From positions 1-42,191 of the forward strand of contig JAEUHH010000113.1 of NCBI GenBank assembly GCA_016795505.1: DNA of 42,191 bases. The letters run 5' to 3'. Shown here piece after piece: positions 1 to 42,191 of this stretch (positions are counted from its first letter, which is position 1; every line of letters starts with the position of its first letter). The notes beneath the pieces are model-generated. The model did no database searches. It was not told the DNA's origin and saw nothing but the letters and a program-made list of their open reading frames with translations. A program made the position numbers and the translations under genes. This DNA comes from Verrucomicrobiales bacterium (GTDB lineage Bacteria > Verrucomicrobiota > Verrucomicrobiia > Verrucomicrobiales > DEV007).

Positions 1-130
1 CGGTGGTGAGCGGTGGTGAGCGGTGGTGAGCGGTGGTGAGCGGTGGTGAGCGGTGGTGAGCGGTGGTGAGCGGTGGTGAGCGGTGGTGAGCGGTGGTGAG
101 CGGTGGTGAGCGGTGGTGAGCGGTGGTGAG
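1..130. repeat. Tandem array of a 10-bp unit (13 copies)
   Basis: Thirteen perfect copies of cggtggtgag run from the first base to 130, where the pattern stops abruptly. The array begins at the window edge, so its true length is unknown. The perfect identity of the copies suggests recent slippage expansion or an assembly that has collapsed or expanded the array. A 10-bp period is about one helical turn and is not a multiple of three, so a coding role is unlikely. Confidence 0.95.
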
Positions 131-382
131 AGGGGGCGAAGGATAGGGGCTGGTCGGGTGTTCCGGCGCGGGAGGAGGCGTCCTAATCCGGAAATGGAGG
201 CCCGCGGAAGGCTCGGAAGGGTTGGAAAGAGAACCGATTGGCGGAATGATGAAACTTTCCCGAAAAGGCGAGTCTCGAGAGTCGGTTCACAGGCTCGTCT
301 TTTTTGGGGGGCTCGATCTGTTCCGGGGGCACGCAGTTTCCTTTTTGGGTTGATCGTCGACGTGGGGTGATCCGGGCAGAAA

Positions 383-550
383 GGGATGCCGGAGGCATCC
401 CAGCCGGTAGCCGGTGGTTGAGGAGCGGAGCGACGATACCACCGGACAGATGGCAATAGCTTCTGAGCATCCCAGCCGGGATGCCAGCGCACGGGGCGGT
501 GATGGGGCCGGGGAGTCTCCGGCGATTGGCTGGCATCCCTGCCGGGATGC
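383..550. repeat. Cluster of three REP-like hairpins
   Basis: Three short palindromes share the gcatccc/gggatgc theme. They lie at 383-401 (ggatgcc/ggcatcc arms, loop gga), 468-485 (arms gcatccc/gggatgc, loop agcc) and 533-550 (same arms, loop tgcc). A motif reading ccggtggttgagg near 412-424 returns inverted near 593-606 as ctcaaccgccgg, so the block is roughly symmetrical. This resembles repetitive extragenic palindromes; the function is unknown. Confidence 0.7.
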
Positions 551-648
551 GGGAATCGGAGGCGACGGGACCCGGCGGTGTCGCTCGTGCCTCGCTCAAC
601 CGCCGGCTAATGGCTGTGATGCCTGCGGCATCGGATTTTGGTGAAGTT

Positions 649-763
649 GGGCCACCGTCTGGCGACGGCGGCTACGTGGGGTGCAGGAGGAGCGTGGCTT
701 TCATCCGTAGCTGCGCTCGCCAGAGCGTGGCGCGAGGCATGGGGCCACCGTCTGGCGACGGCG
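649..763. repeat. Pair of 22-bp direct repeats with hairpin potential
   Basis: Two identical 22-bp copies lie at 649-670 and 742-763, 93 bp apart, with the core gccaccgtctggcgacggc. Inside each, ccgtc and gacgg can pair around a tggc loop. They may act as weak hairpins downstream of the dehydratase gene, but nothing proves a termination role. Confidence 0.75.
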
Positions 764-824
764 ATTCGGGTTTTTCCGAATGATCGACCTGGCACCGGAT
801 GCCGACACCAAACGCCGATTCGAA

Positions 825-2750
825 TCAGGCTTGGAGCCGGGCGAGGATGGCTTCGACATCGTAAACGCAGCCGCCCCAACTGCCGCCGCTGACATTCTGC
901 AGGGCGGCCCAGAGCCGGGTGTCGTCGGGCACGCCGGGGAGGGGCTGGAGGCGGGGATTGGGCTCGCGGGCGGTGAGTTCGGCGGGATCGCCGACGTAAT
1001 CGATGCGTCCCGTGAGGTTCCGGGTGTCGATCTCGATGCGGATGCGGTCGCCGTCGCGAAGTTTGCCGATGGGGCCGCCGGCCCAGGCCTCGGGGGAGAT
1101 GTGGCCGACACAGGCCCCGGTGGAGACGCCGGAGAAGCGCCCGTCGGTGAGGAGGGCGACGTGTTTGCCCCAGGGGAGGTTTTTCAGGGCGATGGTGATC
1201 TGGGCGGTCTCGGGCATGCCGCAGCCGATGGGGCCGAGGCCGATGAGGACCATGACGTCGCCTTCGCGGATGCGGTCGTCGCCGGTGGATTTGACCGCGG
1301 CGATGGCATCGGGCTCGGAGCCGAAGACGCGGGCGGGGCCTTCGTGCCGGTACCAGCCGTCGGCGTCGATCTTGCTGGGGTCGATGGCGGTGCTCTTGAT
1401 GACGCTGCCTTCGGGGGCGAGGTTGCCGCCGGGGAAGGTGACGGTGCTGGTCAGGCCGCGGGCGCGAGCGTTCTCCGGCGACATGATGACGGTGTCGGGG
1501 TCGATGCCGTCGAGCTGGCGGAGTTTTTCGCGGAGGCGGGTGCGGCGCTCGGAGGTCTCCCACCAGGCGAGGTTTTCCCCGACGGTGAGGCCGGAGGCGG
1601 TGAGGGCGTCCAGCTCGAGCAGCCCGGCATCGCGGAGGTGCAGCATGACCTCGGGCACGCCGCCGGCGAGGAATACCTGGACGGTGGCGTAGTGGTGCGG
1701 GCCGTTGGGCAGGGCATCAACGAGGCGGGAGATGCGGGCATTGAAGGCGCGCCAGTCATCGACGGTGGGGCGCCGCAGGCCGGCCTGATGAGCCACGGCG
1801 GGCAGGTGCATGATGAGATTGGTCGAGCCACCGAAGGCCGCGTGGACGGCGAGGGCGTTGCGGATGGCGGCGTCGGTGAGGATGTCGCGGGTCTTGATGC
1901 CGCGGCGTTCCAGTTCGACCAGCGAGCGGCCGGAGCGCCGGGCGAGGTCGCGCCAGATCTCGGCTCCGGAGGGGCTCAGGGCAGCGTGGGGAAGCGTCAG
2001 GCCGAGGGCCTCGGCGATGACCTGGCTGGTGGCCGCGGTGCCGAGGAACTGGCAGCCGCCGCCGGGCGAGCCGCAGGCTTTGCAGCCCATCTCGGCCGCA
2101 TACTCGCGGGTGATATCGCCCTGGGAAAAACGCGCGCCGATCGTCTGGATGCGCCCGAGATCCTCGTCGGTATCCTGGCTGAGTAGGGTGACGCCGCCGG
2201 GGATGAGGATGGTGGGCAGGTCGCGGGTGCCGGCGAGGGCCATCATCATGGCGGGCAGGCCTTTGTCGCAGGTGGCGACGCCGACGACGCCCTTGCGGGT
2301 GGGCAGGGATCGGATCAGGCGGCGCAGCACGGTGGCGGCATCGTTGCGGTAGGGCAGGGAATCCATCATCCCGTCGGTGCCCTGGGTGCGGCCGTCGCAG
2401 GGATCGCTGCAAAAGCCGGCAAAAGGCACGCCGCCGAGCGCGGTGATGGCCTGGGCGGCTTCCTCCATCAGCAGGCCGACCTCGAAATGCCCGGTGTGAT
2501 AGCCGAGGGCGACCGGTGTGCCATCCTCGCGGCGGATGCCGCCCTGGGTGCTCAGGATGAGGTAATCGCCGCCCGCCACCTTGTCCGCCGCCCAGCCCAT
2601 GCCGACATTCTGCGTCCAGCCGAACAGGTGACCGCTGGGCTGGGTGAGCAACTGGCTGGCGGTGAAAGGCAGCGTGCCCGCGGGGCCGGGGCCCTTGGTC
2701 CGCAGGGTGTAGATGGCTTCGTCGCCGGAGTCGAGGATGGGGTTGGACAT
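825..2750 (-). CDS. yjhG: YjhG/YagF-family sugar-acid dehydratase (IlvD/Edd superfamily)
   Basis: The 641-residue product reads as an IlvD/Edd-superfamily Fe-S dehydratase and most resembles the YjhG/YagF branch, whose E. coli members dehydrate D-xylonate and are about 655 residues long. Family signatures are [20 protein letters not shown] (about 116-135), [11 protein letters not shown] (160-170) and [14 protein letters not shown] (231-244). Cys118, Cys161 and Cys233 are the likely cluster ligands. A late LTDGRFSG-type segment is also typical. It is the last gene of a probable two-gene operon, 108 bp behind a sugar isomerase/epimerase; that gap is filled with short repeats. Start at ATG 2750. 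The exact substrate is inferred; another aldonate is possible. Cytoplasmic. Confidence 0.88.
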
Positions 2751-2761
2751 TGGGGGGCTTA

Positions 2762-2850
2762 GATTTGCGATCTGGGATTGGCGATCTGGGATTAGCGAAT
2801 TGCGATCTGGGATTAGCGAATTGCGATCTGGGATCTGAGATCTGGGATCG
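2762..2850. repeat. Short degenerate tandem repeat in operon gap
   Basis: Imperfect copies built on gcgatctgggatt and agcgaattgc follow each other across the gap between the isomerase and the dehydratase. A nine-T tract at 2852-2860 touches the isomerase stop; on the coding strand it is poly-A, so it is not a classical terminator for these genes. A related stretch (gatcggcgaattgcgatcgg) sits at about 8469-8488 after another gene's stop, so this appears to be a dispersed family. Confidence 0.75.
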
Positions 2851-2858
2851 ATTTTTTT

Positions 2859-3698
2859 TTAGGCGTGGTCCAGGTAGGCGGCGGTGATTTGAGCGAGGTA
2901 GGCATCCTGATCGCTCTCCCACCAGCGGGTGGAGAAAATCTCGACCTCGTGATGGCCCTGGAAGCCGGCAGCCTCGACCTGAGCGCGGATGCCGCGCAGA
3001 TCAATGCAGCCTTCGCCCATCAGGCCGCGATCGGTGAGCAGGTGCCGGGTCGGGGTGAGCCAGTCGCAGATGTGGAAGGCAAAGAGCCGGCCCGTTTCCC
3101 CGGCCAGGGCGATCTGAGCGGGCAGGGTATCGTCCCACCAGACATGGTAGACATCGACGGCGATGCCGACGAGAGGGTGGTCGAGCCGGTCGCAGGCGGC
3201 ATGGGCCTGGGCCATGGTGTTGATGGCCGAGCGGTCGTCGGCGTACATCGGGTGGAGGGGCTCGATGCCGAGTTTGACTCCGGCCGCCTCGGCATCGGGC
3301 AGGATGGCGGCGATTCCATCGATGATCTGGCTGCGCGAGCACTCCAGCGACTGCCCGAGCGCAGCGCCGCAGACCAGCACGACCAGCGGCGCGCCGAGCG
3401 CGGCGGCCTGCTCGATGGCGCGTCGGTTGTCATCGATGGCCTGCTGGCGTCCGGCTTCGGTGGTGGAGGGGAAAAAGCCGCCCCGGCAGAGCGACACGAC
3501 CTCGAGCCCGCAGGCGCGGATCTGCTCGCCGACGCGCGCCGGCTGGCGGCCCTCCAGAGCGTCACGCCACACGGTGATGCCGGTGACACCGGCGGCGGCG
3601 TATTTTTCCATGGCCGTCTCGACCGGCCAGGGCTTCGTGGTGGCGGTATGGATGCAGAGGCGCGAGAGATCGCGGTGGGGCGCGGCGGGGGAGGACAT
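2859..3698 (-). CDS. Sugar phosphate isomerase/epimerase family protein (TIM barrel)
   Basis: The 279-residue protein has the xylose-isomerase-like TIM-barrel pattern (AP endonuclease family 2). Probable metal ligands are Glu146 in GIEPLHPM, Asp182 in VDVYHVWWD, His209 in FAFHICDW and a late Glu in HHEVEIFS (about 249-256). The length fits the family. There is no signal peptide, so it should be cytoplasmic. It starts at ATG 3698 and lies upstream of the sugar-acid dehydratase on the same strand, which suggests a shared catabolic pathway for a sugar or sugar acid. The exact reaction cannot be assigned from sequence alone. Confidence 0.85.
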   Translation of the reverse strand: MSSPAAPHRDLSRLCIHTATTKPWPVETAMEKYAAAGVTGITVWRDALEGRQPARVGEQIRACGLEVVSLCRGGFFPSTTEAGRQQAIDDNRRAIEQAAALGAPLVVLVCGAALGQSLECSRSQIIDGIAAILPDAEAAGVKLGIEPLHPMYADDRSAINTMAQAHAACDRLDHPLVGIAVDVYHVWWDDTLPAQIALAGETGRLFAFHICDWLTPTRHLLTDRGLMGEGCIDLRGIRAQVEAAGFQGHHEVEIFSTRWWESDQDAYLAQITAAYLDHA

Positions 3699-3704
3699 GG
3701 TAGT

Positions 3705-3726
3705 GGGAAAATGGGCCTATTTTCCC
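3705..3726. promoter_or_regulatory. Short palindrome before isomerase start
   Basis: The arms gggaaaat and attttccc flank a 6-base centre, 7 bases upstream of the isomerase ATG and about 50 bases after the phoH stop, with both genes on the minus strand. It could be an operator or a weak stem-loop. No T-tract follows on the minus strand, so an intrinsic terminator is unlikely. Confidence 0.35.
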
Positions 3727-3774
3727 CCTACAGGACCCGAAACGCCCCGCTTGTCGACCGGAAAAGCCGCCCCG

Positions 3775-5352
3775 TCACATCAGCCGCGCACCGGCCTCGG
3801 CCAGATCGCTGCGTTCCCCGCGCTCCAGAGTGACATGGGCGGTGAAGGTCTGGTTTTCCAGCCGCTCGCGGGTATAGACGAGGCCATTGCTGCGCCGGTC
3901 CACGTAGGGATTGTCGATCTGGGCGGGATCGCCCACCAGCACGAGCTTCGAGCCGCGCGCCATGCGGGTGACGATGGTCTTGGCCTCCAGCGGCGTGAGT
4001 TGCTGGGCCTCGTCGAGGATGAAAAAGCGGTTCGGGATCGAGCGGCCGCGGATATAGCAGAGGGCCTCCACCTCGATGAGTCCGCTGTCGAGGAAAGGCT
4101 GGTAGGGCTTCTGCGGCGGACCGCCCGGAGCCGGCTGCTTCTGTCCCGAGACCGGGCGGCGTGGCTTGCGGGCACGGTCGGCCGGGTCGGGCGGCGTGGT
4201 GAGGAACTCCAGAGCATCGAAGATGGGCTTCAGCCACGGGTGCAGCTTTTCATCCAGCGAACCGGGCAGAAAGCCGAGCGTGTCGCCCAGCGGCACCACC
4301 GGGCGGCTCACCGTGACGCCCGCGTAGCCGCCGGAAAAGGTGGCGTGAAGCGCCGAGGCCACCGCCAGCAGCGTTTTTCCCGTGCCGGCCTGCCCGTAGC
4401 AGGTGACCAGCGTGATGTCCGGATTCAACAGCGCGTCGAGGAAGCACTGCTGGCCCAGATTGAGCGGCCGGATGGTGGCGCCTTTCTGGATGCGGATGCT
4501 CTCCGGCAGGCGGAGGCGGACGAAAGCCGCGCCCGCCACGTGCCGCGCCGGCATGGTGCGCTTCGAGTCGCCGGCCTGGAAGAGGACGTATTCATTCGGA
4601 GCCAGATCGGGCAGGTGACGCGCCGCGAGGGCCAGTTCTCCGGTGCTGGCGAAGCGCTGCATCTCCGTCGGCTCGATCTCCAGCGTCCGAACCTTGCGGG
4701 TGATGGCGCTGTCGTTCTGCACCTTGTCGCTGAGGTAGTCCTCGCAGGGAATGCCCAGCGCGTGGGCCTTGAGCTGGAGGTTCAGGTCCTTCGTCACCAG
4801 CGCGGCAGGGGCGGGATTGATTTCGCCAATCACGCGGGTGCAGAGCAGCAGCCGGTGGTCGGGCGTGTCCAGCGTCGGCAGCATCTCGCGCAGATGGGCG
4901 ACGGCGCGGGCGGCCCGCCGGTCGGCCGGGTCGCAATTCACCAGCCGCACCGTGCCGCCGTCGGGCGTGGGAATGCCCCGGGTGGCCAGTTCGGGGTGGG
5001 CGGAAAACAGCTCCGCCAGTTCCCGGTGCACCGTGCGGGCATTGGCGCCGCGCTCCGACTGCTCGGCCTTGAAGCGGTCCAGCTCGCAGAGCACTTCGAC
5101 CGGGATGCAGACGTGATTGTCGGCAAAGCGGCGGATGCACTCCGGATCGTGGAGCAGCACGTTGGTATCGATGACGAAATTTTTCCCGCAGGTCGAGGGC
5201 GCCTTCAGTCCATCGAAGCCGGCCGGCCGGGACTTCGGCTTGCGGCTGCCGTTCTCGCCCGTGGGGCGTCCGTTGGGAGCAGGGGAGGCAGCGTGGAACA
5301 GTTCGGTTTGGTTGGCAAAGGGATCGAGGGCGGATGCGGGGCGGTGGCTCAT
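3775..5352 (-). CDS. PhoH family protein with N-terminal PIN domain
   Basis: This 525-residue protein joins an N-terminal PIN nuclease domain to a C-terminal PhoH ATPase/helicase domain (the YlaK-like or PhoH2 arrangement). The PIN domain opens with FVIDTNVLLHDP (about 59-70), and acidic residues follow in CELDRF. The ATPase has Walker A GQAGTGKT (320-327), Walker B FFILDEAQQL (443-452) and LVGDPAQID (472-480). A basic, proline-rich insert (about 388-416) splits the ATPase domain. The family is thought to unwind and cut RNA. I chose ATG 5352 because longer frames would run into the upstream phosphatase gene. It follows that gene by 43 bp, probably in one transcript. Cytoplasmic. Confidence 0.92.
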   Translation of the reverse strand: MSHRPASALDPFANQTELFHAASPAPNGRPTGENGSRKPKSRPAGFDGLKAPSTCGKNFVIDTNVLLHDPECIRRFADNHVCIPVEVLCELDRFKAEQSERGANARTVHRELAELFSAHPELATRGIPTPDGGTVRLVNCDPADRRAARAVAHLREMLPTLDTPDHRLLLCTRVIGEINPAPAALVTKDLNLQLKAHALGIPCEDYLSDKVQNDSAITRKVRTLEIEPTEMQRFASTGELALAARHLPDLAPNEYVLFQAGDSKRTMPARHVAGAAFVRLRLPESIRIQKGATIRPLNLGQQCFLDALLNPDITLVTCYGQAGTGKTLLAVASALHATFSGGYAGVTVSRPVVPLGDTLGFLPGSLDEKLHPWLKPIFDALEFLTTPPDPADRARKPRRPVSGQKQPAPGGPPQKPYQPFLDSGLIEVEALCYIRGRSIPNRFFILDEAQQLTPLEAKTIVTRMARGSKLVLVGDPAQIDNPYVDRRSNGLVYTRERLENQTFTAHVTLERGERSDLAEAGARLM

Positions 5353-5395
5353 GCGGGGGCGTTTTCCAGTCGTGAAGTCAGTCTTGAGGAGGAGG

Positions 5396-5860
5396 TCAAA
5401 ATTCCAAAGCCAGAGCCCGGGCAGGCGCGGCCGAGAGGCTGGCGACCAGATCGAGCACGTTCTGTTCCAACTCCGGCAGGGCGGTGCCCGGCGGTTCCAC
5501 ATCGATGTCGTGGATGTGCCAGTAGTGGACCCGGTCGGTCCACTCGGGAAAGCCGGCGACCATCCGCGGCCGGTGCTCCGCCTCCTTCAGGCAGATCGTC
5601 AGCGCCGCCGCCCGCAGATCGCACGCCTCGAGCCGCGCCGGCTTCCGCCGCGTCAGTGCGAGGGGGATGTTGCGCAGTTCCAGCGCCGCGCGGGTGTGGT
5701 GCGAGAGATCCTCGGTCGCCAGGTGGGGTTGAAAGCCCCGTGATTCCGCCCGCCACGACAGGCGCCGGCGCAGGGCGTGGAAATTGAAGAGCGCCTCAGC
5801 GAAGCGGCTGCGGTAGAAATTCCCGGAACACACGAATAAGACCGTGTCTGATCGATGCAT
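5396..5860 (-). CDS. Low molecular weight protein-tyrosine-phosphatase-like protein
   Basis: The 154-residue product starts with the LMW phosphatase / arsenate-reductase P-loop: VLFVCSGNFYRSRFAEALF has the CxGNxxRS pattern, with nucleophile Cys11 and Arg17. The usual C-terminal DP motif carrying the general acid is not obvious; a WHIHDIDVEPPG segment lies in the right region. It may therefore be a divergent phosphatase. ATG 5860 is preferred over an upstream GTG because it puts the P-loop at the usual distance from the N-terminus. It is the first gene before PIN-PhoH on the minus strand. Confidence 0.8.
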   Translation of the reverse strand: MHRSDTVLFVCSGNFYRSRFAEALFNFHALRRRLSWRAESRGFQPHLATEDLSHHTRAALELRNIPLALTRRKPARLEACDLRAAALTICLKEAEHRPRMVAGFPEWTDRVHYWHIHDIDVEPPGTALPELEQNVLDLVASLSAAPARALALEF

Positions 5861-6021
5861 CCCTGAGCCTGCCGCCTCTCTGTCCACGGCGACAATTAAG
5901 AAATGTTAAATTTCCGATGCAATCGGATTTTTCCAAAATCAGTCAGAAAAGGGCGAAAATCGTGTCTGTAACCGCCAACCGGGGTGGCGCGTCTTTCCGA
6001 TGCAACCCTGTCTGATCTCCG
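5861..6021. promoter_or_regulatory. Divergent promoter region with small hairpin
   Basis: This AT-richer gap separates the phosphatase gene (-) from the membrane protein gene (+) and should hold both promoters. At 5913-5927 the arms tccgat and atcgga flank gca and are followed by five Ts, giving a small terminator-like or attenuator-like hairpin on the plus strand. A modular repeat enters at 5997. Confidence 0.5.
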
Positions 6022-6040
6022 ATGATACCCTCTTCCATCG
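5997..6040 (+). repeat. Dispersed 22-bp-module repeat, copy 1
   Basis: Two related modules begin with ccgatgcaaccctgtctg and ccgatgataccctcttcc, and their gat cores lie exactly 22 bp apart (5999 and 6021). The same arrangement is found at 12181, 20002, 27649 and 40695. This copy covers the predicted ATG at 6022 of the membrane protein gene, so it supplies the ribosome-binding region and the first few codons. Confidence 0.8.
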
Positions 6041-7185
6041 TCGCCGAAGCCCCTGTCACCGCCGCGCCGGTGGCGGAAAAGCCGGGCTGGCCCCGGCTCG
6101 CGGCGCGGGGGCTGGAGACGGTCTTCGGCGGGGCGAGCCTGCTGGCCGGTCTGGCCCTGCTGGCGGCGGTGCCGGGGCTGCATTTTCTCAGTCTCGGCTA
6201 TCTGCTCGAAGCCAGTGGCCGCGTCGCCACCTCGGGACGGCTGCGGTCGGGGTTCATCGGCCTGAACCGGGCGGCGGTGGCGGGGCGGATCGCGATCGGT
6301 ATTTTCCTGGTGCTCCTGCCGGTCCGGCTGGCGGCCAGCTACTGGAACGATGCCCGGCTCATCGCCCCCGGGTCCGAAATCGAGGCGCGCTGGCGACTGG
6401 TGCTGATCGGGCTGACGCTGCTGGCTTTTGCCCACATCATCTGGGCCTGCCTGCGTGGGGGACGGCTGTGGCATTTTCTCTGGCCGGCTCCGCTGCGCCT
6501 CTGGCGGAGCCTGCGCGGCTTCCGGCCCGGTCGACTGCTCGAGGCGGCCGGGAGGGCGGGGGACTGGGTGCTGGCTCTGCGGCTGCCGCGGTATTTCTGG
6601 CTCGGGCTGCGTGGCTTCGCCGGGGCGCTGGTCTGGCTGGCGGGGCCGGTGGCGGTGCTGATGCTGGCAGGGAAAATTCGCAACGAAGGCGTGGCGTTCC
6701 TGGCCAATCTGCTGGGCGCGGCCGGACTGCTCGGCGTGGTGCTGTATCTGCCGTTTTTGCAGACGCGCTTCGCCCTGACGCGGCGGTTCGGGGCCTTGTT
6801 CGAAGTGGGCGAGGTGCGGCGCTGGTTCCGTCGGGCACCGATTGCCTTCTGGTTTGCGTTGGCTTTGTCCCTGCTGGCCGCCGTGCCGCTGTATGTGCTC
6901 AAGATCGAGCTGATCCCCCAGCCGGTAGCCTGGCTGCCGGCGCTTTTCTTCGTGGCCTTCCTCCTGCCGGCCCGGCTGCTGACGGGCTGGGCGGTACACC
7001 GGGCGCTGGCGCGGGAGACGCCACGGCTGGGCCTGTGGCGCTGGCTGAGCCGGCTCGCCGCGCTGCCGGTGGCGGCGGTTTACGTGTTTTTCGTGTGGAT
7101 CACCCAGTATCTGAGCTGGCAGGGCGCCTGGAGCCTGCTGGAGCAGCACGCCTTTCTCGTGCCGGCGCCGGGGCTGGGGTTTTGA
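6022..7185 (+). CDS. Polytopic membrane protein of unknown function
   Basis: The 387-residue product is rich in Leu, Ala, Trp and Arg. It has about seven or eight hydrophobic segments, for example around 34-55, 90-105, 128-146, 200-220, 230-247, 274-293, 303-320 and 352-372. I do not recognise a family; DUF4013-like membrane proteins have similar composition, but that is a weak comparison. It should sit in the inner membrane. The start codon lies inside a dispersed repeat, so the first ten or so residues may be non-homologous, or a later start may be used. A DUF433 gene follows after 54 bp. Confidence 0.75.
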   Translation: MIPSSIVAEAPVTAAPVAEKPGWPRLAARGLETVFGGASLLAGLALLAAVPGLHFLSLGYLLEASGRVATSGRLRSGFIGLNRAAVAGRIAIGIFLVLLPVRLAASYWNDARLIAPGSEIEARWRLVLIGLTLLAFAHIIWACLRGGRLWHFLWPAPLRLWRSLRGFRPGRLLEAAGRAGDWVLALRLPRYFWLGLRGFAGALVWLAGPVAVLMLAGKIRNEGVAFLANLLGAAGLLGVVLYLPFLQTRFALTRRFGALFEVGEVRRWFRRAPIAFWFALALSLLAAVPLYVLKIELIPQPVAWLPALFFVAFLLPARLLTGWAVHRALARETPRLGLWRWLSRLAALPVAAVYVFFVWITQYLSWQGAWSLLEQHAFLVPAPGLGF

Positions 7186-7479
<294 letters not shown>

Positions 7480-7550
7480 ACCGGCGTGGGGAAATTCGCA
7501 GCCGCCGATGCGCCCTTGATGCGGACGGCTGATTCGGCTTAGATCGGGGC

Positions 7551-8465
7551 ATGAACACCCCCTCCCGCCGTCGCTTTTTTCAATCCGCCGCCGCCACTGT
7601 CGCCGCCCTCGGTTCGGGGGGGCTGGTGGGAAATGGGCTGGCCCAGTTGCCCCGCAGTGCGGCGGACCCGGCTTTCACGGTCAAGAACGGGCGCATCCGC
7701 CAGTCGATCATGGGCTGGTGCTTCAACAAACATTTCGATGCCCTGACCCTGGCGAAACACTGCAAGGAGATCGGTCTGGTGGCGATGGAAGGCATCGGGC
7801 GCGAGTTCTATCCGGAGGTGAAAAAGCTCGGTCTGGAGATTTCGCTGGTGAGCAGTCACGGCTTCGCCAAGGGGCCGTGCGACCCGCAGCATTTCGATTT
7901 CTCCGTGTCGGAACTGGAAAAGGCCATCGCCGCCGCGGCCGATGCGGGCTGCAAGAAAGTGATCACTTTCACCGGGATGCGCTTCGATGGGATGGACGAG
8001 GAAAAAGCGAAGCAAGATTGCATCCGGGCGTGGAAAAAGGTGTTGCCGCTCGCTGAAAGCAAGGGAGTCACGCTCGTGCTGGAGCATCTGAACTCGCGCG
8101 ACGACACCCATCCGATGAAAGGGCACCCCGGCTACTTCGGTGACGATGTGGAAATGTGCATCGATCTGATCAAACAGGTCGGCTCGGAGAACTTCAAGCT
8201 GCTGTTCGACATCTACCACGTGACGATCATGAACGGCGACGTGATCCGCCGCATCCGACAGTATCACGAATACATCGGCCACTATCACACGGCGGGGAAT
8301 CCGGGCCGGGCGGAACTCGACGACACTCAGGAGATCAACTACCCGCCCATCATGCGGGCGATCCTGGAGACGGGCTACGAGGGCTATGTGGCCCAGGAAT
8401 TCATCCCCACCTGGGACGATCCGCTGCTCGCCCTGCGCCACGCGGCGATGGTCTGCGACGTGTGA
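7551..8465 (+). CDS. Tat-exported hydroxypyruvate isomerase-like TIM-barrel protein
   Basis: The 304-residue product starts with a twin-arginine signal (SRRRFFQSAAATVAAL), so it is probably exported folded to the periplasm. The rest is a Hyi-like xylose-isomerase TIM barrel. Likely metal or catalytic residues are Glu178 in LVLEHLNS, Asp220 in LLFDIYH, His246 in GHYHTAGNPGR and Glu283 in VAQEFIP. GHYHTAGNPGR is a strong Hyi-family signature. Similar Tat-exported isomerases are common in Verrucomicrobia and Planctomycetes, where their substrates are mostly unknown. The gene ends 34 bp from the convergent DUF58 gene. Confidence 0.9.
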   Translation: MNTPSRRRFFQSAAATVAALGSGGLVGNGLAQLPRSAADPAFTVKNGRIRQSIMGWCFNKHFDALTLAKHCKEIGLVAMEGIGREFYPEVKKLGLEISLVSSHGFAKGPCDPQHFDFSVSELEKAIAAAADAGCKKVITFTGMRFDGMDEEKAKQDCIRAWKKVLPLAESKGVTLVLEHLNSRDDTHPMKGHPGYFGDDVEMCIDLIKQVGSENFKLLFDIYHVTIMNGDVIRRIRQYHEYIGHYHTAGNPGRAELDDTQEINYPPIMRAILETGYEGYVAQEFIPTWDDPLLALRHAAMVCDV

Positions 8466-8499
8466 TTTGTGATCGGCGAATTGCGATCGGCCTGATTCT

Positions 8500-9393
8500 T
8501 CACTGCGCGCCGTGGCGGCCTCTGAAAAAGGCGTGCAGGGCGGGCAGGTAGTCGCGATCGGTGCCGAGGGCGATCTTGTCGATGGCGAGGCGGCGGAATT
8601 GGCTGTCGAGCTCCGTCTGCCAGCGGGCGGCCTCGGCGGCATAGGCGCGCCGCAGTTTCGGGCTGGAAGTGTTGATTTCGATCTGCTCGCCGGTCTCCGG
8701 GTCCTCCAGCCGCACCCGCCCGGCGGGTGGCAGGGCGTATTCGGCGGGATCGCTGACCTGGATGGCGATCATGTCGTGTTGGCGGCTCACGGTGCGGAGG
8801 TCGGCTGCGAGGTCGCCAGGGAAGAGAAAGTCGGAAATCATGAAAACCAGCGACCGGCGTCGCACGTGGTTTTGCAGGATGTGCACCGTCGGTGCGAGGG
8901 CGGTCTGGTGGCGCATGGGCCGGTGATAGAGGATCTCCCGGATCAGGCGCAGCACGTGGCTGCTGCCCTTTTTGGCCGGCACGAACAGCTCGATCTCGTC
9001 GGTGAACAGGATGAGTCCGACTTTGTCCTTGTTTTGCAGGGCGCTGAAAGCCAGCAGGGCGGCGACCTCGGCCATGAGCTCCCGTTTGCTTGGGCCGTGG
9101 CTGCCGTAGTTGCCCGATGCGCTCACGTCGATGGCGAGGAAGACGGTCAACTCGCGCTGCTCGACGAATTTCTTCACAAAGGGCGCCCCGAGCCGGGCGG
9201 TGACATTCCAGTCGATCGAGCGGACCTCGTCGCCGGGCTGGTATTCGCGGAAATCCTCGAAATCGATCCCCTGGCCCTTGAAACAACTGTGATACTCGCC
9301 GCCGATCGACTCGCGCACGAGACCGCGGGTGCGCAGCTCGATCTTGCGGATCTTGCGCAGGATGTCGGCGATCTCGGCTTTGTCGTCGGTCAT
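8500..9393 (-). CDS. DUF58 domain protein (vWA-like)
   Basis: The 297-residue protein shows the DUF58 signature GIDFEDFREYQPGDEVRSID followed by WNVTARLGAPFVKKF, and a vWA-like fold with the metal-site start FLAIDVSASG. DUF58 proteins usually sit next to a MoxR AAA+ ATPase and membrane vWA proteins, and are thought to help metal-dependent assembly or activation of envelope complexes. None of those partners is in this neighbourhood; the nearest same-strand gene is an ECF sigma factor about 300 bp upstream. No signal peptide or membrane segment, so cytoplasmic. Start at ATG 9393. Confidence 0.92.
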   Translation of the reverse strand: MTDDKAEIADILRKIRKIELRTRGLVRESIGGEYHSCFKGQGIDFEDFREYQPGDEVRSIDWNVTARLGAPFVKKFVEQRELTVFLAIDVSASGNYGSHGPSKRELMAEVAALLAFSALQNKDKVGLILFTDEIELFVPAKKGSSHVLRLIREILYHRPMRHQTALAPTVHILQNHVRRRSLVFMISDFLFPGDLAADLRTVSRQHDMIAIQVSDPAEYALPPAGRVRLEDPETGEQIEINTSSPKLRRAYAAEAARWQTELDSQFRRLAIDKIALGTDRDYLPALHAFFRGRHGAQ

Positions 9394-9418
9394 GGCTCGG
9401 GGTGTTTTCGGGAGAGAG

Positions 9419-9573
9419 GGGATTTTGGGACAGGATTAACGGGATTTTGGGACAGGATTAACGGGATTTGGGGACAGGATTAACAGGATTTGGGGGCGGG
9501 ATTGACGGGATTTGGGGGCGGGATTGACGGGATTTGGGGGCGGGATTGACGAGGATTATAGGGCGGGATTGAC
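9419..9573. repeat. Tandem array of a 22-bp unit (7 copies)
   Basis: Seven head-to-tail units of the form gggatttNggNNNgggattNac, six of 22 bp and the last of 23 bp, lie just upstream of the DUF58 start. The first three carry acaggattaac and the later ones gcgggattgac, so the array has diverged in two blocks. The unit is not interspersed with unique spacers, so it is not a CRISPR. The rest of the gap (9574-9697) shows no gene. Confidence 0.9.
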
Positions 9574-9697
9574 CGGGGGGCTGGCTTGGGAGGGAGATGG
9601 GTAGGGCGGTTGTTGATGGCAGGGCCGGCATTTTCGGAAATGCGCTGATATGGAGTTAATCCCACCCCACGGCCCCGTCAATCGCGGTGCGATGCGC

Positions 9698-10336
9698 TCA
9701 ATCCTGCCCCAGATAAGCCGCCAGGCTCTCTTTCAACTGCGTCCGGGCCCGGAACAGCAGGCTCTTCACGGCCGGCAGGGACAGGTGGAGGATCTCCCCG
9801 ATTTCCTCGTAGGGCATGTCCTCGTAGCGGCGCAGGATCACGGCGAGACGCTGCTTTTCCGGGAGTTGCTGGATGGCGCGGTCGATGGCGTCCTCCAACT
9901 CCCGCTGGAGGATCGACTCGTCCGGGTTTTTCGCGGAGTCATCCGGCGTGCCGATGTGAAAGTCGTCCTCCCGCTCGTCGAAGGACACCACCGGCTTGCG
10001 CTGGCGGCGGCGCATCTCGTTGAAGACCAGATTCCGCGTGATGGTGAACAGCCAGGTCGTAAATTTCGCCTGCGGCTCGTAGCGCTTGGCCGATTTCCAG
10101 ATTCGGATGAAAACCTGCTGCGCGATGTCCTCGGCGTCGTCGGGGTGGCCCAGCATCTTGGCCACCGTCCCGATCACGGCGCGCTGGTGGATGGACACCA
10201 ATTCCTCGAAGGCCCGGACATCGCCATCGCGCACGCGGAGCATCAGGGCGACGTGATGATCATTGGACTGGGACAGATCCTCGTCCTGAGCCTCGCCGGC
10301 GGGCAGTACGTCAGGCAGGTCGGAGGTGTCATCCAT
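9698..10336 (-). CDS. ECF-type RNA polymerase sigma factor
   Basis: The 212-residue protein has sigma region 2 at about 41-110 (DDAEDIAQQVFIRIWKSA, then FTTWLFTITRNLVFNEMRRR) and region 4 at about 145-205 (LPEKQRLAVILRRYEDMPYE, then EIGEILHLSLPAVKSLLFRA). It directs RNA polymerase to a specific promoter set. An acidic N-terminal tail of about 30 residues precedes region 2. No anti-sigma factor is adjacent, so its control is unknown. ATG 10336 is chosen; longer frames would run through the promoter region shared with menF and add unconserved residues. Confidence 0.93.
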   Translation of the reverse strand: MDDTSDLPDVLPAGEAQDEDLSQSNDHHVALMLRVRDGDVRAFEELVSIHQRAVIGTVAKMLGHPDDAEDIAQQVFIRIWKSAKRYEPQAKFTTWLFTITRNLVFNEMRRRQRKPVVSFDEREDDFHIGTPDDSAKNPDESILQRELEDAIDRAIQQLPEKQRLAVILRRYEDMPYEEIGEILHLSLPAVKSLLFRARTQLKESLAAYLGQD

Positions 10337-10589
10337 AGAAGGGCGGGATTCGGCGGGACGCGGCGGGCTGAGGAGACGGCCAAAGCCGGCGCCGTTGCTA
10401 AAGTCCAGAGTTGTCGCGTTGAGTGCCAGCGTTTTTTCGGAGTTGATTGAGCGATGAAACCATGGGTGTCGGCACAAGTTTCGGGCGTTTTCCGGAGGCG
10501 CAAACCACTTGAAGAGGAGCCGGTTTCGTGTCCTGTCTGGCACGCCCGGCGTAACCTCTCCCAGAGCCTTCCTTTCCCAGCGTCTCCCC
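10337..10589. promoter_or_regulatory. Divergent intergenic region, sigma factor / menF
   Basis: This gap must hold the promoters for the ECF sigma gene (-) and the men operon (+). No repeat family of the window enters it. I cannot define -35/-10 boxes with confidence. Its exact right limit depends on the menF start (GTG 10590 or TTG 10509). Confidence 0.4.
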
Positions 10590-11621
10590 GTGCCAGATTT
10601 GTCTCCCCATCGCGATTTTGCCTTCCTGAAAATCGGCCCCGGCCGGTTTGTCTGCGGGGTGGGGCCGTTCGCCGGAGCCGCCGAGCCGCCCTCGGATGGC
10701 CGGGCGGCGTTTTACATCAATGACTTCCAGCTCAGCGATCCCGCGCCGTGGAAAGTGCCCGCCCGCGCCTTTGAGACGTCCGATGTGCGGCAGTTGTTGC
10801 CGGAAAATGGCTCCACGCCCCTCCCGGCGATCGAGTGGCACGGCCTCCGCGACGGGGAATTCCGCGGCATTTACGACGAGATCCAGCGTGAGATCGCCGG
10901 TGGTCGCCTGGAGAAATCGGTGCCCGTCATCACCGAACGCGGCCAACTGAACGGTGGCGACCCCGCGGCCCTCGTGAAGGCGGTCAATGGCGCCGCAGAG
11001 GAGCTGTGGGGCTACGGCTATCGCCTCGGCGATGCGGGCATGATCGGCGCCACACCGGAGCAATTTCTCAACGTCCGCGGCGACCAGCTCGAAACGATGG
11101 CCCTGGCCGGCACCGCGCCGAAGCACGAAGCCGGCGATTTCCTGAGCGATCCCAAGGAGATCCGGGAGCACGAGTTCGTCGCCCATTACCTCATCGAAAA
11201 GCTCTCCACCATCGGCAGCATGGTGCGCGAGACCCGCTGCGTCATGGATCTGGGCACTCTGGTGCATTTCCTGTCCCGCATCCGGGTGAAACTGAACGAG
11301 CCTGTGCCCGACCTGAATGCCCTGATCCGCCTGATGCACCCCACGCCCGCCCTCGGCGCCTATCCGCGGGGCGAAGGCGCGTTGCGGATGCTCTGCGGCT
11401 TCCGCGAGCGGCTCGGCGCCCCGCCGCAGTTCGGCGCGCCTTTCGGCGTGTCCTGGGGCGGGGAATTTCGCTCGGTCGTGGCGATTAGGAATGTCTCCTG
11501 GTCCGGCACCGAGATGCGTCTGCCCGCCGGCTGCGGCATCATCCGCGAGAGCCGCTTCGACCGCGAATGGCGCGAGCTGGCCCTGAAGCGGAATTCGGTG
11601 AAGGCGCTGCTGGGGGTGTAG
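10590..11621 (+). CDS. menF: Isochorismate synthase MenF
   Basis: The 343-residue protein is a chorismate-binding enzyme and, by its place before menD, the isochorismate synthase of menaquinone synthesis (chorismate to isochorismate, Mg-dependent). Signatures are the active-site segment around IGATPEQFL, the EIREHEFVAHYLIEKLS helix, MHPTPALGAYPRGEGALRML and the C-terminal MRLPAGCGIIRESRFDREW. The frame is open upstream to a TTG at 10509, which would add 27 residues with no family resemblance; I prefer the GTG at 10590, reading MPDLSPHRDFAFLKIG. No clear ribosome-binding site supports either. menD follows after 22 bp. Confidence 0.92.
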   Translation: MPDLSPHRDFAFLKIGPGRFVCGVGPFAGAAEPPSDGRAAFYINDFQLSDPAPWKVPARAFETSDVRQLLPENGSTPLPAIEWHGLRDGEFRGIYDEIQREIAGGRLEKSVPVITERGQLNGGDPAALVKAVNGAAEELWGYGYRLGDAGMIGATPEQFLNVRGDQLETMALAGTAPKHEAGDFLSDPKEIREHEFVAHYLIEKLSTIGSMVRETRCVMDLGTLVHFLSRIRVKLNEPVPDLNALIRLMHPTPALGAYPRGEGALRMLCGFRERLGAPPQFGAPFGVSWGGEFRSVVAIRNVSWSGTEMRLPAGCGIIRESRFDREWRELALKRNSVKALLGV

Positions 11622-11643
11622 CGGATCGATTCCCAGTGGACCC

Positions 11644-13197
11644 ATGTCAAACGCCGCCCTCGCCGCTGTCACCCTGGAGGAGTCCCTGAGCTGGGGCGTG
11701 CGGGATTTCGTCGTCTGCACTGGGGCGCGAAATGCCCCGCTGGTGCTGCCGCTGCTGGAGGCGCCATCGGCGGTGCGGGTGTGGCGGCATTTCGACGAAC
11801 GCAGTGCCGCCTTTTTTGCCCTCGGCTTGGCCCGGCGGGAACGTCGGCCGGTCGCCGTGGTGACGACCTCGGGCACTGCGGTGGCGGAACTGCTGCCGGC
11901 GGTGATCGAGGCTCACTATGCTGGCCTGCCGCTGTTGCTGATCACCGCCGACCGGCCGAAGCGCTTTCGCGGCACCGGCGCGCCGCAGGCTATCCTGCAG
12001 GCCCATCTGTTCGGCGAGCACAGCGAGGGCTGTCTCGATGTCGAGGCGGCGGAGGATTTTCCGCGCGGCTTCCCATGGAGCCGGCTGCGGCCCATCCAGG
12101 TGAATCCCGGCTTTGAAGAGCCCGGTGCCGAGCCGCCGGCTGTTGTTGATTGGGTAGGAGCGATGCACCGGGTCACGGCTCCGATGAGACCCTGTCTGAT
12201 CGGAGATGAGACCCTGTTGGATCGTTTTTTGGCCGACTTTGCGGACGGCGTCGTGATCCTGGGCGAGATCGACGCGACCGACCGGCCGGCGGTGGAAGGG
12301 TTTCTCAAAACGCTGGGCGCGCCTGTGTGGACCGAGGCCACCTCGGGGTTGCGCGAGTCGGCCGCGCTGGCCCATCTACTGCTGCCTGGTGGCGACGGGG
12401 CTTTCCGCGAGTGGCGCCCGGCAAAGGTGCTGCGTATAGGCGGCGTGCCGAGTCTTCGCTACTGGCGGGATCTGGAGTCGCAGCCGCGGGTACCTGTGTT
12501 GTCGGTGACGCGGACAGGCTTTTCCGGCTTGGCGCGGGCGAGTGAGACGCTGCCGTGGGTGGATTTCGCCGCTGTGGCCGTGGCCGGTCGCTCGCAAAGG
12601 CCGGACATGCCAGTCGATGAACGGCGCGAGCGCTTGCCGGCTTTTCCCCGCAGTGAACCGGCCTGGATGGGTGCGCTGTCAGAGGTGATTCCGTCTGAGG
12701 CGCGGATCTTCCTCGGCAACAGTCTGCCGATCCGGGAATGGAATCTGGCGGCGACCCGCGCGGTGCCGCATCCGGCTGTCCACGCAAACCGCGGGGCGAA
12801 TGGCATTGACGGGGAGGTCTCGACCTTTCTCGGGCTCAGCGAGGGCGCCGCGGAGGCGTGGGGGATCTTCGGTGATCTGACGGCGCTTTACGATCTGAAT
12901 GCGCCGTGGGTGCTCGATCAACTGAGCGCGGGGCGGCGGCGACTGGTGGTGATCAACAACGGCGGCGGCCGCATTTTCTCCCGCCTTGCCTCCCTGTCCG
13001 GGATCGATGAAAGCCGGAAACGGATCACTGAGAATCGCCACGCCATCGGCTTCGAGCCTTGGGCGCGGCTGTGGGGGCTGGGCTATCGGCGTCTGACCGA
13101 TCCGGCTGGCCTCGCCGAGGTTGCGGCCGAGGACGAGGCGGCGGCCATCATCGAGATCGTGCCTGATGCGGCGGAAACGGAGGCTTTCTGGGGATGA
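11644..13197 (+). CDS. menD: SEPHCHC synthase MenD
   Basis: The 517-residue ThDP enzyme joins isochorismate and 2-oxoglutarate in menaquinone synthesis. Signatures: HFDERSAAFFALGLA with the catalytic Glu that activates ThDP, TTSGTAVAELLPAVIEAHYA, LITADRPKRFRGTGAPQ, NRGANGIDGEVSTFLG, GDLTALYDLN and VVINNGGGRIFSRL. The first motif reads VCTGARNAPL where the family usually has PGSRS(A/T)PL, so two positions of this substrate-site loop are changed. Residues of about 180-194 are encoded by a dispersed modular repeat. The gene lies 22 bp after menF and overlaps menH by 4 bp (ATGA). It is somewhat shorter than E. coli MenD (556 residues). Cytoplasmic. Confidence 0.94.
   Translation: MSNAALAAVTLEESLSWGVRDFVVCTGARNAPLVLPLLEAPSAVRVWRHFDERSAAFFALGLARRERRPVAVVTTSGTAVAELLPAVIEAHYAGLPLLLITADRPKRFRGTGAPQAILQAHLFGEHSEGCLDVEAAEDFPRGFPWSRLRPIQVNPGFEEPGAEPPAVVDWVGAMHRVTAPMRPCLIGDETLLDRFLADFADGVVILGEIDATDRPAVEGFLKTLGAPVWTEATSGLRESAALAHLLLPGGDGAFREWRPAKVLRIGGVPSLRYWRDLESQPRVPVLSVTRTGFSGLARASETLPWVDFAAVAVAGRSQRPDMPVDERRERLPAFPRSEPAWMGALSEVIPSEARIFLGNSLPIREWNLAATRAVPHPAVHANRGANGIDGEVSTFLGLSEGAAEAWGIFGDLTALYDLNAPWVLDQLSAGRRRLVVINNGGGRIFSRLASLSGIDESRKRITENRHAIGFEPWARLWGLGYRRLTDPAGLAEVAAEDEAAAIIEIVPDAAETEAFWG
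12181..12224 (+). repeat. Dispersed 22-bp-module repeat, copy 2 (inside menD)
   Basis: The gatgagaccctgt core occurs at 12183 and again at 12205, 22 bp apart, as in the intergenic copies. It lies in frame within menD and encodes MRPCLIGDETLLDR. Because 22 is not a multiple of three, the two modules are read in different frames. The reading frame of menD stays open through it. Confidence 0.8.
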
Positions 13198-13898
13198 TCC
13201 ACGCGCTGCACGGCAATCTGGGCGCAGCATCGGACTGCGCGGCGGTGCCGTTTTCCGATCCGGTGGTGACGCCGGATCTCTGGGCGTGGCAGGAACGATT
13301 CCCGGCCTTGTCGCTGGAGGCGTTCGGCCTGCGCTGGGCGGATGACGTGGCGGCGCTGGATGCTGCACCGGTGCTGCTGGGCTATTCGCTGGGCGGCCGG
13401 TTGGGCTTGCAGGCGCTGGCGGCGCGACCGTCGCTGTGGCGGGGGGCGATTTTCGTTTCGACGCATCCCGGCTTGGTTTCCGCGGAAGAGCGGGAAGCGC
13501 GCCGGGCGCATGATGCCGTGTGGGCGCGACGGGCACGGGAGGAAAGCTGGGACGCATTTTTGGCGGACTGGAACGCCCAGCCGGTGCTGGCGCATCAGGC
13601 TGTGCCGGCGAGTCAGCCTGCGCTGGAGCCGCGGCGCGAGGCGATCGCGGGCGGGTTCGAGAGTTGGTCGCTGGGCTGTCAGCTCCCGATGGAGGGCGTA
13701 CTGGCCCGGTCGGCATGTCCAATCTGGTGGGTGGTCGGCGAGCGGGATGCTCCGTATCGGGCGCTGGCTCGCCGCGTGGCCGGGGCGGCGCCGGCGGTGC
13801 GGGTGGTCGTCGTGCCTGGAGCCGGGCATCGGCTGCTCTGGGAGCGTCCCGAAGCGCTGGCTGAGATCGCGGCGGAGGCGCTGGGGCAGATGGGATGA
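13194..13898 (+). CDS. menH: MenH-like alpha/beta hydrolase (SHCHC synthase)
   Basis: The 234-residue protein is a small alpha/beta hydrolase. It shows the nucleophile elbow GYSLGGRLGLQAL with its Ser, an acid in VVGERDAPYR and a late His in PGAGHRLLWERPEAL. In menaquinone synthesis MenH removes pyruvate from the MenD product to give SHCHC. The assignment rests on the hydrolase motifs together with the ATGA overlap with menD and the shared operon. The oxyanion-loop motif LHGNLG near residues 5-10 is consistent. The stop is followed at once by a stem-forming repeat (13899) that may end the transcript. Confidence 0.88.
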   Translation: MIHALHGNLGAASDCAAVPFSDPVVTPDLWAWQERFPALSLEAFGLRWADDVAALDAAPVLLGYSLGGRLGLQALAARPSLWRGAIFVSTHPGLVSAEEREARRAHDAVWARRAREESWDAFLADWNAQPVLAHQAVPASQPALEPRREAIAGGFESWSLGCQLPMEGVLARSACPIWWVVGERDAPYRALARRVAGAAPAVRVVVVPGAGHRLLWERPEALAEIAAEALGQMG

Positions 13899-13979
13899 AA
13901 GCAGCTTTGGCTTAAGCCCAAAGTGGGCGCCGGTCTGGAGGGCGAGGGGCAGTGCTTGGGCTGAGGCCCAAACGACATT
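13899..13979. repeat. MITE-like element with imperfect inverted ends, copy 1
   Basis: This roughly 80-bp element starts directly after the menH stop. Its ends pair imperfectly (aaagcagctttgg against cccaaacgacattt), and it contains ttgggctgaggcccaa and the conserved core gggcgccggtctggagggcg. A second copy in the same orientation lies at 14581-14662, so the two flank the small membrane gene. It could fold into a bidirectional terminator. Confidence 0.85.
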
Positions 13980-14045
13980 TTTGGCTGAGTCTCGCGGGTC
14001 CGTTGGGGATCTGATTGTCAATCGCAGCAGAAGAGGAATGATCGA

Positions 14046-14438
14046 TCAGAAAAACGAAACCATGGAATAGAGGGCGTAACCAATGGCTGGCAAGAAGACC
14101 ATCAGCGATACCAGTTTCAAAGCCTGGCTGAAGGTCCAAAGCCGGTCATTGAGTCCCCAAAAGAAGTGAAAGTGGAAAAAGGCTCCGATGGCAATGTAGG
14201 CGATGGCGAGAGCGATCCCCGGATTTCCCGTGAGTTCTTCTGAGCCGCCGCGGTTGCCAAACATCGTGGTGTAACCTCTTTGCAGGCAGTGAATGCCATA
14301 AATGATGGGAACCAATGGGAAGGCGATGCCAGCCAGCCATTGCTTGACGGGTCCGCCAGACGGCCCGTGGGCAAGATCCTCGGAATCATCGCCCCACGTT
14401 CTGCGGGAGTCCCGATATCTGTTGTGGGCGGATCTCAT
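14046..14438 (-). CDS. Small membrane protein of unknown function
   Basis: The 130-residue product has a hydrophilic N-terminus (about 34 residues) and three hydrophobic segments, near 36-52 (LAGIAFPLVPIIYGIHCL), 74-95 and 108-127. I do not recognise a family. It is flanked on both sides by direct copies of the MITE-like element and its GC content is lower than its neighbours', so it may have arrived separately. Start at ATG 14438; no strong ribosome-binding site is visible. Confidence 0.65.
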   Translation of the reverse strand: MRSAHNRYRDSRRTWGDDSEDLAHGPSGGPVKQWLAGIAFPLVPIIYGIHCLQRGYTTMFGNRGGSEELTGNPGIALAIAYIAIGAFFHFHFFWGLNDRLWTFSQALKLVSLMVFLPAIGYALYSMVSFF

Positions 14439-14580
14439 GGGTGATCGGGGAGAGGAATGAGGAGTTTCCCTGCGGCTCTTCGCGTCGATGGAACATCATG
14501 CATCGAAGGCGGATCTTCGTCAAGGTGTTCAGTTTTGTGGGAATCCTAACTTGGACGCGTGGCCTGGCTTTGCATTGGTG

Positions 14581-14662
14581 AAAGTAGCTTGGGCGTCGGC
14601 CCCAAGAGGGCGCCGGTCTGGAGGGCGGGGGTAGTGCTTGGGCTGAAGCCCAAACTACTTTT
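14581..14662. repeat. MITE-like element with imperfect inverted ends, copy 2
   Basis: The ends aaagtagcttgggc and gcccaaactacttt are near-complementary, and the core gggcgccggtctggagggcg is shared with the copy at 13899-13979. It lies between the small membrane gene's start and the CHAD gene's stop. The remainder of 14439-14699 holds no gene that I can support. Confidence 0.87.
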
Positions 14663-14699
14663 TCCGGGCAGTGATGGCTTTCCCCGTGGCAACGATTGC

Positions 14700-15557
14700 C
14701 TACCGCAACAAGGTGGCGCGGCCGAGGCGGCGGCAATGTCGAATGATGGCGGTCTCGGCGGCGGCGATGGCCTGGCGGGTGGCGTTGTAGTCGGCGGGGG
14801 TGAGTGCGCCGTCGGCGAGCAGGCGGTCGGCGAAGGCGATGAGGTTGGCGAGGTCGTTGCGTTCGCCCAGCCGGGAGCCGAGCCGGTGGATGCGGGCATC
14901 GAACTTGCCGGGCGCGCGGCCCTGGGAGGCGGCGATGAATTCGCGTTGATAGCGGAGGCGTTTCACCGTCTTGCGCCAGTCGTGCCACAGCTCGGCATCG
15001 AGGCTGCGGGTGGCCTGCCGGGTGTCGCGGCGGGCGCGGCGGAGGCTGCGGCGCAACTCGTGGCGGATGGCGCGACGCAGGGCGTGGGGATGGGCGGGGT
15101 CGAGGGCCTCCCAGGCGGCGATCTCGGCGGTCCAGGCCTCGCGGATCTCATGGAGCAGGGCGTCGTCGCTGCGGGCGGCCTGGATGGCGAGGTCATGTCG
15201 CTGGATGAGCGCTGCGACGACGTGGTCGAGGGCCATGGCGAGGCGTCCGTCGGTCTGAGCGGCGGCGAGATGCTGGGCGAGGCGGGTGAGCACGGTGAGG
15301 TCGCGGGCGCCGGACAGTTTGCCGGACAGTTCGGTCAGGGCGGTGCGCCGGGCCCGGGCGACAGAACGACCAGCATGATCGGCCACGAGACGCCAGGCGG
15401 CGCGGAGGCGCTTGGTGGCGACGCGATTTTCGTGAACCACGGTCTCGTCGGCGAGCGCCGCGGGATCGGCGAGCCGATCGAGACAGGCCCGGGCCACGGC
15501 GGCGGTGAGCTCAGCCAGGGGGAGGTGGGTGCGTGGGGCGGTTTCGGTCGGCTCCAT
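14700..15557 (-). CDS. CHAD domain protein
   Basis: The 285-residue protein is an all-helical CHAD domain rich in conserved His, Arg and Lys. It includes the first repeat signature VHENRVATKRLRAAWRL and the second WHDWRKTVKRLRYQREF. CHAD domains bind inorganic polyphosphate and often sit with polyphosphate or phosphate metabolism genes; none is present here. ATG 15557 is chosen because it lies just 4 bases after the DUF2339 stop, which implies translational coupling with that gene; a longer frame would overlap DUF2339 by about 160 bp. Confidence 0.92.
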   Translation of the reverse strand: MEPTETAPRTHLPLAELTAAVARACLDRLADPAALADETVVHENRVATKRLRAAWRLVADHAGRSVARARRTALTELSGKLSGARDLTVLTRLAQHLAAAQTDGRLAMALDHVVAALIQRHDLAIQAARSDDALLHEIREAWTAEIAAWEALDPAHPHALRRAIRHELRRSLRRARRDTRQATRSLDAELWHDWRKTVKRLRYQREFIAASQGRAPGKFDARIHRLGSRLGERNDLANLIAFADRLLADGALTPADYNATRQAIAAAETAIIRHCRRLGRATLLR

Positions 15558-15561
15558 GGGC

Positions 15562-18500
15562 TTATTCTTGGACCACGGACGGGGCGTCGTCCACCGCGGG
15601 ATGCGGCGGCTTTGGATCGGTGGATGGATCGGGGACCGGGTCGGCGCGATCGATGAGATGCCGGAAGTGCTGGTAGAGGTAGCCCATGCCGATGAGGACG
15701 AGCGCGATGGCAAAGAAGGCATAGATGCGATAGAGCGGGTCGTCGATATCGACCAGGAAAAGCCGGATCAGGGCCAGCAGCAGTCCGATCAGCCCCACCA
15801 GCCGGTAGGGGCGCAACCCGGCGGCAAAACCGACGGCGAACAGGAGGATGGCGCCTGCGCCCCATCCCACGGTGGTCAGCGATTCGACGCCGAAGCGGTC
15901 GATGGCGAGGACGGGGAAGGCCAGAGCCAGCAAGCCCAGTCCGCCATGGATCCAGGCGACGGGTCGCAGCCGGTCGGAATGCCGCCGGTAAGTCACCACG
16001 ACGCCATGGGCGATGATGAGGATCGCGACGGACAGCACGCCGATCAAGTCCGTCGGGTCGACCTCACGATGGCGGTCAAAGATGAGGCTGAAGGTCTCCC
16101 ATGCGGCGACACCGAGGGGTAGGGCGGACCACATCTCGCCCGACGGGCGGCGGCATCCGCGCGCCCAGAGGATGAGTCCGACGGCACAAATGGCGGCGAT
16201 GACACCCGACCAAGGCTGCTCAGCAATCCCGCACGGCGCTTGGAGAAAAGCCAGCGCGGCGAGACATTCGAAACCGATGAACAGGGCGCTCCGGGTCTCC
16301 GGGGAAAAGGCTCCGCCGCCGGCTTTCACCCATCCGCGATGGGCGAGGTGCAACCATGCGAAGACCCCGGCCAGACAAGCCCACCATTCCCAGTCGCCGG
16401 TGGCGGGAAGACCGGCGGGAGAGGTGACCAGCAGGTGCAACAGCGACAGGATCAGAGGCACGACCGACACCAACGCGAGGGCGCGGAAGGGGACGAGGCC
16501 GTGCAGGCCGATGACGGCAAGGGCGATGATGGCGCCGCTCAGGAAGGTCTCCGCCGGGTCGAGGTGGGTGCGGCACAGCCAATGGATGACGAGCAGGCTC
16601 AGCCCGTGGAGGACCAGATCGTAGGCGATGAACACCGGGCGGGGATGAGCGTCTTTTTTCCGAGCCAACAACATGGCCGCCGTCGTGGTCACGCCAATGA
16701 TGAGGCCGGCGAAGATGGCGTGTTCCATCGGTGAGGTGGGCGCACGATGGAACACGTCGAGGTGCCAGCCCACCGCCCAGAGCAGGGGCAGGCCACCGGC
16801 GAGGGCGGGCACGTGGTTGCGGGTCAGGTAAGCCGCGGTGAAAAGTCCGCCGGCCGCCAGCGCGAGGAAGGACGGGCCGTTGGGCAGGCCTGCGAAGAGA
16901 TCCCGCGCTAGAAAGGTGATGGTGGAGCCGACGAGCCCTGCCAGCAGCCATTGGGCCGGATCGGGGTCGCCTTTTTCGGTCGGAACCGCGCTTCCCGGCA
17001 CCGGGATGGCTTGCCGGAAGAGCGCCCAGACAGCGATGGCGGTGAAGCCGGCGAGGATCAGGAGGTTTTGCCACCCGGCATCAGACGCAACGGGATCGAC
17101 GAAGCGGTGCGCCGTCACCGCCAACGCGACCAGTCCAAAGCCATGGAGCCCGAGTCGCACCGCCGCGCAGGTACCGCGGGAATCGGCCCGCCAGCGATGC
17201 AGAGCCAGTTCCGCCAGTCCCAGTCCCAGAAATGCCAGCCACAGTCCGGCGATCAGGCAGGGGGCGCTGCTGTCTCCGCAGCGGCCCAGGTGGATCAACG
17301 CCGGTGCCAGGGCGGTAAGGCCGGCCACGACGGGCGCCGGATGGCGCAGCAGGACCGTCGGCAGGGCGATGAGAAGGGCCGAAAGCGACTGGGCCCACAC
17401 GAGATCGGCGCCTTGGGTCGGAGCGTTCGGCGTCCAGATCAGCGCCGTTGCCGCGAGGCCGATGGTGAAACCGCCCAGGTGACCCATGACCGGGCGAAAG
17501 ACATCATCGCCGGAGCTTTTCCCTGATGATTCGTCACGCCGCGCCCAGTGGGCGTGCAGCGCCAGGCTGGCCGACAAGAGGCCGAGCGACAGCGTGCCGA
17601 CGATGTGATGCACGGAGAAAATGTCCCAGATCGGGTCGGTTGACTGCCATGCGTCGTGAAAAATCAGAGCCAGCGTCGCCGCGAGGAGGACGACAAAGCC
17701 GACCTCCGCCCAGCGGTAGCGGCTCCGCTGCCAGGCCCAGAGCAGGAGACCGGTCTGGAAGGCGAGCGAGAGCCATCGGGTGGGGCCGTCGTAACGCTCG
17801 ACCACGAACAGCGCCAGCAGGGCACAGGCTTTGAGGAAGTAGGTCTCCGTGAGTCCCGCCGGATGCCGTCGCCAAAGCCGGATCGCGGTAAAGGCGCCGA
17901 GACCGATGGTGAACACCAGGTAAAACGAGTCCAGCTCGCCCGTCTCGATGGCGCGTGGGTAGGCCAGACGCACCGCCAGCCAGCCGATTGCCACCGCGAG
18001 CGAGGTGTTTCCCACCGCCAGCCATCGGCGCCACAGCGGATGGGGATTGTCGGGACCGCCGTGGCGTTCCTCGGAGAGGATGTTGGCCGCTTCGAGGACC
18101 ACGGCCAGACCGGCCAGGCTGCCGAGCAACACGAACAGCGAGGGCGGCATCGCGGCGCGTGGCCAGTGGAAAACGGCGAGGGTGAAGAAGCCCAGCCACG
18201 CACCCGGCGTGGCGAGAGTGACGGGCCAGCGCCAGTGTCTCAGGACAAACAGGAAGCCGGCCCCGGCGGCCAGCGAGATCAAGCCGGCGACCAGGAAGCG
18301 GTCGAGACCGTGCCAGTGGGAGAATCCGCACGCCACCAAGCCGAGCAGGGTCGCCATCGTAGCGATGACTTCATCGCGCTTCCAGAGGCTCCACAGGATG
18401 ACGAGCACGACCGCCGCGGCCTGGGCGAGAAAGCCAGCGGCGGGATCGTGAATCACCCGCGTGGCCTCGATGCCGTAAGCCGCGAAGGCGGTGAAATAGC

Positions 18501-19122
18501 CCAGTCCGAGACCGCCGGCCGCGACGAGTCGTCCGAACTCGGCCAGCCGGCGTTCCAGCCATGAGCCCAGCAGGAGAAAGCCCGCTGCCAGACCGGCGAG
18601 CGTGCCGACCCGCACCCACGGCGGCACCTCACGGGCGATGCGGACCCCGAAGAACACCGCTGCGATGATCAGCACCACCAAGCCGATTCGCGTGAGCCAC
18701 CACGCGCCGATGGCCGCCTCGGCGCTCTCGCCACCGGGGGGCATGAGCCGGAGCTTCTCCAGAATCGGGCGCCAGCGAGGTGGCGAGGCCGGAACGGGAG
18801 TCGGCGGAGGCGTCAACTTGGGGCGAGCCGGTGGCAGCGGCGGCGGTGAAGTGGGCTGGGTGACGGGCTCGGGCCGTGAGAGCGGCAGGGGGGGCGGTGT
18901 AGAGGCTGCCTTTTCGACTGGATCCGGGATGGGCACCGGCGCCGGGACCGGGGAGGGAGTCGGCTTGGGCGTTCCGGATTCCGTCTGGAGTTTTTGCAGT
19001 TCCACCTTGAGCAATGTGACGTCGCGGACCACGGCATCGAGGCGTTGGCGGGTCTGGAACAGGTGGATGATGAGCCAGAACAGCGTTCCGGCGATGAAAA
19101 GGAACAGGAGGAAAGCTTCCAT
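15562..19122 (-). CDS. Giant DUF2339 polytopic membrane protein
   Basis: The 1186-residue protein has an N-terminal membrane anchor (about 2-20), a short coiled coil (about 24-49), a proline-rich linker to about 118, and then more than 20 hydrophobic segments to the C-terminus. The segment IGAWWLTRIGLVVLIIAAVF and the closing part with RPYRLVGLIGLLLALIRLFL are typical of DUF2339. The function of the family is unknown; the helix-dense architecture suggests a scaffold or lipid/polymer-related role in the inner membrane. The frame opens with a TTG at 19131, but ATG 19122 is preferred. CHAD follows 4 bases after the stop. Confidence 0.9.
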   Translation of the reverse strand: MEAFLLFLFIAGTLFWLIIHLFQTRQRLDAVVRDVTLLKVELQKLQTESGTPKPTPSPVPAPVPIPDPVEKAASTPPPLPLSRPEPVTQPTSPPPLPPARPKLTPPPTPVPASPPRWRPILEKLRLMPPGGESAEAAIGAWWLTRIGLVVLIIAAVFFGVRIAREVPPWVRVGTLAGLAAGFLLLGSWLERRLAEFGRLVAAGGLGLGYFTAFAAYGIEATRVIHDPAAGFLAQAAAVVLVILWSLWKRDEVIATMATLLGLVACGFSHWHGLDRFLVAGLISLAAGAGFLFVLRHWRWPVTLATPGAWLGFFTLAVFHWPRAAMPPSLFVLLGSLAGLAVVLEAANILSEERHGGPDNPHPLWRRWLAVGNTSLAVAIGWLAVRLAYPRAIETGELDSFYLVFTIGLGAFTAIRLWRRHPAGLTETYFLKACALLALFVVERYDGPTRWLSLAFQTGLLLWAWQRSRYRWAEVGFVVLLAATLALIFHDAWQSTDPIWDIFSVHHIVGTLSLGLLSASLALHAHWARRDESSGKSSGDDVFRPVMGHLGGFTIGLAATALIWTPNAPTQGADLVWAQSLSALLIALPTVLLRHPAPVVAGLTALAPALIHLGRCGDSSAPCLIAGLWLAFLGLGLAELALHRWRADSRGTCAAVRLGLHGFGLVALAVTAHRFVDPVASDAGWQNLLILAGFTAIAVWALFRQAIPVPGSAVPTEKGDPDPAQWLLAGLVGSTITFLARDLFAGLPNGPSFLALAAGGLFTAAYLTRNHVPALAGGLPLLWAVGWHLDVFHRAPTSPMEHAIFAGLIIGVTTTAAMLLARKKDAHPRPVFIAYDLVLHGLSLLVIHWLCRTHLDPAETFLSGAIIALAVIGLHGLVPFRALALVSVVPLILSLLHLLVTSPAGLPATGDWEWWACLAGVFAWLHLAHRGWVKAGGGAFSPETRSALFIGFECLAALAFLQAPCGIAEQPWSGVIAAICAVGLILWARGCRRPSGEMWSALPLGVAAWETFSLIFDRHREVDPTDLIGVLSVAILIIAHGVVVTYRRHSDRLRPVAWIHGGLGLLALAFPVLAIDRFGVESLTTVGWGAGAILLFAVGFAAGLRPYRLVGLIGLLLALIRLFLVDIDDPLYRIYAFFAIALVLIGMGYLYQHFRHLIDRADPVPDPSTDPKPPHPAVDDAPSVVQE

Positions 19123-19311
19123 GGTGTGCAAAGGCGGCTGAAAGTTGTCGGACCTGCCCAGTCTATTTTCAATCTGCGGAGCCGGCGCATCGAATCGCTT
19201 GGTGTGAGCATTGATGAAATCGATTCAGCCGGTGAGGAGGGAGTTGGGGCAGCGGGTGGGGCAGCGTGTGGGCGGGAATGGCGGGAGTTTTGTTGCCGGA
19301 TAGCCGGCGAT

Positions 19312-19930
19312 GGGAACATTCGCGTCATTCGCGCTGATTCGTTTACATTCGTGTTAAGGCCGTATGGCCTGGAATGCCAAAAGCGCGAGAGGCCGTTCCT
19401 CGGGGGTGTGAAGATTTGAACGCGAATGGAAAAGAATGGCCGAGAATGACGCGAATGGCTTTGGCTGATGACCTGCTTGGGAACATTCGCGTCATTCGCG
19501 CTGATTCGTTTACATTCGTGTTAAGACCACATGGCCTGGAATGCTGAAAACGCGCAAGGCCGTTCCTCGGCGTCGTGGTGATTTGAATGCGAATGGAAAA
19601 GAATGGCCGCGAATGACGCGAATGGCTTTGGCTGATGACCTGCTTGGGAACATTCGCGCTATTCGCGCCAAAGCCAAAAGGCCTGCAAATTCGAAAGCGC
19701 GGCAAACCAATGCCACCACAATTCGAACGCGAATGGAAAAGAATGGCCGCGAATGACGCGAATGGCTTTGGCTGATGGCCTGCTTGGGAACATTCGCGTC
19801 ATTCGCGCTGATTCGTTTACATTCGTGTTAAGAGCACATGGCCTGGACTGCCGAAAGCACGCGAGGCCGTTCCTCGGCGTCGTGGTGATTCGAACGCGAA
19901 TGGAAAAGAATGGCCGCGAATGCCGCGAAT
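19312..19930. repeat. Four tandem copies of a 140-167-bp palindromic repeat
   Basis: Copies begin with gggaacattcgcg at 19312, 19479, 19646 and 19786, giving periods of 167, 167 and 140 bp. The third copy has a different, shorter centre. Each copy starts with cattcgcgtcattcgcg or a close variant and ends with its exact reverse complement cgcgaatgacgcgaatg, so each unit can fold on itself. The block fills most of the gap between DUF2339 and the SNF2 gene. No gene is supported in 19123-20079. Confidence 0.93.
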
Positions 19931-20001
19931 CTCGTTGCCAAGACTAGCCCTATTCCAAGAGCCTCCGCGTCTCCGTGGTGCTTTTCCGACCCTGCCGAGA
20001 C

Positions 20002-20046
20002 CTGATCAGACCCTGTTGTCTCTCCGATCAGACCCTGTTGCATCGG
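20002..20046 (+). repeat. Dispersed 22-bp-module repeat, copy 3
   Basis: The core gatcagaccctgttg appears at 20004 and 20026, exactly 22 bp apart, ending in catcgg. It lies 34 bp downstream of the SNF2 stop, between convergent-free flanks. It is the cleanest copy and best defines the consensus CCGATCAGACCCTGTYTG. Confidence 0.88.
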
Positions 20047-20079
20047 AAACCCGGCCCGCCGGTGTCGTTGCCGTCGAGC

Positions 20080-22665
20080 CTACTCGGCGATGGGGGCGAG
20101 AAGATCGCGGAGATCGGCTTCGGAGAATTCCAGCTTTTGCGGGGAGCCTTCGAGGATGCCCTGGAACAGGGCGCGCTTTTTCTGCTGCAGGTAGAGGATT
20201 TTCTCCTCGATGGTGCCCTGGCTGATGAGCTTGTAAACGAAGACGGGATTTTTCTGGCCGATGCGGTAGGCGCGGTCGGTGGCCTGGCTTTCGAGGGCGG
20301 GATTCCACCACGGGTCGTAGTGGATCACGGTGTCGGCGGCGGTGAGGTTGAGGCCGGTGCCGCCGGCGCGGAGGCTGATCAAAAACACGGGGTACTTGCC
20401 GGCCTGAAAGTCATCGCACAGGGCGCCGCGGTCCTTGGTGGCGCCGGTGAGGGTGATGTAGGGGATCTTTTCCTTGTCGAGAGCCTGCTCGATGAGTCCG
20501 AGCATCTGGGCAAACTGGGAAAAGATCAGGATGCGGCGGCCTTCCTCGACCATGTCGGGGATGAGCTCCATGAGCAGGTCGAGCTTGGCGGAACTCTTGA
20601 CCTTCTGCGCGGAGGGCAGGCTGAGCAGGCGGGGATGGCAGCAGACCTGGCGCAGCTTGAGCAGGGCGTCGAGGATGAGGATCTTGGAGGCTTCGAGGCC
20701 GCGGCGCTTGATCTCCTCCTTGAGGTCGCGGCTGAGGCTGGCGCGGACGGCTTCGTACAGTTCGACCTGCTTGGGGGTGAGTTCGATGGTGCGGACGATC
20801 TCGGTCTTGGGCGGCAGGTCCTTGGCGACGAGGTCCTTGGTGCGGCGCAGCATGAGGGGCGCGACGCGTTTGGCGAGGCGCTCGCGGCGGCTCTCGTCGC
20901 GGTCTTTCTCGATCGGGATGCGGTAGCAGCGGCGGAAGCTCTCCTCGCTGCCGAGGAAGCCGGGCATGAGGAAATGGAACAGCGACCACAACTCGCCGAG
21001 GTGGTTCTCGATCGGCGTGCCGCTGAGGGCGAGCCGGTGGCGGGCCTTGATCTTCCAGGCGACCTGGGTGACCTGGGAACCGGCGTTCTTGATGGTGTGG
21101 GCTTCGTCGAGGACGACGTAGTGAAACTCCTGGGCGAGGAGTTCGTCGGCATCGCGCAGCAGCACCGGGTAGGAGGTGACGACGAGGTCGGAGTATTTCA
21201 GCACCGGGTAGTAGCGCTTCCGCTTGTCGCCCTGGAGGGCCAGAACGGTGAGGGAGGGGGCGAATTTCTTGGCTTCCTTCTCCCAGTTCGGCACGACACT
21301 CTTCGGCGCGATGATGAGGCAGGGGAGATTGCCGCGGCCGGACTTTTTCTCCTCGAAGAGGTGGCAGAGGGTCTGCACGGTCTTTCCGAGGCCCATGTCG
21401 TCGGCGAGGATGCCGCCGAATTTCTGCTCGCGGAGGAACTGGAGCCAGCGAAAGCCATCTTCTTGGTAAGGCCGGAGGCTGGCGAGGAATCCCTGTGGCA
21501 CTTCGGAGTCGTCCTTGGGTCTGAGATGCTCCAGGTCCTCGGCTGTCTTGAGCAGGTAGTCGGGTGCCTGGTCGACGAGGCGGTTGCCCCCGTTGCCGGC
21601 GTGGGCGGACTCCATGACGAGTTGGGCGGCGCGCAGGCTGTGGAGCTTGAGCTTGCCCTTGGGGTCGAGCGGGTCCTCGTCGAAGAGTTCGGCGAGGATG
21701 GCGAGCACGGCGGAGAGTTTGCTGACGGGGATGGCGACGTAGCGGTCGCTGTCCTCGATGCGGATGGGGATGCGGGTCTTGGGATCGAGTTTTTTCAGGT
21801 CGGAGAGGCGGAAATTCTCCGGCTGGCAGCGGAGGTACTCGACCAGGCAGGGCAGCATGTTGATGCGCTCGCGGCCGAGCCGGATGCCGCACTCGAAGCC
21901 GAACCAGTCGACGCCGTCTTCGCTGGCGACTTCGGCTATCTCGCCGTACCAGTCGGCCGGCTGCATGACGGACAGGCCGAAGTCGGCGGAAAAATCGAGC
22001 CGGGCGTCGATGCCCTCGTCGGCGGGCGGGTGGTTGGCGATGAAGTCGGCCCAGCGCAGCTCCTGCTCGGCCAGGGTCTTCGCGGGAAAGGCATAGCATT
22101 CGCGGCAGCCAGGGTCGATCTCGTCCCAGGGATACATTTCCACGAGCCGGCGCAGGCCGCAGGCGCGCAGCCAGGTCTCGACACGGCCGTCGGCATCGGT
22201 GCCGGGGCTGATGCGGGCCATGGGCAGGTGCTCCAGCAGGTTGCGGGCGTCGTAGTCGTCCCAGTGGAGGATGCCGACGCGGACGTCGGCGCGGAAGCAG
22301 TAGATGGTGGCGGGAAAGGTGAGCCGGTCGATGGCCTCGGGCGAACCGCTCTCGGCTTTCGCGGCCAGGAGCAGGGCGACGACGCGGTCGGTATTGGACT
22401 GGCGCTCGGTGGAGGCGCGGCCGTCGATGGACCAATCGCCCTCGCCGGTGCGCCGGACGACGACGCTGACCTCGGCGGTGGGGCCGTCGGCGAGGTCGAG
22501 GACTTCGCCGAAGATGCCGGCAAAGGTGCCGTTGATATTGGAGGTGACGACGCGCACGCGGCCCTCGCGGTAGTAGCGCAGACCGCGCTGGATCTGCTCG
22601 GGCGAGAAGATGCGCCCGTAGATGGGCGCCTCCCGGAGGGAGAGATCTTCGAGGATGCCGGGCAT
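20080..22665 (-). CDS. SNF2-family DEAD/DEAH-box helicase
   Basis: The 861-residue protein has a roughly 400-residue N-terminal region of unclear fold and a C-terminal SNF2 ATPase. The core shows LRPYQEDGFRWLQFL, Walker A ADDMGLGKT (about 417-425), DEAH box VLDEAHTIKN (about 514-523), SGTPIENHLGELWSLFHFL, and the second lobe with LIFSQFAQM, LISLRAGGTGLNLTAAD and DRAYRIGQKNPV. Bacterial SNF2 proteins (HepA/RapA-like) remodel protein-nucleic acid complexes. No CxCxnCxH SWIM finger is evident. The frame opens with a TTG at 22824, but that stretch is AT-rich and promoter-like, so ATG 22665 is used. Confidence 0.93.
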   Translation of the reverse strand: MPGILEDLSLREAPIYGRIFSPEQIQRGLRYYREGRVRVVTSNINGTFAGIFGEVLDLADGPTAEVSVVVRRTGEGDWSIDGRASTERQSNTDRVVALLLAAKAESGSPEAIDRLTFPATIYCFRADVRVGILHWDDYDARNLLEHLPMARISPGTDADGRVETWLRACGLRRLVEMYPWDEIDPGCRECYAFPAKTLAEQELRWADFIANHPPADEGIDARLDFSADFGLSVMQPADWYGEIAEVASEDGVDWFGFECGIRLGRERINMLPCLVEYLRCQPENFRLSDLKKLDPKTRIPIRIEDSDRYVAIPVSKLSAVLAILAELFDEDPLDPKGKLKLHSLRAAQLVMESAHAGNGGNRLVDQAPDYLLKTAEDLEHLRPKDDSEVPQGFLASLRPYQEDGFRWLQFLREQKFGGILADDMGLGKTVQTLCHLFEEKKSGRGNLPCLIIAPKSVVPNWEKEAKKFAPSLTVLALQGDKRKRYYPVLKYSDLVVTSYPVLLRDADELLAQEFHYVVLDEAHTIKNAGSQVTQVAWKIKARHRLALSGTPIENHLGELWSLFHFLMPGFLGSEESFRRCYRIPIEKDRDESRRERLAKRVAPLMLRRTKDLVAKDLPPKTEIVRTIELTPKQVELYEAVRASLSRDLKEEIKRRGLEASKILILDALLKLRQVCCHPRLLSLPSAQKVKSSAKLDLLMELIPDMVEEGRRILIFSQFAQMLGLIEQALDKEKIPYITLTGATKDRGALCDDFQAGKYPVFLISLRAGGTGLNLTAADTVIHYDPWWNPALESQATDRAYRIGQKNPVFVYKLISQGTIEEKILYLQQKKRALFQGILEGSPQKLEFSEADLRDLLAPIAE

Positions 22666-22739
22666 GTCGGAGTGGGTGCGGAAAAAGGGGTGGTCTTTGC
22701 GGAGGAGGACCCGACCGGGAGAGGAAGGCGGGCGGGAAG

Positions 22740-22830
22740 CGTTTAGTTTATCGAATCCGATAGTTTCGCTACGGAATTTTTTAAGATTCGCGAACTTTAA
22801 GGCGTTGACAGCCTGAAAAATCAAGGCCTG
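22740..22830 (-). promoter_or_regulatory. AT-rich probable promoter of SNF2 gene
   Basis: The local base composition drops sharply in GC between about 22741 and 22825, including gtttagtttatcg and ttttttaagattcg, against GC-rich flanks. This lies 75-160 bases before the chosen SNF2 start and after the DUF1552 stop region, so a promoter for the SNF2 gene is likely. I cannot place exact boxes. Confidence 0.45.
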
Positions 22831-22888
22831 CGCCGTCCCGAAAGGGAGGCGGATTCGCGGAAAATCGCGCCGGGTGGGCGGTGGGGAC

Positions 22889-24205
22889 TCAACTCAGCGA
22901 GAGCGCGCCGGCCTCGCAGTATTTGGCGGTGCCGAAGGACTTCAGCTCATGACCCATCGCGTGGGCGAGGGAAAGCCAGAGGCGATTGTGGGGCACTTTC
23001 TCGAACTGGAGGCTGCGTCCGCCACGGATGGCGTGGCCGCGTCCGCCAACGAGCACGAGGGGAATGTCGTCGAGGGTGTGGCTGTTGCCTTTGCCCAGTT
23101 CATTGAGCCAGACGATGAGGGTGTGGTCGAGCATGCTGCCCTCGCCGCCGGGCTCTGGGGTGCTGGCGAGGCGCTGGGTCAGGTGGGCCAGCTCGCCGCA
23201 GAACCACTCGTTGATCTTGATCAGCTTTTCGACGGCTTCCTTGTTGTCGTCGGGCTCGTGGGACAGGCTGTGGTGGCCGTCTTCGACGCCGAGCCAGTTC
23301 ATCCGCGCCTGGCCGACGGAGCGCATGAACTGCAGGGTGGCGACGCGGGTCATGTCATTGGCCATGGCATTGACCAGCAGGTCGATCTGGATGCGGCTGA
23401 GGCGGGGCGTGTTGTCGTTGACGAGTTCGATGTTGGGATCGAATTCGGGCACGGGATGGGACAGGTCGCCCTGCTGCTCGTCGCGCTGGAGTTCGGCCTC
23501 CAACTCGCGGACGAGGGTGAGGTGCTCGTCGAGAAGACCGCGATCCTCGGCGCTGAGACGCGGGGCGACGCGCTGGATGTCCTCGCGCACGTCGTCGAGG
23601 ATGCTGGTCAGGCTTTCGCGGTCCTTGGTCTGACCATAGAGTTTGCCGAGCATCTGGCGGGGATCGCTGATGGGGGCGAGGGGCTGGTTCGGCCCGGCGT
23701 AGCACATCCGGGTCCACGGATCGGCGCGGTCGGGCACGGCGACACCGAATTCCAGTGAGCCGAAACGGGTGCGGGAATCCTCGCGGCTCTGGAGGAAATT
23801 CTTCATTTCCTGATCGATGGAAATGCCACGCGCCCAGCCGGCCGCGGTGTGGGAGCCGCCTTTGATGTTGCCGGGGAACAGCTCTGTGCCGGTGAGCAGG
23901 CAACTCATGCCGCGCATGTGGCTGTCGCCGTCGCCACGGATCTGGTTGCAGACGCCGCGGAGCACGGTGACCTGGTCACGCCAGGGCTCCAGTGGTTTGA
24001 GGATGCGCTTGAAAGCCAGCTTTCCGTCCGCGGAGTCGGGCCAGAATTCCCACGGGATGGTGCCGTTCGGCGAGAAGACAAAGATCAGGCGTTGTTTCGG
24101 CTTGCCGGCGGCGGCGTGGAGGGCATTCAGGCCCGGCAGGCCGGTCAGAAAGGGCAGGGCGGCGGCGCTGAGGCCGAGGTCTTTGAGAAAATGGCGGCGA
24201 TTCAT
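22889..24205 (-). CDS. DUF1552 domain protein, Tat-type signal
   Basis: The 438-residue protein begins with a twin-arginine-like signal (MNRRHFLKDLGLSAAALPFL) and continues as a DUF1552 protein: LIFVFSPNGTIPWEFWP, RGDGDSHMRGMSCLLTGTEL, a helical middle, DGHHSLSHEPDD and LIVWLNELGKGNSH. The family resembles DUF1501/alkaline-phosphatase-like secreted proteins of Planctomycetes and Verrucomicrobia and is almost always coupled to a DUF1592 cytochrome protein, as here (79 bp downstream of it). The biochemical role is unknown. ATG 24205 is chosen at the RR signal; a GTG 75 bases upstream would add 25 unlikely residues. Confidence 0.93.
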   Translation of the reverse strand: MNRRHFLKDLGLSAAALPFLTGLPGLNALHAAAGKPKQRLIFVFSPNGTIPWEFWPDSADGKLAFKRILKPLEPWRDQVTVLRGVCNQIRGDGDSHMRGMSCLLTGTELFPGNIKGGSHTAAGWARGISIDQEMKNFLQSREDSRTRFGSLEFGVAVPDRADPWTRMCYAGPNQPLAPISDPRQMLGKLYGQTKDRESLTSILDDVREDIQRVAPRLSAEDRGLLDEHLTLVRELEAELQRDEQQGDLSHPVPEFDPNIELVNDNTPRLSRIQIDLLVNAMANDMTRVATLQFMRSVGQARMNWLGVEDGHHSLSHEPDDNKEAVEKLIKINEWFCGELAHLTQRLASTPEPGGEGSMLDHTLIVWLNELGKGNSHTLDDIPLVLVGGRGHAIRGGRSLQFEKVPHNRLWLSLAHAMGHELKSFGTAKYCEAGALSLS

Positions 24206-24284
24206 GGCGGGGTGAGAGAGCGATGGCAGTGGTGAGAGAATCGGGGAAATCGGGGCGGGCGCAAGGGGCGGACGGGTCACGCGA

Positions 24285-26663
24285 TCACTGGCGGCTGGTC
24301 AGCACCACACCCTCCGGTCGGCGGGAGGCGACAGCCGCGAGACGGGCGATCAGGTCGCGCAGGTGAAAGCCGGATTTTTCGAACTGCTCGCGCGCGGCGT
24401 CGAGTTCGCCGGGACCGTAGGCCTCGATCGGCTGCTTGGCGAGGTGCTGGAACAGTTGGCGGATGAAGGTGCGGTGCGCCGACGGGCTGTTGGCGGCGTA
24501 TTCGGCCACGTCGCGGGCGCCTTTCAGATCGATGGTCTCTCCCTCGCCGGTTGTGAACGGGCTGGCGGGATCGATCGGCTTTTTCTTCTCCTCCGTGCGC
24601 CAGCGGCCCACGCCGTCGAAGTGCTCCAGGCTGAAGCCGAGCGGATTGATGGTCTGGTGGCAGCCCATGCAGGCGCGGGAACGCGTCATCTCGGTGACCT
24701 TTTCCCGCATCGTCAGGTTCGGGTCGAATTTGCTGTCGTCGAACTGGTTCGCCTCCACCGGCGACTTCAGCGTCATACCCACGATGTTGCGCGTCAGGAA
24801 AACGCCGCGGTGAATGGGCGAGGTATTGTTGTGGTAGGCGTGCGTCGCCAGCAGGAAGGGGTGGGTGATGATGCCGGTGCGCTGCTTCGCATCCATCGCC
24901 ACCCGTTGGAAGTCCGCGCCGGGCGTCGGACGGCCATAGAAGGCGCCGAGCCGATCATTGAGAAACAGCGAGTCGGACAGAAGCAACTGCCGGTAGTCCG
25001 GCTTTTCGCCCCAGGTCACCTCATCGAGGAAGAGCCACAGCGAGGTGCGCAGGTCGGCCAGCATCGCGGCATCAAATCCCGGATAGGTCTTCGCATCCTT
25101 GGCCAGATCCTCGCCGCGCTCCATCTCCAGCCACTCGTGGTAAAAGCCGCGCATCTTGGCGCGGGCGCGGGGGCTTTCCAGAGCCTTGCGGGTGTGGTAA
25201 TCGACCTTCTTCGGGTCCTTGAGTTCGCCTTTATTCGCGGATTCCAGCATGGCCTTGTCCGGCAGGGAATCCCACAGCGCCAGAGCCATCCGGGTGGCGA
25301 TGCCGTAGTCTGGGGAGGGGGCACCGTCGTCCACCAGATCCGGGTAGAGGAAGCGCGGCGACGCCACAGCCAGCAGCACCAGCCGCTTCACCGCCAGTTC
25401 CGGAGTGCGGGCCTGCTGAAAGACCGTCTCGACGTGCTGACGGCGCTCGGCATCAGTCAACGGACGCCGGTAAGCCAGTTCGAGGAAGCGCCGGGCGAAA
25501 TCCTCCACCTTTTTCCGCCGCTCGGGATCGTCCTTTTTTGTTCCCGCCAATTCATCCAGCCGGTCCACCACATAGTCGGCCGTCTGGAGCGCGGACGAGG
25601 TCACCGCCTCCTGCCAGGCTTTCGAAACCAGAATGCCCCGTTCGTAGCCCGTGCTGCGGTCGTCAGGAGGGAAGGGGGCCGAGACCACCAGCGACTCCGG
25701 CAGCTTCTCCGGGGACAGACAGCGCGCCGGGATGGGCTCCAGCACGCCGTGCGGCGGCTTCCACCAGAGCTCGATGCCGCCGGCTTTTTCCTTGTACTTG
25801 AAATAGTCCAGCTTCACCGGATAGGCCCGGCCCGCCAGCAGGTGGATGCTGGCCTTCTCCTCGCGCCAGTCATTGTGCGGCGCCACGTAGGCATCGATCA
25901 GGTGCCGGCCTTCGTCGCCGCGGTTGTTCACCCAGAGCATGGCCCCGTTGCGGGTGCGCAACACGATCTCATACACGCCCGACTCCTCGGCAATCAGCGA
26001 GCCTTCCCAACGAATCGTGAACTGAGACGGGTCGAAGGTTTTCCCCTCCGGCATCGTCGGGATGCCCTCGCCGAAGTCATAGCGCACCGGTCCCTCGACG
26101 CGGTCGAATTTCGCCCCTTCGGCCGGCTTGTCGTTGTCGTTCTCGCGTTTGAAAGTCCCGTCGTAAAAGCCCTTCAGCCCGCGCTCCGGCTTCAGCGCCC
26201 GGGCATGACCGCCGCGAAAGGCGCCCACCAGATCAGTGACCGAGTGACGGAACTGCGACTCCGTGAGCCGCGAAAAAATCGCCCGCGGCGGATGCAGCCG
26301 GGCCTGGGCTTCGGCCGAGTAAAACGCGTGATACATGTATTCCGACACCGCCCGCGCGTCCTCGCCCACGCAGAGATCCGGGTCCTCCTCCGGCATGGTG
26401 CGGTGGACGCGATCCGTCAGCCACGCGATGTCGCGGTCTCCGTGCAGCGCCTCGTCGGCTTTGTCTTTCACGCCCTCACCCTGCGGACCGTGGCAGTCCA
26501 GACAGAGCTTCTCGTAGATGGCCTTGCCTGGATGATTCGGGGGCAGCGGGCTCGCGATGGCCGATTTTGGTGCATCGGCCGCGGCCACCGGGCCGGCGAT
26601 CAGGCAGCACCAAGCCGGCGCCAGCAGCGCCCCGGTGACGAGAGGGAGGAACGATCGATTCAT
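24285..26663 (-). CDS. DUF1592/DUF1588/DUF1585 protein with cytochrome c and PA14 domains
   Basis: The 792-residue secreted protein has a signal peptide (about 1-29), a cytochrome c segment with heme motif CLDCH (54-58), a PA14-like carbohydrate-binding domain (about 190-325), and the planctomycete-type DUF1592-1588-1585 modules. Signatures are FARRFLELAYRRPLTDAERR, HRGVFLTRNIVG, a second CMGCH motif and INPLGFSLEHFDGVGRWR. Its partner DUF1552 follows 79 bp downstream. Such pairs are thought to act in periplasmic polysaccharide or electron-transfer processes, but the reaction is unknown. ATG 26663 is used; the frame extends to a GTG at 26717. Confidence 0.93.
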   Translation of the reverse strand: MNRSFLPLVTGALLAPAWCCLIAGPVAAADAPKSAIASPLPPNHPGKAIYEKLCLDCHGPQGEGVKDKADEALHGDRDIAWLTDRVHRTMPEEDPDLCVGEDARAVSEYMYHAFYSAEAQARLHPPRAIFSRLTESQFRHSVTDLVGAFRGGHARALKPERGLKGFYDGTFKRENDNDKPAEGAKFDRVEGPVRYDFGEGIPTMPEGKTFDPSQFTIRWEGSLIAEESGVYEIVLRTRNGAMLWVNNRGDEGRHLIDAYVAPHNDWREEKASIHLLAGRAYPVKLDYFKYKEKAGGIELWWKPPHGVLEPIPARCLSPEKLPESLVVSAPFPPDDRSTGYERGILVSKAWQEAVTSSALQTADYVVDRLDELAGTKKDDPERRKKVEDFARRFLELAYRRPLTDAERRQHVETVFQQARTPELAVKRLVLLAVASPRFLYPDLVDDGAPSPDYGIATRMALALWDSLPDKAMLESANKGELKDPKKVDYHTRKALESPRARAKMRGFYHEWLEMERGEDLAKDAKTYPGFDAAMLADLRTSLWLFLDEVTWGEKPDYRQLLLSDSLFLNDRLGAFYGRPTPGADFQRVAMDAKQRTGIITHPFLLATHAYHNNTSPIHRGVFLTRNIVGMTLKSPVEANQFDDSKFDPNLTMREKVTEMTRSRACMGCHQTINPLGFSLEHFDGVGRWRTEEKKKPIDPASPFTTGEGETIDLKGARDVAEYAANSPSAHRTFIRQLFQHLAKQPIEAYGPGELDAAREQFEKSGFHLRDLIARLAAVASRRPEGVVLTSRQ

Positions 26664-26846
26664 GCAGGTCAGGACAAACAGCACCGGGCCGCAGCCCGGA
26701 CTCTCCACAGATTCCACCGAAAAGACCGGAGTTCAAAGTCCATCCCGGCCCGTTTTGCCTCGCGCAAACGCGTGGTCAACCGATGCGGAGCGCGGCGCAA
26801 TCTTTCCGCCAACAGAGCAAGCCCCGTGCCGACCCGGCGGGCGGGA

Positions 26847-27599
26847 TCACAGCTCGATGCCCCGCTTTTTGAGCCGCATCTGGATGTCCAGGTGCATCCA
26901 GATCGCCAGCGCCTCCGCCAGCAACACGATGCCCCACACCACCCAGACCACGGGAAAGGTCGATTCGGCTTTGGCTGCGAAAAGCCACGGGATCGCAAAC
27001 GCCGCCAGCACCATCAGCCCCAGCCGCATGGCACAACCCAGGCCGACCGGCACAAACGGCGGTCCGTAGCGGTGAAACGCCGCGATCCGGCCCGGGAGAT
27101 TCGCTGCCCGCCCCGCCACCGCCGCCAGGATGGGCCAGTGCATCTGGTGATCCACGATCCACCCCAGAAAGCGGCCGATCTCCGCTCGTCCCTGATCCAT
27201 CCAGGGCTGCTCCAGCTTCGACGCCTGCATCGTGATCCAGACCGCCACCCCGATCGCCAGCGACAGCAGCCAGTAGGCTCCCCGCCGCGAGTCGCGCCGC
27301 AGTTCCGGGTCGGGCAGGAAGATCGCCAGCACCGGCATCGTCATCAGCAGGAACAGATACTCCGCCAGCATCGGCAAAAAGAGGTGCCACACCGTCGCCA
27401 GGCCTTTCTGGATCGCCCGCGCTGTGAAGGCCGACACCGCCAGGACCGTGATGATCTGGATCGCCGCGCCCATCGGCGTCATCGGACCGCCCTCGTTTCG
27501 CAGCATGTGTTTCGCGTCACCCACCGTCAGCTTGTTGTGGAGGATGGCGCGGTTGTCGTTCTTATCGACGGGCGGAGAATATTTCGACATGCCGGCCAT
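26847..27599 (-). CDS. Polytopic membrane protein of unknown function
   Basis: The 250-residue product has a polar N-terminus (about 38 residues) followed by about five or six hydrophobic segments (around 44-62, 70-95, 108-124, 155-172, 183-210 and 216-238). No family is recognised. It is upstream of the DUF1592 gene on the same strand with a 183-bp gap, so co-transcription is possible but not shown. Two ATGs, 27599 and 27590, are both plausible; an agga lies just before the second. Confidence 0.75.
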   Translation of the reverse strand: MAGMSKYSPPVDKNDNRAILHNKLTVGDAKHMLRNEGGPMTPMGAAIQIITVLAVSAFTARAIQKGLATVWHLFLPMLAEYLFLLMTMPVLAIFLPDPELRRDSRRGAYWLLSLAIGVAVWITMQASKLEQPWMDQGRAEIGRFLGWIVDHQMHWPILAAVAGRAANLPGRIAAFHRYGPPFVPVGLGCAMRLGLMVLAAFAIPWLFAAKAESTFPVVWVVWGIVLLAEALAIWMHLDIQMRLKKRGIEL

Positions 27600-27648
27600 C
27601 CTAGCGAAAAAGACTGACGAACGCCAGTCGTTTGGAGAGGCCAGCTTT

Positions 27649-27693
27649 TCGATCAGACAGGGTTGGATCGGAGAGCAGACAGGGTCTGATCGG
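27649..27693 (-). repeat. Dispersed 22-bp-module repeat, copy 4
   Basis: Read on the minus strand this is two modules of the CCGATCAGACCCTGT family; the cagac cores lie at 27654 and 27676, 22 bp apart. It sits in the gap between the divergent membrane protein and the first kinase gene. The rest of 27600-27872 holds no gene that I can support. Confidence 0.85.
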
Positions 27694-27872
27694 AATCCTC
27701 ACCACGGAGCGGCTGGGAGATATCAGAGATTTCGCTGCCAAAAGAGTAGAATGCCTTTTGATCCTCCACGGTCGTCTGCCTCGCGGCTCGCTGGTGTGGA
27801 AGGCGGTTTCCCGACGGGGAGGTGGCGGGGGAAGCGCTTCCCGACAAAGACGAACCCAGTCGTCATTTCCCA

Positions 27873-27901
27873 TTGTGTCGAGTAGGAAGAGCGTGTTAGC
27901 C
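27873..27901 (+). promoter_or_regulatory. Probable promoter of kinase gene 1
   Basis: TTGTGT (27873-27878) and TTAGCC (27896-27901) are separated by 17 bases, the standard sigma-70-like spacing. The second kinase gene has TTGTGC and TTAGCC with the same 17-base spacing and the same 13 bases to the ATG, while the spacer sequences differ. That conservation pattern supports a true promoter. Transcription would start only a few bases before the ATG, implying a leaderless or nearly leaderless mRNA. Confidence 0.6.
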
Positions 27902-27914
27902 TGTCCGGCGTCTT

Positions 27915-30900
27915 ATGGATACCAATGGAACCGAATCCAGCAGGCCGGGCAGTGGGGGATTTCAGCCGCCAACGCCGGGGGAGCTTGATGCTGTGCTCGA
28001 TGCCTACGAGTTCATCCGGCTGTTGGGCCGCGGCGGGATGGGGGCGGTCTATCAGGCCCGGCAAAAAAGCCTCGACCGGCTGGTAGCCATCAAGATCCTG
28101 CCGGCTCAACTGGAGGCGGAGTCGGAGTCGGGGGACTTCCATTTCGCAGAGCGCTTCCAGCGGGAAGCGCGGGCGATGGCGAAGCTGAGCCATCCGAATA
28201 TCGTCGCGGTCTATGATTTCGGACAGTCGCGGGACGGGCAGTTCTATTTCGTGATGGAATACGTGGAGGGTACGGATTTGCACGCCCTCATCAGAGGCGG
28301 CCAGATGACCACGGCCCATGTGGCCGGCTGGATGAGCCAGATTTGCGAGGCGCTGCAATACGCTCACGACAAGGGCATCGTTCACCGCGACATCAAGCCG
28401 GCCAATATCATGATCACTCGCGAAGGGCAGGTGAAGGTGGCGGACTTCGGCTTGGCCAAGCTCGCGGGGGGAGACATGGCGGAGCAGACCAAGCTGACGA
28501 TGACGAACATGGCGATGGGTACGCCGGATTATGTGGCTCCCGAAGCGCTGGAGATCGGAGTGGAGATCGATCATCGGGCGGATTTGTATGCGCTTGGCGT
28601 GATGCTCTACGAGATGCTCACCGGCAAGGTGCCGCGCGGAGTGTGGAAAATGCCATCTGTGCAGGTGGAGGGGCTGGATTCACGCTACGACGCGCTGATC
28701 GAGCGGGCTATGGATGCGGATCGTGAGAACCGTTTCCAAAAAGCCTCGGAAATCAGCGCGACGATTTATGAGATCTCGACCACCCAACCACTCTGCACTT
28801 CGCGGCCCAAACTCGCCATGGGGTCGGCCCCGGGCCCGAATGCCGCCTCAGTGGGGGAGCGCACCCGGCAGCAATCACCGGCACCGACCAAAGGGAAAGC
28901 ACCCGCGCCACCCGCCGCCTCGAAAAGTCCCGTCGGTCTCATCGTCGGTCTCGCCGGGGGCGCGGTGGCTTTGGGACTGACGACGTTCCTCATTTTCAAG
29001 TCGAGAGACCCGGAACCTGCGGTGGCTCCATCACCGTCGGCTTCGCAATCGGTAGGGCAGCGGATCGTCGCGCCGACGCCGACGCCACCGCCGGCTCCGG
29101 TCGCGACACCCGATCCGGTGCCCGCGGCGCCCGCACCCAAGCCCACGACGCCTTCGCCTTCGCCCGTCGTGGCGGCTCCCAACACCCCGCCAGCCGCCCC
29201 GATCCCCTTCGACGCCGCCGGCTGGACCGATCTCCTCGCCACTGCCGACGTGGCGCGCGACACTGTCACGGGCAAGTGGGAAAGGACGTCCGGGGGGCTG
29301 CGACCCCAGCGTGAAGGCAGTCATGTCTTCTTGGAGTTCCAGCCGCAGCCTTCGGAAGAATACGACTACCTGATCGAATTCACGGTCTCGAATAAGGTTG
29401 TAACAGACGTCAGCGTGTCGCAGGTGTTCGTGGCGTCGGGGCAGCCGCTCGCGCTGATGATGCGGGGCGACCGTTGCTTCCTCGGTCCCCTTTTGGACGG
29501 GATGGACCAGAACAACCCCGATCGGCCGGCAGACGCCTCGTCCCCGGCGCTGGGCATCGAAGGCGGCCGCCCGGTGCGCGCTCTGCTCGAAGTGCGTCGG
29601 GGCGGCATCCGTGTCCTGTTGGATGACCAGGAAATCATCCAGTGGTCCGGAGACTCCAGCCGCTTGAAACTGCACAGTTCCTACCGGCTCCGGGACCGGA
29701 CCCGACTCGCCATTGGCGGTCAACATGCTGATGTCGTCTTCCACCGGGCCCTGGTCCGTGCCGCTCCCGGCGCTCAGTCAGCCAGTAAGTCCGGACCGAC
29801 ACCGGCCCCCACTGCCTCACCCACTCCGGCGTCGCCACCAACTCCGACGCCCATGTCGAATCCCGTTCCGGCGGTGCCACCCGCGCCCACCGATCCCGTA
29901 TCGATCCGGTTGCTGGAGCTGGAAAAAGCCTACCAAGCTGCCTATGCCACCCAGGTCGCGGCGGTGCATGACCAGGCGGTCGCCGATCTGAACGCCAAAT
30001 ACGGCGCCGCTCTCGACCGGGGCATCGCGACCGCCTCGCAGGCCGGCAAATTGGACGAAGCCCTCGCTCTGCGCGATGAAAAAACGCTCGTCCAATCTCA
30101 GGGCCATGTCCCCGAGGAGGATGCCGCCGACCTGCCCGCCGCCATCGCCGCTCTGCGCAAGACCTGGCGCGAGGCCCACGCCCCGATCCTCGCCACCCGC
30201 GATAGAAACGCCGCGCCGCTTTTGGCCACCTACGACCGCGCCCTTGCCGCCTATCAGGATGAATTGACGAGAGCGCAGAATCTCGATGGCGCATCACGCG
30301 TGAAGGCGGTGCGCGATCGGATTGCCAGCGGAGAAGCTCCGGCGACCGCCGCGCCCGCCACGAAGGCAGCAGCCCCGTCCGCCGCGGTCGGATCGCGCCC
30401 CGGCGAGATTCCGACGGCGCCCGTCGCCCCGTCGCTGCGGGCCGATCAAGTCCTGCCACCGCTGCCCAAGGCCAGCGCCGAAGAGATCCGTGCCCTCTGC
30501 GAGTGGGCCCTCACTCTCGACACCATCCGGCTCGATCTCCTCGATTCGAGCCGCCCCGTCACCGTCGCCAAAGGCCAGGCCCTGCCCAAGGGCGCCTTCA
30601 AGCTCATCGGCTTCCGCGTCGATCGCTACCCCATGGACGACACCGGACTGAAACACTTCGCCGTCCTCGGCCGCGCCCCCGATCTCGAGACCCTCGAGTT
30701 CCTTTCCTCGACCGGCCCTTTTCCCATCGAGGCCCTACGCGGCGCGACGAAGCTGAAATCCCTCACCCCCGGCGCCACCAGCTACGACGAGACCGCCTTT
30801 GCCCACCTCGCCGGACTCAAGGACCTCCAGCGCCTCGTCATCATGACCCAGGTCGAGCAATTCACCGGTCTCGGTCTCGGCTACATGCCCGAGTCCCTGC

Positions 30901-31811
30901 AAGAGCTCCATCTCGACAGCCCCACCCTTACGGGCGAGGGCATGGCTTACCTCGCCCGCTTCAAATCGCTCCGCGTCCTCAGCTTCGATCACTACAATGT
31001 CTTTTCGCGCTGCAATGTCACCGACGCCATGCTCGGCGGACTGGCCGCCCTGCGCGATCTGGAGGATCTCAATCTCTCCGGCTGCCCCGTCAATGGCACC
31101 TTACTCGCCGCCATCCCCCCGAACTCGAAGCTGAAACGGCTGAATCTCCGCGCTACTAGCACCTTCGACCCCGCCCATTTCGTCCACCTCGCCAAGCTGG
31201 GCTCCCTCGAGAATCTCATCCTCCCTCCCGTCGAGATTACGCCTGGGACCCTCGCTCTTCTTGGCAAACTCGAATCCCTCAGCGAGCTCATCATCACCGA
31301 GAATCGCACCTTCTCCGGCGAGACCTTCCGCGGCGTCAAAGGCTTCCGCAACCTGGTCAACATTGATCTCGAACTTTGCCCCATCACCGATGCCGGGCTC
31401 GATGCCATCGGCGAAGCCCTCCCCGGCCTGAAGCGCATCCACCTGGCCGGTCGCGACAACGCGCCCCTGCCCGCCACCGCCGCCGGCTTTGCCGCCTTCG
31501 TCGCCCGCGTTTCCGGGTTGGAGAGCCTCAGCCTTTCCGGCCCCACCATCAGCAACGAATGGACCACCTCCATCGGCAAACTGCCCCAAATGGGCTACCT
31601 CGTCCTCACCGCCACCGCCATTGACGACGACGGACTTCGTCACTTGCAGCCCCTGCCCCTCACCTACCTCCGCCTCTCCGGCTCCAAGATCACCGACGCC
31701 TCCATCCCTCTCCTCAAAACTTTCGCCAAACTCAACAACGTCGTCACCGACGGCACTGGCATCACCCCCGCCGGCCGCGCCGAGCTCGATGCGTTTTATC
31801 GGACGCGTTAG
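27915..31811 (+). CDS. Receptor-like Ser/Thr protein kinase with TM, LamG/DUF1080-like, coiled-coil and LRR domains (paralog 1)
   Basis: The 1298-residue protein starts with a complete Hanks-type kinase (about 31-290): GRGGMGAVYQA loop, Lys60 in VAIKIL, VHRDIKPANIM (catalytic Asp159), DFG 177-179 and APE 208-210. One membrane helix follows (about 338-361), then a proline-rich linker, a beta-rich LamG/DUF1080-like domain (about 434-618), a helical coiled-coil segment (about 660-800), and a leucine-rich repeat array from about 915 to the end (ITDAGLDAIGEALPGLKRIH-type units). The kinase should be cytoplasmic and the rest periplasmic, as in a sensor. The neighbouring paralog shares the first 19 residues and most of the kinase domain. 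No Shine-Dalgarno sequence precedes ATG 27915. The ligand and targets are unknown. Confidence 0.92.
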   Translation: MDTNGTESSRPGSGGFQPPTPGELDAVLDAYEFIRLLGRGGMGAVYQARQKSLDRLVAIKILPAQLEAESESGDFHFAERFQREARAMAKLSHPNIVAVYDFGQSRDGQFYFVMEYVEGTDLHALIRGGQMTTAHVAGWMSQICEALQYAHDKGIVHRDIKPANIMITREGQVKVADFGLAKLAGGDMAEQTKLTMTNMAMGTPDYVAPEALEIGVEIDHRADLYALGVMLYEMLTGKVPRGVWKMPSVQVEGLDSRYDALIERAMDADRENRFQKASEISATIYEISTTQPLCTSRPKLAMGSAPGPNAASVGERTRQQSPAPTKGKAPAPPAASKSPVGLIVGLAGGAVALGLTTFLIFKSRDPEPAVAPSPSASQSVGQRIVAPTPTPPPAPVATPDPVPAAPAPKPTTPSPSPVVAAPNTPPAAPIPFDAAGWTDLLATADVARDTVTGKWERTSGGLRPQREGSHVFLEFQPQPSEEYDYLIEFTVSNKVVTDVSVSQVFVASGQPLALMMRGDRCFLGPLLDGMDQNNPDRPADASSPALGIEGGRPVRALLEVRRGGIRVLLDDQEIIQWSGDSSRLKLHSSYRLRDRTRLAIGGQHADVVFHRALVRAAPGAQSASKSGPTPAPTASPTPASPPTPTPMSNPVPAVPPAPTDPVSIRLLELEKAYQAAYATQVAAVHDQAVADLNAKYGAALDRGIATASQAGKLDEALALRDEKTLVQSQGHVPEEDAADLPAAIAALRKTWREAHAPILATRDRNAAPLLATYDRALAAYQDELTRAQNLDGASRVKAVRDRIASGEAPATAAPATKAAAPSAAVGSRPGEIPTAPVAPSLRADQVLPPLPKASAEEIRALCEWALTLDTIRLDLLDSSRPVTVAKGQALPKGAFKLIGFRVDRYPMDDTGLKHFAVLGRAPDLETLEFLSSTGPFPIEALRGATKLKSLTPGATSYDETAFAHLAGLKDLQRLVIMTQVEQFTGLGLGYMPESLQELHLDSPTLTGEGMAYLARFKSLRVLSFDHYNVFSRCNVTDAMLGGLAALRDLEDLNLSGCPVNGTLLAAIPPNSKLKRLNLRATSTFDPAHFVHLAKLGSLENLILPPVEITPGTLALLGKLESLSELIITENRTFSGETFRGVKGFRNLVNIDLELCPITDAGLDAIGEALPGLKRIHLAGRDNAPLPATAAGFAAFVARVSGLESLSLSGPTISNEWTTSIGKLPQMGYLVLTATAIDDDGLRHLQPLPLTYLRLSGSKITDASIPLLKTFAKLNNVVTDGTGITPAGRAELDAFYRTR

Positions 31812-32033
31812 GTTCGGATGGTTGAAGTGATCCAAACCTTGGGGACTTGGTCTCTTCTGGTGGACAAGGCAGGAAAGGGGAGCGGGAAACCGATTGTTGG
31901 CGCTCCGGTGGCTGATTGTTTTCCCTCGCGGCTCGAAAAGGGGCGCTGCCAGTTTCGCTGGACCCACTCCGGCAGAGTGGACTGGGAGGAAATCTCGATT
32001 CCCAACCATGAAAAGCCCGGCCGTCATTTCCCA

Positions 32034-32062
32034 TTGTGCCGCGTCGGCGGTCTGTGTTAGCC
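32034..32062 (+). promoter_or_regulatory. Probable promoter of kinase gene 2
   Basis: TTGTGC (32034-32039), a 17-base spacer and TTAGCC (32057-32062), then 13 bases to ATG 32076, mirror the arrangement before kinase 1. The stretch cgtcatttcccattgtg just upstream is also shared. No Shine-Dalgarno sequence is visible. The second kinase therefore has its own promoter and need not depend on read-through from the first. Confidence 0.6.
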
Positions 32063-32075
32063 TGTCCGGCGTCTT

Positions 32076-35000
32076 ATGGATACCAATGGAACCGAATCCA
32101 GCAGGCCGGGCAGTGGGGGATTTCAGCCGCCGTCGCCGGGGGAGCTTGATGCCGTGCTCGATGCCTACGAGTTCATCCGGCTGTTGGGCCGCGGCGGGAT
32201 GGGTGCGGTCTATCAGGCCCGGCAGAAGAGCCTCGACCGGCTGGTGGCCATCAAGATCCTGCCACCGGACCTGACTGCGGGCGGGGAGGGACAGGGCTTT
32301 CATTTCGCGGAGCGCTTCCAGCGGGAAGCTCGGGCGATGGCGAAGCTGAGCCATCCGAATATCGTCGCAGTCTATGACTTCGGTCAGACGCGGGACGGGC
32401 AGTTTTACTTTGTGATGGAGTACGTGGAGGGCACCGACCTCCACTCGCTGATTCGCACGGGCAAACTGACGCCGGAGCACGTGTCTGGCTGGATGAGCCA
32501 GATCTGCGAAGCGCTGCAATACGCGCATGGGAAGGGGATCGTGCACCGGGACATCAAGCCGGCGAACATCATGATCACGCGGGACAGCCAGGTGAAGGTG
32601 GCGGACTTTGGGCTGGCGAAGCTGGGTGGGACGGAGGAGACGAAGCTGACGATGACGAACATGGCGATGGGCACGCCGGACTATGTGGCCCCCGAGGCCT
32701 TGGAGCAGGGGGTGGAGGTGGACCACCGGGCGGATCTTTACGCGCTGGGGGTGATGCTCTACGAAATGCTGACGGGAAAGGTGCCGCGCGGGAATTGGAA
32801 GCCGCCGTCGGCGCTGGTGCCGGGGCTGGACCCGCGGTTTGATGAATTGGTGGAGCGGGCGATCGAGATGGACCGCGAGGAGCGCATCCAGCAGGCCAGC
32901 GAGATCGGAGCGTCGCTGTATCGGATCGCGACGACGCCTCGGGCGGCGGAGGCCGCAACAGCCGCGGAACCTGCCGCGCCACCACAACCTCAGATGCGGG
33001 AGCGGAAAACGGCGCCTGCGTCACCACCGTCGCCTGCACCGTCTGTTCGGGCGAAGAGCCCGGCTGGGCTGATCGGGGGCCTCGTGACGGCTTGCGTGGC
33101 GCTGGGACTGGGAGGCTTTTTTTGGCTGAAGCCGAAGCTGTTTCCGCCGCCGGAATTGGCAAAGCCGGCACCCCAGCCGGAGATGGTGGCTCCGAAGCCG
33201 CCCCCGAGCGCCCCGGTGGCAGCCACGCCGACGCCGGAGAAGGCAGCCCCTGAGGTAAAGAAGGCAATGCCCGCGCCGCAGCCGGCGCCGTCCCCGCCCA
33301 CCGCTGCGGCCGTTGCGCCGACCTTACCCGAGGCCATCGACACCGCCCCGTGGGCCGATGCCATCGATCTGCTCCCTTACATCGATCTGGGACTGGATAC
33401 CCTAAAGCCCGGCTGGAAACGCGACGGGACCGCCCTGATCACCGAAAAAAATCCCACCGCCTTGGTCAAACTCCCCGTCGTCGCCCCGGAGGAATACGAC
33501 CTGCGCCTCCAAATCACCCGCACCACTCCGGGAGCTCAAATTGAGCTGTTTCTTATCCGCAAAGAGCGCGAATTCGTTTGGGCAGGCGGCGCCTATGGCA
33601 ACGGGATGTTCGCATTTGGCGGGGAGAACGGCAGCCACCTCTATGCGCACAGCCCCGGCGAGGCGAAAAAACAGGCCCAGCCCAGTTTCGAGGAAGGCCG
33701 GACCTATCAGGTGCAAGTGTCTGTCCGCAACAGCGGCGCGGCAGCCTATGTCGATGGGCAGTGGGTCACCCGCCTGCCCGCCGACTTGGGCGAAATGCGA
33801 CTGCCGGACGAATCGCCGATGGCGGGCCTAGGCCAACTGGGCCTTTCCACCTACCAAGCCAGCTTTCGGGTCGATGCCCTCCAGCTCCGCGAGATCACCG
33901 GCAAGGCCAAATTTCTTCGACCGCCCACCGCGCCCGCCCCGAAGCCGCCGGACCCGGCCATGACCCAGACTCCGGAACCCGCGATGCCTCCCGCGCCTGC
34001 GCTGGTGACGCCTCCGCCCGCGCCCACCGATCCGGTGTCGATCCGGCTGGCCGAACTGGAAAAAAACTACCTCGACGCCTATGCCGCCCAGATCTCCCCG
34101 AAGCACGATGCCGCCCTCGCCGCGCTGAACGCCAGCTACACCGGCCGGCTCGACCGCGACATCGTCGCCGCCTCGCAGGCGGGCAAACTCGACGAGGCAC
34201 TCGCCCTGCGCGACGAACTCGCCCGAATGAAGGCCCACGGCACCGTGCCGGAAGAGGATGCTCCTGAACTGAGAGAGGGGCTGAAACCCCTCCGCACGAC
34301 CTACCGCTCCGCATTGAAAACCCTGCTCACCCAGCGCGATCAGGCCGCCGCCCCGCTCCAGGCCGCCTACGACCGCGCCCTCGCCGCCTATCAGGACGAA
34401 CTGACCCGCGCGCAGAATCTCGATGGCGCCAGCCGCGTGAAGGCCGTGCGCGAGCTCGCCGCCAGCCAGCGCGAGTCGTCGCCCGGGACCGCCACCACCT
34501 CACCGCAGACCCCGCCCCAGCCCGCCCTCGGCCAGCCCGCCGGAGCCATCGTCCTGCCGCCTCTGCCTCCGGCACCGCCCCTGCGCGCCGACCAGGTGCT
34601 GCCCCCGCCGGCCAAGGCCACCAACGAGGCCATCCGCGCCATGGCCGACTGGATGTTCCGGGATTCGCGCTCAAGCCTCACCATCGCCGAGGGCCCTCTG
34701 ACGCGCGTGATCAAGAGTTCCGCGGAACTGCCGGCGGGTAATCTCAAGGTGGTGAAGTTCTACAAGTACAGTTTCGACAACGACGCCGAATCGAAATCCC
34801 ACCTCCCCACCATTGCCGGGCTCCTGGATTTGGAGGAGATTTCTTTCGCCAAGCACTTCAATCACTTTCCCATCGAGACCCTCAGTGGCCTGATCAAACT
34901 CAAAACACTCAACCTCACTCTTGGGACACTCAAGGACGCCGACTTTGCTCATCTCACCGGGCTGAAAAGCTTGAGCTCGCTCAGCTTCAATGGCAACAAA

Positions 35001-35945
35001 GGCTTCACCGGCACCGGACTCATGTACCTGCCCGAGGGCCTCACCTCCATCAGCCTCACCGGTTGCGATCACCTCAGCGCCGAGGGCATCGCCGCCCTGC
35101 AGCGCTTCAGATCGCTCCAGAGGCTGTATCTGGAGGAAGTGCACTCGGTGACCGATGACATGCTTTGCTCGCTCGCCGCCCTGACCAAACTCGAAACTCT
35201 CGAGATCAGCGGTAAGCAACTCGATGGCACCTTCCTCGCTGCGCTTTCCCCGAAATCACTCAAGAGACTGATTTTCGTCAGACCGAATTCCCCACTCAAA
35301 CCCGAGGCGCTCGTGCAACTTGGCCGGTTTCAGGCGCTTCAGGAACTCCAGCTGCAGCCCGCTCCCCTGACACCCGAGTCCGTCGCCGCCCTCGCCGGGC
35401 TCGGGGAATTGGGGAGCCTTTGCCTCAACTCGCCGTTCAACGGCGAGACCCTTGTCGGAGTGAAGGGATTCCGTTCCCTGACCTCCCTCGACCTTGATGA
35501 TGCCCCGGTCACTGACACCGGCTGGTCGGCCATCGTCCAGGCGATGCCAGACCTGCAATCGATTTCCCTCAATCGGCCCGCGGAATCCAAAGCCCCTCAA
35601 AACGCCGCCGCCTTTGGAGAACAGATCGGCCGGCTCAAAAACCTCAGCTTCTTAAGCTTGACCGGTCCCACCTTCACCGACGACTGGCTGCTCGCCGCCA
35701 GCCGTGCCAAAAACCTCGAGGCCATGCACATCTACTGCCCGCAGGTCACCGATGCCGGCCTCGTCCATCTCCAGGATTTGCCCCTCACCGCCCTCCGCAT
35801 CAGTACGACCTCGATCACTGATGCCTCCATCCCCACCCTGAAAAAGTTTCCCAAGCTGATCGGCGGTTACATCTACTTCCCGGAAAAAATGAGCCCCGCC
35901 GGCATCGCCGAAGTGAAGGCCCACTGCGACAACCGCAGGGAGTGA
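32076..35945 (+). CDS. Receptor-like Ser/Thr protein kinase with TM, LamG/DUF1080-like, coiled-coil and LRR domains (paralog 2)
   Basis: The 1289-residue protein repeats the plan of the gene before it: kinase (GRGGMGAVYQA, Lys60, VHRDIKPANIM, DFG, APE), membrane helix at about 329-350, a proline/alanine linker, a beta-rich domain (about 421-608), a coiled coil (about 651-791) and LRR units from about 908 to the end. The kinase domains are nearly alike, while linkers, beta domain and LRR surfaces have diverged strongly. That pattern suggests a shared cytoplasmic signal with different sensed ligands. The coiled-coil segment AYQDELTRAQNLDGASRVKA is identical in both. All catalytic residues are present, so it should be active. 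Confidence 0.92.
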   Translation: MDTNGTESSRPGSGGFQPPSPGELDAVLDAYEFIRLLGRGGMGAVYQARQKSLDRLVAIKILPPDLTAGGEGQGFHFAERFQREARAMAKLSHPNIVAVYDFGQTRDGQFYFVMEYVEGTDLHSLIRTGKLTPEHVSGWMSQICEALQYAHGKGIVHRDIKPANIMITRDSQVKVADFGLAKLGGTEETKLTMTNMAMGTPDYVAPEALEQGVEVDHRADLYALGVMLYEMLTGKVPRGNWKPPSALVPGLDPRFDELVERAIEMDREERIQQASEIGASLYRIATTPRAAEAATAAEPAAPPQPQMRERKTAPASPPSPAPSVRAKSPAGLIGGLVTACVALGLGGFFWLKPKLFPPPELAKPAPQPEMVAPKPPPSAPVAATPTPEKAAPEVKKAMPAPQPAPSPPTAAAVAPTLPEAIDTAPWADAIDLLPYIDLGLDTLKPGWKRDGTALITEKNPTALVKLPVVAPEEYDLRLQITRTTPGAQIELFLIRKEREFVWAGGAYGNGMFAFGGENGSHLYAHSPGEAKKQAQPSFEEGRTYQVQVSVRNSGAAAYVDGQWVTRLPADLGEMRLPDESPMAGLGQLGLSTYQASFRVDALQLREITGKAKFLRPPTAPAPKPPDPAMTQTPEPAMPPAPALVTPPPAPTDPVSIRLAELEKNYLDAYAAQISPKHDAALAALNASYTGRLDRDIVAASQAGKLDEALALRDELARMKAHGTVPEEDAPELREGLKPLRTTYRSALKTLLTQRDQAAAPLQAAYDRALAAYQDELTRAQNLDGASRVKAVRELAASQRESSPGTATTSPQTPPQPALGQPAGAIVLPPLPPAPPLRADQVLPPPAKATNEAIRAMADWMFRDSRSSLTIAEGPLTRVIKSSAELPAGNLKVVKFYKYSFDNDAESKSHLPTIAGLLDLEEISFAKHFNHFPIETLSGLIKLKTLNLTLGTLKDADFAHLTGLKSLSSLSFNGNKGFTGTGLMYLPEGLTSISLTGCDHLSAEGIAALQRFRSLQRLYLEEVHSVTDDMLCSLAALTKLETLEISGKQLDGTFLAALSPKSLKRLIFVRPNSPLKPEALVQLGRFQALQELQLQPAPLTPESVAALAGLGELGSLCLNSPFNGETLVGVKGFRSLTSLDLDDAPVTDTGWSAIVQAMPDLQSISLNRPAESKAPQNAAAFGEQIGRLKNLSFLSLTGPTFTDDWLLAASRAKNLEAMHIYCPQVTDAGLVHLQDLPLTALRISTTSITDASIPTLKKFPKLIGGYIYFPEKMSPAGIAEVKAHCDNRRE

Positions 35946-35949
35946 TCCC

Positions 35950-36174
35950 GTACCGTCGGCCATCAGACAGGGTGCCGGCATCACCGACGCCGGCCTCGCG
36001 CAGCTCAGCCACCTCGAGATTACCGGCCTGCGCATCGACCAGACCAAAATCACCGATGCCACCATCCCCACCCTGAAAAAATTCCCCAAATTGCGTGGGG
36101 TCAACATGTCCCCCGCGTTCAGTGCCGCCGGGCGGGCCGATCTGGAGGCCTTTTTGAAAAGCCGCACGCCCTGA
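35950..36174 (+). pseudogene. C-terminal remnant of a third kinase-LRR paralog
   Basis: Frame reading from about 35971 gives GAGITDAGLAQLSHLEITGL, then RIDQTKITDATIPTLKKFPK, and ends ADLEAFLKSRTP at TGA 36172-36174. This aligns with the last LRR unit and tail of the two intact kinases (TDAGLVHLQDLPLTALRIST and ITDASIPTLKKFPKL in paralog 2). There is no start codon, kinase or upstream LRR, so it is the relic of a lost copy. Its 5' edge coincides with a half-copy of the dispersed modular repeat at 35960-35973. Confidence 0.85.
35960..35977 (-). repeat. Half-copy of the dispersed modular repeat
   Basis: On the minus strand this reads as one module (accctgtctgatgg). No second module lies 22 bp away, so it is a single half-site. 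It sits at the junction between the second kinase's stop and the third-copy remnant, which may mark a recombination point. Confidence 0.5.
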
Positions 36175-36228
36175 CGGGCCGATCGGGGAGGGCTCCTCGG
36201 ACGTCGCGCTGATCGCGGCCCCGCCCAA

Positions 36229-37521
36229 TCACCCGCGGGCGCGCTCCAGCCAGTTGGCCGGGAAGGTGGCGGGGTAGCGCTGGTGCAATTCGGCCGCGGC
36301 GGGGGCGAAGCGGCCATAATCGGCGGGATCGGTGTAGGTCAGATAGGGTCGGTAGCAGACCGGAGCCAGATCCACCGTCCAGGGCTGGCCGGAGGCGAGC
36401 GCATCGGCGCGCAGGGCGTCATTGATGCGGGCCAGGGTGCGGTCGGCGGCGATGTGCTCGATCGCCCACTCGCGGGGCCTCAGGGCGGGACCCGTCTCCA
36501 GTGCCTGGAGCAGGCGGGCGGGGGCATTTTTCCGCAGAAACGTCACACCGGTCTCGGCATTCACGTGGGCGCGGGAGCCGATGCGGGCGTCGTCGCGCAG
36601 GGCGAGCACCGAGCCGGCCATGAGGGCCTCGACAGCGGCCACGCAGCCGCCCTCCCAGCGGCTGAACAGGGCCGAGACCCGGGCGCGGCACTGGAGGGCG
36701 GTGACCTGGTCGATGGGAATGCTCTGGCGGTAATCGATGTCCTGCGGGGCGCCGAATTCCCGCTGGAGCCGGCGGATGTCATCCAGCGTCTTGCCGGAGT
36801 CCGGCTGGCCCACGCAGACGACGCGCAGGTCGCGCGGCAGGCGGGCGAGCGTGTGGAACAGCTCCCAGTGCCGCTTGAAGGGCGCCCAGTTGGCCACCAC
36901 CAGCAGGTCGATGTCGCGCTGGTCCCAGGGGAGGGGATCGAAATGGCCGGGATGCACCCAGTCGCAGGCCAGCCCGGCCACGAGGCGCATCCGGGGGTGA
37001 AAGCGCGACAGTTTCTCCCGCTCGCGATGGTTGGCCGGCTGGAGATAGAGCGGCTGATCGGCCGGCGAGCGGCGGAGCAGCCGGGCGAGGACACGGTAGT
37101 CCGTGGGCGACCAACTGGGCAGGTGGACCACCGTGTAGCGGCGGCAGAAATCGGGGTAGTCGGCCACGCCGTGGAGGAGGCGGCTCCAATTGTATTCGAA
37201 ATAGCTCAGCAGCACCCCTTTCTCCCCATCGGGGCCGGGGGCTTTCACCATCAGGGTGCGCGAGATGTCCGGCCGGCGGGGTGTCGGCACCGCTTCCGGG
37301 CCGATGGGCTGGTCCAGCACGGGCCGGAGTCCTCCGGAGAGGGCGGCGAGGCGGCCGGGCGACTCGCTCTGCGCGTAGGCGAGCAGGTGGCGCTCCAGAG
37401 CTGCGGCGGAGCGGTCGGGCCGTCCCCGGCCGAGCCAGCGGGCATAGATTTCCCGGGGCCAGGCGCTGTGTCGCAGATGATCGGGCAGGCTCTCGCGGAG
37501 CAGGGGCAGGATCGGCGGCAT
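36229..37521 (-). CDS. Glycosyltransferase, GT4/GT1-like
   Basis: The 430-residue protein has a C-terminal half like a GT-B glycosyltransferase. VVANWAPFKRHWELFHTLAR resembles the start of the nucleotide-sugar half, DIDYRQSIPIDQVTALQ the connecting region, and FSRWEGGCVAAVEALMAGSV the EGxxxxxxEAxxxG donor-site motif. There is no signal peptide or membrane helix, so it should be cytoplasmic or peripheral. Its substrate is unknown. It is divergent from two methyltransferase genes, consistent with a small glycan-modification cluster. Start at ATG 37521. Confidence 0.8.
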   Translation of the reverse strand: MPPILPLLRESLPDHLRHSAWPREIYARWLGRGRPDRSAAALERHLLAYAQSESPGRLAALSGGLRPVLDQPIGPEAVPTPRRPDISRTLMVKAPGPDGEKGVLLSYFEYNWSRLLHGVADYPDFCRRYTVVHLPSWSPTDYRVLARLLRRSPADQPLYLQPANHREREKLSRFHPRMRLVAGLACDWVHPGHFDPLPWDQRDIDLLVVANWAPFKRHWELFHTLARLPRDLRVVCVGQPDSGKTLDDIRRLQREFGAPQDIDYRQSIPIDQVTALQCRARVSALFSRWEGGCVAAVEALMAGSVLALRDDARIGSRAHVNAETGVTFLRKNAPARLLQALETGPALRPREWAIEHIAADRTLARINDALRADALASGQPWTVDLAPVCYRPYLTYTDPADYGRFAPAAAELHQRYPATFPANWLERARG

Positions 37522-37674
37522 TTCGATGGTGGCGGGGTGGGGGAGAATCGTGGGGAGGAAAGTCTGGATTGGCCGGAGACGCCAGCGGCATTTTGCGGTT
37601 GCGAAACGAAAGCGCCGGACCTAAGTGAGCGCGCCGGGTGGGAACCGTGACGCGCGATCGCCCGGCTCCGGTTC
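37522..37674. promoter_or_regulatory. Divergent intergenic region, glycosyltransferase / methyltransferases
   Basis: This 153-bp gap must contain the promoters of both divergent units. No repeat family enters it and I cannot place boxes with confidence. Confidence 0.35.
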
Positions 37675-38424
37675 ATGGCGACGCACCACAGGGACATCAT
37701 CACACGCTGCGCGGCGGGGGCACCGTCGCGGAATGCCCTGTGGAGCGCCTTCGTCCGCGAGGCGGGCATCCGCTCGGTGGCCGAGGTGGGCGTGTGGAAA
37801 GGCCACTTCGCCGAGCATCTGCTGCGGGAGTGTCCGGATGTTTCCCGCTACGTGATGATCGACCCCTGGCGGCATCTGGCGGACTGGGAAAAGCCCTACA
37901 ATGTCTCCGACGTGGCCTTCGAGGACGTGTATGCCGAGGCGATGAGCCGCACCGACTTCGCCGCGTCGCGTCGGGAGGTGCTGCGGGAGACCACCCGCGA
38001 GGCGGCGGCGCGGCTCGACGATGGCTCGCTCGATTTTGTCTATGTGGACGGAGACCACACCCTGCGCGGCATCACCATCGATCTGGTCAGCACCTTCGCC
38101 AAGGTGAAGCCGGGCGGCTTTCTTGGCGGCGATGACTTCACCCGCTCCGTCTGGCAGCATGACGAGCGCTACGAGCCGACCATGGTGTGCCCGCTGGCGG
38201 TGTATTTCGCTGAGGCCGTGAACTGCCCGATCTACGCGTTGCCCCATCAGCAATTCCTGATCGTGAACGACCCGGCGGCCGGCTTTGACTTCATCCGGCT
38301 CGCTCCCGGCTACGAGACCGTGTCCCTGCGGCGGCAGTTCGCGGCCGGCACGGTGCTGAAGCGGGCCATCGGGAGCCGGTTCCCGGCATTGGCGGGGCTG
38401 TGGAGCCGCCTGAAATCGAAATGA
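37675..38424 (+). CDS. Class I SAM-dependent methyltransferase (Methyltransf_24-like)
   Basis: The 249-residue protein shows motif I as VAEVGVWKGHFAEHLL, followed by VMIDPW, then FVYVDGDHTLRGITIDLVST and KPGGFLGGDDF. DGDH and GGDDF are typical of the Methyltransf_24 group found in sugar and surface-polysaccharide clusters. The methyl acceptor is unknown. Its stop overlaps the next gene by 4 bases (ATGA), so the two are translationally coupled. Confidence 0.87.
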   Translation: MATHHRDIITRCAAGAPSRNALWSAFVREAGIRSVAEVGVWKGHFAEHLLRECPDVSRYVMIDPWRHLADWEKPYNVSDVAFEDVYAEAMSRTDFAASRREVLRETTREAAARLDDGSLDFVYVDGDHTLRGITIDLVSTFAKVKPGGFLGGDDFTRSVWQHDERYEPTMVCPLAVYFAEAVNCPIYALPHQQFLIVNDPAAGFDFIRLAPGYETVSLRRQFAAGTVLKRAIGSRFPALAGLWSRLKSK

Positions 38425-39224
38425 CGACGATGACGACCGACCAGACCAAGCCCTCCCTGCTGACCCGGATCGTGCGGCGCCTGCGCCGGGGCCTGCGCGG
38501 CGCGCCCACCCAGAGTCCAGTCCAGGCCGCCGTCGCGGCGACCATCCAGCGCCCCGGCTTTGTCATCGTGCAGTTGGGCGCCTACATCGGTGATACCAAC
38601 AACGACCCCATCTTCAAAGCCGTCAGCGGTCCCAAGGCCCGCACCGGCGGCTCCACCGTGCTGCTGGTGGAGCCGGTGCGCGAGTATTTCGAGCAATTGC
38701 GGCAGAACTACGGCCGCCTGCCTGGCGTGATTTTTGAGAACGTCGCCGTGGCTGATCAGCCCGGAGAGTCCAAGATCTACCGCCTCGCTGTGAAACCGGA
38801 GGACCACGGCTATCCCGAGTGGCTCAGCCAGCTCAGCTCGCTGAAGGAGTCGCGCATGGGCGAGCTCTGGGACCGCTACGAGGCCAAGCCGGAGTACCAG
38901 GAGTTTTACCTGAAACACCGCATCGAGGAGCCCGTGACCTGCGTGACCTTTGCCGACCTGATGGCCCGCCACGGACTGGAGCGCGTGGACCTGCTCCAGA
39001 TCGATGTGGAGGGCTTCGAGTACGAGATCCTCAAGACCATCGACTTCATCCGGTTCCCGATTCGGTTCCTCAACTACGAGCGGGTCTTGTTGGGTGACGA
39101 TCAGGAGAAATGCCTCGACCTCGTGCGCCGGGCCGGCTTTGTGACCATGGATCACGGTCAGGACACCTTCTGCCACCGGCCCGAGGACGCCGCGCTGTTC
39201 CGCGACGTGCGGCGGAAGGGGTGA
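38421..39224 (+). CDS. FkbM family methyltransferase
   Basis: The 267-residue protein has a basic N-terminal tail, then FVIVQLGAYIGDTNND (motif I region), a VLLVEPVREYFEQL segment, VIFENVAVADQPGESKIYRL and the FkbM signature VDLLQIDVEGFEYEILKTID. FkbM enzymes O-methylate sugars and natural products. ATG 38421 overlaps the preceding gene's stop (ATGA); an ATG nine bases on is a possible alternative. Together with the previous gene it probably modifies a surface glycan. Confidence 0.9.
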   Translation: MTTMTTDQTKPSLLTRIVRRLRRGLRGAPTQSPVQAAVAATIQRPGFVIVQLGAYIGDTNNDPIFKAVSGPKARTGGSTVLLVEPVREYFEQLRQNYGRLPGVIFENVAVADQPGESKIYRLAVKPEDHGYPEWLSQLSSLKESRMGELWDRYEAKPEYQEFYLKHRIEEPVTCVTFADLMARHGLERVDLLQIDVEGFEYEILKTIDFIRFPIRFLNYERVLLGDDQEKCLDLVRRAGFVTMDHGQDTFCHRPEDAALFRDVRRKG

Positions 39225-39263
39225 TTTTGGCGAAAAGGGATCACCATCGGGGATCTTAAGCCG

Positions 39264-39614
39264 AATGCCGCCTGCGGCGGAAATCCGAAGGGCCGCCTGC
39301 GGCGGAAATCCGAAATCCTAAGCTCTAAATCCGAAACAAATTCAAATCTTCGAATTCGGAAAGGCTCAAAACGGGCATCGCACACGCACGGCGTCCCCGA
39401 CCCCAAATCCTCTCCTCTGCGCCTCCGCGCCTCTGCGTGAGATTCGAGGCCACCATGCCGGCTGCGGCGGAAATCCGAAATCCTAAGCTCGAAATCCGAA
39501 ACAAACTCGAATCTTCGAATTCGGAAAGGCCCAAAACGGGCATCGCACACGCGCGGCGTCCCCGACCCCAAATCCTCTCCTCTGCGCCTCCGCGCCTCTG
39601 CGTGAGATCCCCAC
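39264..39614. repeat. Direct repeats of a roughly 165-bp unit
   Basis: The unit carries gcctgcggcggaaatccgaa, then aaatccgaaacaa, then tcttcgaattcggaaaggc, and closes with ctgcgcctccgcgcctctgc. The closing motif occurs at 39431 and 39596, 165 bp apart. Similar ends recur at 40075 and 40558, where a longer central block has been inserted. No gene is supported here; open frames in it are repeat translations. Confidence 0.9.
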
Positions 39615-39784
39615 TTGTGCCGCCTGCGGCGGAAATCCGAAATCCTAAGCTCGAAATCCGAAACAATTTCCAATTCCCAATCGGGAAAAGCTCAAACCCA
39701 AGAGCCCGTTCACTCCAACGAAGCCGCGCCCACCAGCCGAGCCTGTTCACTCCAACGAAACCGCAACGACCAGCCGAGCCCGCC

Positions 39785-39997
39785 TGCCCCAACGGGGCAA
39801 AGCATACCAGCCCAGGGTGCAACCCTGGGAAAACGGGAACAACAAAACGAATGCGTTCTGAAGGAACGCCGCACCGCCCGGATGGTCGAGCGCGATTCGA
39901 CCAGAATGCGGCGTTCCTTCAGAACGCGGGCTTCACGATGTAATTTACCACCCAGAGCGTTGCTCTGGGCTGGTATGCGTTGACCCCGTTGGGGCCA
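39785..39997. repeat. 213-bp inverted-repeat element, copy A
   Basis: The left arm (tgccccaacggggcaaagca, agcccagggtgcaaccctgg, gcgttctgaaggaacgccgc) is mirrored by the right arm (gcggcgttccttcagaacgc, cccagagcgttgctctgggc, tgcgttgaccccgttggggc). Arms of about 85 bp flank a short centre near gatggtcgagcgcgattcga, itself partly self-complementary. The whole element could form a long hairpin, or represent a non-autonomous mobile element. Confidence 0.9.
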
Positions 39998-40267
39998 TTC
40001 TCTCATTCCTTTGCCACTCAGTCCCTTTGTCCCCATTCCCTTATCCAAATCTCCCGGCCTCCGCGCCTCCGCGCCTCTGCGTGAGATTCGAGGCCTCCAA
40101 GCCGCCTGGCGGCGGAAATCCGAAATCCGAAGCTCGAAATCCGAAACAATTTCGAATAACCAATCGGGAAAGGCTCAAACCCAAGAGCCCGTTCGCCCCA
40201 ACGAAGCCGCGCCCACCAACCGAGCCCGTTCACCCCACCGAAACCGCACCGACCAGCCGTGCCCGCC

Positions 40268-40480
40268 TGCCCCAACGGGGCAAAGCATATCAGCCCAGGG
40301 TGCAACCCTGGGAAAACGGGAACAACAAACCGTGTGCGTTCTGAAGGAACGCCGCACCGCTCGGATGGTCCAGCGCGATTCGACCAGAATGCGGCGTTCC
40401 TTCAGAACGCGGGCTTCACGATGGAATCTACCACCCAGAGCGTTGCTCTGGGCTGGTATGCGTTGGCCCCGTTGGGGCCA
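40268..40480. repeat. 213-bp inverted-repeat element, copy B
   Basis: It has the same length and layout as copy A, 483 bp downstream, with a few substitutions (for example atatcagc for ataccagc in the left arm). The arms stay complementary. Both copies travel with the surrounding roughly 480-bp duplication, so this copy probably arose by duplication rather than by a second insertion. Confidence 0.9.
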
Positions 40481-40694
40481 TTCTCTCATTCCTTTGCCAC
40501 TCAGTCGCTTTGTCCCCATTCCCTTGTCCAAATCTCCCGGCCTCTGCGCCTCCGCGCCTCTGCGTGAGATCCCCCACCCTTGCCGCCTGCGGCGGGAATC
40601 CGAAATCCGAAACTCGAAATCCGAACCTCATTCAAAGCGCCGAATCCCCCATTTTCCATACCTTGGATCGTGCCACTCCCTTCCCGCCCATTCC

Positions 40695-40760
40695 CCGATC
40701 CAACCCTCTTTTCACCCCGATCAGACCCTCTTTGACCGGAGAGGAGACAGGGTTCCATCA
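40695..40760 (+). repeat. Dispersed 22-bp-module repeat, copy 5 (three modules)
   Basis: Cores gatccaaccctct (40697) and gatcagaccctct (40719) are 22 bp apart, followed by an inverted module (gagacagggttccatc) near 40743. This makes a three-module copy with mixed orientation. It lies between the large repeat block and the LEPR gene's upstream region. Confidence 0.8.
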
Positions 40761-40991
40761 ACCCGCCTTCCGACCGCTGGCCTCTGAAATGGCCCAGATG
40801 GCCACTTTCAGCTCAGCTCATTTACCCTCAATTGATTAAGGCCACAGCGCCACCCTATGGCGAGACTCGGGAAACGACCACCGGTCCCGCGGAAATGGCC
40901 CATTTTTGCCCCGTGACGGCTCGCCCCACCACGGGCGGAGGGCCCCTCTCGCAGAGGCGTCATCCCGCCCCAGCGATCCGTCAGACTAACG

Positions 40992-41023
40992 AAACTCCCT
41001 ATCCCATCCCGGATAGGGAGTTT
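40992..41023. terminator. Perfect 13-bp stem hairpin
   Basis: The arms aaactccctatcc (40992-41004) and ggatagggagttt (41011-41023) pair perfectly around a 6-base loop. cctatcccgcgatggg follows, echoing the stem. No T-tract follows beyond ttt, so it may be a terminator or a regulatory hairpin. It is about 220 bp upstream of the LEPR gene. The rest of 40761-41246 holds no gene that I can support. Confidence 0.55.
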
Positions 41024-41246
41024 CCTATCCCGCGATGGGTCGCCCGGCTCTACCCGTTCGGCCCGACCGGCCGCCCGCTGTGGGACTCCACTCACTCGGC
41101 CAAGGTGACGGAAAGTTCCGCTCATCGGCGGCAGGATTGTCTTGCAAATTTTGCATTTTTTACAACAATAGGGCGCCTCGGTGAGAAAGGCCGCCACCCG
41201 GCGGACCCACCGGCCTCGTCAGATCCGTACGGAACCTCTGGAACCT

Positions 41247-42119
41247 ATGAAATCACTCCTTCGCCGCTTGTTCTCCTCGCTCGACGCTGACACCTCGTCG
41301 ATGCCTCCCGCTGGATCTCTCGCCCCACAGCCGGGCGCCCGCGCCGAGGTGGAAGCTCTGGAGCCACGCGTGCTTTTCTCCGGTGCGCCGGTGGAAGCGC
41401 CGGATCAGGAATCGGGTGATTCCCAGCCGGAAGCCGCGCCGGATGCGGGCGAATCGACGGAACAGGGGCCGGTCGGCGGTGAGTCCGGCTCGGGACAGAC
41501 GCCCGCCGCCGTCTCCGGCAACGCACCGGTCACGTTGGTCTCCACGGGAGCGGATCTCAATGATGAAACCCTCGCCGCCATCGCCGACGCGGCGAAACAG
41601 CGCTGGATCGAGGCCGGCCTCTCGGCCGATCAACTGGCGGCACTGGATGGCGTGACCTACCAGATCGCGGATCTGAGTGGCAACGCGCTGGGCAAGGCCA
41701 ATGGCTTCACCATCACGATCGACCGCGACGCGGCGGGCTCGAACGCGTGGTTCATCGACAGCACCCCGCTGGCGGACGAAGAATTTGACGCCACCGGCGC
41801 GGCGCTGGCCGATGGCGGGGCGGCGGGAGCGTATGATTTGCTTTCGACCGTGCTGCATGAGCAGGGCCACGTGATCGGCCTGGCCGATGTGCCGGGACTC
41901 GGTAGCGATTTGATGGGCGGATTCCTGGGCACTTCGTATCGCCGTTTGCCACTCTCCGACCAAGCTCACGGCGGTATTGTGGGAATGTCCCTCGGCGACC
42001 AATTTCTGATGGCCCCGATTACAGGCGTGACCATAGAGGACTTCTCCTCCCGCCCCTTCGCTGATTCGTGTGGAAAAACGGCTTGGCAAGGGACAGGGAT
42101 GAGTTCCGTTGAGCGATGA
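41247..42119 (+). CDS. LEPR-motif protein with metzincin-like zinc site, probably truncated
   Basis: The 290-residue protein carries VEALEPRVLFSGAP (35-48), the LEPR motif found near the N-terminus of large surface proteins in Planctomycetes and Verrucomicrobia. A Glu/Gly/Pro-rich linker follows. The stretch STVLHEQGHVIGLADVPGLG (200-219) contains HExxHxxGxxD (His204, Glu205, His208, Asp214), as in matrixin-like metalloproteases, with a following DLMGG that could serve as a Met-turn. After about residue 263 the sequence becomes unlike the preceding part and ends 27 residues later, overlapping by 4 bases a frame that resembles a transposase. Related proteins run on for hundreds of residues, so I infer truncation. 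ATG 41247 is used. Confidence 0.75.
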   Translation: MKSLLRRLFSSLDADTSSMPPAGSLAPQPGARAEVEALEPRVLFSGAPVEAPDQESGDSQPEAAPDAGESTEQGPVGGESGSGQTPAAVSGNAPVTLVSTGADLNDETLAAIADAAKQRWIEAGLSADQLAALDGVTYQIADLSGNALGKANGFTITIDRDAAGSNAWFIDSTPLADEEFDATGAALADGGAAGAYDLLSTVLHEQGHVIGLADVPGLGSDLMGGFLGTSYRRLPLSDQAHGGIVGMSLGDQFLMAPITGVTIEDFSSRPFADSCGKTAWQGTGMSSVER

Positions 42120-42191
42120 GCCCGAACGACCTCTTCGCCGAAGCCCTTCCGCTCCGCCGTCCCTGGATGGTGGAGGACAGCCGACTGGAAA
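42116..42191 (+). CDS. Partial ORF, possible ISL3-type transposase N-terminus
   Basis: Starting at ATG 42116, which overlaps the preceding stop (ATGA), 25 codons remain before the window ends, reading MSPNDLFAEALPLRRPWMVE and then DSRLE. The LF-x-x-AL-x-L-x-x-PW-x-V-(E/D) pattern resembles the start of ISL3-family transposases. Such an element would explain why the LEPR gene ends early. The evidence is 25 residues, so the call is tentative; the insertion's left terminal repeat was not identified. Confidence 0.4.
   Translation, partial: MSPNDLFAEALPLRRPWMVEDSRLE

Follow-up and report, generated by a model that had tools for sequence, protein, structure and literature searches.

Bacterial receptor kinases usually carry the kinase inside the cell and the sensor outside (PMC3601408, PMC6213207). 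The PASTA kinases PknB, PrkC and Stk1 are activated by dimerisation (PMC6213207, PMC3601408). In the PVC superphylum, the main text of one study describes kinases with a single transmembrane (TM) helix and periplasmic DUF1080, FGE-sulfatase, WD40 or TPR domains (PMC11032199). LRRs are found in one Pseudomonas kinase of a 2005 listing (PMC1262709).

Here we describe two tandem paralogs, genes A and B, in a window of 42,191 nucleotides (the whole stretch of Verrucomicrobiales DNA analysed). Both proteins start with MDTNGTESSRPGSGGFQPP and share one layout, composed of a Hanks kinase, one TM helix, a Pro-rich linker, a putative beta-sandwich, a helical coil and an LRR solenoid (Table 1). The open reading frames and the Pfam matches to the kinase and to LRR_14 confirm an earlier note on this DNA, which had proposed two adjoining genes of ~1290 residues with this order of parts. 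The same note took position 36174 as the end of the pair. Gene B stops before this point, and 36172–36174 is the stop codon of a separate LRR tail, which matches only residues ~1232–1298 of A. A gene scan of the window places a DUF1552/DUF1592 cytochrome set, a glycosyltransferase and methyltransferases next to the pair; these flanking genes indicate no ligand, substrate or phosphatase partner.

Table 1. Coordinates of the tandem kinase genes and their parts, numbered from the first letter of the window
Feature	Position	Strand	Basis and remarks
Gene A, receptor-type Ser/Thr kinase, 1298 aa	27915–31811	+	ORF list; Pfam
A, 5' homogenised tract	27893–28094	+	78 nt identical to B (27893–27970), then 96–98% to about codon 60
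A, kinase domain, residues 29–290	27999–28784	+	Pfam; motifs GRGGMGAVY, VAIK, REARAM, HRDIKPAN, DFG and APE intact
A, lone TM helix, residues 342–360	28938–28994	+	Hydropathy
A, putative beta-sandwich, residues 431–612, DUF1080/concanavalin-lectin-like	29205–29750	+	Profile–profile comparison, 93.9%; Foldseek with low-confidence model
A, helical coil module, residues 657–805	29883–30329	+	Coil searches; predicted model
A, LRR solenoid, residues 916–1285, ~14–15 repeats	30660–31769	+	LRR_14; predicted model; Foldseek
Gene B, paralog of A with domains in equal order, 1289 aa	32076–35945	+	ORF list; Pfam; region identities
B, 5' homogenised tract, counterpart of the A tract	32054–32255	+	Codon counts; Fisher p = 8e-7
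B, kinase domain, residues 29–287	32160–32936	+	Pfam; 83% identical to A over the domain
B, lone TM helix, residues 331–349	33066–33122	+	Hydropathy
B, putative beta domain	33318–33893	+	23% identical to A; profile–profile comparison
B, coil module	34020–34469	+	Coil search
B, LRR solenoid	34809–35897	+	Pfam; 40% identical to A
Truncated third copy: final ~67 codons of an LRR tail, lacking a kinase and a proper start	35962–36174	+	Sequence comparison

The kinase domain is recognised as PF00069 (Pkinase) at residues 31–242 of both proteins, with 188 bits and an E-value of 3e-55 in each. The catalytic set is complete in A and B (P-loop, catalytic Lys, HRD, DFG and APE), with an RD-type HRDIKPAN loop, and by these motifs both belong to the Hanks-type (eukaryotic-like) Ser/Thr kinases. 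The single predicted TM helix between an N-terminal kinase and a C-terminal sensor places them in the layout of the PVC transmembrane receptor kinases. Other classes do not accommodate the two proteins. Scores against the PASTA kinase model (PknB/Stk1, NF033483) are 280–291 bits for a cut-off of 450, and Pfam finds no PASTA repeats in either protein; those against the MADS6 defence kinase model (NF047741) are 164 and 181 bits for a cut-off of 460. Plant LRR receptor-like kinases require an N-terminal LRR ectodomain and a C-terminal kinase, an order that is reversed in A and B.

In 50 of the 52 kinase-plus-coil entries, a set in which a few loci are counted twice, the kinase is separated from the coil by a hydrophobic segment. 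Furthermore, coil proteins that have no kinase (L036, L037 and L075, the last composed of coil and LRR) begin with signal-peptide-like segments, suggesting that the coil lies outside the membrane. Hydropathy and this sharing of modules most likely place the kinase in the cytoplasm, and the coil and LRR in the periplasm.

LRR_14 is found in the last third of both proteins with 44.4 and 56.7 bits, above the curated cut-off of 40. In the predicted model of the outer half of A, the LRR solenoid has a pLDDT of ~75–85, and its Foldseek matches include internalin A, TIR1, TLR8 and ribonuclease inhibitor. These results support the assignment of both outer ends as predicted LRR solenoids, and of A and B as LRR proteins. 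Most of the divergent LRRs escaped an iterated LRR HMM, so Pfam was used for the relatives described below.

No named Pfam domain is found in the beta and coil regions of A and B, and PF06439 (DUF1080) gives no direct match in either protein. A profile of the beta domain built from six proteins matches a DUF1080 profile from the same kinase family with a probability of 93.9% and an E-value, valid for a single comparison, of 1.6e-7 over 65 columns; four unrelated control profiles reach 0.1–0.3%. Among PDB sequences, the beta domain retrieves galectin alone (E 0.7–0.9). Its predicted model is poor (pLDDT 45), and the Foldseek matches (a sialidase lectin-like domain, CBM66, galectin and a keto-glycoside hydratase) serve as a hint only at this low confidence. 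Since the model nevertheless resembles concanavalin-type lectin folds, the earlier name "LamG/DUF1080-like" appears reasonable. The earlier note had made its reading depend on domain searches recovering both the LRRs and the beta-sandwich: the former are recovered directly, above the cut-off, and the latter, which falls in no Pfam family, indirectly, by profile–profile comparison and Foldseek.

The adjoining segment, previously called a coiled coil, is modelled as a pair of long helices and two shorter ones. A PDB search returns no relative of it. At an E-value of 1e-6, clear coil matches come from several families of the order to which the window belongs; elsewhere in the phylum, a weak match is obtained in just 5 of the sampled genomes. 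Because it has no Pfam match in the scanned proteins and occurs mainly within one order of Verrucomicrobiota, we regard the coil as a candidate undescribed domain.

Amino acid identity between A and B ranges from 23 to 96% by region, far from the equal divergence along the whole length that the earlier note had named as counter-evidence. On the kinase side, it is 96% in the N-terminal tail, 83% in the kinase, 26% in the juxtamembrane segment and 58% in the TM helix. On the outer side, it is 44% in the Pro linker, 23% in the beta domain, the least conserved region of all, 26% in the LRR cap and 40% in the LRR, while the coil shows 58% in its first part and 94% over its last 35 residues. The linkers, beta domain and LRRs thus differ as widely as had been noticed. 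The claim of nearly identical kinase halves and of one such coil segment holds for the end of the coil; in the kinase half, near identity is confined to residues 1–60.

These identities bear on the function of the outer half, which could instead serve as an adhesin or scaffold and hold the cell on polysaccharide, the kinase merely reporting attachment. The resemblances of the low-confidence beta model to sialidase lectin domains, CBM66, galectins and keto-glycoside hydratases and the long Pro-rich linkers would suit such a role. We consider it improbable, as what A and B have conserved is the single TM helix and a kinase that is intact and of the RD type, and the beta domain is the part conserved least.

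Constraint and recent copying were separated by counting codon differences at positions with the same amino acid, relative to the expectation for unlinked codons. In most regions of A and B the ratio is 0.84–1.11, near the unlinked expectation, and synonymous sites are near saturation across most of both genes. The codon counts indicate that the duplication is old and that the kinase has been conserved mainly by purifying selection. Codons 1–60 depart from this pattern with a ratio of 0.18 (Fisher p = 8e-7 versus codons 116–290), and a weaker excess of codon likeness is observed in the coil (ratio ~0.55; Fisher p = 9e-4 versus LRR). At the 5' end, 78 identical nucleotides span the start codon and include ~20 nucleotides of leader. 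The simplest cause of this near-identity would be gene conversion between the copies, and we describe the tract as gene-conversion-like; selection acting on the leader and start could also have produced it.

In the LRR, a register of the A repeats set by hand gives 19% identity to B at strand-exposed positions, whereas convex and loop positions reach 43% (p = 0.0007). Similarly, when strands and helices are assigned from the predicted model, identity is 23% for polar strand residues versus 50% for polar helix residues (p = 0.018). These counts suggest that the binding face has diversified between A and B. An automatic register, which covers fewer repeats, shows no strand-face difference (37% versus 39%), and for this reason the diversification is kept as a suggestion. 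Positive selection on the LRR surface, for which the earlier note had proposed to look, is at most suggested, as one of the three counts shows no effect. dN/dS was dropped as a measure of it, being indecisive with synonymous sites near saturation.

Alternatively, A and B may be ordinary old paralogs, in which catalysis constrained the kinase and the sensor drifted as selection on it relaxed, new specificities not being selected for. With synonymous sites near saturation, time alone would yield large divergence, and the automatic register is as expected from drift. This explanation is possible, and we hold it to be the less likely one: the two other counts find less conservation at strand-exposed than at convex positions, the frames of both A and B stay open over their full length, and relatives carry whole sensor types exchanged on near-identical kinases, which drift does not produce.

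The window's own genome contains at least eight further related kinases. Among them are RCC1 ends (C106, C71 and C79) and an end without a recognised Pfam domain (C28); at C61, an LRR-like stretch recognised by eye is flanked by at least two beta domains. A search of other genomes, as had been proposed, recovered the same order of parts, with kinase, coil and LRR ends, in L078, L081, L084 and L123; kinase and LRR without coil are combined in L092, L112 and L148. The ends of other relatives are FGE-sulfatase, DUF1080, RCC1, PD40 or a weak C-type-lectin match. The closest kinase outside the genome (L021, Akkermansiaceae MAG) is 76–80% identical and has DUF1080, coil and an RCC1-like end, but no LRR. 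Comparison of the window with the loci of L021, L078, L093 and L085 gives no synteny match beyond the kinase genes and their antisense ORFs. Tandem sets of such kinases are also seen at G001:C462 (L088).

Of 91 kinase domains placed on a tree, 13 belong to LRR carriers, and the presence of the LRR changes 10 times, against a minimum of 11 changes in 50 shuffles of the LRR labels. On this quick tree, the AU test rejects a single clade of LRR kinases (p = 9.4e-6). The exchange is most direct in G004, a genome of the same family as the window, where L123 and L128 encode kinase–coil–LRR proteins and L130 a kinase followed by three FGE domains. The DNA of L123 and L128 is 89–90% identical to that of L130 over ~955 nucleotides that begin near the start. 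Past this stretch no similarity is left, which places the break just past the TM helix. The tandem neighbour of L123 is the same kind of kinase (79–80%), also with three FGE domains. The L128 ORF stops early inside its LRR.

As judged from these sequences, one kinase–TM(–coil) chassis has repeatedly acquired LRR, RCC1, FGE-sulfatase or DUF1080 ends across the order. This supports the earlier idea of a diversifying sensor family with a common output, and, with unrelated sensor types on near-identical kinases, the relatives show sensor diversification more strongly than A and B themselves.

Taken together, A and B are likely to be receptor Ser/Thr kinases of the inner membrane, with interchangeable sensors in the periplasm, and to have arisen by an old tandem duplication. 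In such receptors, a cytoplasmic kinase would be joined by one helix across the inner membrane to a Pro-rich stalk, carrying the lectin-like beta-sandwich, coil and LRR outside. The LRR, the beta domain or both would most likely bind a ligand (a sugar polymer, a protein or an envelope fragment), and binding would most likely cluster or re-orient a receptor dimer. The kinases would then trans-autophosphorylate their activation loops and signal to shared cytoplasmic targets, a mechanism that we infer by analogy with PknB and PknD (PMC6213207, PMC3601408). The old duplication would have given A and B, with the third copy left as an LRR tail only; purifying selection and copying of the 5' end between A and B would have preserved the likeness of the kinases as the sensing halves grew apart.

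There is also a resemblance to recognition repertoires, in the tandem copies, the truncated third copy of the LRR, the sensor swaps and the LRR and lectin-like parts. A bacterial Hanks kinase, PknS, is reported to be required for resistance to amoeba predation (PMC13147305). The pair could accordingly belong to an immune-like repertoire directed at other cells, phage or predators, its diversity selected by an arms race. This seems doubtful to us, since no defence genes are found among the window genes scanned, the MADS6 scores (164–181 bits) lie far under their cut-off, and FGE and DUF1080 ends equally suggest envelope or polysaccharide sensing. Similarly speculative, and in our estimate a long shot, is a dedicated receptor-diversification system, in which 5' gene conversion keeps the chassis uniform, recombination exchanges and diversifies the sensor halves, and truncated copies such as 35962–36174 are remnants or donors. 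If such a system existed, each strain would have its own recognition repertoire and a single output.

On our preferred reading of A and B as receptors with interchangeable sensors, the relatives constitute a set of natural sensor swaps on a fixed output that is open to experiment, down to same-genome pairs (~89% kinase DNA identity, LRR versus FGE). These LRR/FGE pairs allow the contribution of the sensor to be asked with the kinase unchanged. They also show that LRR receptor kinases have been built in bacteria repeatedly and apart from plants.

The earlier note knew of no described system with this exact combination. Its parts have precedents, in the PVC kinases with DUF1080, FGE, WD40 or TPR domains (PMC11032199) and in the LRR kinase (PMC1262709). 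The kinase–beta–coil–LRR order, the coil module and sensor exchange on near-identical kinases do not appear in the literature we located, which covers the field incompletely and holds nothing on point for LRR kinases in Verrucomicrobia. The PVC kinases, as presented in the main text of that study, share with A and B a Pkinase at the N-terminus, a single TM helix, sensor repeats at the periplasmic C-terminal end and many lineage-specific copies. They differ in that this main text, centred on Planctomycetota, contains no LRRs, coil module or sensor exchange, although the supplementary tables may list LRR (PMC11032199). PknB, PrkC and Stk1 likewise have the kinase inside, a TM segment and an outer C-terminal sensor (PMC6213207, PMC3601408), built from the PASTA repeats that A and B lack. 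PknD of M. tuberculosis has the same kinase–TM–repeat sensor arrangement (PMC3601408), with a beta-propeller in place of LRR and beta-sandwich; relatives in the present family do carry RCC1-like or PD40 propellers. The kinase-first order, pointed out previously as the reverse of plant receptor kinases, is indeed opposite, but it is unremarkable among bacteria, being standard for PknB/PrkC-type kinases (PMC3601408, PMC6213207). Plant LRR receptor-like kinases also combine an outer LRR, one TM helix and an inner Ser/Thr kinase. With the chain order opposite, this likeness is an analogy only, not a sign of common descent of the combination.

An interspersed repeat with a unit of 22 bp, approximately CCGATCAGACAGGGTCTGATCGG and nearly palindromic, is found in the window and genome-wide, each place holding one to four units in tandem. 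Its 12-mer ATCAGACAGGGT occurs 122 times in the window's genome, versus 0 for the reversed control and 0–10 across 28 relatives. The truncated LRR copy, a C-terminal tail without a kinase, has a single unit at its 5' edge.

LRR, WD40, and RCC1 repeats are all present on a single kinase at L098:2457-6263. Another kinase, on contig C61 of the window's own genome (L025:2947-6384), has an LRR-like stretch, without a match in Pfam, that is flanked on both sides by beta domains. In genome G004, from the same family, a kinase–coil–LRR gene adjoins a kinase–coil–3xFGE gene. Genome G001 has a cluster in which three genes for kinases and one for a coil protein follow one another; one member comprises 2156 residues with several RCC1-like stretches.

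Coordinates of the repeat places and gene groups
Feature	Location	Strand
22-bp repeat	window 27650-27693	+
22-bp repeat	window 35962-35973	+
22-bp repeat	window 12189-12200	-
22-bp repeat	window 6005-6016	-
DUF1552 gene and adjoining DUF1592/1588/1585/1595 cytochrome-PA14 gene	window 22889-26717	-
Kinase/coil gene cluster	L088 (G001:C462:5000-22000)	
Tandem kinases with unlike sensors	L123:437-7997 (G004)	

The DUF1552 gene beside a cytochrome–PA14 gene of this type is a frequent pair in Planctomycetes and Verrucomicrobia.
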